NCBI GenBank assembly: GCA_019359075.1
Contig: JAHHIB010000053.1
Location: forward strand, 1-60,774
From: Kalymmatonema hyalinum WJT4-NPBG1
GTDB taxonomy: Bacteria > Cyanobacteriota > Cyanobacteriia > Cyanobacteriales > Nostocaceae
Reading direction: 5' to 3'
DNA: 60,774 nt
Of this stretch, positions 1 through 60,774 are shown in pieces. Every line of letters starts with the position of its first letter. The first letter of the stretch is position 1. The position numbers and the translations under genes are program-made. A model generated the notes under the pieces. That model saw only the letters and a program-made list of their open reading frames with translations. It was not told the DNA's origin and made no database searches.

Positions 1-130
1 ATTGACCGTGCCTACCAGATATCGCGTCTGGGAAACCAAAACTAAAAAGCGGAACATGGCGGATGGGTGCCCCATGTGTAGCAACAGTTTAGAATCCCCG
101 TCCATTTATGGCGGGGAGAGGTCAAACTAA
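1..130 (+). mobile_element. Probable right end of an IS200/IS605-type (tnpB) element
   Basis: The window starts inside something cut by the left edge. At 93-113 lies a hairpin with arms CCCCGTCCAT and ATGGCGGGG (one bulged T), in a context of the form GAATCCCC-hairpin-GGGGAGAGGTCAA. That is the kind of subterminal hairpin found at right ends of tnpB-bearing IS200/IS605 elements. One + frame stays open from base 2 to a TAA at 128 and could be the last 42 codons of a tnpB or an extension of it, but too little is present to recognise the protein. On the - strand the same hairpin lies just downstream of the protease-nuclease gene and may help end its transcript. Confidence 0.45.
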
Positions 131-155
131 ATTAATTTCATTAAAAAACTATACT

Positions 156-2282
156 TCAGCCAATACCCAAGCGGAAATCAATTAAGTCTGCCCACTCTGG
201 AAAATCAATGAGTGGATTGCGATTACCTTGCTTTTGGGAACTGGCGATCGCCATATTTCTGTGTTTTTCATGCTCAGTCACTGGATGTTTCTTATGCCAA
301 TCAAGTAATATTTCTAGGTTTTCTGGTTTATACTCTTGATTAGAATTATTAATCAAACCAGGGTAACGTAGCAAAAAGTAAAGAGTTGCCCGCGCTGCTT
401 CCCCTTTACCAAAACCTGGTTCAAACTTTTTACCTTCTGATTTCCCACAATTGTTGCGGATTGCTTCTTCAAAGTCAGGAAAATCAGTGAACGGACTATT
501 GCTCCGGAAGGAATTACATTGTGTTTCGCACGCAAATAAATGGTGCAAATCGCCTCTCATAGGCGAAGCTTTGTCAAACCATGATTGTGGGACAACATGC
601 TCACAGTTGAAAGGTAAATTTGCTTCAAGGACATCTACATTTTCTATGAGTTTTGCTGTGGTGAGTGACTCTCTCAGCATGATTTCTTGCAAACGAGATG
701 CCCGCATTTTTTCTATCTGCAAGTCCTCTTGGATAATTTGCTCTGGTGTGAACTCAAGTTGCGAGTAAATACTTCTGAGCTTTAAATCCGGTTGCACATC
801 TACCCAAGGATATAAATGTTGTTTTGGGTCATAGGATAATTGTTTTTTATGGGTTGCCTTCAGCAACTGACTCAGGCGGTTATACAATTTAGACTTGTTT
901 AAAGAATTGAGTTCTGAGAGGATTTCACTGTAGTATTGATCGCGATCGCGCTTATCTTCAGCTTCATCATAGTAAGAAATCTCTCCTTGGCGCAGCCGTT
1001 CTAACTGTTTCAATTCTGCCTGCAATTCAGGGTAGCCCTTAATATCTGGTAGCTCAACATCAGGTGGCTGAGTTTTGGTAATTTGTGAATCTGGAGTTTG
1101 GTTCACTGTTACCGAAGGAAGTTCAGCAGATGAAGCGATTGATGCTTGTCCAAAACTCACACTGACTTGAAGAGGAATCGTCCAGGTAACAATACCGTTA
1201 TTTATGTTATTATTCATCGTTTGCTTGCCATTAATAGTAGGTATGATAGGCTTTAGCGGTTGACTTTCATCAAACAAGCTAGACCGCAAATTGCGTTGAA
1301 TCTGAGATAGATTTTGCTGGTTTTTAATGTCTTCAACGATTCGACTGACACGAACTCCTTCATTAGCTATCCAAGCAATGCGGTCTTCTCCCATTGCTGG
1401 AGTCCAGACACTTCCGTCAATCGTTAAGTAGTTACCTTGCTCATCCATTTTGGGAACTCCGGAATGATGCAGTCCCACAACTTCCCACTGATCATTAAAA
1501 ACAGGAGAACCGGAAGATCCCGCTGCTGTGTCAGTTTGATAATGCAGGAAATCATCTAACAAATCGACTAATTGATTTTCCCTAAGTGCGACTTGCTTCG
1601 GTTCCCCTCCTGGATGTTGAATAATATTAAGGTATTCCCCTAATATGACTTTGCCTTGCTCTTCAATCAAAGGATTCCAGCCGAAGTCACTTAACGGAAC
1701 ACCATCTAATTTTTCCTTAACAGCAACTACACTATAGTCAAGCTGTTTATTAGTAATAAAAAAAGTGATGGGATCTAATTCATAAGCAGAGGACTGCAAC
1801 ATCTGTCCATCTGTGCTGCTTTGATAATTAAATTCTGCCAAAGCTGACGTAGCCTCTTCTACCGAAGACAGAACATGATTGTTAGTCAGTAGCAGATGAG
1901 GAGAAACCATGCAGCCAGTTCCGTATCCTATCACTTTCCCACTACGGCTGCGTAAAATAATGCGACAGATAGACCGCGATACCCGCAACCCGTATTCTAA
2001 GTAAGAAATACTCATTAAATCTCTTTGACCAAGGATACGCTCTTGGACAATGCGATTAAACTCCTCGCTAGATAAATTATCTATGGAGATTTTGGTAGCT
2101 GACAATATTGAAGTCGCTACTGGATTACGAGCAATTCTCTCCAAACGTCTGCTCACACGTTCAGGTGTGTCTACATTGAGAACCGAACCAGCTGAAAGTT
2201 TACGAAAGTTGCGATCGCGAGATGCGGAACGTGTTTGATATCGTTCTATGGTTTCTTGAATGATCTGCTGAGGAAGAACCAT
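156..2282 (-). CDS. Trypsin-like serine protease fused to endonuclease I (EndA/NucM-type)
   Basis: A 708-residue protein with two catalytic modules. Residues about 100-315 form a trypsin/V8-like protease: His136 (TNNHVL), Asp182 (LDYSVVAV) and Ser257 (GSSGSP) make the triad. Residues about 415-705 form an endonuclease I domain with the metal-binding signature EHVVPQSWF (His562), DLHHL (His580/581) and N-x2-R-x-N (590-595). EndA-family enzymes cut DNA without sequence preference. A low-complexity linker (about 335-410, rich in N, Q, T and P) joins them; residues 1-95 are not recognised. There is no signal peptide or membrane segment, so the protein is probably cytoplasmic. AAGGA lies 8-12 nt before the ATG. 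A protease coupled to a nuclease resembles effectors of bacterial conflict or suicide systems, where the protease may free or activate the nuclease; this is inference. All catalytic residues are present. Confidence 0.85.
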   Translation of the reverse strand: MVLPQQIIQETIERYQTRSASRDRNFRKLSAGSVLNVDTPERVSRRLERIARNPVATSILSATKISIDNLSSEEFNRIVQERILGQRDLMSISYLEYGLRVSRSICRIILRSRSGKVIGYGTGCMVSPHLLLTNNHVLSSVEEATSALAEFNYQSSTDGQMLQSSAYELDPITFFITNKQLDYSVVAVKEKLDGVPLSDFGWNPLIEEQGKVILGEYLNIIQHPGGEPKQVALRENQLVDLLDDFLHYQTDTAAGSSGSPVFNDQWEVVGLHHSGVPKMDEQGNYLTIDGSVWTPAMGEDRIAWIANEGVRVSRIVEDIKNQQNLSQIQRNLRSSLFDESQPLKPIIPTINGKQTMNNNINNGIVTWTIPLQVSVSFGQASIASSAELPSVTVNQTPDSQITKTQPPDVELPDIKGYPELQAELKQLERLRQGEISYYDEAEDKRDRDQYYSEILSELNSLNKSKLYNRLSQLLKATHKKQLSYDPKQHLYPWVDVQPDLKLRSIYSQLEFTPEQIIQEDLQIEKMRASRLQEIMLRESLTTAKLIENVDVLEANLPFNCEHVVPQSWFDKASPMRGDLHHLFACETQCNSFRSNSPFTDFPDFEEAIRNNCGKSEGKKFEPGFGKGEAARATLYFLLRYPGLINNSNQEYKPENLEILLDWHKKHPVTEHEKHRNMAIASSQKQGNRNPLIDFPEWADLIDFRLGIG

Positions 2283-2441
2283 TGAGAAATCCTTAAGTAC
2301 AAACGTTTATAAATTCCTAGCGTTATCTGTGCCGGAAACAAAAGTTGGCAATAAGCGCTCTTTGCTCTTACTACAAGCAACTCTCGAATCTTTACGGACT
2401 TATGCACTCCTGTACTTAGTTCAGTGACTTTTGACAATCTT

Positions 2442-2532
2442 AGGACTTACGCAAAATAAACGTTTTGTGGGGGTAATTCATGAATTATCCCTATGTGAAT
2501 TTGTTGTTTCGGGCATTTTCTGCGTAAGCCCT
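2442..2532. repeat. MITE-like element, AGGACTTACGCA family, copy 1
   Basis: The left arm AGGACTTACGCAAAA (2442-2456) and the right arm, read in reverse complement as AGGGCTTACGCAGAAAA (2516-2532), form an imperfect terminal inverted repeat around 60 bp of unique AT-rich sequence. Related arms occur at 19509-19746 and from 60651, so this is a dispersed family. It is too short to code for a transposase and is presumably mobilised in trans. Confidence 0.65.
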
Positions 2533-2841
2533 GAATCTCTTTCACATTATCATTTCTTGAACTTAAATTTGATTTAGAAAGCTAATCTTTTGACTTCCTT
2601 CCAACACAAGATTAGCTATTTTTCTCCAAGGTTAAGAGTAAGTAAAGCCGAATTTAACCTTAGTTTTACTCTTTTTTCCTTGTAGGTATTCTTCGGGGGC
2701 GAAATAGGGCAATACGGTTCAGTAAGGATTTTTGGTGGGATTTGCGTTCTCTGTAAAGACGAGAGGTGGCGCGTCTCTACATTGTCGTCGTGATAAGGGT
2801 TCTGGTCTTATCACCAAGCGTATTGATGCATAGGGTAGGTT

Positions 2842-2878
2842 AAAACAAAGTAACGCACCATTAAAAATGGTACGTTAC
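2842..2878 (-). terminator. Rho-independent terminator of the DUF3891 gene
   Basis: On the - strand the arms GTAACGTACCATT and AATGGTGCGTTAC pair with one mismatch around a short T-rich loop, and are followed by TTTGTTTT. It lies 38 bp after the stop codon at 2916. Confidence 0.7.
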
Positions 2879-2915
2879 TAAAATTTAATGTTTAGTTTAT
2901 AAATGACTTCTAATG

Positions 2916-3638
2916 CTACCGAACAAAAGTCCACTCTAAGGTTTTAATCGGTGCTGTTTGAAGCGCTTGTGTGAGTTCTTCGTTACTGTCAAATTTTAAT
3001 TGCTCCAGGTAGGTTGCTTCCACATTGACAGTAAACTTTTTTTCTAGAAAGGGCCAGGGTTTTACTGTTACCCCATCACCAGACTCTATGACATCGTAAC
3101 GAGTGCCGTCTGGCAGAGTCGCAATTTCTAAGGCACGTTCACCCGCAGGTAACACGTGGTTGCAGAGGATGAGTGAAAGGCGATCGCACCATTGAAAAAA
3201 CTCATAAGCTTGCGCTGCTTCGTCTTTTGTAACGTTCAACTCATGACGCCATTTCTTTTGATGCTGGAGTTGTTCGTCTAAAAAGCTATCCAATTCGGGT
3301 GATTCTCCACGCTTACCCTCACTCAGAAAGCTGATGTGCATAGAAATCATCATTGCCACCCAGCGTCCCCGATATTGAGCATTTTGCGCGTGTTGCTGCA
3401 ATTTGCCTAAATCAGTTTTCTTTTCTAGGGTAAAATCTAGCGGTGCGCCAGCTTCGGTGAGGTGATTGCCTTCCCATTCCTTTTCTAAATCGTCGTGATG
3501 GGAAATTGCCGCAATTGTCTCTAGCCAACGCAGCGGGCGTTTCTCTGGATGCCAATGTCCGGCTATTTGAGCAGCAAGTAAAGCGTGGGCGCGATGGTAA
3601 ATAACTTCCCATCCTTTCTCATGTAAATTAGCAATCAT
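2916..3638 (-). CDS. DUF3891 family protein
   Basis: A 240-residue soluble protein that looks like the DUF3891 family of bacteria. The N-terminal half carries HALLAAQIAGHWHP (18-31) and AISHHDD (44-50). His and Asp clusters of this kind suggest an HD-like, possibly metal-binding helical fold, but the biochemical role of the family is not established. No signal peptide or transmembrane segment is visible. The gene stands alone: divergent from the ABC permease at 3739 and ended by a good hairpin terminator. The start is the ATG at 3638; the 100-bp gap to the permease gene must hold both promoters. Confidence 0.75.
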   Translation of the reverse strand: MIANLHEKGWEVIYHRAHALLAAQIAGHWHPEKRPLRWLETIAAISHHDDLEKEWEGNHLTEAGAPLDFTLEKKTDLGKLQQHAQNAQYRGRWVAMMISMHISFLSEGKRGESPELDSFLDEQLQHQKKWRHELNVTKDEAAQAYEFFQWCDRLSLILCNHVLPAGERALEIATLPDGTRYDVIESGDGVTVKPWPFLEKKFTVNVEATYLEQLKFDSNEELTQALQTAPIKTLEWTFVR

Positions 3639-3738
3639 GAATTAGGCTTAATGGCTTGTGTAATATCAATTTGCTCTTTCATCTTGCACTTATCCTAGGT
3701 GACAATTCATCCCTCAACAGCACGAAAAAAAACATCCT

Positions 3739-4644
3739 ATGAATAGATTGACAGCCAAAGATTGGGTTGTGATCTCACAGCGACTGACTCCATACTTATT
3801 TTTGCTGCCGGCAATGGTTATCTTGGCATTAACCGTCTTTTGGCCGGCACTGCAAGCATTTTATCTCAGCTTTACCCGCTACGAATATGATTTGACGCAG
3901 ATGCCGCAATGGGTAGGTTTTGCAAACTTCCAGCGCTTGTGGAAGGATTCAGTTTTTTGGCAAACCTTGGTTAACACTTTGCTGTACCTTGTGGGTGTCG
4001 TACCAATCTTAGTCATTGCTCCCTTGGCACTCGCAATTTTAGTCAATCAGAAACTGCGCTTAATGCACTGGTTTCGAGCTGCATACTACACGCCAGTAGT
4101 CATTTCAATGGTCGTTGCAGGGATTGCCTGGAAATGGCTGTACGCAGAAAATGGCTTACTCAATCAGTTGCTCAAGGGTATTTTCCCTGAAGGAATCCCC
4201 TGGCTCACGAGTCCCCGCTTTGCATTGTACAGCGTCATGGCTGTGACCATATGGAAAGGATTAGGCTACTACATGGTGATTTATTTAGCTGGGTTGCAAT
4301 CCATCCCCACTGATATTTACGAAGCCGCAGCCATTGATGGATCAGACGGTGTTCGTAAGCATTGGGATATCACCGTACCTTTGATGAAACCATATATAGC
4401 TCTCGTTGGCGTAATTTCCGCTATTTCTGCCACCAAGGTGTTTGAAGAAGTTTACATTATGACCCAAGGCGGACCACGCAATAGCTCGAAAACAATTGTT
4501 TACTATTTATATGAACAAGCATTTACCAATTTAGAAATTAGCTATGCTTGCGCAATTGGGTTAGTGCTATTCCTAATCATTTTAGGGCTATCTGTTGTGC
4601 GATTAATGATTAATCAACAGGGCGGTGATAATATCACAGCGTAA
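3739..4644 (+). CDS. Sugar ABC transporter permease, MalF/UgpA type
   Basis: A 301-residue integral membrane protein with six hydrophobic segments (the first at about 17-38). Its cytoplasmic EAA loop reads EAAAIDGSDGVRKHWDITVP (about 198-217), the docking site for the ATPase subunit. The N-terminal LTPYLFLLPAM start and the length are normal for the first permease (MalF-like) of a carbohydrate importer. In family members it works with a MalG-like permease, a binding protein and an MsmX-type ATPase. None of those is in the window, so it is an orphan subunit here, and the substrate cannot be deduced. No strong ribosome binding site is seen before the ATG. Confidence 0.85.
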   Translation: MNRLTAKDWVVISQRLTPYLFLLPAMVILALTVFWPALQAFYLSFTRYEYDLTQMPQWVGFANFQRLWKDSVFWQTLVNTLLYLVGVVPILVIAPLALAILVNQKLRLMHWFRAAYYTPVVISMVVAGIAWKWLYAENGLLNQLLKGIFPEGIPWLTSPRFALYSVMAVTIWKGLGYYMVIYLAGLQSIPTDIYEAAAIDGSDGVRKHWDITVPLMKPYIALVGVISAISATKVFEEVYIMTQGGPRNSSKTIVYYLYEQAFTNLEISYACAIGLVLFLIILGLSVVRLMINQQGGDNITA

Positions 4645-4826
4645 TAAGCTGAAAATCCTGTAATTTACATACCATATTTAAATGAAATTCTTGTGGGCTG
4701 GGCATCGTGCCATCCGTGTCAATAATTACGTTTAAACCTTTATTCGACGTTGGCTTTACCCCACCCCGGTTTTGTCTTGCGCCAAAACCGCCCCTCCCCA
4801 AGGCATCGGGGAGGGGATTAAGGGGA

Positions 4827-4911
4827 GCCAGCGCTGCAGGAGAGAAGTTGCAAGGAGGGTTTCCTCCTTTGCAAACTTCGGAAGGGTTTCCCTCCGGAGG
4901 CGACTGGCGTG
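4827..4911 (+). repeat. GCCAGCGCTGCAGG...GCGACTGGCG palindromic cassette, copy 1
   Basis: The cassette starts with GAGCCAGCGCTGCAGG and contains self-complementary modules (AGGAGGGTTTCCTCCTTT, then AGGGTTTCCCTCCGG), ending in GCGACTGGCG. Related cassettes lie at 12020-12218, 41930-42185 (inverted), 43067-43228 and 49361-49497, so it is a dispersed, mobile-looking family. Confidence 0.75.
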
Positions 4912-5089
4912 TGGGGTAAATCAACGTGCGGTAAAACTTTAAGTGTTAAATTGACACCAATGGCATCCGGTTCCCCCAAATTGTGCAAATTAAAGGCACA
5001 ACAGCTTAGAGCGTAGCGGGAACTGCATAAGTTAGCTTTGTCTGCAACTAATAATCAACAGCTTACAGAAAGATGAAACCACACCGTCG

Positions 5090-5117
5090 CCCCCTTAACA
5101 CAGGAAAGGGGGTTTTT
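5090..5117 (+). terminator. Strong intrinsic terminator with no upstream gene
   Basis: CCCCCTT (5090-5096) pairs with AAGGGGG (5106-5112) around a 9-nt loop and is followed by TTTTTATTTT. It points rightward. The nearest + strand gene ends 445 bp upstream, so it may end an unrecognised small transcript in about 4925-5090. Confidence 0.7.
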
Positions 5118-5133
5118 ATTTTGCTCAGGCTGT

Positions 5134-5265
5134 GGGCGATCGCCCTCCTGACACTGCGCTTCACGCCATCGCTCTGCCAAGCTCAAAAATCGCCCAACTT
5201 TCACCTTATATTGAAAATTTTTCTAGCTCATGTACGCGTACCTGTGCAGGCGCGATCGCGCCTAT
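5134..5265 (+). repeat. Single unit of the HIP1-containing repeat, upstream of adhesin gene 1
   Basis: This unit runs from GGGCGATCGCCCTCCTGACACTG through TCAAAAATCGCCCAACTTTC and AAAATTTTTCTAGCTCATGT. The same segments recur five times at 8127-8880. Its place directly before the adhesin gene suggests that repeat and gene were duplicated together. Confidence 0.8.
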
Positions 5266-5285
5266 ACACGTGCGGATGGATATGT

Positions 5286-5367
5286 ATACAGTTTATAACT
5301 TGATTTCTACCTTTGTAGATAATCATGCTTAACTGAAGTTACTGCAATCAAAGTGCTGGAGGGTGCA
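5286..5367 (+). promoter_or_regulatory. Conserved upstream block of adhesin gene 1
   Basis: About 80 bp are nearly identical to 8888-8969 before the second adhesin gene. The block contains a small stem TCTAC-CTTT-GTAGA (5306-5319) and ends with GGAGGG (5358-5363) four nt before the chosen ATG. The shared block implies shared expression signals; no clear -35/-10 pair was picked. Confidence 0.5.
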
Positions 5368-8109
5368 ATGTTTAGGATGAGTACTTGTGGGGCTTGGTTC
5401 ATACCAATTGCGACAGCTTTCTGGTGCAATTGCGCGATGGCTCAAATTACCCCAGACGCCACTCTACCGAATAATTCCATCATTAACATTAATGGCAAGA
5501 CCTTTAACATCACAGGTGGAACAACTGCAGGCACTAATCTGTTCCACAGTTTCAAAGATTTTTCTGTTCCCAATGGTAGCGAAGCTTTCTTTAACAATAG
5601 CGTAGATATTCAAAACATCATTAGTCGAGTGACAGGTGGGTCGATATCTAATATTGATGGGTTGATTCGCACTTTAGGTACGGCTAACCTTTTTCTAATT
5701 AACCCTCAAGGAATTGTTTTTGGAGCGAATGCCAGATTGGATATTGGCGGTTCGTTTATTGCAAGTACAGCTAACAGTGTAAATTTTGCCGATGGTACTA
5801 AATTCAGTGCCACTCCATCACAAGACTTACCCCTGTTGACAATAACCGCACCTTTGGGGCTAAACATGGGCAGCAATCCAGGACCGATTGTGGTAAAAGG
5901 ACCTGGGCACGACATTAATTATGAGGATATTATCAAGGCAGTTGAGCCTGAGTTCGCACAAGCCCGTCCCCCAGTTGATACTAGCTTTACGGGATTGCAA
6001 GTTAAAGAGGGGCAAACCTTAGGACTCGTGGGAGGCAATGTGTCCTTGGAAGGTGCCATTCTCAAGTCACCATCAGGACGGATTGAAATCGGCAGTGTTG
6101 GTAGCAATGGAACAGTGAGCTTCGTGCCAATACAACAAGGTTTGTTACTAGGTTATAACGCTCCCAGTTTTGGTGATATCCAATTTTCACAGAAAACATT
6201 CGTGAGTACCACAGGAGTAGGTGGTGGTCCGATTGCGATGACTGGTAGGAACATCAGTTTGACTGGGGAATCAATTGTACAATCTGATACCCTTGGCGAC
6301 AGAAATGGGGGAGAAATTAGTGTTGTCGGCGAGAACATAGGTATCAATCGCTCCAACATCAGAGCGCACACTTACAGTTTGGGCAATGGCGGACAAGTTA
6401 AGCTCCTTGCCAGGAACATCACGATTGAGAATAAGAATGCCGTGACGACTCAATCATCCAGCACAGGTGATGGCGGACAAATCAACCTGGTTGCCGACAA
6501 CATCACGTTTAACGATACTGGCATGGGAAGTGGCGCATGGGGTACAGGTAAGGGCGGACAAGTTAACCTGGTTGCCAACAACAACATCACGATGAAGAAT
6601 TTCACTTTCGTGGTCACTGAAGCATGGGACACGGCTGATGCTGGAAACATTAACATCAGCGCAAATTCTTTTTCTTTGCTAGAAACTTCGGGTCTGGTTA
6701 CCAAGACCGAGCGAAATAGCACAGGAAAAGCTGGAGATATCAACGTTCAAGTCGCGGGTCCTATGGTGTTAAAGGATAGCGCTATACTCAGCGATACCGT
6801 CACGGATAACGCTGGAAAAGTTAACATCAGCGCAAATTCTTTACAAACTGATAACTCAGCAATATTTAGCCGTACAAAAAAGCCAGGTAAGGTTGGAGAA
6901 ATCAACATTCAAGTTGTCGGCTCTTTGGAAGTACGAGGCACAGGTATAGGTACTAATACTTACGACGAAGGTAACGGTGGAAACATTAACATCAGCGCAA
7001 ATTCTTTTTTCCTTGAAGGGTCAGGAATCGATACTTATACTGAGGAATATAACCAAGGGAACGCCGGAGACATCAACATTCGGGTCACCGATTCTTTTAT
7101 CATAAAAGATTCAGGCATAGTAGCTGATGGTTTGAATAGTAACGCTGGAAACATCAACATCAGGGCAAATTCTTTGCAGTTTGAAGATGCAGGAGTGTTT
7201 AGCCGTTTGCAGAGCGACAGTTCTCAGATCAGGAGTGCTACGGGGGCAAATGCCACAGGGAACGCTGGAAACATCAATATTGTGGCAAATACCATTCAGC
7301 TTGATACTCAAAGTGAGATTAATGCAAACAGCGCAACGGGTCAGGGTGGAAATATTGGGTTAGAGATAGGAAACTTACTTTTGTTGCGTCGTGGGAGTTT
7401 CATCTCGACCAACGCAGGCACAGCACAGCAAAGTGGAGACGGCGGCAACATCACCATCAATGCTCCGTCGGGTTTCATCGTCGCCGTCAGGGGTGAAAAT
7501 AGCGACATTACTGCTAATGCTTACACAGGTCAAGGTGGCAGAATCAATATTAACTCGTTAGGCATTTTTAACTTCACTCAACGTAGTCGAGAAGACTTGG
7601 TGCAGGAGTTGGGAACTGATAACCCAACTGAACTCGACACGCGAGAGTCACCAATTAACGACATCGCAGCATTTTCCTTAACTGACCCAACTTTAAGCGG
7701 TCAGGTCACTATCAATACACCGGATGTTGACCCCAGCAAAGGATTACTCGAACTACCCATAGTGTTAACAGATACATCAGCTCTCATAGCAGGCACTAGC
7801 TGTGGTGCTATTGCCAGCACAGATTCTGACACAGATAAAAGCCAATTTACTATCACCGGACGCGGTGGTTTGCCTCCCAGCCCCTACGAACCCCTCAGTT
7901 CTGATGTCCTGTGGTCAGACAATCGCATACCAAATATCGCATCCCAACAGCGCTCAGAAAAACCATCTACCAAACCACCATCTAAAGATCATGCAGTGAA
8001 GATTGTACCTGCAACGGGGTGGGTGTTTGACGGTAAGGGAAATGTTACCCTGATCTCCCATGCTTCTAATGCAAACTTGGGTTCTACTCCTGCTTGTCAA
8101 AACAAATGA
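5368..8109 (+). CDS. Secreted filamentous-haemagglutinin-like protein (TpsA type), paralogue 1
   Basis: A 913-residue exported protein counted from the ATG at 5368, chosen because GGAGGG lies just before it; the frame is open from a GTG at 5353. Residues 1-25 are a signal peptide with cleavage expected after AMA (before Gln). The next 160 residues are the haemagglutination-activity (TPS) domain, with LFLINPQGIVFGANARLDIGG carrying the NPxG motif that guides export through a TpsB pore. The centre consists of about 25-residue repeats of the form G-NINISANS-L/F..., expected to fold as a right-handed beta-helix. The last 190 residues, with two cysteines, are nearly identical to the next gene. No TpsB partner is in the window. 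Adhesion or a cell-surface role is inferred from the family. Confidence 0.85.
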   Translation: MFRMSTCGAWFIPIATAFWCNCAMAQITPDATLPNNSIININGKTFNITGGTTAGTNLFHSFKDFSVPNGSEAFFNNSVDIQNIISRVTGGSISNIDGLIRTLGTANLFLINPQGIVFGANARLDIGGSFIASTANSVNFADGTKFSATPSQDLPLLTITAPLGLNMGSNPGPIVVKGPGHDINYEDIIKAVEPEFAQARPPVDTSFTGLQVKEGQTLGLVGGNVSLEGAILKSPSGRIEIGSVGSNGTVSFVPIQQGLLLGYNAPSFGDIQFSQKTFVSTTGVGGGPIAMTGRNISLTGESIVQSDTLGDRNGGEISVVGENIGINRSNIRAHTYSLGNGGQVKLLARNITIENKNAVTTQSSSTGDGGQINLVADNITFNDTGMGSGAWGTGKGGQVNLVANNNITMKNFTFVVTEAWDTADAGNINISANSFSLLETSGLVTKTERNSTGKAGDINVQVAGPMVLKDSAILSDTVTDNAGKVNISANSLQTDNSAIFSRTKKPGKVGEINIQVVGSLEVRGTGIGTNTYDEGNGGNINISANSFFLEGSGIDTYTEEYNQGNAGDINIRVTDSFIIKDSGIVADGLNSNAGNINIRANSLQFEDAGVFSRLQSDSSQIRSATGANATGNAGNINIVANTIQLDTQSEINANSATGQGGNIGLEIGNLLLLRRGSFISTNAGTAQQSGDGGNITINAPSGFIVAVRGENSDITANAYTGQGGRININSLGIFNFTQRSREDLVQELGTDNPTELDTRESPINDIAAFSLTDPTLSGQVTINTPDVDPSKGLLELPIVLTDTSALIAGTSCGAIASTDSDTDKSQFTITGRGGLPPSPYEPLSSDVLWSDNRIPNIASQQRSEKPSTKPPSKDHAVKIVPATGWVFDGKGNVTLISHASNANLGSTPACQNK

Positions 8110-8126
8110 TTTTGACAGGGAAAAGA

Positions 8127-8880
8127 AGGGCGATCGCCCTCCTGACACTGCACTTGGGGCGATCGCTCTCTCAACCTCAAAAATCGCCCAACTTTCACCT
8201 TTCACCTTATATTGAAAAATTTTTCTAAATCATGTACGCGCATCTGTGTAGGCGATCGCTCACCTGACACTGCACTTCGGGCGATCGCCCTCCTTACACT
8301 GCACTCTCGTCCCTTTGGGGCACTGCACTTGGCGCGATCGCTCTGCCAAGGTCAAAAATCGCCACTTTCACCTTATATTTATTAAAAAATTTTTCTAGCT
8401 CATGTAAGCGCACCTGTATAGGCGATCGCCCTCCTGACACTGCACTCTCGTCCCTTTCTTTGGGGCACTGCACTTGGGGCGATCGCTCACCTGACACTGC
8501 ACTTGGGGCGATCGCTCTGCCAAGGTCAAAAATCGCCACTTTCACCTTATATTTATTAAAAAATTTTTCTAGCTCATGTAAGCGCACCTGTATAGGCGAT
8601 CGCCCTCCTGACACTGCACTCTCGTCCCTTTCTTTGGGGCACTGCACTTGGGGCGATCGCTCTGCCAAGGTCAAAAATCGCCCAACTTTCACCTTATATT
8701 GAAAAATTTTTCTAGCTCATGTAGGCGCACCTGTATAGGCGATCGCTCACCTGACACTGCACTTCACGCCATCGCTGTGCCAACCTCAAAAATCGCCCAA
8801 CTTTCACCTTATATTGAAAAATTTTTCTGGATTATGTAAGCGCACTTGCGCAGGCGTGAGCGTGCATATGAGTGCGCATA
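8127..8880 (+). repeat. HIP1-dense tandem repeat array, five units
   Basis: Five imperfect units are marked by TCAAAAATCGCC starting at 8177, 8352, 8526, 8671 and 8786 (spacing 175, 174, 145 and 115 bp). Each carries ACTTTCACCTTATAT, then AAAAATTTTTCT, then a CATGTA-GCGCACCTGTATAGGC-like part. Eleven perfect GCGATCGC octamers lie at 8130, 8159, 8252, 8281, 8334, 8422, 8479, 8508, 8596, 8653 and 8739. Units 2 and 3 are almost identical and so are recent copies. A sixth unit sits before the first adhesin gene (5134-5265). Confidence 0.9.
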
Positions 8881-8887
8881 GGCGCGT

Positions 8888-8969
8888 ATACAGCTTATAA
8901 GCTGATTTCTACCGTTGTAGATAATCATGCTTAACTGAAGTTACTGCAATCAAAGTGCTGGAGGGTGCA
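8888..8969 (+). promoter_or_regulatory. Conserved upstream block of adhesin gene 2
   Basis: This is the second copy of the block at 5286-5367, including the TCTAC...GTAGA stem and the GGAGGG ribosome binding site four nt before the ATG at 8970. Its near identity with the first copy marks a recent segmental duplication. Confidence 0.5.
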
Positions 8970-11936
8970 ATGTTTAGGATGAGTACTTGTGGGGCTTGGT
9001 TCATCGCAATTGCGACAACTTTCTGGACAAATTGTGCTTTGGCTCAAATTACCCCAGACGCCACTCTACCAAATAATTCCATCATCAACATAAATGGCAA
9101 TACGTTCAATATCACTGGGGGAACACAAGCAGGCACTAATTTATTCCACAGCTTCCAACAGTTTTCTGTTCCCACTGGTGGCGGAGCTTTATTTAACAAT
9201 ACTGTTGACATTCAAAACATTATCAGTCGAGTGACGGGTGGGTCGATATCTAATATTGATGGGTTGATTCGCACCTTAGGTACAGCTAACCTGTTTTTGA
9301 TAAATCCCAATGGAATTGTATTTGGACCGAATGCCAGATTGGATATTGGGGGTTCGTTTATTGCAAGTACAGCTAACAGTATAAATTTTGCCGATGGAAC
9401 TAAATTCAGTGCCACTCCATCACAAGACTTACCCCTGTTGACAATAACCGCACCTTTAGGGTTAAACATGGGCAGCAATCCAGGACCAATTGAGGTACAA
9501 GGACCTGGACACGACATTAATTATGAGGATATTGCCAAGAAAGAGGATGTTGAGATCAGACAAGCCCGTCCCCCAGTTGACACTAGCTTGACGGGATTGC
9601 AAGTCAAAGAGGGGCAAACCCTAGCACTCGTGGGAGGTAATGTGTCAGTTGAGGGTGGCATTCTCAAGTCACCAGCAGGACGTATTGAAATCGGCAGTGT
9701 TGGCAGTAATGGAGTTGTGAGCCTCGCGCCAATACAACAAGGTTGGAAGTTGGGTTATGACGCTCCCAGTTTTGGTGATATCCAGTTTTCACAGAAAACA
9801 TTCGTGAGTACCACAGGAGCAGGTGGTGGTGTCATTGCAGTTGCTGGTAAAAACATTAATCTGACTGAGCAGTCGATTGTACAAGCTGATACCCTTGGCG
9901 ATAGAAATGGGGGAGAAATCAGCTTTGTCGGCGAGAACATAGGTATCAATGAGTCCAACATCAGAGCGAACACTTACAGCTCAGGAAATGGCGGACAAAT
10001 TAACCTGGTTGCCAACAACATCAACATCACGTTTGAGAAAGATAATGCCGTGAGCACTCAAGCATCCAGCACGGGTGACGCTGGAAACATTAACCTGGTT
10101 GCTAACAACAACATCACGTTTGAGAATAGTGGCATGGAAACTGCGGCATGGGGCACCGGTAAGGGCGGACAAGTTAACCTGGTTGCCAACAACAACATTA
10201 CGTTTGAAAATAACAGTGGCCTGGACACTAAAGCATGGGGCACGGGTGACGCTGGAAACATTAACATCAGCGCAAATTCTTTTTCTGTACAAAAAAGTTC
10301 GGGGTTCATTAGCAGTACGGAGCGAAATAGCACAGCAAAAGCTGGAGACATTAACATTCAGGTCGCCGACTCTATGGTGGTAAGCAGCTTTTCAGGTATA
10401 ACTAGCGAGACCGTGACCGATAACGTTGGGAAAGTCAACATTAGTGCAAAGAATTTGCAGTTGTTTGACTTCTCAGGAATTAATAGCCGTACAGCAAAGC
10501 CAGGTAAGGTTGGAGAAATCAACATTCAGGTTGCCGACTCTTTGGAAGTCCGAAGCGCAGATATAAATACTGTTAGTTCTGGCAATGGTGACGCTGGAAA
10601 CATTAACATCAGCGCAAATTCTTTTTTGCTTGAAGGAGGAATCAAAAGTTATGCGGAGGAATATAGAGGGAACGCTGGAGACATCAACATTAGGGTCGGC
10701 GATTCTTTTGTCATAAAAGATGCAGGTATAGAGAGCGATACTGTTAATGGTAATGCTGGAAACATCAGCATCAGTGCAAATTCTTTGCAGTTTCAAGATT
10801 CAGGAATGTTTAGCCGTGGGATAGATACAGGTAAAGCCGGAGACATCAACATTCAGGTTGCAGGTTCTTTTATAAGCAAAGGTACAGGTATAGTTACCGA
10901 CATTTATGGCGTGGGTAACGGTGGGAAAATCAACATCAGTGCAAATGCTTTGCAGATGGACGGTTCTCAGTTCAACAGTATTACGGGGCAAAATGCCACA
11001 GGGAACGCTGGAGAAATTAACATTCAAGCAAACCGTATAGACTTGCAGAACCGTTCATCTGTAAATACTGTTGTATCTGGCAAGGGGAACGCTGGAAACA
11101 TCAATATTGTGGCAGATAACATTCAGCTTGATACTGGAAGTGGGATTAATGCAAACACCACAACGGGTCAGGGTGGAAATATTGGATTAGAGATAGGAAA
11201 CTTACTTTTGTTGCGTCGTGGGAGTTTCATCTCGACCAACGCAGACACAGCACAGCAAAGTGGAGACGGCGGCAACATCACCATCAATGCTCCGTCGGGC
11301 TTTATTCTTGCCGTCCCTAATGAAAACAGCGACATTACCGCCAATGCTTTCAATGGCACTGGTGGTAGAATCGACATCAACTCATTAGGCATTTTTAACT
11401 TCACTGAGCGTAGTCGAGAAGACTTGGTGCGCCAGTTGGGAACTGATAACCCAAATCTACTCAACACGGGACAGTTACCAACCAACGACATCACAGCAAT
11501 TTCCCTAACCGACCCAACTTTAAGCGGTCAGGTCACTATCAATACACCGGATGTTGACCCAAGCAAAGGATTACTCGAACTACCCATAGTGTTAACAGAT
11601 ACATTAAACCTAATAGCAGGCACTGGTTGTGATGCTATTGCCAGCACAGATTCTGACACACAAAAAAGTAATTTTACTATCACCGGACGTGGCGGTTTAC
11701 CTCCCAGCCCCTACGAACCCCTCAGTACTGATGTTATATGGTCAGATAATCGCATACCAAATATCGCACCCCAACAGCGCTCAGAAAAACCATCTACCAA
11801 ACCAGCGACTGCATATGATGCGGTGAAGATAGTACCTGCGACGGGGTGGGTGTTCGACGGCAAGGGAAATGTTACCCTCATCTCCCATACTTCTAATGCA
11901 AACTTGGGTTCTACTCCTGCTTGTCAAAACAAATGA
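8970..11936 (+). CDS. Secreted filamentous-haemagglutinin-like protein (TpsA type), paralogue 2
   Basis: A 988-residue tandem duplicate of the previous gene, again starting at MFRMSTCG after GGAGGG. The signal peptide ends at ALA before Gln. The TPS domain with LFLINPNGIVFGPNARLDIGG and the C-terminal 190 residues are almost unchanged. The central beta-helix region differs most, with extra GNINLVANNNITFEN-type repeats that make this copy 75 residues longer. Constant ends and a variable middle fit unequal recombination between internal repeats. Export through an outer-membrane TpsB partner encoded elsewhere is expected. A cell-surface, aggregation or adhesion role is inference. Confidence 0.85.
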   Translation: MFRMSTCGAWFIAIATTFWTNCALAQITPDATLPNNSIININGNTFNITGGTQAGTNLFHSFQQFSVPTGGGALFNNTVDIQNIISRVTGGSISNIDGLIRTLGTANLFLINPNGIVFGPNARLDIGGSFIASTANSINFADGTKFSATPSQDLPLLTITAPLGLNMGSNPGPIEVQGPGHDINYEDIAKKEDVEIRQARPPVDTSLTGLQVKEGQTLALVGGNVSVEGGILKSPAGRIEIGSVGSNGVVSLAPIQQGWKLGYDAPSFGDIQFSQKTFVSTTGAGGGVIAVAGKNINLTEQSIVQADTLGDRNGGEISFVGENIGINESNIRANTYSSGNGGQINLVANNINITFEKDNAVSTQASSTGDAGNINLVANNNITFENSGMETAAWGTGKGGQVNLVANNNITFENNSGLDTKAWGTGDAGNINISANSFSVQKSSGFISSTERNSTAKAGDINIQVADSMVVSSFSGITSETVTDNVGKVNISAKNLQLFDFSGINSRTAKPGKVGEINIQVADSLEVRSADINTVSSGNGDAGNINISANSFLLEGGIKSYAEEYRGNAGDINIRVGDSFVIKDAGIESDTVNGNAGNISISANSLQFQDSGMFSRGIDTGKAGDINIQVAGSFISKGTGIVTDIYGVGNGGKINISANALQMDGSQFNSITGQNATGNAGEINIQANRIDLQNRSSVNTVVSGKGNAGNINIVADNIQLDTGSGINANTTTGQGGNIGLEIGNLLLLRRGSFISTNADTAQQSGDGGNITINAPSGFILAVPNENSDITANAFNGTGGRIDINSLGIFNFTERSREDLVRQLGTDNPNLLNTGQLPTNDITAISLTDPTLSGQVTINTPDVDPSKGLLELPIVLTDTLNLIAGTGCDAIASTDSDTQKSNFTITGRGGLPPSPYEPLSTDVIWSDNRIPNIAPQQRSEKPSTKPATAYDAVKIVPATGWVFDGKGNVTLISHTSNANLGSTPACQNK

Positions 11937-12283
11937 TTTGGAGCGGAAAGGAGAGCGATCGCCGAAGGGGTTAGAAGCTGCAAATTACCTTTAATCACAG
12001 CACCCCACCCCACCCCAATGACTGGCTACGCCAAAGTTCCCCTCCTCGCTTGCGGTGAGTCCAGCGCTGCAGGCGGTGAGACCAGTGCTGAAGGAGGGTT
12101 TCCCTCCGCAGGCAACTGGCGAACCCGAAGGGGTTTCCCGCCGTAGGCGACTGGCGTAAGCGCTTTCCGCACGCCAAGGGCGAACGCGTAGCGTGCCGAA
12201 GGCATACCCGGAGGGGGAGGGGTTAGGGGTGGGGTTTTCCGGGTTTTGTGGGTAAATAAAAGTGCTAACAAACACCTCTTGAG
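11937..12283. repeat. Intergenic region with palindromic cassette, copy 2
   Basis: Most of these 347 bp (about 12020-12218) is a long member of the cassette family: TCCAGCGCTGCAGG, then GGAGGGTTTCCCTCCGCAGG, then GGTTTCCCGCCGTAGGCGACTGGCG, then CGTAGCGTGCCGAAGGCATACCC. It is followed by G-rich sequence ending in GGGGTGGGGTTTTCCGGG. Short frames across it are not genes. Confidence 0.75.
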
Positions 12284-12640
12284 TCATAAAACTTGCTGTG
12301 AACCCGCTTTTTGATAGCTTGAGGAGCCAACACACAAAGGTTTAGCTGACCGCAACACAGCGTCCAGCAACCCCGGAAAAAGCGCTTCCAAATCCTCTGT
12401 GCGCAACATATTAATGTGCTGTGTTCCTTCTTTGCGAGTCAAGACGACGCCTGACTCCCGCAAAATCTTGAAGTGATTGGACATGGTGGACTTGGCAATG
12501 GCAAAATCGAAGTCAGCACAGCAATGCTCTCCCTGAGTTGCCAACCGCCGCACAATTTCCAGCCGCACTGGATCACCTAAGGCATACAGCACTGCTGCTA
12601 AAGAAATATGTTTTCGGTCTGGATGATATAGCAGTCTCAT
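12284..12640 (-). CDS. ArsR-family winged-helix repressor
   Basis: A 118-residue regulator with the ArsR/SmtB winged-helix fold: [15 protein letters not shown] (20-34) before the DNA-binding helices, and the recognition helix [17 protein letters not shown] (50-66). The classical metal-binding ELCVCDL box is absent. Instead a Cys-Cys pair (40-41) sits before the recognition helix, which could make the protein thiol- or redox-responsive. It is divergent from the thioredoxin gene with a 78-bp gap holding a perfect palindrome. I infer that it represses the detoxification genes to its right and possibly itself; an electrophile- or quinone-sensing relative is more likely than a metal sensor. Confidence 0.85.
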
Positions 12641-12675
12641 ACTTGCATTATCTCATTCAGTAGACTATATTTTAA

Positions 12676-12696
12676 TTATTCGATAATATCGAATAA
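12676..12696. promoter_or_regulatory. Perfect palindrome, likely operator of the ArsR-type repressor
   Basis: TTATTCGATA-A-TATCGAATAA is a 10-bp perfect inverted repeat around one central base. It lies 35 bp before the start codon of the repressor (12640) and 22 bp before that of thioredoxin (12719). Its size and symmetry fit a dimeric winged-helix repressor. Binding is inferred, not shown. Confidence 0.7.
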
Positions 12697-12718
12697 ACGA
12701 ACTAATAGGAGGGCAAGT

Positions 12719-13042
12719 ATGTCATCCGTAGCAAATGTAACAGAATCTACGTTCAAGCAAGAAGTCCTTGAAAGTGAAGTTCCAGTGTTGGTAGACTTTT
12801 GGGCACCTTGGTGTGGACCTTGTCGTATGGTTGCTCCCGTGGTAGATGAGATTGCTATCGAATACACAGGACAGGTAAAAGTAGTCAAGTTAAACACAGA
12901 TGAAAATCCTACTGTTGCCAGCCATTACGGGATTCGCAGCATTCCTACGCTCTTAGTCTTCAAGGGGGGTCGGCAAGTCGATACGGTGGTGGGTGCAGTG
13001 CCAAAAACTACCTTAAGCAAGACCTTAGCGCAGTATCTGTAG
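12719..13042 (+). CDS. trxA: Thioredoxin
   Basis: A 107-residue classical thioredoxin with the active site WCGPC (Cys32, Cys35) in [20 protein letters not shown], and the cis-proline in [11 protein letters not shown]. It reduces protein disulfides, using electrons from ferredoxin- or NADPH-thioredoxin reductase. A strong AGGAGGG ends 5 nt before the ATG. It is the first gene after the palindromic operator and opens a + strand series of oxidoreductase genes, so it is probably induced with them rather than being the housekeeping copy. A dispersed palindrome (13047-13095) follows. Confidence 0.93.
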
Positions 13043-13046
13043 TTAT

Positions 13047-13095
13047 AATTCGTAATTGATAATTGCTATTGTAATAAATCACTCAATTACGAATT
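13047..13095. repeat. AATTCGTAATTGA / TCAATTACGAATT inverted repeat
   Basis: Perfect 13-bp arms surround a 23-bp AT-rich loop directly after trxA. A shorter relative with 11-bp arms lies at 15273-15304 after the Old Yellow Enzyme gene. They may act as weak hairpins at transcript ends. Confidence 0.7.
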
Positions 13096-13215
13096 AAGAT
13101 TTGGACGGGTGTAGGGAATAGGGGGAAAAATACTCAGCCCATACCTCACACCTCACACCAAGTCTTAACAGATAAGCATCATGCGTAAATCCTATCATTT
13201 GCCGGAGTCAACGCA

Positions 13216-14010
13216 ATGGACTTGAAATTGCATGGTAAATCTGCGCTGGTAAGTGGTTCAACTGCAGGTATTGGTTTTGCAATTGCCCGAGGACTTGCAC
13301 AAGAGGGGGCGTCAGTTATTCTTACTGGACGTTCTGTTGAACGAGTGGAAGGGGCAATAGACAAAATTCAGCAAAGCTACCCAGAAGCAAAAGTTTCCGG
13401 TGTAGTTGCCGATCTGGCAAAAAAACAAGGAGCAGAGCAACTCTTTCAACAAGTTCCTAGTATTGATATTCTCATCAACAATCTTGGTGTTTTCGAGCCA
13501 AAAGCATTTTCCGACATCACCGATGAGGACTGGTTGGACATCTTTGAAGCTAACGTTCTCAGTGGAGTGCGCCTGAGTCGCCAATACCTGCCAAAGATGT
13601 TAGAGCAAGACTGGGGACGTATTATTTTTATCTCCAGTGAGTCCGGCATTCAAATTCCTGCGGATATGATTCACTATGGCATGACCAAAACGGCTCAGCT
13701 TGCAGTTGCCAGGGGTTTAGCAGAGTTGACCGTTGGGACTCAAGTCACAGTAAACTCTGTTCTTGCAGGACCCACTCGGTCAGAGAGCGTGGAAAGCTTT
13801 GTAGCAAAAATGGCAAAAGAGCGTGAGATCAGTCTCAGTGAAGTCGAAACTGACTTTTTCAAGAATATTCGTCCAACTTCCCTGCTCAAACGCTTTGCAA
13901 CAATCGATGAGGTGGCAGCGATGGTTGTTTATCTATCCAGTCCCATAGCTTCAGCCACTAATGCTGCAGCTTTGCGGGCGGATGGCGGTGTTGTGCAGTC
14001 AGTTGTTTAA
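13216..14010 (+). CDS. Short-chain dehydrogenase/reductase
   Basis: A 264-residue classical SDR enzyme. The NAD(P)-binding motif is GSTAGIG (14-20), INNLG matches the structural NNAG element, and the catalytic residues are Ser in FISSESG, Tyr154 and Lys158 (YGMTK). Such enzymes reduce aldehydes or ketones or oxidise alcohols with NAD(P)H; the substrate cannot be read from the sequence. It lies 173 bp after trxA in the detoxification series, where reactive carbonyls are plausible substrates (inference). Heptamer repeats related to AGTTATC follow the stop (14011-14080). Confidence 0.88.
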   Translation: MDLKLHGKSALVSGSTAGIGFAIARGLAQEGASVILTGRSVERVEGAIDKIQQSYPEAKVSGVVADLAKKQGAEQLFQQVPSIDILINNLGVFEPKAFSDITDEDWLDIFEANVLSGVRLSRQYLPKMLEQDWGRIIFISSESGIQIPADMIHYGMTKTAQLAVARGLAELTVGTQVTVNSVLAGPTRSESVESFVAKMAKEREISLSEVETDFFKNIRPTSLLKRFATIDEVAAMVVYLSSPIASATNAAALRADGGVVQSVV

Positions 14011-14158
14011 CAGTTATTAGTTATCAGTTATCAGTTAGCAGTCATCAGTTTCATCTGCCTGCTTACTGATAACTTATGACTGATTGAACTGAGTTTGGTT
14101 CTCAACCAGGAATTTAAATTTTTGGCAAAACAAAATACACAATTTAGAGATTCAACTC

Positions 14159-15274
14159 ATGAACACTAACATTAACTTACTCTCTCCCTACAAGTTAGGC
14201 CATTTAGAACTGCCCAACCGCATAGTGATGGCTCCCTTAACCCGTAATCGCGCGGGTGAGGGTAATGTACCACATCAACTTAATGCGACGTACTACGTCC
14301 AACGCGCCTCTGCAGGGCTGATTATTGCTGAAGCCACTCAGGTTTCTCCACAAGGTCAAGGGTATCCTTATACACCAGGAATTCACTCACAAGAACAAGT
14401 AGAGGGTTGGAAGTTAGTCACAGATGCAGTGCATCAGCACGGAGGGAGAATTTTCCTGCAACTATGGCACGTAGGACGCATCTCACACCCAGATTTCCAA
14501 CCGAATGGTGAATTACCGCTAGCACCTTCTGCGATCGCACCCAAGGGTCAGGTAGTTACCTATGAAGGCATGAAACCATATGTGACTCCTCGTGCTTTGG
14601 AAACTTCCGAGATTCCCGAAATTATCGAACAATATCGCCAAGGGGCAGAAAATGCTCTGGCTGCAGGCTTTGATGGGGTGGAGATTCACGGAGCTAATGG
14701 TTATTTACTTGACCAATTCCTCCGAGATGGTACGAATCAGCGCACAGATAACTATGGCGGTTCCGTGGAAAATCGTGCCCGACTGCTTTTGGAAGTGACC
14801 GAGGCGGTTGTTGGTGTCTGGGGTGCAAAACGCGTAGGGGTACGCTTATCTCCCAGTGGAACATTTAACGATATGCAAGACTCGAATCCGCTAGCAACAT
14901 TTGGTTACGCAGCCCAGGCGTTGAACCAGTTTGATTTAGCATATCTGCACATCTTTGAGGCGATAGAAGCAGACATTAGGCATGGCGGGACAGTGGTGCC
15001 AACCAGTCACATACGCGATCGCTATCACGGTACACTGATAGTCAATGGTGGATACACCCCTGAAAAAGGGGACGCAGTTTTAGCAAACGGAGAAGCAGAG
15101 TTAGTTGCCTTTGGCACACTGTTTATATCAAATCCCGATTTACCCCGACGTATAGCTCTCAATGCACCTCTGAATGAGGCAGATACGACAACCTTTTATG
15201 GCGGTGGGGAAAAAGGGTATACCGACTATCCTACAGTGGAAGAGCAACACCCTTCTCTCGTAGGGGCACACTAA
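14159..15274 (+). CDS. Old Yellow Enzyme family alkene reductase (NemA/XenA-like)
   Basis: A 371-residue FMN-dependent ene-reductase. The TIM-barrel start NRIVMAPLTRNRA, QLWHVGRISHP, the substrate-binding pair His177/Asn180 in IHGANGYLLDQF, and RTDNYGGSVENRARLLLE are all hallmarks. Members use NADPH to reduce the C=C bond of alpha,beta-unsaturated carbonyls, N-ethylmaleimide and nitro compounds, so they detoxify electrophiles. The gene lies third in the + strand series behind the ArsR-controlled promoter region. The stop codon overlaps the edge of a palindrome (15273-15304) that may slow transcription. Confidence 0.93.
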   Translation: MNTNINLLSPYKLGHLELPNRIVMAPLTRNRAGEGNVPHQLNATYYVQRASAGLIIAEATQVSPQGQGYPYTPGIHSQEQVEGWKLVTDAVHQHGGRIFLQLWHVGRISHPDFQPNGELPLAPSAIAPKGQVVTYEGMKPYVTPRALETSEIPEIIEQYRQGAENALAAGFDGVEIHGANGYLLDQFLRDGTNQRTDNYGGSVENRARLLLEVTEAVVGVWGAKRVGVRLSPSGTFNDMQDSNPLATFGYAAQALNQFDLAYLHIFEAIEADIRHGGTVVPTSHIRDRYHGTLIVNGGYTPEKGDAVLANGEAELVAFGTLFISNPDLPRRIALNAPLNEADTTTFYGGGEKGYTDYPTVEEQHPSLVGAH

Positions 15275-15304
15275 TTCGTAATTCATAATTACAAATTACG
15301 AATT
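15273..15304. repeat. AATTCGTAATT / AATTACGAATT inverted repeat
   Basis: Perfect 11-bp arms surround a 10-nt loop immediately after the Old Yellow Enzyme gene. It is related to the element at 13047-13095. Confidence 0.7.
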
Positions 15305-15352
15305 TGTGTCATGCAACCTTATAATCTTCTTAAAAATTAACGGACAGGTCCA

Positions 15353-16024
15353 ATGGTTCAAGAACTCAGCCTTCAAACCAAACCTCTGGATGTACCTAGC
15401 GCTATTATTCAGCGTCGTTCTATCAAAAGTTTCAAACCAGAACCTATATCCCCAGAACTACTGAAGCAACTTGTTGAGCTAACTGTAGCAGCGCCCAGTA
15501 GCTATAACATTCAAGATTGGCGGATAATTCTTGTACAAGATGACGAGCAAAAGGCAGCTCTTTCTGCAGCAGCTTGGAATCAAAAGCAAATTGTCGAAGC
15601 GCCTGTAACCTTTGTCTTTGCTGCTGACGCTACTGCTGGCGAACAAGACTTAACACCAATTTACGACCAGGGACTCCAAACTGGGGCATGGACTGAAGCC
15701 ACGGTAAACTACTTTAAAACTGCTATCCCGCAGCATCAAGCAGGACTTGGAGACAAGCGGCGGGAATATGCAATTAAAGATGCTGTCATTGCTGCGACTC
15801 ATTTGGTGCTAGCAGCAGAAAGTCTAGGCTTGTCCACCTGCTTTATGAACGGTTGGATTGAAGAGAAAGTCAAAGAGGTGATTGGTGCTGCAGACAATCC
15901 AGATATTGCGATCGCTCTTCTTGTACCTGTTGGATATGCAGCAGAATCACGTCGCGATCCCGGACGTTTGCCATTTGCCTACAACGTCTTTGTAGATAAA
16001 GTAGGAAACCCTTATGAAGGTTGA
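15353..16024 (+). CDS. Nitroreductase family flavoprotein
   Basis: A 223-residue FMN-dependent NAD(P)H oxidoreductase of the nitroreductase fold. IIQRRSIKSFKPEPIS (18-33) holds the basic FMN-phosphate motif, VAAPSSYNIQDWRIILVQ follows, and the C-terminal part has LAAESLGLSTCFMNGW and the FMN-contacting VPVGYA. Members reduce nitroaromatics, quinones or enones. The gene follows the Old Yellow Enzyme gene by 78 bp and shares its direction, supporting co-regulation. The exact substrate is unknown. Confidence 0.9.
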   Translation: MVQELSLQTKPLDVPSAIIQRRSIKSFKPEPISPELLKQLVELTVAAPSSYNIQDWRIILVQDDEQKAALSAAAWNQKQIVEAPVTFVFAADATAGEQDLTPIYDQGLQTGAWTEATVNYFKTAIPQHQAGLGDKRREYAIKDAVIAATHLVLAAESLGLSTCFMNGWIEEKVKEVIGAADNPDIAIALLVPVGYAAESRRDPGRLPFAYNVFVDKVGNPYEG

Positions 16025-16340
16025 ACTAGATAATCTATCCAGATAAAAGAGATTCATGATCAGAAAACGGTACATAGCCAGTAGCGAAGTACCGTTCATC
16101 TGCCAATCATCATCTGCGATTGACTTGACTCCAAAGTCAATCGCACCAAAATCATCATCTACCATAGAAAAAACCATGTCTATAGCCTCATATCTAGCGC
16201 GTCGTTCGCTTCATTAGACTTCTTGCAAAAGTCAAAAAACGTGAATGTCATTCTGAGCGAAACGCAGTGTAGCGAGGAATCTCCACCAGATGTTTCGCTC
16301 CGCTCAACACGACAATTCAAGCATTTTTGCAAGAGGTCTA
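16025..16340. other. Gene-free gap ended by a MITE insertion
   Basis: This stretch lies between the nitroreductase gene and the GFA remnant. 16025-16213 has no recognisable coding sequence; 16215-16340 is a small inverted-repeat element described separately. The 5' part of the GFA gene should lie here but was not found. Confidence 0.6.
16215..16340. mobile_element. MITE-like element, TAGACTTCTTGCAAAA family, copy 1
   Basis: The 126-bp element has terminal inverted repeats TAGACTTCTTGCAAAA (left) and TAGACCTCTTGCAAAA (right, reverse complement). TA occurs at both ends, as expected for IS630/mariner-type target duplication. It has no coding capacity. It abuts the truncated GFA gene and may have caused its loss. 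A second copy lies at 28357-28494. Confidence 0.8.
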
Positions 16341-16571
16341 TTATGGCTGGCTGGTCACAAATTCAATCTCATTGCTGGCGAAGAGTATCTTACCCTCTAC
16401 CAATTTCATACAAACACAGCAAAACACTATTCTTGCAAACTTTGCGGCATCTATCCCTTTCACAAACCCCGCGTTGCTCCCGATTTTTATGGAATTAATG
16501 TCGCCTGCTTAGAAGATGTTGATACCTTTAAGCTAGAGCCTGGACTGGTTGATGGTGGCTCATACGAGTAG
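16341..16571 (+). pseudogene. GFA-family (glutathione-dependent formaldehyde-activating-like) protein, 5'-truncated
   Basis: The last about 70 residues of a GFA-fold protein remain: GEEYLTLYQFHTNTAKHYSC, KLCGIYPFHKPRVAPDFYGI, then NVACLEDVD. The C-x2-C zinc pair of the second half is present (SCKLCG). The N-terminal half with the other zinc cysteines is missing and replaced by the MITE at 16215-16340; the open frame runs into the element. GFA proteins include the enzyme that joins glutathione and formaldehyde, so the intact gene would have suited this cluster, next to a GST. It is probably inactive now. Confidence 0.75.
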
Positions 16572-16652
16572 CAAGGGTGCAGAGTGAGTTCGTGCATCTG
16601 TAACGCAACGTTCACATAAACAAAACTATCGCATAATTTAGGAGAAACAACC

Positions 16653-17351
16653 ATGATTGAACTTTACTATTGGACAACACCAAACGGTCATAAAATCACC
16701 ATTTTTCTAGAAGAAGTCGGACTACCTTATACCATCGTTCCTATCAACATTGGCGCTGGAGATCAGTTTCAACCGGAATTTCTCAAGATTTCTCCTAACA
16801 ATCGTATCCCCGCGATTGTTGACCATGAGCCAGCAGGAGGTGGCGAGCCAATTTCAGTGTTTGAATCCGGTGCAATTTTGTTGTATTTGGCAGAAAAAAC
16901 TGGCAAGTTGATTCCAACTGATTTGCACCAACGCGTTGAAGTCCTCCAATGGTTATTCTGGCAGATGGGGGGCTTAGGACCAATGGCGGGACAGAACCAC
17001 CACTTTAACAGGTATGCTCCCGAAAAGATTGACTATGCTATTAATCGCTATGTGAATGAGACAGCACGTTTATACGCTGTCTTGGATAAGCGGTTGGCAG
17101 ATAGGGAGTTTGTGGCTGGTGATTATTCCATCGCCGATATTGCTGCCTATCCTTGGATCGTGCCATATGAGAGCCAAAGTCAAAAATTAGAGGACTTCCC
17201 TAACCTCAAGCGCTGGTTTGAGACAATTCAGGCGCGTCCTGCAGTCATTCGTGCTTACGAGAAGGCAGAGGCTTTTAAAAATCAGGCGCTTGATCCAGAA
17301 AAGTCTAGAGATTTGTTATTCAACCAGTCGGCGAAAACGATTCAGCGTTAG
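16653..17351 (+). CDS. Glutathione S-transferase, Nu-class (YfcG/YghU-like)
   Basis: A 232-residue GST. The thioredoxin-fold N-terminus has YWTTPNGHKITIFLEEVGLPY (6-26), where the Thr/Asn of TTPNG replace the usual Tyr/Ser and mark the Nu class. NNRIPAIVDHEP carries the cis-Pro, and the helical C-terminal domain contains YSIADIAAYPWI (the GST-C folding motif). Nu-class enzymes bind GSSG/GSH and act as disulfide oxidoreductases or peroxidases. AGGAG precedes the ATG (TTTAGGAGAAACAACCATG). It belongs to the same + strand detoxification series, although the GFA remnant and MITE separate it from the nitroreductase gene. Confidence 0.92.
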   Translation: MIELYYWTTPNGHKITIFLEEVGLPYTIVPINIGAGDQFQPEFLKISPNNRIPAIVDHEPAGGGEPISVFESGAILLYLAEKTGKLIPTDLHQRVEVLQWLFWQMGGLGPMAGQNHHFNRYAPEKIDYAINRYVNETARLYAVLDKRLADREFVAGDYSIADIAAYPWIVPYESQSQKLEDFPNLKRWFETIQARPAVIRAYEKAEAFKNQALDPEKSRDLLFNQSAKTIQR

Positions 17352-17409
17352 CGCATATTTTTTGATTATTGTCAACTGCATCACTCATCGTTCCGTTTCA
17401 TTGAAACCG

Positions 17410-17547
17410 GAAAAATCTGCCAGCCTCATTACAAGTTAACTAGTTTAGGGTTCACGATCTTGACGGAAAAACCGTCCAAACTGTTAAATCCTATACAAAA
17501 TCAATCAATTTTTAAGGGCGGTTTTTCCGGAGGCTGGCAGATTTTTC
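17410..17547. mobile_element. MITE-like element with 18-bp perfect inverted ends
   Basis: GAAAAATCTGCCAGCCTC (17410-17427) is exactly repeated in inverted orientation at 17530-17547. Inside is a second inverted pair, GGAAAAACCGTCC and GGGCGGTTTTTCC, so the whole 138 bp could fold into one branched hairpin. It has no coding capacity. Confidence 0.75.
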
Positions 17548-17610
17548 AATCGTTGTGACCCAACCCCACATTTTCCCCAAATTTCCTCGTTTTAGAGGAT
17601 AAAACAAACC

Positions 17611-17672
17611 ACAGATGGACACAGATGGACACAGATAAAATTACATCTGTGTTTATCTGTGTGTATTTGTAG
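17611..17672. repeat. CACAGAT / ATCTGTG palindromic repeat
   Basis: Repeated GGACACAGAT on the left pairs with ATCTGTGTTTATCTGTGTG on the right. The same motif is nested in the element at 28357-28494 (28394-28458). This is a widespread small palindrome of cyanobacterial genomes. Confidence 0.75.
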
Positions 17673-17885
17673 TTCTCAACTTTAGTCTTATATGATGTCC
17701 GGATGAACACTTATAAAAAACGAACAACCTCAAGAGCCTCCCTTCCTCTGTCTGCGAGTTCCCAGAGGGTTGGGGTGAGGTAAAGTGAGTTCATCGCATG
17801 GGCTTCCAACTGGTGGGAACTTGCTGCAAGCCATAAGTTATAAGTTGAGCAATATTGTCTGCCACCCAAAGAATAGGAGACCTAA

Positions 17886-18296
17886 GTGGGTAACTCTACA
17901 ACAGAAAAAGCAGGTAAGCAGCGCTTTTCATTGGGACTACTAGGGGCTGCTGCCTTTATGGTCATTGCTGATGTGCGAGTCATTGATCCTCTGCTTCACA
18001 TCATTGCCAGTGAGTTTAAAGTCGGTGTAGGTAGTGCGGCAATCATTGTCAGTGCTTACAGTATGATGCATAGCACTTTCCAGACACAAGCGACTGAATT
18101 AGCACCGGAAGCACGAGGGACTGCTATTGCGCTGTTCGCCTTCAACCAGTTTATCGGACAGGGAATTGGGGCAGTGGCTTTCGGTAGGGTTGTGGATAGT
18201 TTGGGCTACGTTCCGTGTTTTGTTGTGGCTGGTGTTGCGATCGCCCTCCTTTCTATCTGGTACGTATATCAAAACCAGCGTATTAGATTGGGATAA
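17886..18296 (+). pseudogene. MFS transporter with large internal deletion
   Basis: A GTG-started frame of 136 residues with a ribosome binding site (AGGAG) joins the first transmembrane segment of an MFS protein (about 15-38, then an extracellular-loop-like IIASEFKVGVGSAA) directly to a late part of the family: ELAPEARGTAIALFAFNQFIGQGIGAV, the loop and helices of the last third. About 250 residues expected for a 390-400 residue transporter are missing. The join, near SAYSMMHSTFQTQ, is in frame, so a deletion rather than a frameshift is likely. The truncated protein cannot form the twelve-helix transporter. The intact form may have been a drug or electrophile exporter. Confidence 0.75.
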
Positions 18297-18338
18297 ACCG
18301 AAGCGAGAAAAATGAGTGACACCAAGCGTGAAAAATGA

Positions 18339-18725
18339 TCGCGGCTTTCGGAAGCGCTCAAAAGCTTATCGAATAATTCTTTCTCTCTTCCTGGGGCGAT
18401 TGAACAAATTATCAACATAGCAGTCAATTACCCCTTCCCGCGCACGGCTCATGGATTGTATCATCAGAGCCGGGCTATCCTGAAGAGCGACACACGAAAC
18501 CTTTTGAAAAACATTCATTGCCCCACGTTGGTTCTAGCTGGTAAGCAGGACATTCTCACCCCGGTAAAGTTTCATGAGCAACTTGCCCAAGGAATTCCTA
18601 ACGTCGAACTAGTTGTGCTTGAGCGTGGTGGTCATGGTTTCTTGATTGAGTCGCCAAATGCTGTGGCTCAAGTCATGCTTAACTTCCTAGCGAAGGTATG
18701 TCACTCTCATCTGCCTGTCTCATAA
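18339..18725 (+). pseudogene. Alpha/beta hydrolase, 3' remnant
   Basis: The frame is open after a TGA at 18336 and encodes the C-terminal half of an alpha/beta hydrolase: LLKNIHCPTLVLAGKQDILTP contains the strand and loop with the catalytic Asp, and LERGGHGFLIESPNAVAQVMLNFL contains the catalytic His. The N-terminal part with the nucleophile elbow (GxSxG) is missing, and no proper start codon is present (TTG at 18456 is the first candidate). The remnant follows the deleted MFS gene, so this whole stretch has decayed. Confidence 0.75.
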
Positions 18726-18761
18726 CAACTTAATTTTATTCATTTAACGGATGTTGAATTT

Positions 18762-19466
18762 ATGAAATTCTTTATTGTTCACGCCCACCCAGAACCCAAC
18801 AGTTTCAATGGTACGTTGACTCGCTATGCCAAGGAAGTCCTGAAAGCCACAGGACATGAAGTCATTATTTCCGACCTTTATGCTATGCAGTTCAACCCAG
18901 TCTCGGATCAGCGCAACTTCACTTCTCAAAAAGACCCAAACTACTTTAAGCAACAAGCCGAAGAAATGTATGCCACCGAAGTTGATGGCTTTGCCCCGGA
19001 CATCACAGCGGAGATGGAAAAACTCGACTGGTGCGATGTGCTGATTTTTCAGTTTCCTCTTTGGTGGTTTGGACTTCCTGGTATCCTCAAGGGTTGGGTT
19101 GATCGAGTCTTTGCAATGGGGCGAATTTATGGTGGCGGTAGGTTTTATGACAATGGAGTATTCCAAGGCAAAAAAGCCATGCTGTCTCTCACCACAGGTG
19201 GTCCATTAACTATGTACACCGAAATAGGTATCAACGGTGATATTCATACCATCCTTTATCCGATTAATCACGGCATTTTTCGCTTTGTGGGTTTCGATGT
19301 TTTGCCACCTTTCATCGTTTGGAATGCGAGTCGCATTGGAGATGAACGTCGCCAAGCCTATCTCGAGGAGTACAAGCAGCGGTTGTTAATGATGAATGCA
19401 ACGCCTCCTATTGTCTATCCATCGCTTGCAGATTTTGATGAAGATTTCCAACTGAAGCAGTTATGA
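18762..19466 (+). CDS. NAD(P)H:quinone oxidoreductase, NQO1/flavodoxin-like fold
   Basis: A 234-residue enzyme of the NQO1/KefF/MdaB family. The N-terminal FIVHAHPEPNSFNGTLTRYA binds the flavin phosphate, and DVLIFQFPLWWFGLPGILKGWVDRVFAMG (about 91-119) is the family signature around the isoalloxazine. Members reduce quinones by two electrons and so avoid semiquinone radicals. It is the last gene of the + strand detoxification series and the only intact one after the GST. The start is the ATG at 18762, 36 bp after the hydrolase remnant. Confidence 0.92.
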   Translation: MKFFIVHAHPEPNSFNGTLTRYAKEVLKATGHEVIISDLYAMQFNPVSDQRNFTSQKDPNYFKQQAEEMYATEVDGFAPDITAEMEKLDWCDVLIFQFPLWWFGLPGILKGWVDRVFAMGRIYGGGRFYDNGVFQGKKAMLSLTTGGPLTMYTEIGINGDIHTILYPINHGIFRFVGFDVLPPFIVWNASRIGDERRQAYLEEYKQRLLMMNATPPIVYPSLADFDEDFQLKQL

Positions 19467-20366
19467 TAGTTGGTTAAATAGTAAAGCCAACCTAGATTTA
19501 GTAGATTTTAGGACTTAGGCACTGTACAAATAGAGGATTATGTGCATTAACTAAACTGGAAACTTAACGGGTTTTTGTTCAAAAAATTTACAAAACCCTC
19601 TCCACTTCCTGACTTTTTATACATATTCTCAAGAGAAAGGTTCTAATTGAGACGAAGTCATGCATCTAAACAATAGTTAAACAATAGTTAAAACTCAAGA
19701 TTGGGCTCAATTCACATAATCAATTTTTTGACAATGCGTAAGTTCTAGATTTATGTTAACTGCTATATCTAGGTATTTAACAATTTCAAACAGTACTGAG
19801 CCCGACTTGATATCAGTTTTTCTTGCAAGGAAGAAAAGTGCAAACTGTTACAAGTATTTGGGGCGGATGATTTTGTAGTCATTTAATGGGTAGATTGCAA
19901 AGGAGCCCAGCGTCGCAGGGGTACTACGCTAGAAGCGAAATAAATAATAGCTTGACTTTCTCAAGGACTAAATTTTAGTTCAGGTATAGCTTTTTTATAC
20001 CAATTTCAAATATTATAAAAATTTCTTATTATTATAATATATGAGATAAATATTTTCGTCTTGATGAAACTTTCGCACAATTCTCTAGTATAACATATGA
20101 AAAAACATTCTCAACCTATCTCACGCTAAATTTTCCTAAAAAGATTAGGGAATTAGGAATTGTCAAATGAAGCTTTAAAAAAAATGTTATATTTTTGTCA
20201 TAAAAACCAAGAAGCTTAACTAGTCAGTGAAAAATATCCACTAAATTTAACGTTATGACCAAAAAAAAGGATGAAGAGTAAAGTATAAAGAATGAAAAAA
20301 TATTTACTTCATCTTCCATACTTAATTCTACGCTAAGAGAAACAGCTCTTACGGTAGGAGAGTTGT
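19467..20366. other. Long AT-rich intergenic region
   Basis: No gene is seen. A 238-bp inverted-repeat element occupies 19509-19746. The remainder (19747-20366) is unusually AT-rich, with no recognisable repeats or protein-like frames, and probably holds the promoter of the CHAT-AAA gene. Confidence 0.6.
19509..19746. mobile_element. MITE-like element, TAGGACTTACGCA family, copy 2
   Basis: The left end TAGGACTTAGGCACTGTACAAA (19509-19530) and the right end, in reverse complement TAGAACTTACGCATTGTCAAA (from 19746), match except for a few substitutions and one indel. The 238-bp interior is AT-rich and non-coding. Both ends carry TA. It is related to 2442-2532 and to the element starting at 60651. 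Confidence 0.75.
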
Positions 20367-20411
20367 ATGTTTAGATTACCTCCATCCTTGCCAAGTATCC
20401 GTCGCCTCTAG
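20367..20411 (+). CDS. Possible 14-residue leader peptide before the CHAT-AAA gene
   Basis: ATG at 20367 opens MFRLPPSLPSIRRL, ending at TAG 20409-20411. A good AGGAG (20356-20360) lies 6 nt before it, while the following CHAT-AAA gene (ATG 20439, 27 bp after this stop) has no recognisable ribosome binding site. The peptide may couple translation to the next gene. It is too short to exclude chance. Confidence 0.3.
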   Translation: MFRLPPSLPSIRRL

Positions 20412-20438
20412 ATTTGACCTTTATTTGATCAAACTCCT

Positions 20439-23027
20439 ATGAGTAGGTTAGTTGTTTTAAACTTAGGTCAGGGAAACCTACACGATGGCTTTGCCAGTGT
20501 TACGGCACAGGTTGGAGAAGCAGACAACCCCTACCTGACCAAATTAACTGCCAGTTTACCAGCCGCACCAAAAATTCCTGAACTCTACCAAAATTGGCAG
20601 TCGGTTTACTATGCTTTCTATCAACGTTTGAGTTGGCGTCTTGATATCGAGATAGACGATAATTTTGAAATTGAAGAAGGTTCTGTAACTAATATTTCAG
20701 AATCTGACATTAATAACTTATGTCAGATATTGTCAAAAAGAATGAATGCATGGCTTAACTCAACAAAATTTCGTAAAATTGACCAACAATTACGCACACA
20801 ATTAAAACCATCTGAAGAAATTCGCTTCATTATTGAAACCAACGATAATTTACTGCGACGACTTCCCTGGCATCTGTGGAAGTTCTTTGAGGATTATCCA
20901 TATGCGGAAGTTGCCTTGAGTGCTGCAGAGTATCAAAACCCAAATAAATTGCTTGTAAATAATCGCAAAGATAAAGTTAGAATTTTAGCAATTTTTGGCA
21001 ATAGTCAAGGAATTGATATCAGTCAGGATAGAAATTTTTTAGAAAAATTATCAACTCGAGCAGAAATTGAATTTTTAGTAGAGCCGAATCTGAGTTATTT
21101 AAACGAGCAGCTTTGGCAACAAGGTTGGGATATTCTCTTTTTCGCAGGTCACAGTTGCAGTAAAGAAAAAGGTTTGTTGCAAATCAATCAAATAGACACG
21201 ATAACCTTGGAGCAATTAAAATATGCTCTCAAACAAGCTATTAGTCGTGGTTTGAAGCTAGCAATTTTCAACTCTTGTGATGGTTTAGGTTTGGCGCAAC
21301 AGCTTCAGGATTTGCACATTCCACAAGTCATTGTCATGCGTGAGCCTGTACCGGATGTGGTTGCTCAAGAATTTTTAAAGTATTTTTTGGCTGAATTTTC
21401 GTCTGGAAAGTCTTTATACGCTGCGGTGCGTTCTGCACGCGAAAGACTGCAAGGATTAGAGGGGGAATATCCCTGTGCCACGTGGCTACCAGTCATTTTC
21501 CAGAATCCTGCTGAACCCCCTATGATTTGGTCACACAATGCACGGAATAAATGGAAACAGAAAACAGATTCCTCAATGCTGGCTTCGATGATAAATGCTA
21601 CAGGGGTGAAAACAAACATCAGATTCCAACTAGCAACTCCGATTCTCTCTAAAACAACGACACTCGATTCACTCATAGAGACACTAAATGGCAAGCTCCT
21701 AGAATTCCAGAATCGTCCCCTCAATCACACAGAAATTCTGGTTTTACAGGGCATTTGGCAAAGTCAAACTTACAACCAAATTGCTCAGCAGGGGGGCTAC
21801 AGTGCTGCCTACTTTACTAACGTAGTCGCCCCAGAGTTGCGCCAAAAATTGTCTTATCTTATCGGCAAGCGTGTGACTAAAAAGAACTGTCGGGTGTTGC
21901 TCGAGTCGTATGTCACTGAACAAACTTTTTCAAAAACAACACCACCAGGACAAAATCCTCCTACGGACTTTTTCCCCAATATCAAGCAGGAAATGTCGCC
22001 TCGCTTCCCCAGTGGTTTAGTTCCGCTTGACTCTCCTTATTACATTGAACACTCTTCAATTGAAGCACAGGTTTATGAAGAAATCATAAACCCAGGAGCT
22101 TTGATTCGCATTAAAGCTCCTCAGGAAATGGGTAAAACCTCGCTGCTGTTGAGGATTTTGGAATATGCTAAGCATATGGGCTACCAGACAGTGAGCCTGA
22201 ACCTGCAGGAGCAAGTTGACCAAAGCATTGTGAGCGATTTGAATCGTTTTTTGCGCTGGTTGTGTGCCAACGTCTCGCGCCAGCTTGAGCTTGAGCCAAG
22301 ATTAGACGACTATTGGGATGATGATATTGGCAGCAAAGTCAGCTGCTCCCTCTACTTACGAAATTATGTGCTAGAGCAAATTGACTCTCCTCTGGTTTTG
22401 GCTTTAGACGAAGTGAACCAGATTTTTGAGCATCCGCAAGTGGCGAAAGAATTTTTACCTCTGTTGCGTTCCTGGTATGAAGACGCCAAAAGACAGCCCA
22501 TCTGGCAAAAGCTGCGCCTGATTGTGGTTCACTCAACTGAAGTTTATGTTCCCCTCCAGCTTCATCAGTCCCCGTTTAATGTCGGACTACCGATTCAGTT
22601 AACCTGTTTTAGTTTAGAGCAGGTGCAGCAGTTAGCCCAGCGCTTTGGACTGACTTGGACAGACGGTGAGGAAGCAAGATTGTTGATGGACGTCGTTGGA
22701 GGACATCCTGCATTAGTACACCTGGCACTTTATCACCTCAGCCGTGCAGAAGTCACTCTAGCGCAACTGCTGCAAAGTGCTTCCACACCCACAGGGATTT
22801 ATTACCATCATATGCAGCGCCATTGGGCAACTTTGCAGGCACAGCCAGAATTAGCATCTGCTCTTTATACGGTGATGAGTGCGTCTGAAGCCGTACAATT
22901 AGAACCCATCGTTGCTTACAAGTTAAGCAGCATGGGGTTGATTAAGTTAGATAACAATAAATCTTTACCTAGTTGTCAGCTGTATAGGCAGTATTTTCAA
23001 CCAAAATTTCTTACTGCCGCAAGATAA
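20439..23027 (+). CDS. CHAT protease - AAA-like (STAND) NTPase fusion
   Basis: An 862-residue protein with three parts. Residues about 170-340 are a CHAT (caspase-like) peptidase with the catalytic dyad His238 (FFAGHS) and Cys280 (FNSCDG). Residues about 410-490 (HTEILVLQGIWQSQTYNQIA, ending RVTKKNCRVLL) are a winged-helix-like module common in cyanobacterial AAA-like proteins. Residues about 520-850 are an AAA-like NTPase with Walker A (PQEMGKTS, Lys566) and Walker B (LVLALDEVN). It is cytoplasmic. The arrangement suggests a sensor-NTPase that activates a protease in response to a signal, as in STAND-type conflict or cell-death proteins; this role is inference. No separate target gene is adjacent. 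The ATG lacks a clear ribosome binding site. Confidence 0.85.
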   Translation: MSRLVVLNLGQGNLHDGFASVTAQVGEADNPYLTKLTASLPAAPKIPELYQNWQSVYYAFYQRLSWRLDIEIDDNFEIEEGSVTNISESDINNLCQILSKRMNAWLNSTKFRKIDQQLRTQLKPSEEIRFIIETNDNLLRRLPWHLWKFFEDYPYAEVALSAAEYQNPNKLLVNNRKDKVRILAIFGNSQGIDISQDRNFLEKLSTRAEIEFLVEPNLSYLNEQLWQQGWDILFFAGHSCSKEKGLLQINQIDTITLEQLKYALKQAISRGLKLAIFNSCDGLGLAQQLQDLHIPQVIVMREPVPDVVAQEFLKYFLAEFSSGKSLYAAVRSARERLQGLEGEYPCATWLPVIFQNPAEPPMIWSHNARNKWKQKTDSSMLASMINATGVKTNIRFQLATPILSKTTTLDSLIETLNGKLLEFQNRPLNHTEILVLQGIWQSQTYNQIAQQGGYSAAYFTNVVAPELRQKLSYLIGKRVTKKNCRVLLESYVTEQTFSKTTPPGQNPPTDFFPNIKQEMSPRFPSGLVPLDSPYYIEHSSIEAQVYEEIINPGALIRIKAPQEMGKTSLLLRILEYAKHMGYQTVSLNLQEQVDQSIVSDLNRFLRWLCANVSRQLELEPRLDDYWDDDIGSKVSCSLYLRNYVLEQIDSPLVLALDEVNQIFEHPQVAKEFLPLLRSWYEDAKRQPIWQKLRLIVVHSTEVYVPLQLHQSPFNVGLPIQLTCFSLEQVQQLAQRFGLTWTDGEEARLLMDVVGGHPALVHLALYHLSRAEVTLAQLLQSASTPTGIYYHHMQRHWATLQAQPELASALYTVMSASEAVQLEPIVAYKLSSMGLIKLDNNKSLPSCQLYRQYFQPKFLTAAR

Positions 23028-23884
23028 GTATTAGCTGAAACCTTCGGTAGAAGTCATTTATAATTTTTTTAACTTTTGATGACATTTCTTGCATGAATCC
23101 TTAAAACCCTCCTGAGTTCCCCCGCTTCGCATGGCTGTTTATTTACATATGGGAGGAGCTTTTGTCAATATCATAAGTAAGGAATTTGGGTAGGTTGATA
23201 ATCGAAAAATTACCATTTTGACGAGGACATTTAAGTGCGATTGCCCTCTGGGCACTGCCCCTACGGGCAATCACCATGATAATTGTTCAATTAGATTGTT
23301 TAATCAGCTTATTTGTTTGTCCTAAACGCTTGCAAATTAACGCCTTTTAGAGAACGAAACAGCCCTGCGTATTCATGGGGATAAGTTGAAACGAGGGCGA
23401 CCAGATCAAAACTTTTGCGATCGCCCTTCCTTGCGATCGCCTATAACGGATGCTCCGCATCATCGCGCTCAAGCGGGGCTGAGGGAAAGCGGACACGCAC
23501 TCGCGTTCGCCCATCGCCCCTGCCTTCTCATCTCAGTACAGCCAGCCCAAACATCAGGGCGGTTTATTAATTGCAAATACTTGACAGTTTCGTCACACCT
23601 TTGTTTATTTAAGTTGATTGCAGACAGCGAATCGCCATTCATTCAGCTATCAATGCTCCTCAACCTGTGCCATTAGAACTGATCCAGGCTTAAACCATAA
23701 GAAAGTCAGGCCAGCAAGATTAAGGTCAGACTGCATAAGTCAGATGAACTCACTCCTATTACACCTTAGGTAGTGATAGTCAGGCTAATCTAACACTCTC
23801 AAAAAGATGGTAGGAAAAGTCAGACTCACTTCAGCCCCGATCCAATGTTGTGCATCAGGTCAAATAAGTCAACGGTAAGCTGAT
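23028..23884. other. Intergenic region upstream of the double carotenoid oxygenase
   Basis: No gene is supported; a frame at 23386-23676 is repeat sequence. The region holds a degenerate relative of the HIP1 repeat near 23230-23275 (GCGATTGCCCTCTGGGCACTG), two perfect HIP1 octamers near 23418 and 23434, GC-rich repeat-like sequence to 23530, and AGTCAG(A/G) motifs spaced exactly 40 bp in the promoter region (described separately). Confidence 0.6.
23704..23824 (+). promoter_or_regulatory. Repeated AGTCAG(A/G) motifs upstream of the carotenoid oxygenase
   Basis: AGTCAGG/A occurs at 23704, 23738, 23778 and 23818, with a variant GGTCAGA at 23724. The last three perfect copies are 40 bp apart, close to four helical turns, and would lie on one face of the DNA. 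An activator-binding array is possible; chance cannot be excluded. Confidence 0.35.
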
Positions 23885-26800
23885 ATGACCAACGTAACTC
23901 CAAATTCGCTAGGCATAACGCCTCAGTCAAATACTCAACAGCCTTTATCACCCTTCCCCAAGTCTATTCTGACTGTTAGCCAAGAAGAGCTACCAGACAC
24001 CGAAATGATTATTGATGGAACATTACCGGATGATTTGTCTGGTCATGTTTTTATCCTGGCTCCAGTAGGACATGTAGACTCTAAACGCAATGGTAGTGTT
24101 GTCTACCCATCCAAGGACGGCACACCACTTCCCAATGGCAATGGAATGATTTATCGGCTTGACTTTGACAAAGCTGGGACAGTGGGGTTAAAGTCCAAGA
24201 TTGCTAAAACGCCATGCTACTATGCCGATGAAGCAACAAAAGCAGGAACCGAAGCTGATGAGTATGGATTCCGTAATTTTGGCTTGGCACGTCTCTCACC
24301 TTGGTTAGGCGTACGCAGTGTAGCAAATACAGCACTGGTGCCGATGAAATTTGGGGACGAAAATGAACGTATGCTCGTGACTTGTGATGTGGGTCGTCCC
24401 TACGAAATCGATACACATTCTCTTGAGGTTGTAACGCCTGTTGGATCGAACAAAGAGTGGAGTGAACAGCTGCCACTCAATCTTCCTTTTGAAATGGTGA
24501 TGAATACGGCGCATCCTTACTTCGATGCCCACACGAATGAGCTGCTCACGGTCAATTACGGTAAGTCATTACGTACTCTTTTATCAACCATCTTCAAATC
24601 TGATGTGGAAAGTTTGCCACAAGCCTTCAAAAAAATCATTGAAGGGTTTACGAAAGGGTTTGCAAAATTACCAAAAGATAAGCAGAATATAAAAAACGTA
24701 GAAATCGAAGAAATCGAAAAAGAGATTCCTGAAGAGATTTTAAACAAAGAAATTGATGAAAGCCCGGAACGTCTCAAGAGTTTTTGGCAAAGATTGCGAG
24801 AACTGCTCAAAAAAGAGAAACAAGAGATAGAAGAAGAAGAGACAGAAGAAAAAGAAGGAAATGCTCGCGAACTGTTTAATGAATTAAAACAATTGATGGG
24901 ACTTGTCAGGCAAATGCTGGCAGGATTGGATGAAATTGATGATTTTGTCTATCTAATTCGCTGGGATGGTAAAAGTGAGTTAGAAAGATGGCAAGTGACG
25001 CTTCCTGATGGTTCACCGATTAAGATTAGGCAAACAATACATCAAATTGCGGTAACTCAGGATTATGTGGTATTGGTAGACACAGGTTTCAAAGTTGGTC
25101 CGGAGCAGCTGATTACCAAACCAGTTATCAAGAATAAGAAGCTACAAAGCCTGCTCAGAGATGTACTAAATGAGCCTGTATCATCCGAAACGAACTTATA
25201 TATCGTGCGTCGTGCTGACCTGAAAGCCGGACAGCGCCCAGCATTTAGTCAAAAGGAAGTTAAGGTTGTCGCGCAGCCGGTGGAGATACCTGAAGCATTC
25301 ATTCACTTTCAAGTTGACTATGACAATCCTCAAAATCAAATCATTCTTCACGTTGCTCATAGTTCTGCCTGGGATGCATCTGAATGGCTAAGGGACTATG
25401 ACAAAACCTCACTTTCACCTTCAAACCCAAACCGTCCTGTGGGAATGATCTCTGGTCCAGTGGACATTCACTCGCTCGCAAGATATGTGATTGACGTGGA
25501 GAAGGGATTAGATGAGGAAAAGACTAGGGTGATTAGCGATCGCCAAGAACTACAGCAGTTGACTTGGGCTGTCGCAATCAATACCTACAACGAACACGCC
25601 GCCCCGAAAAAGCTTGACAATATTTACTGGAATTCCTGGGGATGCTCTGCGGATTTGCTATCCGATTTCGTTGTTGACCTGTATGAAAATGATAAAAATT
25701 ATCCTCGTCGGAATTTATCAGTGGAGGAAGTCCGAGAAATCACAAAAGAGGGTAGACCTGCAAACATATGTCGGTTGGTGACAGACTCTAAAGAATCAAT
25801 GGCGATCGCCGACAGTTACAAGTTTCACCCAGGTTACTTTGGCAACTCAATTCAGTTCATACCACGGACTGGTAGTGACGGTAGCTCAACCGATGGTTAT
25901 ATTGCATCTACAGTTATCTCTGACAACCCTGAAAAAAGCGAAATCTGGATTTTTGACGCCAACGATCTGACTCGCGGTCCCCTTTGCAAGCTGAGTCATC
26001 CCCAACTCAACTTTGGATTTACTACCCATACGACTTGGTTACCCAAAATTGCACCCCGCACAGCAAGCTACTACATTCCTGTGCGTGAGGATTTTGAAGA
26101 GCGGGTCAAAAAACAGCCTCGTGAAATCCAGAAACTGTTTGAAGAATCGGTCTACCCCAAATTTCCTCGAACAGGCTGGACATCTGTTCCTGATTCCGTC
26201 ATCGACGCCACCCGGGAAGAACTCGACATTAAGCTGAATATTCTTGAGTCAAAATTGCCAGGTGGAAATCTACCAGATGGACTACACGGTCACGTTTTCA
26301 TCATGGGTCCAGTGGGTTCTGTTGATTATTCTAAAGGTCTTCCCCGCCCTAATGGCGATCCAATCTTCAATAGTGATGGCATGATTTACCGACTCGACTT
26401 TAACCAAAAGGGAGAAGTTGGTTTAAAGACACGGATTACCAAACCGCCATGTTACTACGCTGACGAAGCAACTCAAGCTGACACTAAATATGCTGAGCAT
26501 AGATTCGACAATTTTGGCATCGCACGATTCTCGCGTTCCCTAGGCTCTCGCAACCAGTTAAATACTGCTTTTGTGCCGATCTATGGTGGAGAAGAACGCG
26601 ATCGCTTGCTAGTCACTTGTGATGCAGGTCGTCCCTATGAGATTGATACAGAAACCCTTAAAGTTGTCACGCCTGTTGGAACAAACAAAGAGTGGCGTCC
26701 ACAAATCAAGCTGAATTTGCCGTTTCCACCTGTCCTAACCACAGCCCATCCTGCCTTTGATGCTCACACTCGTGAGGTATTTACCGTCAATTATGGTCGG

Positions 26801-28243
26801 TCATTATCTAATTTTCTCGAAACTATACCTGCCATTGACAAGGCAGATGAATTTTTTGATCAAAAGGCAGATGAATTTTTTGATGAAGTTAATGAATCTC
26901 TAGCAAATAACGTTTTCAAGACCTTTTCCCAGGTATCTAACAAACTTCGTCAATTCCGTAACAAATTTATTTCATCAGACATCAGTCTAATACCTCAGGA
27001 TTTTGTTTATCTCATTCGTTGGAATGGTGTTGGTGACTTAGAGCGATGGAAGTTAGTACATGAGGATGGAAGTCCTGTTGAAATTGAGCAATCTCTGCAT
27101 CAGATTGGAATTACTAGAGATTATGTTGTCCTCGTGGACACAAATTTCAAAGTTGGCATCGCTCAGGCATTCAACAATCTTTTTCCCTGGAATGAAAAAG
27201 TAGAGGGACTCATAAGAAAGTTAGTGACGCTGCCAGTATTACCTGATACTACAATTTATATTATCCGCCGTAGAGACTTGAAAGACGGACAACGTCCAAA
27301 AGTTAGTCCGGAGGAAGTTAAAGTTGTAGCGCACAAGGCAGTCATCCCACAGGGTGTCATCCACTTTGTCTTAGATTACGAGAATCCTGACAACCAAATT
27401 ACGCTCCACGCAACCCACAACAGTGCAGATGTTGCTGAGTGGCTGCGCCAGAACGACAATTTAGCTTCTAGCCCCGAAACTTCCGTACCGTCCAATCTAG
27501 TAGGTATGCTGACTAGTGTGACAGACGTTAGCCGTCTTGGTCGGTATGTCATAGATGGTGAAAGCGGAGAAATTCTTGAGTCAAAGGTGTTATCTGATTC
27601 CAAACACACTTGGGGTGTAGGGCTTTATACGTACTGTGACAGGTTATCAACAGGTCTACCTTCAGGGCAGCTAGAAAATATTTACTGGCAGTCTTCGGGA
27701 TTCTGGCAAGAGCTAAGTACAAAATTTGTCTTTGACCTATACAAAGATGACAAAAACCGGGTAGTGTCACCGAAGAAACTACTTCAAGCAGACAATGGAC
27801 GGAGCAAATCCTCTTGCTTATTCCGTCTAAATGCAATAGACATGAAAATTGCTGACGCCTATGAGTTTCCTGTCACTTCTGTTAACGGTAAATCGGATAG
27901 TCACATGGTATTGTCTCCGCAGTTTGTTCCCCGTGCTGATGGTGACGGTAGTTCAACTGATGGTTACATCGTTTGTACTGTTGCCTCGGAAAACCGCGAT
28001 GAGATCTGGATTTTTGATGCCAAGAATCTTGCTCAAGGACCTCTTTGCAAGCTTGGTCATTCCTCACTGAATTTTAGTTATACAATACATACAGCTTGGT
28101 TACCTAAAATTGCGCCTCGTACAGCAAGTTATAACTGTGGCGTGCGCGAGGATTATCAAGAGCAAGTGAAAAATTCTCCAGATCTTCAAAAACTGTTTGA
28201 GACGAAAGTTTACCCGCATTTTGAGGGAAACTCAGCTGGGTGA
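23885..28243 (+). CDS. Double carotenoid oxygenase (two RPE65/CCD domains in one chain)
   Basis: A 1452-residue protein made of two similar halves (about 1-770 and 775-1452), each a carotenoid cleavage oxygenase domain. Both have the first blade (GTLPDDLSGHVFILAPVG; GGNLPDGLHGHVFIMGPVG), DEATKA/DEATQA, and VTCDVGRPYEIDT-like segments. Four histidines fit the iron ligands in each half: 210, 386, 474, 715 and 955, 1072, 1160, 1402. The spacings H2-H3 (88 and 88) and H3-H4 (241 and 242) agree, so both sites may be active. Between H1 and H2 each half has an insertion: about 120 charged, Lys/Glu-rich, probably coiled-coil residues (232-352) in the first, and about 60 (977-1039) in the second. Ordinary family members have one domain of about 480 residues. 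The substrate is unknown; cleavage of carotenoids or apocarotenoids is expected. Confidence 0.85.
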   Translation: MTNVTPNSLGITPQSNTQQPLSPFPKSILTVSQEELPDTEMIIDGTLPDDLSGHVFILAPVGHVDSKRNGSVVYPSKDGTPLPNGNGMIYRLDFDKAGTVGLKSKIAKTPCYYADEATKAGTEADEYGFRNFGLARLSPWLGVRSVANTALVPMKFGDENERMLVTCDVGRPYEIDTHSLEVVTPVGSNKEWSEQLPLNLPFEMVMNTAHPYFDAHTNELLTVNYGKSLRTLLSTIFKSDVESLPQAFKKIIEGFTKGFAKLPKDKQNIKNVEIEEIEKEIPEEILNKEIDESPERLKSFWQRLRELLKKEKQEIEEEETEEKEGNARELFNELKQLMGLVRQMLAGLDEIDDFVYLIRWDGKSELERWQVTLPDGSPIKIRQTIHQIAVTQDYVVLVDTGFKVGPEQLITKPVIKNKKLQSLLRDVLNEPVSSETNLYIVRRADLKAGQRPAFSQKEVKVVAQPVEIPEAFIHFQVDYDNPQNQIILHVAHSSAWDASEWLRDYDKTSLSPSNPNRPVGMISGPVDIHSLARYVIDVEKGLDEEKTRVISDRQELQQLTWAVAINTYNEHAAPKKLDNIYWNSWGCSADLLSDFVVDLYENDKNYPRRNLSVEEVREITKEGRPANICRLVTDSKESMAIADSYKFHPGYFGNSIQFIPRTGSDGSSTDGYIASTVISDNPEKSEIWIFDANDLTRGPLCKLSHPQLNFGFTTHTTWLPKIAPRTASYYIPVREDFEERVKKQPREIQKLFEESVYPKFPRTGWTSVPDSVIDATREELDIKLNILESKLPGGNLPDGLHGHVFIMGPVGSVDYSKGLPRPNGDPIFNSDGMIYRLDFNQKGEVGLKTRITKPPCYYADEATQADTKYAEHRFDNFGIARFSRSLGSRNQLNTAFVPIYGGEERDRLLVTCDAGRPYEIDTETLKVVTPVGTNKEWRPQIKLNLPFPPVLTTAHPAFDAHTREVFTVNYGRSLSNFLETIPAIDKADEFFDQKADEFFDEVNESLANNVFKTFSQVSNKLRQFRNKFISSDISLIPQDFVYLIRWNGVGDLERWKLVHEDGSPVEIEQSLHQIGITRDYVVLVDTNFKVGIAQAFNNLFPWNEKVEGLIRKLVTLPVLPDTTIYIIRRRDLKDGQRPKVSPEEVKVVAHKAVIPQGVIHFVLDYENPDNQITLHATHNSADVAEWLRQNDNLASSPETSVPSNLVGMLTSVTDVSRLGRYVIDGESGEILESKVLSDSKHTWGVGLYTYCDRLSTGLPSGQLENIYWQSSGFWQELSTKFVFDLYKDDKNRVVSPKKLLQADNGRSKSSCLFRLNAIDMKIADAYEFPVTSVNGKSDSHMVLSPQFVPRADGDGSSTDGYIVCTVASENRDEIWIFDAKNLAQGPLCKLGHSSLNFSYTIHTAWLPKIAPRTASYNCGVREDYQEQVKNSPDLQKLFETKVYPHFEGNSAG

Positions 28244-28536
28244 ACTGTTGAATTAGTTAGATGGTAATACCGTTTCAGCAAATATTTGCTTCATATCATT
28301 CCCCTAAACCCTTATTAAAAAGGGTTGGGGGAATCTAATTTGTTGCAAAGATACAATAGACTTCTTGCAAAAGTATGATAAATAGATATTTAGAACCACA
28401 GATACACGCAGATTAACACTAGTTAATTATCTGTGTTCATCTGTGTTCATCTGTGGTTAAATTTTCAAAAAGATTGGTTTTTGCAAGAAATTTAATAATA
28501 AAATTCACTGAGTCAGTTTAGCGTCAATACCAAACT
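28244..28536. other. Intergenic region carrying a MITE
   Basis: Most of this gap is the second copy of the TAGACTTCTTGCAAAA element. No gene is present. The short stretch 28495-28536 before the kinase gene has no clear ribosome binding site. Confidence 0.7.
28357..28494. mobile_element. MITE-like element, TAGACTTCTTGCAAAA family, copy 2
   Basis: The left end is TAGACTTCTTGCAAAAG and the right end, in reverse complement, is TAAATTTCTTGCAAAAA, with TA at both tips. It encloses a CACAGAT/ATCTGTG palindrome (28394-28458) that also occurs alone at 17611-17672. The interior differs from copy 1 (16215-16340), so only the ends are shared. Confidence 0.75.
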
Positions 28537-31500
28537 ATGATGATGATTCCTGGCATTGAAGTCACAGCCTGCATTTATGAAAGTGCCAGTACCCTAGTTT
28601 ATCGAGGTATCCAAACTCAGGATAAAAAACCTGTTATTCTCAAGGTTTTGAACAAGGAATATCCCACTCTAGAGGAGCTGGCTAGATACAAGCAGGAATT
28701 TGAAATAATAAGTTCGTTAAACATATCTGGAGTGGCAAAGGCATACAGCTTAGTCAAATATCAGAGGGCTTTAGTCATTATTTTGGAGGATTTTGGTGGT
28801 GAATCTTTAAAAAGATTGATAAATACAAGAAAGTTAACGCTGGCAGAATTCCTCTTAATTGCCGTACAGACTGTTGACAATCTAGCAAAAATCCACTCTG
28901 CTAATATTATTCACAAAGATATTAACTCTTTCAATATTGTTTTCAACTCAGAAAGCGGGGAAGTCAAACTTATTGACTTTGGTATTTCTACAGTTTTTTC
29001 CCCAGAAAACTCCACAATTAAAAATGCCAATATTTTAGAGGGAACTCCAGCCTATATTTCGCCAGAGTTAACTGGTAGAATAAACCACCCATTCGATTAC
29101 CGCACTGATTTTTACTCTCTGGGCGTAACTTTTTATGAACTACTAACCAATCAGCTGCCTTTTCAAACGACCGATTTGATGGAATTGGTACATTCTCATA
29201 TTGCTAAAAAACCTGTACCTCCCCATGAAATAAATCCGGATATTCCTCTGGCTATTTCCAATATTGTTATTAAATTGTTAGCTAAAAATGCTGATGATAG
29301 ATATCAAACTGCTTGGGCAATTAAAGCAGATTTAGAAGAAAGCTTGCTCCAACTTCGGGCAAACGGCAAGATTTCCAACTTACCCATTGCTTCCCAAGAT
29401 ATTTCTAAGAATTTTCAAATTTCCCGAAAACTATATAGTAGAGAGCGAGAAATTGAAACTCTACTGGCGGCATTTGAGAGAGTGGCGTCTGGGCAGGAGA
29501 AACGAGTCAGTCATGGAAACCCCCCTACGCCTCCTAGAAGTGAAGTAATGCTGTTATCTGGATATTCGGGCGTTGGTAAATCAGCGTTAGTTCGAGAAGT
29601 TTATAAGTTCCTTGCCCAGCAGCCTGGTTATTTCATTTCTGGCAAATTTGACGAATTGCAACGCAATATTCCTTATTCAGGGTTGATCCAAGCATTTCGG
29701 AAATTAATCAAGCAACTGCTAACCGAAAGTGAATCACACCTCAATCAATGGAAAGAAAAATTGTTAGACGCATTTGGACCCAATAGTCAAGTGCTGATTC
29801 GTGTAATCCCTGAAGTAGAATTGATTGTCGGCAAGCAACCGCCAATGACTGTATTGTCATCGAAAGAATTCCAAAATCGGTTTAATTTAGTATTTCAAAA
29901 GTTTGTTCAAGTTTTTACTCAACCAGAACATCCGCTAGTCATGTTTCTGGACGATTTACAGTGGGTGGATAGTGCTTCATTACAATTGATACAACTGCTG
30001 ATGACGGCAGGGAATAGTCAATATTTGTTTTTGATTGGTGCTTACCGTGATAACGAAGTGAACCCCAATCATCCATTGACACTAACGTTAGATAAAATCC
30101 AACAATCAGGGACTATTGTAAATTCTCTTCAACTTTCACCTTTGGATTTGCAAAATATTAATCACTTAATTGCAGATACTTTAAATTGTTCTTTGGAAAA
30201 AGGAAAATTACTGGCAGAGTTAATCCTTAGGAAAACCAATGGTAATCCTTTCTTTATTAACCAGTTTTTGCAATCCCTTCATCAAGAAAAGTTGTTATAT
30301 TTTGAGTTCTCTTCTCTTACCTATGAGGGAAAATGGCAATGGAATTTAGAGCAAATTCAGGCGCGGGGTTTTACAGATAACGTTATTGAACTGATGGTTA
30401 GCAAGATTGAAAAGTTGTGCCGTGATACACAAGATGTGTTGAAGCTGGCAGCCTGTATTGGCTATCAGTTTGATATTGAAATAATAGTAATTATCAATAA
30501 AAAGTTAAATAAAACCCCACAAGAAACAATGGTGTTGCTGCGTGAAGCAGTGGCAGAAGGTTTTATCTTGCCCCTGAACGATGCCAACAAGTCGATTGAG
30601 CCAGATTTGTCACAACAAGAGCAACTCAACGTTGAATACAAGTTTGCCCATGACAGGATTCAGCAAGCAGCATATTCTTTGATTCCATCAGACTGCAGGA
30701 GCGGCGTCCATCAAAAAGTGGGTCAACTGCTGCTGCAAAATACTCCACCAGATAAGCGAGAACGGAACATTTTTGAGATTGTCAACCAATTGAACTTGAG
30801 CATTGAATTAATTAATTCTCAGTCAGAGCGGGATGAATTGGCTTCGCTTAATCTGATCGCTGGTCAGAGAGCGAAAGGGACAGTTGCCTATGAACCAGCA
30901 TTGAGATACCTGAAAATCGGCATAGAATTGTTGGCGGAAAGTAGCTGGCAAAGGCAGTATGACCTGACGCTGGCGTTGTATGTGGAAGCAACAGAGGCAG
31001 CATATCTGGGCGCTAACTTTGAAGAGATGGAGAGATTGGCTGAGGTGGTACTCTGTAAAGCTAAAACGTTGTTGGACACAGTGAAAGTCTATGAGGTTAA
31101 AATCCAAGCCTGTATGGCACAGAATCAGCCACTAAAAGCTTTAAAGATTGTGTTACCAGTGGTGAAATCTTTGGGAGCGAGATTTCCGGAAAAACCGAAT
31201 CAATGGAATATTTGGATTAGTTTACTAAGTACAAAATTTTCTTTGGCAGGGCACAAAATTCAAGACTTAATTGAATTGCCGGAAATGACCGATCCTTACA
31301 AACTTGCAGTAATGGACTTACTAGCCAAAGTAAGGGTCGCGGCATATTTGACTTTTCCCCAACTATATTTACTGATTGTGTTTGAAGAAATTAATTTATT
31401 AGTCAAATATGGAAATATTTTTGACTCTGCTTGTGTCTATGCTGCTTACGGGATGATTCTCTGTGGAGTCATAGGAGATATTGATTCTGGGTATCAATTT

Positions 31501-34008
31501 GGTCAACTTGGTATGAAAAACTTAGAAAAATTAAATATAAATTTTCAAGACAACAGGGCATTGCATCTCATTAATGGCTTTATAAGACATTGGAAGGAAC
31601 ATGGAAACCAAACATTAAAACCGCTGGCAGAAGCCTATAAAATAGGAATAGAAAGTGGAGATTTTGAATTTTGCAGTTATTCTGCATTTATGCATTGTTT
31701 CAATGCTTATTGCATTGGTGAGAATTTAAGAGAAATTGAGCAGCAGATATGCTCGTATAGTACCGCTATCAATAAGCTCAAACAAAAAACTATTTTGAAT
31801 TATCTTCAAATATTACATCAAACAGTTTGGAAATTAATGGAGCCATCTGAAGTTGAATATTCTTGCCAATTAATTGGTGAATTATACAACGAAGAAAGAA
31901 TGCTACCGATTCATCTCGAAGTTAACGATAAAACCGCCATTTGCAATGTGTATTTACATAAACTGATCCTCTGTTATTTATTTCAGGATTACTTTCAAGC
32001 TGTTAAAAATGCAACCACGGTTCAAAAGTATTTAGGCAGTGCTACAGCTTCACTCCTTGTTCCTCTATTCTATTTCTATGATTCTTTGGCGCGACTTGCT
32101 GTTTTCGGTGATGTTGCCAAGTCAGAACAAAAACGCCTCCTGAAGCAAGTTACAAATAACCAGAAGAAAATGAGAAAATGGGCAGATCATGCCCCGATGA
32201 ATTATCTACACAAATTTTATTTAGTAGAGGCTGAACGCGCTCGTGTGTTGGGCAAAGATAAGGAAGCTAGGGAATATTATGATCGAGCGATCGCCTTGGC
32301 ACACGAAAACGAATATATCAACGAAGAAGCGATCGCCTACGAACTAGCAGCCAAGTTTTATCTGGACACAAACCAAGACCATGTAGCTCGCCACTACCTG
32401 CAAGATGCTCACTACGCCTATGGGCGCTGGGGGGCTACAGCCAAAGTAAAAGACTTGGAAACGCGATATCCACAGTTTTTGAGTCAAGCCAATAAAGGTT
32501 ATCTTGAGACTACTTTATCCACTTCGACCACAGGGCAAAATGCATCTCTAGTTTTAGATACTAACAGCGTACTTAAAGCCTCACAGACTATTTCCGGCGA
32601 AATCGTCCCAGACAAATTGCTGGAAAAGTTGATGAGAATTCTGATTGAAAATGCAGGCGCTCAAAAAGGTTTTATGATTCTAGAGCGGGAAGGTAACTGG
32701 GTTATTGAAGCTCAAGGAACTGTAGATTCAGATGACGTTACGCTACTCCAATCCATTTCAGCAAACTTCATAGATCCTGAAACTCAAATTCCCCTGTTGT
32801 CAGCCGCCATCATCAACTATGTTGCTCACACTCAGGAAAATGTGGTCTTAAATAATGCTGCCCATGAAGGACAATTTACCCGCGATCCCTACATTATCTC
32901 CACTCAACCCAAATCAATTCTCTGTACTCCTCTACTCAATGGCGGCAAACTCAGCGGCATTTTATATTTAGAAAATAATCTCACAACGGGCGCGTTTACG
33001 ACCGAGCGCATTGAAGTTTTAAAAATCCTTTCTGCCCAAGCGGCTATCTCTATTGAAAATTCTCGTCTCTACGAACAGTTGGAGGATTACAGCCGGACTC
33101 TAGAACAGAAGGTGGAGACGAGAACCCAGGAATTACAAGAGAAAAATCAGGAGTTGGCAAATCTCCTGCAAAAGCTCAAAGCCACCCAAGCTCAAATTGT
33201 TGCCCAAGAAAAATTGGCTTCTCTGGGCGCTTTAACAGCGGGCATTGCTCATGAAATCAAAAATCCCTTAAACTTTGTTAACAACTTTGCTGAACTTTCT
33301 GTAGAGTTAACTCAAGAACTGCTCGAAGAGATTGAAAATCAAAAAGACCGATTAGATCCAGAATCTAGAGAATACATTGAAGAAATTTTAAATGATCTTA
33401 AACAAAACGCTAGAAAAATTAATGATCACGGCAAAAGAGCAGATAATATAGTGCGTGGGATGCTGATGCATTCTCGGGGGCAAAGTGGCGATCGCCAACA
33501 AACCGACATCAACGCTTTGCTAGCGGAAGCTATTAGTTTAACTTATCATGGAATGCGTGCTAAGGATACTTCCTTTAACATCGTTATAGAAACTGATTAT
33601 GATGATGAACTTGGTCTAGTGAATGTTGTGCCGCAAAACATCAGCCGTGCTTTAATAAATTTTATCAATAACGCTTGCTACGCTGTATATAAAAAGAAAA
33701 TGCGTTTTCAGGTAGAGCCAGGGCACGAGGGTGAAGAGTTTTCACCTACGCTTTCAGTCAGCACTAAAAATTTGGCTAAGCAGGTAGAAATACACATCCG
33801 AGATAATGGCGAAGGCATTCCCCAGGAGTTGCTCGATAAGATTTTTAATCCTTTTTTTACCACTAAGCCACCTGGCGAAGGAACTGGTTTAGGTCTATCT
33901 ATTACTCATGATATTATTGTCCAGCAGCATCAAGGAGATATCAGAGTAGAAAGCGAAGTAAAGTCTTATACACTATTTATAATCACTTTGCCGAAGACTT
34001 TTCTCTAG
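28537..34008 (+). CDS. Trifunctional Ser/Thr kinase - AAA ATPase - GAF - histidine kinase (HstK type)
   Basis: An 1823-residue hybrid kinase. Residues 1-275 are a complete eukaryote-like Ser/Thr kinase: Lys36, HKD (126-128), Asn133, DFG (147-149) and GTPAYISPE. Residues about 300-620 are an AAA_16-type ATPase with Walker A around Lys348 ([10 protein letters not shown]) and Walker [11 protein letters not shown] helical, TPR-like middle (about 700-1310) follows. A GAF sensor lies at about 1355-1510, a coiled coil at about 1515-1555, the phosphoacceptor His1572 ([13 protein letters not shown]), and a HATPase with DNGEGIP and GTGLGLS. The protein appears catalytically complete at both ends. Two response-regulator genes follow within 18 and 24 bp, so it probably phosphorylates them. 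Related HstK proteins occur widely in filamentous cyanobacteria; the input signal is unknown. No membrane segment is visible. Confidence 0.93.
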
Positions 34009-34026
34009 GAAAAAAGAAATTTAAAA

Positions 34027-34395
34027 ATGAAAATAATGGTTGTAGATGATGAACAAGACGTGCAATTTTTATTTGAGCAAAGATTTAGAAGAGAACTCAG
34101 ACAAAATCAAATTACCTTATCTTTTACCTTGTCAGCAGAGGAAGCACTAAACCAATTACAAAATAACCAAAGTAAGTGTTTATCCCTGATATTAACAGAT
34201 ATCAATATGCCTGGAATGAACGGGCTAGAATTACTCAAAATTATTAAACAAAATTTTCCTCATTTAAAAGTGTTTGTCATCACTGCTTATAACGATGAAA
34301 ATAATTACCAAACAGCTAAACAATATGGAGCTGATGAATATATCACAAAGCCAATTGAATTTAACAAACTTAAGGAAAAAATATTGAATTCGTAA
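34027..34395 (+). CDS. CheY-like response regulator, receiver domain only
   Basis: A 122-residue single receiver domain: acidic pocket DD (7-8), phosphoacceptor Asp58 in LTDINMPGMNG, Thr/Ser switch in FVITAYND and Lys in YITKPIEF. It has no output domain, so it acts by protein contact or as a phosphate shuttle. It begins 18 bp after the hybrid kinase and 24 bp before a second regulator, a tight operon that implies a phosphorelay between them. Confidence 0.92.
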   Translation: MKIMVVDDEQDVQFLFEQRFRRELRQNQITLSFTLSAEEALNQLQNNQSKCLSLILTDINMPGMNGLELLKIIKQNFPHLKVFVITAYNDENNYQTAKQYGADEYITKPIEFNKLKEKILNS

Positions 34396-34419
34396 ATAAT
34401 CCCAATCAGGTAAAAAACT

Positions 34420-36603
34420 ATGCCAGCTAAAATACTGGTTGTGGATGATGAGCCTGACTTAGAACCGCTGCTTTGTCAGGTATTTAGAAAAAAAATTCGG
34501 CAAAAGCAATTCCAATTAATTTTTGCCCATGATGGTTTAGAAGCACTAGAAAAGCTGCAAGCCGAACCGGATATAGATATAGTTTTAACCGATATCTATA
34601 TGCCGGAAATGGATGGGCTAACTTTACTTACTAAACTTAATGAGTTATATCCCATCATTAAAGCAGTCATTATTTCTGCCTATGGCGATATAGAAAATAT
34701 CAGAACGGCGATGAATCGGGGTGCTTTTGACTTCCTGACTAAGCCGATTAATTTTCAGGATTTAGAAATTACAACCAACAAAACTCTGGAACATGTGCAG
34801 CGGATGAAAGCGGCTCATGAACAGGAGCGTTTAGCACAGCAGGCTCAAGCAGAATTATTAACCCGTTTGCAACAAGAGGTGACTGAACGCCAGCGAGCAG
34901 AGGAAGCATTGCGCGAAAGTGAGAGAAGGCTGGCTCAATTTTTGGAAGCTTTGCCAGTGGGTATATTTGTTATTGATGCTAACGCTCAACCCTACTACGC
35001 TAATCAAACGGCAAAGCAGATACTCGGCAAAGGAATTGAACCTGGAGCGACAACTGCACAATTGACCGAGATTTATCACGCTTATCTAGCGGGGACGGAA
35101 CAGTTTTACCCCAACGAGCAGCAACCCATTGTGCAAGCATTAAACGGCAAAAGTACAACTGTTGTTGATGATATGGTGATCCACCAAGCTGACAAAATTA
35201 TCCCTTTAGAGGTGTCAGCAACCCCGATTTATGATGATAAGGGAGAAATTGTCTATGCCATAGCCGCCTTTACTGATATCACCCAACGCAAACAAGCGGA
35301 AGCGGAACGGATTCAGTTTACCCAAGAATTAGCACTTAAAAACACCGCCTTGCAGCAGGCAAAAGACGCATTAGCCGAATCCAACCGTACCTTAGAACAA
35401 AAAGTCGAAGAGCGTACTCGCGAACTCTCACAAACGCTAGAAATTCTCAAAGCCACTCAAGCTGAATTGGTATTTGAAAACGCTCTGCTTAAAAATGCAG
35501 AACAATCTTCAACTTTTGATTATCAAGTAGGCGGTAGTTTGCCAATGAATGCTCCTACATATGTGGTGCGTTCCGCAGATCGTTTGCTCTATCAAGCACT
35601 GAAGCGTGGAGAGTTTTGTTACATTTTGAACACACGCCAGATGGGCAAGTCAAGCCTCATGGTACACATGATGGACTATCTCCAAAAAGAGGGGTTTAGC
35701 TGTGCAGCGATTGATATCACTCGCCTTGGTAGTGAAAACGTGACTCCTGCTCAATGGTACAAGGGATTTGCCGTGGAGTTATGGCAAAATTTTAATTTGT
35801 TTGGAAAAGTCAATCTGAAAGCTTGGTGGAATGAGGAAAAAGATTTATCGCCTATCCAATGCTTGAGCAGATTTATAGAGGATATTATACTTGGTCAGGT
35901 TAAGAATGAAAAGGTATTTATTTTTGTAGATGAAATTGATACTGTCTTGGGCTTAAATTTTCCAGTAAATGACTTTTTTGCTCTCATTCGTTCTTGCTAT
36001 AACCAACGTAGTATTAACCCAGAGTATGAACGTTTAAGTTTTGCTTTGTTTGGAGTAGCAACACCTTCAGATTTGATAACTGATCCCCAAAGAACGCCTT
36101 TTAACATTGGTCAAGCAATTCAACTTAATGGCTTTCAAATTCATGAAGCTCAACCTTTACTTTATGGATTGACAGAAAAAGTGAGCAATCCACAAGTGAT
36201 GCTGAAAGAAGTGTTAGCTTGGACAAGCGGTCAACCTTTTCTGACTCAAAAACTTTGTAAACTCATACGCCGTGCTTCATCCCCGATTCCTACAAATAAT
36301 GAAGCACAATGGGTTGAACATTTGGTGCAAACTTGTGTGATAGACAATTGGGAATCTCAGGATGAGCCAGAGCATCTAAGAACTATACGTGACCGAATTC
36401 TCAACAGCGAACAGCAACCTGTTCGGCTAGTAGAACTTTATCAACAAATTTTGCAGCAAGGAGAAGTTGTCTCTGTAGACTCTCCAGAGGAAAGGGAGTT
36501 GCTCTTATCGGGGCTAGTTGTCAAGCAACAAAGTTCTTTAAAAGTGCATAACCGTATTTATGAATTAATATTTAATCGTAGTTGGATCAATCTGCATATT
36601 TAA
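34420..36603 (+). CDS. Response regulator with PAS domain and AAA-like NTPase output
   Basis: A 727-residue cytoplasmic protein. Residues 1-125 are a receiver (DD at 8-9, Asp58 in [11 protein letters not shown], Lys in LTKPINF). A coiled coil (about 130-170), a PAS domain (about 168-290; [20 protein letters not shown]) and a second coiled coil (about 300-360) follow. Residues about 370-700 are an AAA-like NTPase with Walker A (RQMGKSS, Lys410) and Walker B (FIFVDEID, Asp504-Glu505). After the [20 protein letters not shown] coiled coil one would expect a histidine kinase; here the AAA-like domain takes its place. That domain is the same type as in the CHAT protein at 20439-23027. It is probably the end output of the kinase cascade; its action is unknown. 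Confidence 0.88.
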
Positions 36604-36628
36604 ATCAAAAAATTAGTTTTATAGGCTT

Positions 36629-37546
36629 GTGTCTACTCAAATTCCTCACTGTCAATTACATCCTCCAAGTAATGTAGCCCAACCGCCAAAATTACCTCGC
36701 CCACGAGTGAACTGGCTACAACCCTTGGCATTGCTTGCACCTGCTGGAATTTGGTTGTTGCTTTTGCTGGTGCTGCCAACACTGGTAATCTTTGAGTTGA
36801 GTTTGGTACCAAATATTCGTCCTGGAGATGTGGTGAATCCGAGTGGATTTGCGAACTACATCCGGATATTTGACCCCTTATACCTGCAAGTTATCGGGCG
36901 ATCGCTCTTTTTTGCAGTCAGTTCCACAATCATTTGTTTAATCTTGGGTTTCCCCGTCGCCTATTGGATTGCTCAGAGAGCACCTTGGCGCTGGCGAAAT
37001 TTGCTACTTATTGGCTTTATCTTGCCTTTATGGACTTCCTCTTTACTTCGCTCTTATGCTTGGATTACAATTCTGCGTCCTACTGGGTTACTCAATAGTA
37101 TTCTTAGCAGTTTCAGCTTACCGACTTTAGATGTCCTTAACAGCAGCACAGCCGTGTTAATTGGCATGAGCTACAGCTTGCTGCCTTATATGGTTTTGAT
37201 TTTATACGCTGCTCTAGAAAAACTAGACAAGCGTTTGCTAGAAGCCGCAGCTGATTTAGGCGCAAATCCTGTGCAAACTTTTTGGAAAGTCACTGTACCA
37301 CAAACTTTCACAGCAATTGCTGCAGCTTCTTTTTTAGTGTTCATCACGGCATTTGGCGATTTTATCAATCCCGAATTACTTGGTGGTGCTTCCAGTATGA
37401 CGGCAGCGCGGTTGGTTTACAACCAGTTTCTTGGAGCAACCCAAAATTGGGGATTTGGTTCAGCTTTGAGTATGACGATAATTTTGGTTGTTAGTATGGC
37501 TATTGCTCTTTTAATTAAATTTGGTGAAGCTACACCAAAGCAATAA
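36629..37546 (+). CDS. ABC transporter permease, PotB (spermidine/putrescine) type
   Basis: A 305-residue membrane protein starting at GTG 36629, 25 bp after the AAA-like regulator. Six hydrophobic segments are visible, the first at about 30-52 (LLAPAGIWLLLLLVLPTLVI), and the EAA loop reads LLEAAADLGANPVQTFWKVTVPQ (about 209-231). The family imports polyamines or related cations with PotA (ATPase), PotC and PotD; none of these is next to it. The short gap suggests co-transcription with the signalling genes, but this may be accidental because their functions look unrelated. Confidence 0.85.
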   Translation: MSTQIPHCQLHPPSNVAQPPKLPRPRVNWLQPLALLAPAGIWLLLLLVLPTLVIFELSLVPNIRPGDVVNPSGFANYIRIFDPLYLQVIGRSLFFAVSSTIICLILGFPVAYWIAQRAPWRWRNLLLIGFILPLWTSSLLRSYAWITILRPTGLLNSILSSFSLPTLDVLNSSTAVLIGMSYSLLPYMVLILYAALEKLDKRLLEAAADLGANPVQTFWKVTVPQTFTAIAAASFLVFITAFGDFINPELLGGASSMTAARLVYNQFLGATQNWGFGSALSMTIILVVSMAIALLIKFGEATPKQ

Positions 37547-37574
37547 AAAAATTCCTTAAAATACAACTGAAAAT

Positions 37575-37955
37575 TTAACTTGCCTGAGCTTCATCGCTTA
37601 ATGCCTCTGCCGCAGCAGCCAACCTAGCAGCCCCAGCTTGAACTATTTGAGCCACTTGGCTAAGAGGCAAATGATTTATTTGCCTAAGAATTAAACTTAA
37701 ATCTGAGGTTTCTGGTACTGGCTTACCTTCTAAGCAGCAGAGTAGCTCCTCCAATGTATAGCCTGCTCGTACTGCTATTTGAGCCAAATTTTCTGTATCT
37801 GGCACCTTCACGCCCTTTTCCCACATTTGAACAGCAGTCGCAGAAACTCCCAACAGCTTACCAAAAGCTCGCTGACTCATCGAACCACGAGCTAGCTTGA
37901 TGATTTCAATCAGTTTTTGTCTGCTTTGTGTATTCACTGCTGGACTGCTACTCAA
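37575..37955 (-). CDS. XRE-family helix-turn-helix regulator
   Basis: A 126-residue protein with an XRE/Cro-type domain at about 12-70: SMSQRAFGKLLGVSATAVQMWEKGVKVPDTENLAQIA. The rest is a helical, Ala-rich tail (LSQVAQIVQAGAARLAAAAEAL), perhaps for dimerisation. It is divergent from the unknown gene at 38137, and the 181-bp gap contains three similar operator-like sites. Autoregulation and control of the neighbour are inferred. Confidence 0.88.
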   Translation of the reverse strand: MSSSPAVNTQSRQKLIEIIKLARGSMSQRAFGKLLGVSATAVQMWEKGVKVPDTENLAQIAVRAGYTLEELLCCLEGKPVPETSDLSLILRQINHLPLSQVAQIVQAGAARLAAAAEALSDEAQAS

Positions 37956-37960
37956 CTTTA

Positions 37961-38065
37961 ATTACAAGTTTACTTGCATTATTACAACTTTACTTGTCTG
38001 TTGACAGCCCCTTGTTTCAGTAGTAAACTATTACTTTAGTTTTCAAATTACAACTTAAGTTGTCA
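37961..38065. promoter_or_regulatory. Operator-like repeats between the XRE regulator and its divergent neighbour
   Basis: ATTACAAGTTTACTTGCATT (37961-37980) and ATTACAACTTTACTTGTCTG (37981-38000) are adjacent 20-bp direct repeats, each with inner dyad symmetry (ACAA...TTGT). A third site, TTACAACTTAAGTTGTCA (38048-38065), contains the perfect 14-bp palindrome ACAACTTAAGTTGT. Such an array is typical for an XRE repressor; binding is inferred. Confidence 0.65.
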
Positions 38066-38136
38066 AAATCAGGTACTGGGTGGGTCAGAATTATTAACAA
38101 TTTGAGTATTTTTGCTGACAACAGAAAAGGCGCGTT

Positions 38137-38604
38137 ATGGTTTGCTATTCACGAAAGATTGGTCAATATCGTCGCAAAGGTCAAAGCTTAATTGCTGCCA
38201 ATAAAATTAAACCAGAAAAATGGGACATTTCCAACAGTGAGGCAAAAGAAGCACTGCAAGCACAAGGCTATAACGTTAAAGAAATTAAGAAAATTCGCTG
38301 TTTAACCCATCAAGTGTGTATTTCTTACTGGGATGAAAAAGGTAACGTGTGCAGTGGGTTTTTTAGCTACAGGATTTTTACTCGTTGGCAAATAGAAGTA
38401 GAAAAGTTAATTGAGCGCTGCCAAACTTTCAAGGAATGGCGTCACTTGAATCATATCATGCAGTACGAATTCGCTTATTATCCATATCCTAGAGATATGG
38501 ATAATGCATTGCACAATGCATTAGAAAACCGCCTGTGTGTGTTAAAGGAAACAACACAACAAGCGGTATTCCAAGATATTGAAAGCGAAGTGGTTAGTCG
38601 TTAA
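38137..38604 (+). CDS. Hypothetical protein divergent from an XRE regulator
   Basis: A 155-residue soluble protein that I cannot place in a family. It starts with a basic segment (YSRKIGQYRRKGQSLIAANK), then a KEAL...GYNVKEIKKIRCLTHQVCISY region, and ends in a helical stretch. It has five cysteines, three of them in KIRCLTHQVC and GNVCSG, but no clear metal site. There is no signal peptide or membrane segment. It begins 71 bp after a perfect palindrome in the shared regulatory gap and is probably controlled by the XRE protein on the other strand. Confidence 0.7.
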   Translation: MVCYSRKIGQYRRKGQSLIAANKIKPEKWDISNSEAKEALQAQGYNVKEIKKIRCLTHQVCISYWDEKGNVCSGFFSYRIFTRWQIEVEKLIERCQTFKEWRHLNHIMQYEFAYYPYPRDMDNALHNALENRLCVLKETTQQAVFQDIESEVVSR

Positions 38605-38654
38605 TGGTAAAAAAACAAAAAATAATTCACAACTAACTCTAACAACCTTAAAGA

Positions 38655-39755
38655 TTAATTACTAGCGCCAGAAGTGGCGAGTTCCGCTAAGCGTTCTTGC
38701 TGGTCTTGAGAGATACAAGCCTGAATCACAGGCTCAAGTTCGCCTTCAAGAAATGAGTTGAGCGAATAGTTCTGACCTAAACGATGGTCGGTGACGCGGT
38801 TGTCTTTGTAGTTATAAGTGCGAATCTTTTCAGAACGCGACCCTGTACCTACTTGCGATCGCCGCATAGAAGTGACTGCTTCCTGTTGTTCGCGTAACTT
38901 CATTTCATACAACTTTGCCCGCAAGATTTGCATTGCCCGTTCTTTGTTTTGCAACTGGCTACGTTCTTCAGTACAAAAAATGCGGATACCAGTAGGTTTG
39001 TGAAACAAGTCAGCCGCTGTTTCTACCTTGTTGACGTTTTGTCCACCAGCACCGCCAGAACGAGCTGTACTCATTTCAATATCCTTCGGGTCGATGTGGA
39101 TTTCTACGTCATCCACTTCTGGCATGATCGCCACAGTTGCTGTAGAAGTGTGAACTCTTCCCCCACCTTCCGTAACTGGTACGCGCTGTACGCGATGCAC
39201 GCCAGCTTCAAACTTCAGCTTGCTGTAAACGTTGTCACCCTGAATTTCCAAAATCGCTTCTTTGAAGCCGCCCATTTCTGCCAGCGATTCGCTCACGAGC
39301 TTCACTTTCCAATTCTGGACATCAGCATATCGTGAGTACATACGTACTAAATCGCCCGCCCAAATACTTGCTTCATCACCGCCTGTACCTGCACGAATTT
39401 CCAACATGATGTTTTTATCATCATTGGGGTCACGAGGTAGCAGCAAGATCTTCAGGCGATTTTCTAGGTATTCTATTTTTTGCTCAAGTTCTTCAACTTC
39501 CAGAGCCGCCATTTCTTGCAGTTCTGGGTCGCTTTGAGCTTCTTTTAGGATCTGACGCGCCCCTATTAATTCTTCCTGAGCCGTTTTCCAGCTTTCATAG
39601 GTATCTACAACTTCTTCCAAAGAAGAGCGTGCCTTTGCTATTGTTTGATACTCATCAGGGTTTTTGGCAGTATCGGGGTCAGCAAGGCGACGAGTCAATT
39701 CATTAAAAGTTTGTTCAACTGATTTTAATTTCTCCAGCAGATATGTTTCAGCCAT
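38655..39755 (-). CDS. prfA: Peptide chain release factor 1
   Basis: A 366-residue RF1 counted from ATG 39755 ([11 protein letters not shown]); the frame is open further upstream, but the extra 19 residues are hydrophobic and not part of the family. The GGQ motif that triggers peptidyl-tRNA hydrolysis is at about 237-239 ([14 protein letters not shown]). The domain with [23 protein letters not shown] follows. RF1 reads UAA and UAG. It lies 104 bp downstream of rpmE, the end of the ribosomal supercluster, as in other cyanobacteria. AAGGAG is present before the start, at a long spacing (about 13 nt). Confidence 0.96.
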
Positions 39756-39859
39756 GACGAATGCAGCGCTCCTTAAAAAATAGCAAATTGGCTTGAGCAT
39801 TAAATACAACAATCGACCCGGCTTATGCAGGGTCGTCGTTAAGAGCTAAAGCCAGCCCG

Positions 39860-40102
39860 CTACTTTTTCCTTCTGCCGCCTTTCGATTGACCGCCTTCGC
39901 TCATGCCGTATTTACGGAGGAAGCGTTCTACGCGACCTTCGGTGTCAATAATCTTCTGAGTACCTGTGTAGAATGGGTGGTTTCCAGACCAAACATCTAC
40001 CTGCAGTTCTGGCTTAGTGGAGCCGACGGTCATCACAAGTTGACCATTGCAGTAAACTTTTGCGTCTGGATACCACTGGGGATGAATCTCTGGTTTAGCC
40101 AT
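39860..40102 (-). CDS. rpmE: 50S ribosomal protein L31
   Basis: An 80-residue L31 of the large subunit. It has the family core HPQWYPDAKVYCNG, SGNHPFYTGTQK and EGRVERFLRKYG, but only one cysteine (18), so the four-Cys zinc site of L31 is lost (zinc-free C-minus form). The basic tail GQSKGGRRKK is typical for cyanobacteria. AAGGA lies just before the ATG. In this operon order it should follow rpsI directly; here an 874-bp insertion separates them. Confidence 0.96.
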   Translation of the reverse strand: MAKPEIHPQWYPDAKVYCNGQLVMTVGSTKPELQVDVWSGNHPFYTGTQKIIDTEGRVERFLRKYGMSEGGQSKGGRRKK

Positions 40103-40618
40103 TTTTCCTTCCGTGGTTTCTCTATATATATTTTAACGCTCCCCTGCCTGTTAAAATATCGCGCCACGGCTTCTTTTAACTTAAAGGTAGGGGATTCTTG
40201 TCTCAACGAGCAAGCCGTAAACCTTCATGTCCCACAAGCAAATCGCTGACGTACTCGCTGGCAATACTTGACCAAACACCCGCTACTACTGTACAAAGTG
40301 TCGAGCCAATTCACGAAAGACCTAGAGGGCATCTCTCCTCAAGCTTTCAGGTACTTTGCTGGAAGTGCGCGATTAAGCGTGTTCTTTCCTTTTCCCCGGG
40401 TTCCCGTGCGCCCCACGGTACCTTGTGTTTTAAGTTGTGTTCTTTTCTAGGATTAGCGGTTTGTGTTAGAAACCTAGGTTTTTAACGAGGACTTGCCTTC
40501 CCCTCGGAGCATTATTATTTCCTAGCCAGTCGAGTGTGGACACCACAGATTTGTATTGTCTCGTGCTAGCGGTTATGCTACCTGTGCTATTTTTTTAGTA
40601 TAGATGATGATTCTAAAT
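40103..40618. other. Non-coding insertion between rpmE and the small RHH-like gene
   Basis: About 500 bp carry no convincing frame on either strand. They contain a stem at about 40448-40473 (CTAGG...CCTAG arms) and GC-rich stretches. The - strand reading AGAATCCCCTACCTTTAA near 40180-40197 resembles the right-end motif of tnpB elements. This stretch and the following small gene interrupt the rpsI-rpmE junction, so they probably entered as one unit. A structured RNA is possible. Confidence 0.45.
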
Positions 40619-40810
40619 ATGGCAACAGGAAAAGGCAAAAAACGAGTAAGAAACACACCTGTTTTATATGATGAAGCGAAAAAAAGACGCGGTGTTTGGT
40701 TAACGGACACCGCGTGGCATTCAATACAAGAGTTAGCGGTAAAAGAAGGGATTAGCGCTAGTGAATATTTGGAGGAGTTAATTAGAAGACATAGCATCAC
40801 GGTAGGCTAA
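40619..40810 (+). CDS. Small basic protein, possible ribbon-helix-helix DNA-binding protein
   Basis: A 63-residue protein from ATG 40619 (MATGKGKKRVRNTPVLYDE); an ATG at 40604 would add five residues, and neither has a clear ribosome binding site. A basic N-terminus is followed by RRGVWLTDTAWHSIQELAVK and EGISASEYLEELIRRH, a strand-helix-helix pattern like RHH repressors or antitoxins. A promoter-like TAGTATAGAT lies directly upstream. It is on the strand opposite to the whole ribosomal cluster and inside the rpsI-rpmE junction, so it came with an insertion. No toxin gene is adjacent; an accessory gene of a small mobile element is an alternative. Confidence 0.6.
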   Translation: MATGKGKKRVRNTPVLYDEAKKRRGVWLTDTAWHSIQELAVKEGISASEYLEELIRRHSITVG

Positions 40811-40855
40811 AGCCTACGTTGGCAGCTTTCATCCCCGGCGCTACTTGCACGGGGT
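40802..40855 (+). mobile_element. Double hairpin after the small gene, IS200/IS605-like end or terminator
   Basis: GTAGGCT-AA-AGCCTAC (40802-40817) overlaps the stop codon of the small gene. It is followed by CTTTCATCCCC...CACGGGGTTTTCAG (about 40827-40855), in which CCCCG pairs with CGGGG before TTTT. The pair resembles the subterminal hairpins of IS200/IS605-type right ends and would also work as an intrinsic terminator. Confidence 0.45.
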
Positions 40856-40976
40856 TTTCAGCCAGCCTTCCTTATAACTTCTCGCTTTGCGTCGGGAATA
40901 GGGACTGGCGAGATGGAGATTAGCGACTGGGCAAAAATTTTCCCAATACCTAATCCCCAATCTCATCCCTAGTCCT

Positions 40977-41393
40977 TTAACGCTTGGAGTACTGAGGTGC
41001 TTTGCGAGCCTTGTGCAAACCGTATTTTTTACGCTCCTTCGCCCGTGGATCACGAGTGAGGTAGCCTTCGGTTTTTAAAGGGGGACGGTTTTCTGGATCG
41101 AGTTGGCACAGGGCGCGAGCGACTCCCAGACGAACAGCATCTGATTGTCCGGTTAAACCGCCGCCTTCAGCTTTTACGAGAATGTCGTATTCGTTTTCCA
41201 AACCTAGAGTGTCTAGAGGTGCTTTGGCAACAGAGAGGTAGTTAGGATTGAATTGGAAGTAAAGGTCTCCTGGTTTGCCATTGACAATCAATTGTCCGGT
41301 ACCAGGAACTAAGCGTACCCGCGCTATTGCGTTTTTACGACGACCTGTGCCCCAGTACACGGCACGACCGCTATCAGTGTCTGTTGCTTGCAT
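40977..41393 (-). CDS. rpsI: 30S ribosomal protein S9
   Basis: A 138-residue S9 with [19 protein letters not shown] at the start of its fold and the long basic C-terminal tail ending in [17 protein letters not shown], which reaches toward P-site tRNA. Its start codon overlaps the stop of rplM by one base, so the two are translationally coupled. The downstream junction to rpmE is interrupted by the insertion. Confidence 0.97.
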
Positions 41394-41854
41394 TAGTTTT
41401 GTACTCCTGGAATTGTCTGAATCTTTAACTCTTTTGGTTGCTGTGCTGTATGCGGATGAGTGGGTCCGGCATAGACTTTTAGCTTAGTAAACAACTGCCT
41501 TCCCAAGCTATTTTTCGGTAGCATACCTTTGATGGCATGTTCCACAATCCTTTCTGGCAAACGTTGTTGCAGCTTGTCAAATGTTTCAGTCTTCATACCG
41601 CCGGGACGACCGGAGTGACGACGGTAAAGCTTTTGAGTGCGCTTTTTGCCTGTGACTTCCACTTTTTCAGCATTCACAACAATCACGAAGTCACCTGTGT
41701 CCAAATGAGGGGTGTATTCGGGTTTATTTTTCCCTCTAAGAATTATGGCGATTTCGCTTGCTAGGCGACCTAGACGTTGGTCAGTAGCGTCTACTATGTA
41801 CCAATTGCGCTCAAGAGTATCTTGAGGAGGAAGGTATGTTTTGTCGTTTGTCAT
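41393..41854 (-). CDS. rplM: 50S ribosomal protein L13
   Basis: A 153-residue L13: [19 protein letters not shown], the [12 protein letters not shown] loop and [15 protein letters not shown] are family hallmarks. It is an early-assembly protein of the large subunit. It overlaps rpsI by one base. Upstream, 350 bp of heptamers and palindromic repeats separate it from truA, so it may need its own promoter. Confidence 0.97.
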
Positions 41855-41912
41855 TTGTCATTTGTCCTTTGTCTTTTGTCTTTTGTCTTTTGTCTTTTGT
41901 TATTTGTTAGTT
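41853..41912. repeat. TTTTGTC heptamer array (STRR type)
   Basis: Five near-perfect tandem copies of TTTTGTC, with variants at both ends, lie just upstream of rplM (transcribed leftward). Similar heptamer arrays are at 50068-50103, 51040-51125, 52178-52213, 53911-53955 and 55535-55560. Confidence 0.75.
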
Positions 41913-42204
41913 GTTAGTTGCTCTACTAACCCTTCGGGTATGCCTATGGCTAACGCCACGGCTATCGCCGAACGGCACACCTTCGGTGAACGCCAGTCGC
42001 CTACAGAGGAGACAGTACTGTTGGCGTAGCCTGCCCGCAGGGCTTAGGCGGGTCTCCCAACCTAGGTAACTGTCGTTGGAAACCCCTTCGGGTATGCCTT
42101 CGGCACACCTTCGGTGAACGCCAGTTGCCTGCGGAGGGAAACCCTCCTGCAGCACTGGTCTCACCTCCTGCACCGCTGGCTCACCACTAAGCACTTACAG
42201 ATAA
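41855..42204. repeat. rplM-truA gap with palindromic cassette, copy 3 (inverted)
   Basis: After the heptamer array, about 41930-42185 is a long member of the cassette family in inverted orientation: CTTCGGGTATGCC and CACACCTTCGGTGAACGCCAG twice, then CGGAGGGAAACCCTCCTGCAGCACTGG and CCGCTGGCTCACC. With copy 4 it brackets truA as an inverted pair. Frames across it are repeat sequence. Confidence 0.8.
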
Positions 42205-43032
42205 CTAATAACCAAAGACTAATTTGGGTTGGGCGTCAAACCAAATCTTTGGGGGAAAGGGGAAATCAGGATAGCCGACTCGCAACAAGCATAAGCCGTG
42301 AGGGGGTGCGGCATATTTCACTTCTTGGCGGCGTTGATGTTTCCAAAGGTCCGTGAAGTCAGGAGGTGTCCGCTGTCCGGAACCAACCTGTACGAGCATC
42401 CCCACCAACAACCGCACCATACCATACAAAAATCCATTTGCTTGAATTTCAATATGAACAAATGGTCCGGTGCGGTAGCACTCTGCTGCTTGTACTTCTA
42501 CCCAGGAATGCTTGCGACTTGAGTTTGCTCGCTCAAAAGCAGCCAGATCATGATGTCCAATCAGAGGTTTGAGTGCTGAGAGGATGAGAGATTCATCGAG
42601 CGGTGCATGATAATAATGCCAACTAAAGGGTCTGGCAAACAAGTTTGGTAGCTCTTCAGTATAAAGCGTATAACGATACCGTCTATAAGTAGCACTAAAG
42701 CGAGCGTGCCAATTTTGACTCACTTGTGCTGAAGCTCGAATCACTATATCTTTGGGCAAATAGGTGTTAAGAATAGTTGCCCATTTATGAGCTGGTATCA
42801 CAGTCGTGGCATTAAAATGTGCCACTTGAGCAGCAGCGTGAACTCCAGAATCAGTTCGCCCCGCGCCGTACAGTGTCGCTGGATGACCTAGTAGATGAGA
42901 AATAGCTTTTTCTATCTCTTCTTGGACAGTGCGATGTTGCGCTTGCCGTTGCCAGCCATGAAAATGAGTGCCCAGGTATTGAATTACCAGGGCGACTCTA
43001 TAAGTTGGTGTAGGCTGGTGGCAATCTAACAT
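42205..43032 (-). CDS. truA: tRNA pseudouridine(38-40) synthase
   Basis: A 275-residue TruA from ATG 43032; the frame allows a TTG five codons earlier. It isomerises uridines 38-40 of the tRNA anticodon stem-loop. The catalytic Asp61 lies in GAGRTDSGVHA, and YLGTHFHGWQRQ and FHARFSA-like (WHARFSATYRRYRY) segments are typical. It sits between rplQ and rplM as in other cyanobacteria, here flanked on both sides by inverted copies of the palindromic cassette. Confidence 0.95.
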   Translation of the reverse strand: MLDCHQPTPTYRVALVIQYLGTHFHGWQRQAQHRTVQEEIEKAISHLLGHPATLYGAGRTDSGVHAAAQVAHFNATTVIPAHKWATILNTYLPKDIVIRASAQVSQNWHARFSATYRRYRYTLYTEELPNLFARPFSWHYYHAPLDESLILSALKPLIGHHDLAAFERANSSRKHSWVEVQAAECYRTGPFVHIEIQANGFLYGMVRLLVGMLVQVGSGQRTPPDFTDLWKHQRRQEVKYAAPPHGLCLLRVGYPDFPFPPKIWFDAQPKLVFGY

Positions 43033-43047
43033 ACAGTCAATAGTCAA

Positions 43048-43315
43048 GAGTCATTGGTCATTAGTGAGCCAGCGCTGCAGGAGGTGAGACCAGTGCTGCA
43101 GGAGGGTTTCCCTCCGCAGGCAACTGGCGTTCACCGAAGGTGTGCCGAAGGCATACCCGAAGGGGTTTCGCTCCGTAGGCGACTGGCGTTCGCCCTAAGG
43201 CGTGCGCTCCGCGCATACCCGAAGGGTCATTAATCATTAATCATCAGTCACGAATCACGGACTACTAGACACATGAGAAACAACACATGACCAAATCCTA
43301 AAATCCAAAATAGAA
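43048..43315. repeat. truA-rplQ gap with palindromic cassette, copy 4
   Basis: About 43067-43228: GAGCCAGCGCTGCAGGAGG, GGAGGGTTTCCCTCCGCAGG, CACCGAAGGTGTGCCGAAGG, CGTAGGCGACTGGCG, ending CATACCCGAAGGGTCATT. It is flanked by heptamer-like sequence (GTCATTAGT, AATCATTAATCATC). No gene is present. Confidence 0.8.
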
Positions 43316-43666
43316 TTAAACGAGTTCGATGATTGCCATCTTAGAATTATCACCCCGACGAGGTACGGTATGCAGAATGCGGGTATAACCTCCTTGGCGA
43401 TTACCATACCGAGTGGGAACTTGCTCAAACAGAGCATGAACCAGTTGTTTGTCGTATATGTAGCCAAGGGCTTGACGGCGTGCTGCTAGAGAACCGTCTT
43501 TGGCTAGAGTAATCATTTTGTCTACTTCGGAGCGTACCACCTTAGCTCGGGCTAAAGTGGTAGTGATTCGTCCATGACGGATCACTTCAGTGGTAAGCGC
43601 TCGCAACAGGGCGCGGCGTTGGTCAGCTGGTTTGCTGAGTTTATTGATCCGACAACGGTGACGCAT
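43316..43666 (-). CDS. rplQ: 50S ribosomal protein L17
   Basis: A 116-residue L17: [39 protein letters not shown] and [23 protein letters not shown]. It binds 23S rRNA near the exit side of the large subunit. It follows rpoA by 39 bp in the alpha operon. Confidence 0.97.
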
Positions 43667-43705
43667 AGTTATGCACTACAAATTAAAATTATCTAAGGTT
43701 TTCTC

Positions 43706-44653
43706 TTAGGTGTGTTTGGAAGCCCTTTCAGTCGGCAGGGTAATTCCCAAGCGTCGCTGTAAAGCTTCAACGACTTCTTCAGCTGACTTCTGACCGAAGT
43801 TTTTAATTTCTAACAGGTCTTCTTGGGTGTAATCCAACAAATCAGCAACAGAGTTAACTTGTGCCCGTTTGAGACAGTTATAGGCTCGCACAGAAAGTTG
43901 CAACTCTTCAATTGGAATTTGGGCAGTTGGATCCTCTGAGACTTCTGCGCCTATATCCGGTGTATCAAGCGAGATATCTTTCAACGGATTGAATAGGTCC
44001 ACCAGGATAGTAGCGGCAGAAGAGAGTGCTTCTTGGGGGCTCAGACTGCCATTTGTCCAAACTTCCAACAGCAGTCGGTCTTTTGGTATCCCAGTATCTC
44101 CACGGGTTTCCTCAACGCTGTAGTTCACTTTCCGCACTGGCATAAATACCGAGTCGATTTGCAGAAAGTCCAAAGATGTGGCTTCTTCACGACTCCGTTC
44201 TACAGTGCGATATCCTTTGCCTCTTTCAATCCGAAACTCCATTTCCAGCTTGCCACCTTCAGCTATGGTGGCTACATACTGGGTCGGATCGATGACTTCG
44301 ACTTCACTTGGCAAATCAAAATGTGCCGCAGTAATTGTTGTTGGACCTGTAACGAGTAAGCGACCAATCTGGGGTTGAGCAGAATAGCTTTTGAGGACGA
44401 CTTCCTTCATTTTCATTAGGATTTCCAGCACGTCTTCCCGTACGCCCGAAACTGTGGCAAACTCGTGTGAAACGCCCGCAATCCGAACTGCTGTGACTGC
44501 TGTACCCTCTAGGTTAGACAGTAAAACCCGTCTCAGGGCATTGCCAACTGTCGTTCCTTGACCACGCTCCAGAGGTTCCAAGACAAATTTACTGTAGTGG
44601 CTCCTATTTTCCTCAGAATTTGACTCTACACATTCAATTTGAAACTGCGCCAC
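43706..44653 (-). CDS. rpoA: RNA polymerase alpha subunit
   Basis: A 315-residue alpha subunit starting at GTG 44653 with GGGAGG upstream. The N-terminal domain (TTVGNALRRVLLSNLEGTAV, about 36-55) dimerises and carries beta/beta'. The C-terminal domain (about 240-310; ELQLSVRAYNCLKRAQVNSVADLLDYTQEDLLEIKNFGQKS) binds UP elements and activators. It has the normal cyanobacterial length. A 349-bp leader separates it from rpsK. Confidence 0.98.
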   Translation of the reverse strand: MAQFQIECVESNSEENRSHYSKFVLEPLERGQGTTVGNALRRVLLSNLEGTAVTAVRIAGVSHEFATVSGVREDVLEILMKMKEVVLKSYSAQPQIGRLLVTGPTTITAAHFDLPSEVEVIDPTQYVATIAEGGKLEMEFRIERGKGYRTVERSREEATSLDFLQIDSVFMPVRKVNYSVEETRGDTGIPKDRLLLEVWTNGSLSPQEALSSAATILVDLFNPLKDISLDTPDIGAEVSEDPTAQIPIEELQLSVRAYNCLKRAQVNSVADLLDYTQEDLLEIKNFGQKSAEEVVEALQRRLGITLPTERASKHT

Positions 44654-45002
44654 GGAGTAGCCTCCCTTGTTATAAGGTCCTGCTAGCAGGCAAATTCTTT
44701 GCCTATAAAGACACTTGGTTGCGGCGAAAACCGTCTTTCCCAGTGTCCTCGCTTTCTTTACTTAATGCCCTGTTGATCTACTTTGGTCTATCAAACTAGA
44801 TTTTCCGATGGCGGTGAAGTTTGAATCCCCAAAGAGCCGGCGGGCGCTAATAGTGTTTTGGGTTGTTTGAAGTTTTGAGTTTCTTCCAGAAGTTGCTAGA
44901 TGTTGGTGAAGGGAACTCCCCATATTGGGGATATCCTCCATAATTTTCTGCAACGAAGGCGATCCTCAAACTCTTTGGCCTCACCGCCCAATCATTTTGT
45001 AT
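44654..45002 (-). other. Long leader between rpsK and rpoA
   Basis: These 349 bp have no gene. On the - strand they contain several stems: the perfect palindrome CCTGCTAGCAGG (44679-44690) shortly before the rpoA ribosome binding site, GGCAAAGAATTTGCC beside it, and a TCCCCAATATGGGGA stem near 44920. The neighbours in this cluster are mostly packed within 100 bp, so an internal promoter or regulatory leader for rpoA is plausible. Confidence 0.5.
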
Positions 45003-45401
45003 CTATACTCGGCGGCGTTTGGGCGGACGACAACCGTTATGAGGAATCGGGGTAATATCCCGAATCAGCGTGATTTCCAGTCCTGCTCCTTGGAGTGCTC
45101 GGATAGCCGTTTCTCGACCTGCTCCTGGACCTGAGACCATAACTTCAATTTGGCGCATCCCTTGGTCAATCGCTCGACGTGCTGCACTTTCCGCTGCGGT
45201 CTGTGCTGCAAAAGGAGTTCCCTTCTTTGCTCCCTTAAAACCGCTAGAGCCAGCACTTGCCCAGGAGATGACATCTCCATTTTGATCGGTAATGGTGACA
45301 ATGCTATTGTTGAAAGTAGACTGGATGTAACCCAGCCCATTTGGGACGTTGCGTTTTTGCTTTTTGCTTCCGGATTTTTTGCTGCTTTGCTGTCGCGCCA
45401 T
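45003..45401 (-). CDS. rpsK: 30S ribosomal protein S11
   Basis: A 132-residue S11: [39 protein letters not shown] and the basic C-terminus [17 protein letters not shown] are diagnostic. It forms the platform of the small subunit near the mRNA exit. It lies 54 bp after rpsM. Confidence 0.97.
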
Positions 45402-45455
45402 ATTACACTCAGTTAAATTAAGATTAAGTATTGCTGTAGGTAGGCAAAGAAAAAA

Positions 45456-45836
45456 TTACTTGGATGGTGCTTTCTTCTTACCAGCCACTGTCTGCCGTCT
45501 TCCTCGACGAGTTCTGGCATTAGTACGAGTCCTTTGTCCTCTGACTGGTAATCCCATCCGGTGACGGCGACCCCTATAGGTGCCAATGTCGATTAAGCGC
45601 TTGATGTTCATTGCCTCCCAGCGCCTTAGATCACCTTCTACTTGGTAATTGCTTTCTATTTCTCCGCGCAGGGCTGCTACATCAGCATCGCTCAGGTCTT
45701 TAACACGGGTATCAGGATTGACACCCGAAGCTTCTAAAATCTCTTTCGATAGAGATAACCCTATTCCATAGATGTAAGTTAGACCGATTTCAACGCGTTT
45801 GTCACGTGGAAGGTCTACTCCGGCAATACGTGCCAC
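45456..45836 (-). CDS. rpsM: 30S ribosomal protein S13
   Basis: A 126-residue S13: [21 protein letters not shown], the helix-two-turn-helix middle, and the conserved [23 protein letters not shown]-type tail that contacts P-site tRNA. It is in the small-subunit head and makes bridges to the large subunit. It lies 104 bp after rpmJ. Confidence 0.97.
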
Positions 45837-45940
45837 AACAATCTCCCTATTTCTTAAAGCTAGTGGTGTAATGTTTGTTAGTTAGCAGTCAGCAGTTATC
45901 AGATAACGTTAAGCGATGACTGTTAACTATAAGTGCTGTC

Positions 45941-46054
45941 TTATCCTTGACGCTGCTTATGCTTGGGATTCTCACAAATCACCATGACGCGACCACGACG
46001 TTTGATCACGGTACACTTTTCACAGATTTTCTTGACAGACGCTCTGACTTTCAT
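45941..46054 (-). CDS. rpmJ: 50S ribosomal protein L36
   Basis: A 37-residue protein read from ATG 46054 to TAA 45941. It starts [20 protein letters not shown] and continues with [17 protein letters not shown]. The zinc ligands Cys11, Cys14, Cys27 and His32 are complete (the zinc-binding form). It sits between infA and rpsM as in other bacteria. Confidence 0.97.
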
Positions 46055-46500
46055 CGCTTTTCTTTTGACTCCAAATGGTGAATTATAACATTTTAGGGTA
46101 AATTAATCAGTAAAAATCATCGTAAAAACAAAAAACTTTGTTTTATGGTATTATTTATTACATATGTTTACTCTTTTCACATTTGATAACTGATTTGACT
46201 TTTAGTTGCATGAAAGTGTTTGAACCTAACATTGAGGCGAAGGCAAGAGATTGCAGTGTCGAAGGCGACTGCGTTTTTGCTATTGCTCAGGCAATCACTC
46301 TTGTAAAAACTTCCTCATCTAATGTCTGATACTTTCATGCCTTGGTAAACTAGGACATGAGAGTCATTGTTCAGAACGATGCCGAAAATTTAATCCGAAA
46401 AGTGTCACGAGGTCATACCTCAGTCACAGTAACTTCTATTTAAATCGCATCTTGGTTCATCAATAATTCATTTCCCTCCTCTAAAGAGTTTGAGAATTGC
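46055..46500. other. Gap between infA and rpmJ
   Basis: The 446 bp contain no supported gene. A + strand frame at 46138-46329 is not protein-like and has no ribosome binding site. The sequence is AT-rich on the rpmJ side and has short GCGAAGGC/GAAGGCGACTGCG repeats near 46238-46272. It is the second-largest break in the otherwise compact cluster and may hold a promoter for rpmJ-rpsM-rpsK. Confidence 0.5.
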
Positions 46501-46725
46501 CTATTTCTTACGTAGTCGATAGGTAATTCTGCCTTTTGTCAAGTCATAAGGTGTCAGTTCTACTTTGACGCGATCGCCAGGTAAAATTTTGATATAGTTA
46601 CGGCGAATCTTGCCAGAAATGTGAGCCAAGACATTAAAGCCGTTATCCAGGTCAACGCGAAACATTGCATTTGGCAGGGACTCTGTGACCGTGCCTTCCA
46701 TTTCAATCAAATCTTGCTTAGACAA
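46501..46725 (-). CDS. infA: Translation initiation factor IF-1
   Basis: A 74-residue OB-fold protein: [58 protein letters not shown]. It blocks the A site during initiation. The start is TTG at 46725, supported by GAGGAAA upstream and by the normal family length. The TTG start could limit its expression relative to the neighbours. Confidence 0.96.
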
Positions 46726-46921
46726 GTTTTTTCCTCAATTCAACAGTCTCCTGGTTTGTTGCAGCTCGTTGTAGCCTGCTAAAAAACATATTTCGGAGAA
46801 TATATCAACAGTTTATTAATATATCTTATCCAATCTTGACATGGATCTGTCGGGACAGGGAACAGGGAACAAGCGACAGGGAAAAACCTGTTACCTCAAA
46901 CTTGTAACCTATTCCCTCTTT

Positions 46922-47473
46922 CTAGGCGATGAGCTTGTGCAATTCGCCAGTGACTTCTTCTGGGGACTTCGCGCCGTTGACACTGAGGAGAGCCTGGCGA
47001 CTGCTGTAAAAGTCAATCAAGGGTGCCGTTTCAATTCGGTAAACTTCTAAGCGGCGGCGAATCACCTGTTCGGTGTCATCTTTTCTTCCTCGCTGCAGCA
47101 ACCGCGCTATCAGAATTTCATCTGGCACTTCCAGATTGACCACCTTTTCGCCATGCTGGTTTAGCTTTTGCAGCAACTCCTCTAAGAAAAGTGCTTGATT
47201 AACGGTACGGGGAAAGCCATCAAGAATCCAACCTAACTTAGTATCAGGCTGGCTCAAACGTTCCTGCACCATTTCCTGCACTAGCTGGTCAGGAACCAAC
47301 TCACCTTTGTCCATATAACCTTGAGCCTTGACACCCAAAGGGGTTTGCTCTTTCAGGGCTTGGCGCAGTATGTCACCCGTAGAAATATGGGCAATATTCC
47401 AGTTGTCAGCTAGCGTTTTCGCTTGCGTTCCCTTACCAGCTCCAGGCGGTCCCAAGAAGATTACTCGTGTCAC
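46922..47473 (-). CDS. adk: Adenylate kinase
   Basis: A 183-residue short-form adenylate kinase, which keeps AMP, ADP and ATP in balance. The P-loop is [10 protein letters not shown] (8-17), the AMP-binding region HISTGDILR and the signature [11 protein letters not shown]. The LID is the short type without a zinc site. Its start codon overlaps the secY stop by one base, giving tight coupling. Confidence 0.97.
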
Positions 47474-48786
47474 TATTGTTTCACCATTCCTTCATAGCGC
47501 TGAGAGATAACGTAGGTTTGGATTTGCCTTGATGTATCAATCGCCACGCCTACAAGAATCAATAGAGAGGTAGCACCTAGTCCTCTAAAGGTTCGCACAT
47601 TCAAAGCACTTTCAACGGCGGTAGGGATAATCGCAATCAAGCCCAAGAAGATAGCACCTAAAAAAGTAAGTCGATTGAGGACGCGCTCAATGTACTCGCT
47701 AGTTGCCTTTCCCGGACGAATTCCAGGTATACTAGAACCCATCTTCTTCAAGTTCTGCGCCACATCTACTGGGTTGACAATCAACGAAGAATAGAAGTAG
47801 CTAAAGAAGACAATCGAAACTAGGTAGATCAGGGCATATACCCAAGGCTGAGAACCACCGGGGATCAGATAAGTGTTAACTATTTTTGAATACTCTGGAT
47901 TGCGGATAAAGTTTTCTGCCAAAAGGGGCAAACTTAGAATCGCAGTTGCAAAAATAATCGGCATCACGCCCCCTTGATTGAGTCGCAGGGGTAGGTAGTT
48001 ACGCTGCTCTGCAAAAACTCTGCGACCAACTTGACGGCGAGCAGAAATAATCGGAATGCGGCGGATTCCTTCTTGCACAAACACAATTCCAACAATCGTG
48101 GCGATGAAAAGCAGCAGTAGTACGATAACGCGACCCACTGTTTCTCGGCTTCCGCTTTGTACAAAATCGATAGTGTCGCCCAAGGCTTTTGGCAGTGTTG
48201 CCACAATATTGACAAAAATCAATAAAGATGCTCCATTGCCAACACCTTGCTCTGTAATGACTTCTGATGCCCACATGACAAACATCGAACCAGCTACAAG
48301 AGCTAGCGCTGTCTCGATGACAAAAATTGGTCCGTAGTTGAAGGCAAAGGGTTTGAGCCAGAACGCTGCTAAGAAGACACTTTGAATAATCCCCCAACCC
48401 AAAGACACATAGCGTGTAATTTGGGAAATCTTGCGCCGTCCTGCTTCACCTTCATTTTTCTGTAAATTTTCTAAAGCTGGGATGGCAGCGGTGAGCAATT
48501 GGATGATAATCGAAGCGTTAATGTAAGGCAAAATACCCAAGGCAAAGACTCCCAAAGCAGAGAGTCCACCTCCAGAAAAGATATCCAAAAAGCTTAATAT
48601 CTGGTTATTACCTTGGATGGCTCTGGCAAACTCGTCTCGATTAATATTTGGTATGGGCAAATGTATGCCAAGACGAATCAAAAAGAGAATACCGAGGGTG
48701 ACAAGCAGCCGACCTCGCAGCCCAGCTGCTTGCGCCATCTGCATAAAAGTTTCTTGAGCCGTTGGGGCTTTGTCTCGACTGATCAT
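47473..48786 (-). CDS. secY: Protein translocase subunit SecY
   Basis: A 437-residue membrane protein with ten hydrophobic segments and the family sequences [25 protein letters not shown]-type ([17 protein letters not shown]) plug-side helix, and the cytoplasmic loop [15 protein letters not shown]. It forms the translocation channel with SecE and SecG in the cytoplasmic and thylakoid membranes. It follows rplO by 71 bp. Confidence 0.98.
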
Positions 48787-48857
48787 AAAGGGCTACCTTG
48801 CTAGTGAAGTGAGGCGCTTGGCTGGGGTAGGCTTGTCGTAGGTACGCGCTTTTTGCC

Positions 48858-49307
48858 TTACTTTAAAACTACTTCGCAACTCCCACCAGCTGCCTCAATT
48901 TTGCTACGAGCTGTACCTGTAAAAGCAGCGGCTTGCACCTTGAGCGGAACGCTCAATTCCCCATCCCCCAAAATCTTCAAAGGTCCTCGACTCCCAGTGA
49001 GAATACCAGCTTCTTTTAAGGAGATCAGTGTGACTTCTGTATTTGCAGGCAGGGAGGCTAGCTTTTCTACATTAATCGTAGTGTAATTCTTACGATTAAT
49101 GAGGGGGAAGCCTTTCAACTTAGGAATCCGGCGGTACAATGGCTGTTGACCCCCTTCAAATCCAGGTCGGGTACCGCTACCAGAACGCGCATTTTGACCA
49201 CGCATACCTTTACCAGCACTAGCACCCTGACCGGCAGAAACCCCCCTTCCTAAACGACGAGGGCGTTTCTTAGAGCCTTTTTGAGGACGAACATCAGTGA
49301 GTCTCAT
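48858..49307 (-). CDS. rplO: 50S ribosomal protein L15
   Basis: A 149-residue L15 with the Gly/Lys/Arg-rich N-terminus ([20 protein letters not shown] and [20 protein letters not shown]) and the IPKLKGF motif. It joins late in large-subunit assembly. rpmD (L30), which lies between rpsE and rplO in many bacteria, is absent, as is usual in cyanobacteria. Confidence 0.97.
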
Positions 49308-49360
49308 AGTCGAAACCTTATGTAAAATTAGTTACCTATGATTTGTCCTTTGTCATTTGT

Positions 49361-49497
49361 GAGCCAGCGCTGCAAGAAGGTTTCCTTCTGTAGGCGACTG
49401 GTGAGACCAGTCCTGTTCGCGTAGCGTGTCCGAAGGACATAGACGGGTTTCCCGCCGTAGGGAACTGGCGAACCCGAAGGGCGAACCCGAAGGGTCA
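49361..49497 (+). repeat. Palindromic cassette, copy 5, in the rpsE-rplO gap
   Basis: GAGCCAGCGCTGCAAG, AAGGTTTCCTTCTGTAGGCG, GGTTTCCCGCCGTAGGGAAC, ending GGCGAACCCGAAGGGTCATT. It fills most of the 221-bp gap between rpsE and rplO and is flanked by TTTGTCATTTG-like heptamer sequence. Confidence 0.8.
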
Positions 49498-49528
49498 TTT
49501 GCCAAGGACTAAGGACAAATATTCATTT

Positions 49529-50053
49529 TTAAATGTAAAGATTTTCAACAGGAATGCCTCGGTCTTCGGCAACTTCTGCAAAGGTTCGCAAGGTACCTAG
49601 GGCATTAATTGCGGCTCTGGCATTATTGAGAGGATTATTTGATCCAAGTTGCTTAGCGAGGATATTACGGATCCCTGCCAATTCGAGTACTGTACGCACA
49701 GCACCACCAGCAATTACCCCAGTACCAGGAGCTGCCGGTCGCATCATCACTTTAGCGCCGCCGCCGATACCGTCAATAGGATGGGGTATGGAGTTGGATT
49801 TGGTCATGGGGATATCTATGAGATGCTTTTTGCCGTCGGCTACGCCTTTTTTTACAGCACCAATCACATCTGAGGCTTTGCCTACTCCCACGCCAACTTG
49901 ACCGCGTTCATTACCCACAACGACTATCGCCCGGAAGCTAAGTTTTTTACCTCCTTTGACGACTTTACTGACGCGTCGGATTTGGATGACTCGCTCTTGC
50001 CAGTTGGTTTCTTCTTTTTTTGTACGGTTAGTTTTACGACGACCAGTTGCCAT
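49529..50053 (-). CDS. rpsE: 30S ribosomal protein S5
   Basis: A 174-residue S5 from ATG 50053 ([15 protein letters not shown]), chosen because GAGG lies just before it and the ten residues of the longer frame are repeat-derived. [33 protein letters not shown] and [23 protein letters not shown] are family motifs. It contributes to decoding accuracy. Confidence 0.97.
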
Positions 50054-50067
50054 TTTAATTACCTCGT

Positions 50068-50103
50068 TATAGTCAGAAGTCATTAGTCATTAGTCATTAG
50101 TCA
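50068..50103. repeat. ATTAGTC heptamer array (STRR type)
   Basis: Three to four tandem copies of ATTAGTC lie immediately upstream of rpsE, in the rplR-rpsE gap. Confidence 0.7.
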
Positions 50104-50126
50104 ATGACACTAGACCAATGACTTCT

Positions 50127-50489
50127 TTAAAAATCTAGACCAGCTTCGCGAGCTGCTTCTGCTAGTGCTTTTACACGACCGTGGTAAAGGTTACCACCTC
50201 GGTCAAAGACAACTTTGGTGATCCCTTTTTCTAGAGAGCGAGCTGCAATTAATTTGCCGACTTCAACCGAAGCTTCGCAATTGGAACCGGAAGCTAATTT
50301 AGATTTCAACTCTGGTTCTACAGTTGAGGCTGCCACCAAGGTATGATGCTGGGTATCATCAATGACTTGAGCATAAATATGTTGGTGGGAGCGAAAGATG
50401 GCTAAGCGTGGGCGTTCTGTAGAACCATTGACTCTGCCACGAATGCGTCTATGGCGACGCTCTTTTGATTGTCTACCTGTAAGCTTCAT
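50127..50489 (-). CDS. rplR: 50S ribosomal protein L18
   Basis: A 120-residue L18: [32 protein letters not shown] and [25 protein letters not shown]. It links 5S rRNA to the large subunit with L5. It is 2 bp from rplF. Confidence 0.97.
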
Positions 50490-50491
50490 TT

Positions 50492-51037
50492 TTACTTCTT
50501 ACTCTTACCAGTTTTACCAGCTTTACGTCTTACCGCTTCACCGGCGTAACGAATACCTTTGCCTTTGTAAGGTTCTGGTGGGCGAACAGCACGAATTTTA
50601 GCTGCTGTGTTGCCTACCACTTCTTTGTCATAGCCGCTGACAATAACGTTGGTATTATTTTCAACGACAAACTGAATTCCGTCAGGTGGAGCGATTTGCA
50701 CTTGATGGCTATAGCCCATGTTCAAAACCAGGTTCCGACCTTGAACTTGCGCCCTGTAGCCAACCCCTTGAATTTCCAAACGACGTTGAAAGCCTGTGGA
50801 AACTCCCTCAACCATATTGGCAACCAAGGTGCGGCACAAACCGTGCATTTGGCGCGATGTGCGAGAATCGTCACGACGGTTGACCTGTAATATTTCTCCT
50901 TCTTGGGAGACTGTGACATGAGTAGGCAAATCGCGAGAGAGTTCCCCTTTAGGACCTTTGACAAGCACTTTTGTGCCGTCAATGGTCACTTGCACTTTGG
51001 CAGGAACTGTAATTGGGCGTTTACCAATTCGAGACAT
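50492..51037 (-). CDS. rplF: 50S ribosomal protein L6
   Basis: A 181-residue L6: [31 protein letters not shown] and the C-terminal [21 protein letters not shown]. It lies near the factor-binding region of the large subunit. Heptamer sequence fills the 93-bp gap upstream. Confidence 0.97.
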
Positions 51038-51039
51038 AA

Positions 51040-51125
51040 CTTTTTGTCCTTTGTTATTTGTCCTTTGTTATTTGTCCTCTGTTATTTGTCTTTTACGAAT
51101 GACAAATGACTTATGACAAATGACT
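51040..51125. repeat. TTTGTCC/TTTGTTA heptamer array (STRR type)
   Basis: Alternating TTTGTCC and TTTGTTA copies (period 14) pass into inverted ATGACAA copies, filling almost all of the rpsH-rplF gap. Confidence 0.75.
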
Positions 51126-51130
51126 CATGA

Positions 51131-51532
51131 CTACCAAACGTAGCAAAGTACTTCACCACCCAAGTTTTGACGTCGTGCTTCACGGTCAGTCATAATGCCA
51201 CTTGATGTCGAAATAATGGCAATACCGATACCGCCTAGTACTCTTGGTAGTTCTTTTTTATTCGAGTAAACGCGTAAACCTGGTTTACTCACTCGCTTTA
51301 AGGCGGTAATCAGAGGCTGGCGATTCTTGCCCTTGTATTTCAAGGAAATCACCAAATTGCCCTTCACGCCTTCTCCTGCTTCTTCAAACTCAGCAATAAA
51401 GCCTTCATCGCGCAGCACTTTTGCAATGCTACGAGTCAATTTTGTGGATGGCACGTGTGTTGTTTGATGCCGCGCCATGTTGGCATTGCGGATGCGCGTG
51501 AGCATATCTGCAATTGTGTCGTTAACCGCCAT
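51131..51532 (-). CDS. rpsH: 30S ribosomal protein S8
   Basis: A 133-residue S8: [20 protein letters not shown] and the C-terminal [21 protein letters not shown]. It is a primary 16S rRNA binder and, in many bacteria, a translational repressor of the spc operon. It is 20 bp after rplE. rpsN (S14), between these genes in many bacteria, is not here, as is usual in cyanobacteria. Confidence 0.97.
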
Positions 51533-51552
51533 CGTTCCCTCTTTAGATGAAC

Positions 51553-52101
51553 TTATTGATCCCGAAAGGGCATTCCCATTTCTTTAAGTAAGGCGCGACC
51601 CTCTTCGTCAGTTTTTGCCGTGGTGATGATGGAAATATCCATACCACGGATTTGGTCAATACTGTCGTACTCAACTTCTGGAAAAATGAGTTGCTCTCTG
51701 ACACCTAGAGTATAGTTGCCGCGACCATCAAAGCTTTTGGGACTAATACCGCGAAAGTCCCGAATTCTTGGTAGTGACAGATTGATTAAACGGTCGAGAA
51801 AGGAATACATCCTTTCGCTTCTTAAAGTCACCATGATGCCAACGGGCATACCTTGGCGAATTTTGAAGCCAGCGATCGCTTTTTTCGCTCGCGTCACTAC
51901 AGGCTTTTGACCGGTAATCAGCGCAATCTCGCTTATAGACGCTTCTAGCGCTTTCGCATTTTGAGATGCTTCCCCTAAACCACGGTTTACCGTGACTTTC
52001 ACCACTTTCGGGACTTGATGAACGTTGGTGTACTGAAACTGTTGTATCAGTTTGGGGACAATTGTTTCTTGGTATACAGTTTTAAGTCTTATTGCTGCCA
52101 T
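51553..52101 (-). CDS. rplE: 50S ribosomal protein L5
   Basis: A 182-residue L5: [60 protein letters not shown] and [18 protein letters not shown]. It binds 5S rRNA and contacts P-site tRNA. The 109-bp gap upstream contains TAACTTC heptamers (52178-52213). Confidence 0.97.
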
Positions 52102-52177
52102 AGTTTTTTGTCCTTTTTATCCCTGGGCTTGGTCAGGGAACAATGAAGTTTTGAGATCTAAGTTCTCCAGTTGTGAG

Positions 52178-52213
52178 TTCTATTCCTAACTCCTAACTTC
52201 TAACTTCTAACTA
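52178..52213. repeat. TAACTTC heptamer array (STRR type)
   Basis: Copies of CCTAACT/TAACTTC run up to the rplX stop codon in the rplE-rplX gap. Confidence 0.65.
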
Positions 52214-52567
52214 TTTATCTATGATTTCGCCAGTTTTCTTAAGCATCCTGACTTTCTTGCCTTCTTCTGTGAAGGTGTAGGAAATGCGACTGGCAACGTT
52301 TTGCTTGCTGGAATAGAGCATCACGTTAGAACTGTGGATTGGATATTCCTGATTGACAATACGTCCAGATTCTCCTTCTTGCTGGGGTTTTACGTGCTTT
52401 GTTTTAATGTTTACACCTTTGACAATGACTTTACTGACTTCTGGAAGCGCTTTGATCACTTCACCAACTTTGCCTTTGTCTTTCCCAGCAATAACTTGTA
52501 CAGTATCGCCAGTTTTTACGTGCATTCTGTAAAAAACTTTCGGCTGATTTCTCTTCTGAGTTACCAT
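52211..52567 (-). CDS. rplX: 50S ribosomal protein L24
   Basis: A 118-residue L24 with the KOW motif in [22 protein letters not shown] and [12 protein letters not shown]. It initiates large-subunit assembly at the tunnel exit. Its ATG overlaps the rplN stop by one base. The first 13 residues extend beyond the usual start, so Met15 is an alternative. Confidence 0.95.
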
Positions 52568-52935
52568 TACAGCACCTCCGGAGCCAGAGAAACAATTTTG
52601 GTAAAGCTTTTGTCACGTAGTTCGCGCGCCACTGGTCCGAAAACCCGTGTTCCTTTGGGGTTCCCGTCTTTATTAATAATCACTGCGGCATTGTCATCAA
52701 AACGAATACTCATACCGCTGTCTCGATTGATGTTATGTCGGGTGCGGACAATGACTGCCTCGACAACATCAGACTTTTTCACAGCCATGTTTGGCTGGGC
52801 ATCTTTGACTACGGCGATAATGCGATCGCCGACAAAGCCGTAACGGCGGTTTCCAGCTCCTAATACACGGATGCACATGAGTTTACGGGCACCGCTATTA
52901 TCTGCAACATTGAGGTAGGTTTGGGGTTGAATCAC
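52567..52935 (-). CDS. rplN: 50S ribosomal protein L14
   Basis: A 122-residue L14: [40 protein letters not shown] and [23 protein letters not shown]. It lies at the subunit interface. A perfect HIP1 site is inside the gene. Confidence 0.98.
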
Positions 52936-52982
52936 AATTATTCTCCCTTTTTGTGTTGTTAGCTATCTAACAACGAATATGT

Positions 52983-53231
52983 TTAGCTAATTCTGGTCGT
53001 CAGGATTTCTGCCACTGTCCAGCGCTTGGTTTTACTCAGGGGTCGTGTTTCCTGAATGCGAACGCGATCGCCCACTTTACACTTGTTTTCTTCATCGTGT
53101 ACCTTATAGCGCTGGGTTTTCACGACTATTTTGCCGTATTTGGGATGAGGAGCGCGGTTTTCGATGGCGACTACCACCGTTTTTTGCATTTTGTCGCTCA
53201 CGACCAACCCAACTCGTTCTTTAACTGCCAT
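52983..53231 (-). CDS. rpsQ: 30S ribosomal protein S17
   Basis: An 82-residue OB-fold S17: [41 protein letters not shown] and [18 protein letters not shown]. It binds 16S rRNA early in assembly. It is 13 bp after rpmC. Confidence 0.97.
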
Positions 53232-53244
53232 ACTCTTCTATCTT

Positions 53245-53478
53245 CTACTCTGATTCTTTAGCGGCTTGACTTGAGGAAGATGCCCGTTTCCGCTCTGCTT
53301 CCACAGTCATTAATTGAGCCAGGCGGTGGCGGGCGTGTCTGAACTTGTGGGGTTTGTCTAGCTGTCTAGTTGCTTGTTGCAAGCGCAACTGAAACAGTTC
53401 CTTTTTGACGGCGGTAATTTGCTGCGCCAGTTGTTCGTCAGTTAATTCTCTGGCTTCTGAAATCTTGGGAAGAGGCAT
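53245..53478 (-). CDS. rpmC: 50S ribosomal protein L29
   Basis: A 77-residue helical L29: [40 protein letters not shown] and [16 protein letters not shown]. It is at the polypeptide exit near L23. It is 3 bp after rplP. Confidence 0.96.
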
Positions 53479-53481
53479 AAC

Positions 53482-53907
53482 CTACACCTGCTGTTCCTCT
53501 TGGGAGCGTGTAATGAACTTAGTTTTAATGGGCAGCTTGAAAGCAGCCAAGCGCATCGCTTCGCGGGCGGTTTCTTCGCTAACGCCTGCAATTTCAAACA
53601 AAATTCGTCCGGGTTTGACGACTGCTACCCAATACTCTGGCGAACCCTTACCGGAACCCATTCGGGTTTCTGCAGGACGCATGGTGACTGGTTTATCAGG
53701 GAAAATCCGAATCCAGATTTTACCACCCCGACGGATATAACGAGTCATTGCCCGACGAGAAGCCTCGATTTGGCGGGAGGTGATCCAAGCAGGCTCTAAA
53801 GCTTGGAGAGCAAAATCGCCGAAGTTCAAGTTGCTGCCGCGAGTGGCTAGACCATTCATCCGTCCGCGCTGTTGTTTGCGGAATTTCGTTCTTCTTGGAC
53901 TTAGCAT
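53482..53907 (-). CDS. rplP: 50S ribosomal protein L16
   Basis: A 141-residue L16: [39 protein letters not shown] and [19 protein letters not shown]. It organises the A-site region of the large subunit. AAAAGTC heptamers fill the 69-bp gap upstream. Confidence 0.98.
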
Positions 53908-53910
53908 GAT

Positions 53911-53955
53911 TTGTCAAAAGTCAAAAGTCAAAAGTCAAAAGTCACAAGTCAAAAG
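53911..53955. repeat. AAAAGTC heptamer array (STRR type)
   Basis: Six tandem copies of the heptamer AAAAGTC, one with a C substitution, lie between rpsC and rplP. Confidence 0.8.
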
Positions 53956-53976
53956 TCAATGAGTATTAACTCATGA

Positions 53977-54744
53977 CTATCCTTCATTTGAGCGGTCTTC
54001 AAATTGTTGGCGACGGCGTTGTTGTTGGCGGCGAGATGGAGGGCGATCGCGATCACGATCGCGAGTTGTTGCTGCGGGAGTAGTTTCTTCCTGTCCGGGA
54101 ATAATTTCTCCCTTGAATACCCACACCTTAATGCCGAGAATTCCGTAAACAGTTTTTGCCGTGCAGTATGAGTAGTCAATGTCAGCTCGCAAGGTGTGTA
54201 GAGGGACTCTACCTTCACGAGTCCACTCTGTCCGGGCGATTTCTGCCCCGTTGAGCCGTCCGCTGACTTGAATTTTGATGCCTTGCACGCCGGCGCGTTG
54301 AGCACGCTGAATCGCTTGCCGTACGACACGACGGAAGGAAACGCGGCGTTCCAGTTGTTGAGCAATATATTCAGCAATTAGGAAGGCATCCGCATCAACT
54401 CGTTGTACTTCAACTACGTTAATACGAATCTGGCGATTGCTGCCCAGCAGTTGCTGGAGACCGGTACGTAAAGATTCAATGCCTTGCCCACCTCGACCTA
54501 CAACAACACCTGGTCGGGCTGTACGTACCTCTAAATCAATTTGGTCTGCTTTGCGGTCAATCCGCACCTCAGAAATTCCGGCGTTATTTTGGGCGTATCT
54601 ACCGAGTTTTCGTTCTATGTACTGACGAAGCTTGTGGTCTTCTTGTAGAAGTTCTGGATAGCGACTCGGGTCAGCAAACCAACGAGATTGATGTTCTTGG
54701 GTTACGCCTAAGCGAAAACCGACTGGATGTATTTTCTGTCCCAC
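53977..54744 (-). CDS. rpsC: 30S ribosomal protein S3
   Basis: A 255-residue S3: [20 protein letters not shown], a KH domain with [11 protein letters not shown], and [20 protein letters not shown]. It lines the mRNA entry. The C-terminus is extended by a low-complexity tail, [20 protein letters not shown] (about 228-247), longer than in many bacteria; its DNA holds overlapping HIP1-like GCGATCGCGATC sequence. Confidence 0.97.
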
Positions 54745-54783
54745 AAATGCTTCCTCATAAAAATTCTTTCTCTAGGCAATTTC

Positions 54784-55149
54784 TTATTCGCCTGCGGCGG
54801 TGTCAGATGCAACAGCCACAGTGATATGACACGTCGGCTTGCGGATCTGGTAAGCACGACCTTGCGCTCTAGGTTGGAACCGTTTGAGCACCGGACCTTG
54901 ATCCGCGTAAGCCTGAGTTACTACCAAATTAGTTCTATCTAACCCCGCGTTATGCTCCGCATTAGCAGCAGCGCTTCTGAGAACCTTTAACACTGGCTCG
55001 CAGGATCGATAAGGCATGAATTCTAGAATAATCAGCGCTTCTCGGTACGAGCGCCCCCGAATTTGGTCGAGTACGCGACGCACTTTATAGGGAGACATCC
55101 GTATATAACGGGCGATCGCTTTCACTTCTGTCGTATCATCTATTGCCAT
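54784..55149 (-). CDS. rplV: 50S ribosomal protein L22
   Basis: A 121-residue L22 from ATG 55149, chosen because GGAGA lies a few bases before it; the frame allows an ATG four codons earlier. [20 protein letters not shown], the tunnel-lining loop [20 protein letters not shown] and VAVA at the end are typical. It lies 100 bp after rpsS. Confidence 0.96.
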
Positions 55150-55249
55150 ACTTTTCTCCATTTGTCAAGAGGTGAACCCTTGCAAAGCGTCCGTTCGAGA
55201 GCCAAGAGCCACTCATTTTGACTTTAAACTCTGGATTTTGGGTTTTTAA

Positions 55250-55528
55250 CTATCTATTTGATTTTTTGTCACTCTTGGCGTGACCTCTAAAAGTACGCGT
55301 CGGGGCAAATTCGCCTAGTTTGTGTCCCACCATTTGGTCAGAGATGAAAATTGGCACGTGCTGGCGTCCGTTATGAACGGCAATGGTATGACCTACCATG
55401 ACGGGTAAAATTGTCGAAGCCCGGGACCAAGTTTTAATGACTTCTTTTTTGCTGTTTTCGTTGAGTTTTTCAATTTTCGTCATCAGATGATCCGCAACGA
55501 ACGGACCTTTTTTTAGAGAACGACCCAT
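55250..55528 (-). CDS. rpsS: 30S ribosomal protein S19
   Basis: A 92-residue S19: [40 protein letters not shown] and [20 protein letters not shown]. It is in the small-subunit head and forms a complex with S13. Confidence 0.98.
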
Positions 55529-55534
55529 AATTCG

Positions 55535-55560
55535 ATTTTGGATTTTGGATTTTGGATGTT
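55535..55560. repeat. ATTTTGG heptamer array (STRR type)
   Basis: Three tandem ATTTTGG copies lie in the rplB-rpsS gap (120 bp). Further copies at 55583-55606 and inverted CCAAAAT-like sequence at 55622-55632 fill the rest of the gap. Confidence 0.7.
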
Positions 55561-55648
55561 AGATTTAGAATTTTCGATTTACCAAGTTGAGATTTTGGAT
55601 TTTGGATGAAATTTCCACTCCACAATCCAAAATTTCAAATCTAAAATT

Positions 55649-56512
55649 CTAAGATTCACGACCGCCACGACCGCGTTTAGAAGATTTACGGCGACGGCGG
55701 ACAATTAACTTGCTACTGGGTTTCTTACGCTTGCGTGTCTTATAGCCCAAAGCAGGTTTACCCCAAGGTGTCACAGGTCCCGGTCTACCGATGGGTGCCC
55801 GACCTTCACCACCACCATGTGGGTGGTCAACTGGGTTCATGACACTACCTCTGACTTGAGGACGGCGACCCTTCCAGCGAGTTCTACCGGCTTTACCGGC
55901 ACTCAGGTTTCTGGCATCGAGATTACCGACTTGTCCAATAGTGGCATAGCACTCGCGGCGGATAAGCCGGACTTCTCCAGAAGGCAACTTGAGTGTAACG
56001 TAGTTACCTTCTTTTGCCACAACTTGAGCAGTAGCACCAGCAGCGCGAACGATTTGACCGCCCTTACCGGGTTTCAATTCTACGTTGTGAACGCCGGTTC
56101 CTAAGGGAATGTTGGATAGGGGTAAAGCGTTGCCATCTTCGATGGGAGAATCTGGACCTGCAACAACTGTTGTCCCGACTTTCAAACCATTGGGTTGAAG
56201 GATGTAACGCTTTTCGCCGTCTTCGTATTGCAAAAGGGCAATCCGGGCGTTGCGGTTGGGGTCGTATTCAATTGCGGTCACTGTGGCACGAATACCACGC
56301 TTATCTCGTTTAAAGTCGATGATGCGGTAAAGGCGCTTGTGACCACCGCCCCGGTGGCGAACCGTGATCCGCCCTTGATTATTCCTACCTTTGGGGCGAT
56401 GTATCGATACTGTTAGCGATTTTTCTGGCTCGCTTTTGGTAATTTCCGAGAAGTCAGAAATCGTAACTTGGCGAGTACTGGGGGTGTAAGGGCGATAAGA
56501 ACGAGTACCCAT
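55649..56512 (-). CDS. rplB: 50S ribosomal protein L2
   Basis: A 287-residue L2, one of the most conserved ribosomal proteins: [40 protein letters not shown] and [20 protein letters not shown], with the conserved His at the peptidyl-transferase side. It is 4 bp after rplW. Confidence 0.98.
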
Positions 56513-56516
56513 TTTC

Positions 56517-56831
56517 TTAAACCTCTGGGAAGAGAACTTGTCTAATCTTGTCTACGTCCCCAGCTGCCACTGTAACAATAGCTCGCTTGTATTGGGGCTT
56601 GAAACCAATAAACTTACCAACACGCCGCTTTTTACGCGGTGGTCTTGAAGTGTTGACTTTTTCGACCTTGACGTCAAATAAATCTTCAATTGCCGCTCTG
56701 ATTTGTGGTTTTGTTGCTTTTGGAACCACTTCAAAGGTGTATTTATTTTGCTCCATCAAAATCGTCGCTTTTTCAGTGACAATTGGGCGACGCACAAGGT
56801 CGGGAAGATTGCGGGGGTCAAATTTAGCCAC
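56517..56831 (-). CDS. rplW: 50S ribosomal protein L23
   Basis: A 104-residue L23: [35 protein letters not shown] and [20 protein letters not shown]. It is at the tunnel exit and docks trigger factor and SRP. Its start overlaps the end of rplD by 8 bp. Confidence 0.97.
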
Positions 56832-57456
56832 CGTACACCTCCTGAATTTTTTCGAGTGCTGATGCTGTCACAACAATCTTGTCGGCGTGGAGCAAATCGT
56901 AAACATTTAACTGGTCAGCAGCAAGCAGCTTTAATTTTTCTACGTTGCGGGCTGATAAATATATGTTTTCTGTACGTTCGGACAAGATTAACAAGGTTTG
57001 ATTTTCTGGATCTGACCCCCAACGGGCGATCGCTCCCACTAACTCTTTGGTCTTGGGACGCTGGATCTGATCTCCAAATTCTTCCACCACAATTAAATCG
57101 TCAATCCGACTCGCAAAAGCGGTTCGCAAAGCCAAACGCCGCTCTTTGCGGTTCATCTTGATCTCATAATTTCGCGGTTTCGGTCCAAAAATGACACCAC
57201 CACCACGCCACAACGGTGAACGAATAGATCCAGCACGCGCACGACCTGTCCCTTTTTGCCGCCAAGGTTTGCGACCGCCACCTCTGACTTCAGAACGGGT
57301 TTTGGTACTTGCGGTTCCTTGGCGAGCATTGGTCATTTGTCTTACCAACGCTCGATGTACGACATGAGATGCCGTTTCCTCTTTGGCAACCTTGAGGTCG
57401 AACGTTTTTTGTTCGACTTGTTCCCCTTGCCAATTTTTGACTACATACTCAAACAT
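56824..57456 (-). CDS. rplD: 50S ribosomal protein L4
   Basis: A 210-residue L4: [20 protein letters not shown] and [20 protein letters not shown] form the tunnel loop. In Escherichia coli L4 represses the S10 operon by binding its leader; whether the long leader upstream of rplC here serves this is unknown. Confidence 0.97.
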
Positions 57457-57524
57457 TTCTCTGTCTACCTCTTCATAGCTATCAGCTATCTACTTCTAGC
57501 CATCAGCGAAAAGCAAGCTGACTG

Positions 57525-58166
57525 CTATTTACTACGACCAACTATTGTTGCCGGGACAATATCTACTAAGGCACCTGGCTTACCAGGAATACCTCCCTTG
57601 ATGAGTATTAAGTTGCGTTCTGGGTCTACTCGTACCACAGTCAGTTTGCGAATTGTGACGCGCGTACCCCCCAAACGTCCTGCCATCCGCTTACCTGGAT
57701 AGACACGACCGGGAGTTGTACCAGCACCAATCGAACCTGGTTCTCTGTGGTTTTTGGAACCGTGCGACATTGGTCCTCGACCAAAATTGTTGCGTTTTTG
57801 GTTTCCAGCAAAACCCTTACCAATACTTGTACCAATTACGTCTACAGTTTGACCTGCACTAAAAATATCTGCTTTAATCTGTTGACCTAAAGCATAGTCA
57901 CCGGAGTTATCTATGCGATACTCCTGTAAATGACGCAGCGCTGGGGCTGATGCTTTATTCAAGTGTCCCAGCAGTGGTTTATTCAGCGCTTTTGGCTTGA
58001 CTTCGCCATAACCTACTTGGATGGCGGAGTAACCGTCGGTCTGTTTTGTCTTAACTTGGGTAACGGTGCATGGTCCCGCTTGAATGACAGTAACAGGAAT
58101 GGCTACTCCTGCTTCGTCAAATATTTGGGTCATGCCCAGCTTGGTGCCGAGAATACCTACAGACAC
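57525..58166 (-). CDS. rplC: 50S ribosomal protein L3
   Basis: A 213-residue L3: [28 protein letters not shown]-type ([20 protein letters not shown]) loop near the peptidyl-transferase centre, and [14 protein letters not shown]. It is the first gene of the cluster on the - strand; rpsJ (S10) is not before it, as in other cyanobacteria. About 690 bp of leader precede it from the proposed promoter. Confidence 0.98.
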
Positions 58167-59047
58167 AGTTACTGGCTCTCCTTTTTACTTACTTGTTTTG
58201 GAATCGGATTCTTATCGGGTACGCTGTTTAAACGTCCTTCAAGACGAGTTGCGGCTTTTTGTGAACAGACCTGTGAAGTCGCTCTGCTTAGGTAATCACA
58301 GATTCAACTTCTTTGGGTCTTCACCAAAGATTCCGTACTGTTTAATCAATCCGTTTACTTTGTATTCGTCACCAGAACAGCCAAAAGTACCTTCCTTCTA
58401 GGAAGAGATAACTTCTAGATTTTTTGCAAGGCGCTATAGCTTTGCGCTTTGTGCAGCAATGCTTTCATCCAAGCAATTGCTCTGGCACGTTTTTGTTGTA
58501 GTAGGACTTGTGCAGGTGACTGCCCAGTATCCATCCACTGAGACTTCTGCAATGCTACAAACCAACATTACTGCTCAGTTTCTACTTCATCCGCTACCTT
58601 AAACAATAATTCAAGCTTATTTAAGGTTTTGCCTTGTTGTGAGCTTCAGGAGTGAATGCTGCTTATGCCCTAAGGCAAGCATTAGTTTTTTAACTAACCA
58701 CTCCTAAGTTGTCGTCGCAGCTTTTCTAGTTTACCAGTCTCTTACCAATTTCTGCTATTTTATTCCATATGGAATTCAATGATCAGTTTTTCATGCTAAC
58801 ACTAGCTAGAAATGGCAGTAAGACGATAACCTGATTTTTATTTTGACCACGATCTAATAATATAGCTCATGTATTTATATTTGTCTACAAATTTTTCTGG
58901 TGTTTTTGGACAAGAAAGGAAAATGCAGACGGCTGGCTATATACGGAAAGATTTAATCTAACCCATAAATTAATTTGTAGAACTTAATAAGATTGCTTAA
59001 CGGTAAATAATAGAGATATTGAAGTGGGATAGGACAAAAATCAAATT
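58167..59047. other. Divergent regulatory region between rplC and ndhN
   Basis: The 881 bp have no supported gene on either strand. 58167-58850 would be the transcribed leader of the ribosomal cluster if the promoter at 58859-58887 is right. 58888-59047 should hold the ndhN promoter. A small stem CTTCC-TTCTA-GGAAG lies at 58391-58405. Short frames across 57963-58401 are not protein-like. Confidence 0.6.
58859..58887 (-). promoter_or_regulatory. Promoter-like sequence for the ribosomal supercluster
   Basis: On the - strand TAGACA (58887-58882) and TATATT (58864-58859) are separated by 17 bp, a good sigma-70-type match. It is the best pair I see upstream of rplC and predicts a leader of about 690 nt. 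Other promoters nearer to rplC are not excluded. Confidence 0.45.
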
Positions 59048-59524
59048 ATGGCACTCATTACCACTGGCAACGGTTTAATCCGTGATTTGGAAAAATTCGG
59101 CTCTCTTGGTGTGTATGTACCTCTAGAAGGGGGTTTTGAAGGTCGGTACAGACGCCGACTGCGTGCAGCAGGTTATGTCAGCCTCCACATGACTGCAAAA
59201 GGATTGGGAGATGTGGCTGCCTATCTTACAGGAGTTCATGGTGTTAGACCTCCTCATCTTGGCAAAAAAAGCACTGGCAGTGGCGCGGCAGTAGGTTATG
59301 TGTATTATGTGCCGCCAATTGTTGGCTATCAACTCGAACAACTTCCACCGAAGTCAAAGGGCTTGGTGTTGTGGATTATTGAAGGGCATATTCTTTCTGA
59401 TCAGGAAATTGAGTATTTGGTGACGTTACCCAGCTTGGAACCACGAGTGAAGGTGGTGATTGAGAGGGGTGGCGATCGCGCCTTCCGTTGGACGCCTTTA
59501 GAAAAGACCCTTTTAGCGGGTTAG
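59048..59524 (+). CDS. ndhN: NAD(P)H-quinone oxidoreductase (NDH-1) subunit N
   Basis: A 158-residue NdhN: MALITTGNGLIRDLEKFGSL, YVPLEGGFEGRYRRRLRAAG and KGLVLWIIEGHILSDQEIEY are specific for this oxygenic-phototroph subunit. It belongs to the stromal/cytoplasmic arm of the thylakoid NDH-1 complex, which serves respiration, cyclic electron flow and CO2 uptake. It is a single gene, divergent from the ribosomal cluster, with AGGA about 12 nt before the ATG and a hairpin terminator after it. Confidence 0.96.
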   Translation: MALITTGNGLIRDLEKFGSLGVYVPLEGGFEGRYRRRLRAAGYVSLHMTAKGLGDVAAYLTGVHGVRPPHLGKKSTGSGAAVGYVYYVPPIVGYQLEQLPPKSKGLVLWIIEGHILSDQEIEYLVTLPSLEPRVKVVIERGGDRAFRWTPLEKTLLAG

Positions 59525-59602
59525 GACAAGGGGACAGGGAACAGGGAAAAAAAAACTGTAACCTGTAACCTGTCATCTATTGTGAAAATCGAGCAGATTC
59601 AG

Positions 59603-59634
59603 ATTCCCGGCTTTTTCAAGAAGTCGGGAATTTT
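59603..59634 (+). terminator. Rho-independent terminator of ndhN
   Basis: ATTCCCGGCTT (59603-59613) pairs with AAGTCGGGAAT (59621-59631), with one G-T pair, around a 7-nt loop, followed by TTTTGTG. It lies about 80 bp after the ndhN stop and just before the convergent ABC-2 permease gene ends. Confidence 0.75.
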
Positions 59635-59656
59635 GTGAACAAAATTCAAAATCTCG

Positions 59657-60478
59657 TTAGTCTTGTTGGTGCGAAAAGATGTAAGCACCCCAAAGCGAAA
59701 GAGCGATCGCCATCACCAGTAAAATCGGCACGCTATACCAAGGAAACTGAGACAATGGCATATAAACAGCTGCACGCAATCCGATGCTGGCGTAAGTCAA
59801 GGGTAACAAGTAAACTACGAATTTCAAGGCTGTTGGTAATGTACTCGGGTCAAAAAACGTTGCTCCTAAGAATGACATAGGGATAATAATAAAGTTGTTG
59901 TAGAGCCCGACTGATTCAAGAGATTTCACCGTCAAACCTACAATGACTCCCAAGCCGGCAAAAACGGCACAACTCAGCACCAGTATCAACACAAACAACG
60001 GGTTGAGAAAATTCCAATTCCCAGTAAAGAGCAGCGCTACCAAAATCACACCCAGCGAAGTCATCAATCCCCGCGTCACTCCCGCCAGCATTTTACCTGT
60101 ATGTAGCGCCAGGGGATGCACGGGGACGAGCAATAATTCGTCGAAGTTTTTGGTAAATAGTCTGTCCCCGCAGATGGAAAACGTTGTTCCAACAAAGCTG
60201 ACTGTCATCGACGACAGCGCTACCATCCCCGGCAAAATAAATTCCAAATAGTTATCATAATTACCACTAATTCCTGCCCCTGGTTTGATGGAACTACCTA
60301 AACCGAAACCAAAAGCCAAAATGTATATCAGTGGAGATATCAATCCAGACGAAGCAATTTGTACAAGTCGTACACGTAAGTCTAGCCAATCCCCCCAAAA
60401 AATTGTGAGGCTATCGGCTACGAGGGTTTGAAATTGTGAGATTTTTATACTCTTGCCTAAGGCTCGTTGAAATGTCAC
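59657..60478 (-). CDS. ABC-2 type transporter permease (DrrB-like)
   Basis: A 273-residue permease with six hydrophobic segments; the first spans about 44-62 (SGLISPLIYILAFGFGLGS). The middle GDRLFTKNFDELLLVPVHPLALHTGKMLAGVTRG is the ABC-2 signature region. Such proteins work as dimers with a separate ATPase (DrrA-like) to export lipids, polysaccharides or drugs. The ATPase gene would be expected upstream, beyond the right edge of the window. Convergent with ndhN. Confidence 0.88.
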   Translation of the reverse strand: MTFQRALGKSIKISQFQTLVADSLTIFWGDWLDLRVRLVQIASSGLISPLIYILAFGFGLGSSIKPGAGISGNYDNYLEFILPGMVALSSMTVSFVGTTFSICGDRLFTKNFDELLLVPVHPLALHTGKMLAGVTRGLMTSLGVILVALLFTGNWNFLNPLFVLILVLSCAVFAGLGVIVGLTVKSLESVGLYNNFIIIPMSFLGATFFDPSTLPTALKFVVYLLPLTYASIGLRAAVYMPLSQFPWYSVPILLVMAIALSLWGAYIFSHQQD

Positions 60479-60650
60479 TTTACTTGTACTGTATGTATTA
60501 ATATTTTCTTAATTTTTATTTTACATTTCTTGACGACACCAGTATCAAAGGTAATAAAAAGCTCTCATACAGTCAATTTATCAGTACCTTTTGTACATAG
60601 TAACTTTTTAGTCTAAGACTCATGATTAAATACTTCGTTAAAAGTTGAAT

Positions 60651-60774
60651 TAGGACTTACGCATTGACAAAAAACATCATCCATGTGTACTAGGCAGCAC
60701 AAGTCTTGGTGAGATTGTCCACAATGTACTCACGCACAACGAAAGTGAATAAATTTCTTTGCAATTCATACCAA
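60651..60774. mobile_element. Left end of a TAGGACTTACGCA-family element, cut by the window edge
   Basis: TAGGACTTACGCATTGACAAAAAA begins at 60651 and matches the inverted ends at 19509-19746 (TAGAACTTACGCATTGTCAAA) and 2442-2532. No matching right arm occurs before 60774, so the element continues outside; whether it carries a transposase is not visible. Confidence 0.55.

Follow-up and report, generated by a model that had tools for sequence, protein, structure and literature searches.

A cyanobacterial protein with two predicted CCD-type domains encoded beside a signalling kinase

The analysed window, which is the whole stretch of 60,774 nt, encodes a 1452-residue chain that contains the RPE65/CCD domain twice. 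This agrees with the original prediction, as PF03055 matches both halves: residues 1-770 (domain A) with 121.6 bits, in two stretches split by a long insert, and residues 771-1452 (domain B) with 121.2 bits, against a cut-off of 27 bits. From its sequence and its relatives, the double chain looks like a joining of two old paralogues, A and B. The reading preferred here, with a probability of roughly one half, is that the protein is a fused pair of CCD-type four-His proteins, which would make or sense a small-molecule signal for its kinase. The gene and its neighbours are listed in Table 1.

Table 1. Position and content of the double CCD gene, its two domains, and the neighbouring genes
Feature	Position	Strand	Description
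CHAT - AAA_35 protein	20439..23027	+	862 aa; Pfam; next large gene upstream of the double CCD gene
Double CCD protein gene	23885..28243	+	ATG start, open frame, 1452 aa
Domain A, residues 1-770	23885..26194	+	Divergent CCD/RPE65 domain (predicted); candidate iron ligands His210, His386, His474, His715
Domain A, second-shell positions			Thr149 (occluding), Asp168, Thr560 (uncertain), Ser655
Domain B, residues 771-1452	26195..28243	+	Divergent CCD/RPE65 domain (predicted); candidate iron ligands His955, His1072, His1160, His1402
Domain B, second-shell positions			Thr894 (occluding), Asp913, Thr1242 (uncertain), Ser1344
Ser/Thr protein kinase - AAA_16 - GAF - HisKA - HATPase_c	28537..34008	+	1823 aa; Pfam; next gene downstream of the double CCD gene
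Single-domain response regulator	34027..34395	+	122 aa; Pfam; downstream of the kinase
Response regulator - PAS - AAA_35 protein	34420..36603	+	727 aa; Pfam

The likeness between A and B is not due to chance, because BLASTP gives 583 bits and 45% identity over 753 columns. Purifying selection acts on both halves, as dN/dS against five orthologues is well below 1 (0.18-0.30 for domain A and 0.22-0.32 for domain B). A degenerate half is ruled out by these values together with the presence of four His in each half.

CCDs are known from pigment, vitamin A, hormone, and lignin chemistry. The two halves have in common with PF03055 CCDs the Pfam profile, the four candidate ligand His, the occluding Thr, and the seven-bladed propeller, the last by fold comparison of models in which each half is a CCD propeller at low confidence (mean pLDDT 59.6 and 52.7). 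The CCD reference structures are Synechocystis ACO (2biw), the stilbene-cleaving NOV1 (5j53) and LsdA (6ojw), and CAO1 (5u8x), and the identity with CCD structures is only 9-20% in structure alignments. In contrast to PF03055 CCDs, the domain of this family is about 40-60% longer (about 650-850 aa per domain), and its median successive His spacings are 119, 88, and 240, whereas those of ordinary CCDs are 52.5, 67, and 180. The replaced second-shell Glu, the two domains per chain, and the signalling neighbours are further differences from known CCDs. The best NCBIfam match is lignostilbene-alpha,beta-dioxygenase NOV2 (NF053780), at 77.2 bits against a curated cut-off of 650; the protein is therefore not a member of the NF053780 lignostilbene dioxygenases. 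NF053778 scores 60.4 bits against a cut-off of 800. Judged by alignment, both halves are members of a divergent CCD family, in which the His are kept and the second shell is changed.

The eight candidate iron-ligand His lie exactly where the original prediction placed them, and in the alignment they fall in the same columns as the four His of 32 rows from ordinary CCDs. The predicted equality of spacing also stands for H2-H3 (88 in both halves) and H3-H4 (241 in A and 242 in B), whereas the H1-H2 spacing is 176 in A and 117 in B because the insert is longer in A. This long insert of domain A between H1 and H2 is mainly helical in the predicted model. All four first-shell His are present in every one of the 68 family rows, out of 70, that no contig end truncates. 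The occluding position, mapped through what we take to be T136 of ACO, is Thr in both halves, and across the family it is Thr in 62/70 rows and Ile in 7/70. The ACO second-shell residues are assumed to be numbered E150, E370, and E426, in agreement with the measured His spacings. At the E150 position the family has Asp in 68/70 rows and Glu in 1/70, and at the E426 position it has Ser in 65/70, Thr in 3/70, and Ala in 1/70. E370 aligns by hhalign to Thr1242, with an uncertainty of two columns, and Glu is found there in 1/70 rows. Asp or Glu occupies position 1276 in 66/70 rows and is a candidate replacement carboxylate from elsewhere in the fold. For CCDs, PMC12051055 gives an occluding Thr, Val, or Ile at the sixth iron position and names the second-shell residues as Glu/Asp, while PMC5133782 describes three Glu bonded to three of the four His. 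The three-Glu second shell of the PF03055 superfamily is absent from both halves in the alignment, and these changes might reduce or abolish oxygenase activity.

A second shell altered across the whole family around an intact first shell, together with a link to NTPase signalling proteins of several kinds, is what would be expected if one or both domains were metal-binding, non-catalytic sensors. Such sensors would detect a bound carotenoid, another bound hydrophobic ligand, or O2 or NO at the iron, and would signal through protein contact with the kinase. The four His and the occluding Thr, however, are also expected of an oxygenase, and an Asp carboxylate is kept at one second-shell position, with others possible from elsewhere, such as residue 1276. 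A purely sensory role is rather unlikely.

The same double protein is present in five further Scytonema/Brasilonema genomes with 77-95% identity, so the two-domain homologues for which the original prediction proposed a search do exist. The identical fusion type in six genomes rules out an assembly artefact. A recent internal duplication is ruled out: the identity between A and B is just 45%, whereas each half shares 76-95% of its residues with the matching half of the other five fused proteins and falls in its own clade. In G034, G393, G431, and G432, A and B are encoded separately, with the B gene next after the A gene, and the kinase gene comes after both in the same orientation. The joining of old paralogues, and not a recent duplication, is indicated because the halves occur elsewhere as adjacent genes in the same order. 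G034 has an apparent frame of 1518 aa, but two stop codons lie in frame between its A and B parts and rule it out as a fused protein. The fixed dimer of the original prediction stands as a likely fixed heterodimer, A and B being distinct lineages that are adjacent genes elsewhere and fused here.

In the tree, the fused A halves cluster with three tandem A genes (SH-aLRT 96). The fused B halves fall among B-type and single genes and are not grouped with the tandem B genes; the fused gene therefore need not stem from those pairs. A-type relatives that are apparently solitary (L035, L037, L038, L071, and L080, placed near A with a fork support of 89 and drawn open) indicate that A is not strictly tied to B.

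The original prediction also proposed an ordinary two-site carotenoid cleavage enzyme, which would act on both ends of one carotenoid or make two successive cuts. This is unlikely, as the commonest family form is single-domain and many single-domain members have the same kinase neighbour, so that two sites are dispensable for the basic function. Glu is replaced at two of the second-shell positions and hhalign places Thr at the third, the neighbours identified in the window serve signalling, and the genome possesses four ordinary CCD genes as well. On the other side, the four His and occluding Thr are retained in both halves under purifying selection, and a second, independent double chain exists in L166, where a family domain is joined to an ordinary CCD; in L151, a family domain gene and an ordinary CCD gene adjoin each other. 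FAD-enzyme neighbours also occur at a few single-domain loci. One subclade of seven loci has a FAD-dependent amine-oxidase-like gene directly after the family gene, five of the seven also with the kinase, and such a neighbour would fit a metabolic role.

The preferred reading of a fused signalling pair draws on the downstream kinase, which we take to be of the HstK type, a name for cyanobacterial dual Ser/Thr-His kinases. It has Pkinase, AAA_16, GAF, HisKA, and HATPase_c in a single chain, as other HstK-type kinases do. Unlike HstK-type kinases at large, this type adjoins a CCD-family gene in 42 of the 67 loci examined, always on the same strand (42/42) and at a nearest distance of at most 465 nt, and these loci span several genera and families. 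The 31 ordinary CCD loci have neither such a kinase nor an NB-ARC-WD40 protein within flanks that reach about 1.5 kb at most. The kinase tree and the CCD tree group largely alike. Near-full-length kinases of this type number only six among the matches in the 8.4-Mb genome, where 150 of 212 candidates were scored. The kinase tree comprises 20 linked kinases and four of the five other near-full-length paralogues of the own genome, the fifth, L085, being absent because its frame runs off the locus and only a short ORF was taken for it; these four, which are unlinked, lie among the linked kinases at unresolved forks, and the linked kinases are hence not one exclusive clade. The kinase is not found in 25 of the 67 loci, of which at least four (L072, L154, L167, and L176) are truncated where their contig stops. 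Because of the relatedness of the loci, some of which share a genome, the 42 kinase-linked loci are not 42 independent events, and the gene neighbourhood is an association, not a mechanism.

The identified neighbours of the family loci are mostly signal-transduction genes. In 21 of the 67 loci an AAA_35 protein is encoded upstream in the same orientation, in 10 of them within 500 nt. A relative of the response regulator is also found by BLASTP behind the kinase in L056 and L059, and an NB-ARC-WD40 protein stands beside the family gene in nine of the ten loci of the C68-type subclade. That such neighbours are incidental to a gene moving within signalling-rich islands of large cyanobacterial genomes would suit the family members on plasmids (four records), the numerous AAA_35 and NB-ARC genes of the genome (18 and 22 places), and the mixed clade of linked kinases, but it is improbable given the recurrence of one closely spaced, same-strand kinase type across genera and families, the similar grouping of the two trees, and the lack of such kinases beside ordinary CCD genes.

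As a fused signalling pair, the protein would combine old paralogues that were fused in the Scytonema/Brasilonema group and are separate A-B-kinase genes in some other cyanobacteria. A and B would be physically paired as a heterodimer, and each would hold a metal by its four His. Each domain would probably act on a hydrophobic conjugated molecule, by oxidation or by binding alone, and the Ser/Thr kinase-AAA-GAF-His kinase would respond to the resulting product or to the filled site. The double protein would most likely be upstream of the kinase and the response regulators in the pathway. Extended tentatively, CCD-fold four-His proteins may form a dedicated sensing or signal-making part of cyanobacterial NTPase/kinase signalling with clade-specific partners, namely dual Ser/Thr-His kinases in the main clade and NB-ARC-WD40 STAND proteins in another, the double protein being the fused heterodimeric form. 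This would amount to carotenoid-derived or oxygen-coupled signalling in bacteria.

Such a family would raise the question of whether apocarotenoids, or a CCD-type iron site, serve as bacterial signals. With the iron ligands kept, the second-shell Glu lost, and signalling genes for company, it would be a natural test of the purpose of the second shell, and the A-B fusion is a ready construct for testing the cooperation of two CCD domains. Among the papers listed in a literature search of titles and abstract openings, with subscription journals mostly outside its range, none reports a two-domain CCD or a CCD-kinase pair; this silence is weak evidence of novelty.

To the 70 family rows the six fused proteins contribute two each, one per half, and L072, cut by a contig end, is omitted from the 69- and 70-row sets. 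The trees are without the fragmentary or split genes L063, L064, L076, L152, and L181, and without L167, whose start is cut off. Five duplicates add no new tree rows (L178 = L038, L183 = L037, L179 = L040, L180 = L042, and L182 = L035). The 67 loci include split and fragmentary genes, and several locus pairs come from one genome. L060 is outside the kinase-neighbour count as its gene is identical to L065 (G001), L184 and L185 are outside the counts as their contigs match those of L059 and L058 in length, and hit H1 (Kovacikia) is outside the sample.

In PADLOC, which covers defence systems, P0001 has no match; the downstream kinase matches 33 models, the best 25 of the 33 being mainly PD-T4-6 and other kinase models. 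Six peptide patterns, run once against viral contigs, brought up no relative, and no tRNA genes were found in the window. In positions 23000-28700, promoter-like sites show no excess (8 compared with 11.3 in shuffles), and terminator-like sites number 8 compared with 4.5 in shuffles.

The 1452-residue protein contains two carotenoid cleavage oxygenase (CCD) domains in one chain. The PF03055 profile, run over residues 1-770 (half A) and 771-1452 (half B), scores 121.6 and 121.2 bits (cut-off 27), and the halves share 45% identity (583 bits, 753 aligned columns). All eight candidate iron-ligand histidines, H1-H4 of each half, occur at the positions first proposed, with H2-H3 spacings of 88 in both halves and H3-H4 spacings of 241 in A and 242 in B. 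A search for two-domain homologues found the same double protein in five further genomes, namely Scytonema sp. NIES-4073 (95% identity) and, at 77-78%, Scytonema sp. RU_4_4, Brasilonema sp. CT11, Brasilonema sp. UFV-L1, and B. angustatum. The original observation of a two-domain protein is confirmed. The protein is conserved and under constraint, with dN/dS against the five orthologues of 0.18-0.30 for half A and 0.22-0.32 for half B.

Both halves belong to a group of divergent CCD/RPE65 proteins, hereafter the family, with members in 39 of 217 genomes of the host's taxonomic family and in 18 of 386 genomes sampled across the phylum. The double form is present in 6 of the 217, including the host.

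Genes and loci of the family and its neighbours (L, locus; G, genome; G000, host genome; C68, host contig)
Feature	Location	Strand	Remarks
CHAT-AAA_35 protein (CHAT = caspase-like)	20439-23027		upstream of CCD gene
Double-CCD ORF	23885-28243	+	1452 residues, stop-free
Ser/Thr kinase-AAA_16-GAF-HisKA-HATPase protein	28537-34008		1823 aa, next gene
Response regulator, then response regulator-PAS-AAA_35 protein	34420-36603 (the latter)		downstream of kinase
Second host family member	G000:C68:10136-11884 (L074)		718 aa, single-domain, C68-type subclade
Family domain + ordinary CCD in one ORF	G492, L166:2502-6260	-	1252 aa
NB-ARC-WD40 (STAND) loci	L074, L079, L146, L151, L157, L163, L166, L179, L180		fragmented in L079
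FAD amine-oxidase-like loci	L067, L078, L165, L168, L170, L171, L177		dual kinase upstream in 5/7

The metal site was aligned in 70 family rows and 32 rows of ordinary CCDs. H1-H4 are His in 69, 70, 70, and 69 family rows, the two misses being rows cut at contig ends, and in all 32 ordinary rows. Of the family rows, 62 have the occluding Thr and 7 have Ile at that position; among the ordinary rows the numbers are 30 and 2. The residue numbers used for the Synechocystis CCD, ACO, agree with spacings in the host's CCDs. At ACO Glu150 the family has Asp (68/70) or Glu (1/70) and ordinary CCDs have Glu (31/32) or Asp (1/32); at Glu426 the family has Ser (65/70), Thr (3/70), or Ala (1/70), and ordinary CCDs have only Glu (32/32). 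ACO Glu370 aligns to Thr1242 between profiles, while the multiple alignment sets that Glu two columns away; family rows at column 1242 have Thr (57), His (7), Asn (4), Leu (1), and Glu (1). The family thus looks metal-binding with an altered second shell. Asp or Glu is frequent at 1238 (55/70), 1252 (59/70), and 1276 (66/70), so a substitute second-shell carboxylate is possible. A review describes three of the CCD histidines as hydrogen-bonded by three Glu, residues required according to mutagenesis (PMC5133782), and a 2025 paper gives the second shell as Glu/Asp (PMC12051055).

The double chain is best read, from trees and gene order, as a fusion of adjacent paralogues, because A and B form distinct clades and occur as adjacent separate genes elsewhere. 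When 40 proteins were placed in a tree, all six A halves of the fused proteins fell into a single clade and all six B halves into a second (support 100/100 for both). Separate A and B neighbours, with order and strand kept, are found in four genomes (G034, G393, G431, and G432); a gap of about 60 nt with two in-frame stops lies between them in G034, they overlap by a few nt in G393, and in G430 A and B are at the ends of separate contigs. A larger tree, of 69 rows and with SH-aLRT as its sole support measure, places fused A with three tandem A genes (support 96) and fused B amid B-type and single-domain genes. A simple fusion is opposed by three features of this larger tree. Some A-type relatives apparently stand alone (five rows; their fork, with support 89, is drawn open), G034 and G393 have tandem A genes outside the 96-support group, and fused B joins a long-branched Bernardetia row and not the tandem B genes, a kind of join of which the tree program warns generally.

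L166 is a second, independent kind of double CCD chain. Its residues 1-750 comprise a family domain of another subclade, 89% identical to a G420 family gene (L151) next to which, about 70 bp off, an ordinary CCD is encoded separately. Residues 765-1252 form an ordinary CCD domain; its second-shell motifs are canonical, and it is 66% identical to a host CCD (L003). Counting the A-B fusion, a family member has thus been paired with another CCD-type domain at least twice.

Of 67 loci, 42 have a same-strand kinase of the type next to the double protein, complete or partial, adjoining the family gene; it is downstream in 35 and upstream in 7, at a nearest distance of ≤465 nt. These 42 include all six fused and all four complete tandem loci; no such kinase was found next to 31 ordinary CCD genes in flanks of up to about 1.5 kb. 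Kinase and CCD groupings largely agree: trees of 20 linked kinases and of the CCD domains share tandem L061/L062, L067/L078, the six fused loci, and L060(L065)/L066/L068/L069/L070/L075/L077. The host has six near-full-length kinases of this type among nine matches (150 of 212 candidates scored). Four host paralogues that have no family gene beside them are interspersed with the linked kinases, at unresolved forks, which speaks against an exclusive set.

Instead of the kinase, the C68-type subclade has as partner an NB-ARC-WD40 protein about 1190 aa long, whose gene immediately precedes the family gene in 9 of 10 loci; L176, the remaining locus, is truncated at a contig end, and the NB-ARC domain itself was Pfam-checked in L146 and L166. 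In 21 of 67 loci an AAA_35 protein is encoded upstream of the family gene and on its strand, 10 of these at a distance of no more than 500 nt, and a would-be 22nd (L187) matches outside AAA_35 only. One subclade has a FAD amine-oxidase-like (PF01593) gene directly downstream in seven loci. None of these three gene types adjoins the 31 ordinary CCD genes within the same flanks. The host background comprises 18 AAA_35 places and 22 NB-ARC places (150 of 210 candidates scored). Two AAA_35 proteins bracket the CCD and kinase genes of the window.

Judged from sequence, members of the family appear to be specialised metalloproteins of CCD fold that work with signalling NTPases and kinases, and the double protein is the fused two-partner form. 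Its function may be carotenoid cleavage, other cleavage, or sensing alone; cleavage at both carotenoid ends, as first suggested, is possible but unsupported. Among the matches listed from open-licence literature (titles and abstract openings), no report of a double CCD or a CCD-kinase pairing was recognisable.

A Bacteroidota member (L186:8992-11199, 35% identity) lies on a Bernardetia plasmid, where its neighbour is glutamine synthetase III and not the kinase, and inter-phylum transfer of such a gene is possible. Family genes at L063, L064, L076, and L181 are apparently broken into two reading frames, with about 0.9 kb separating the pieces in L063.
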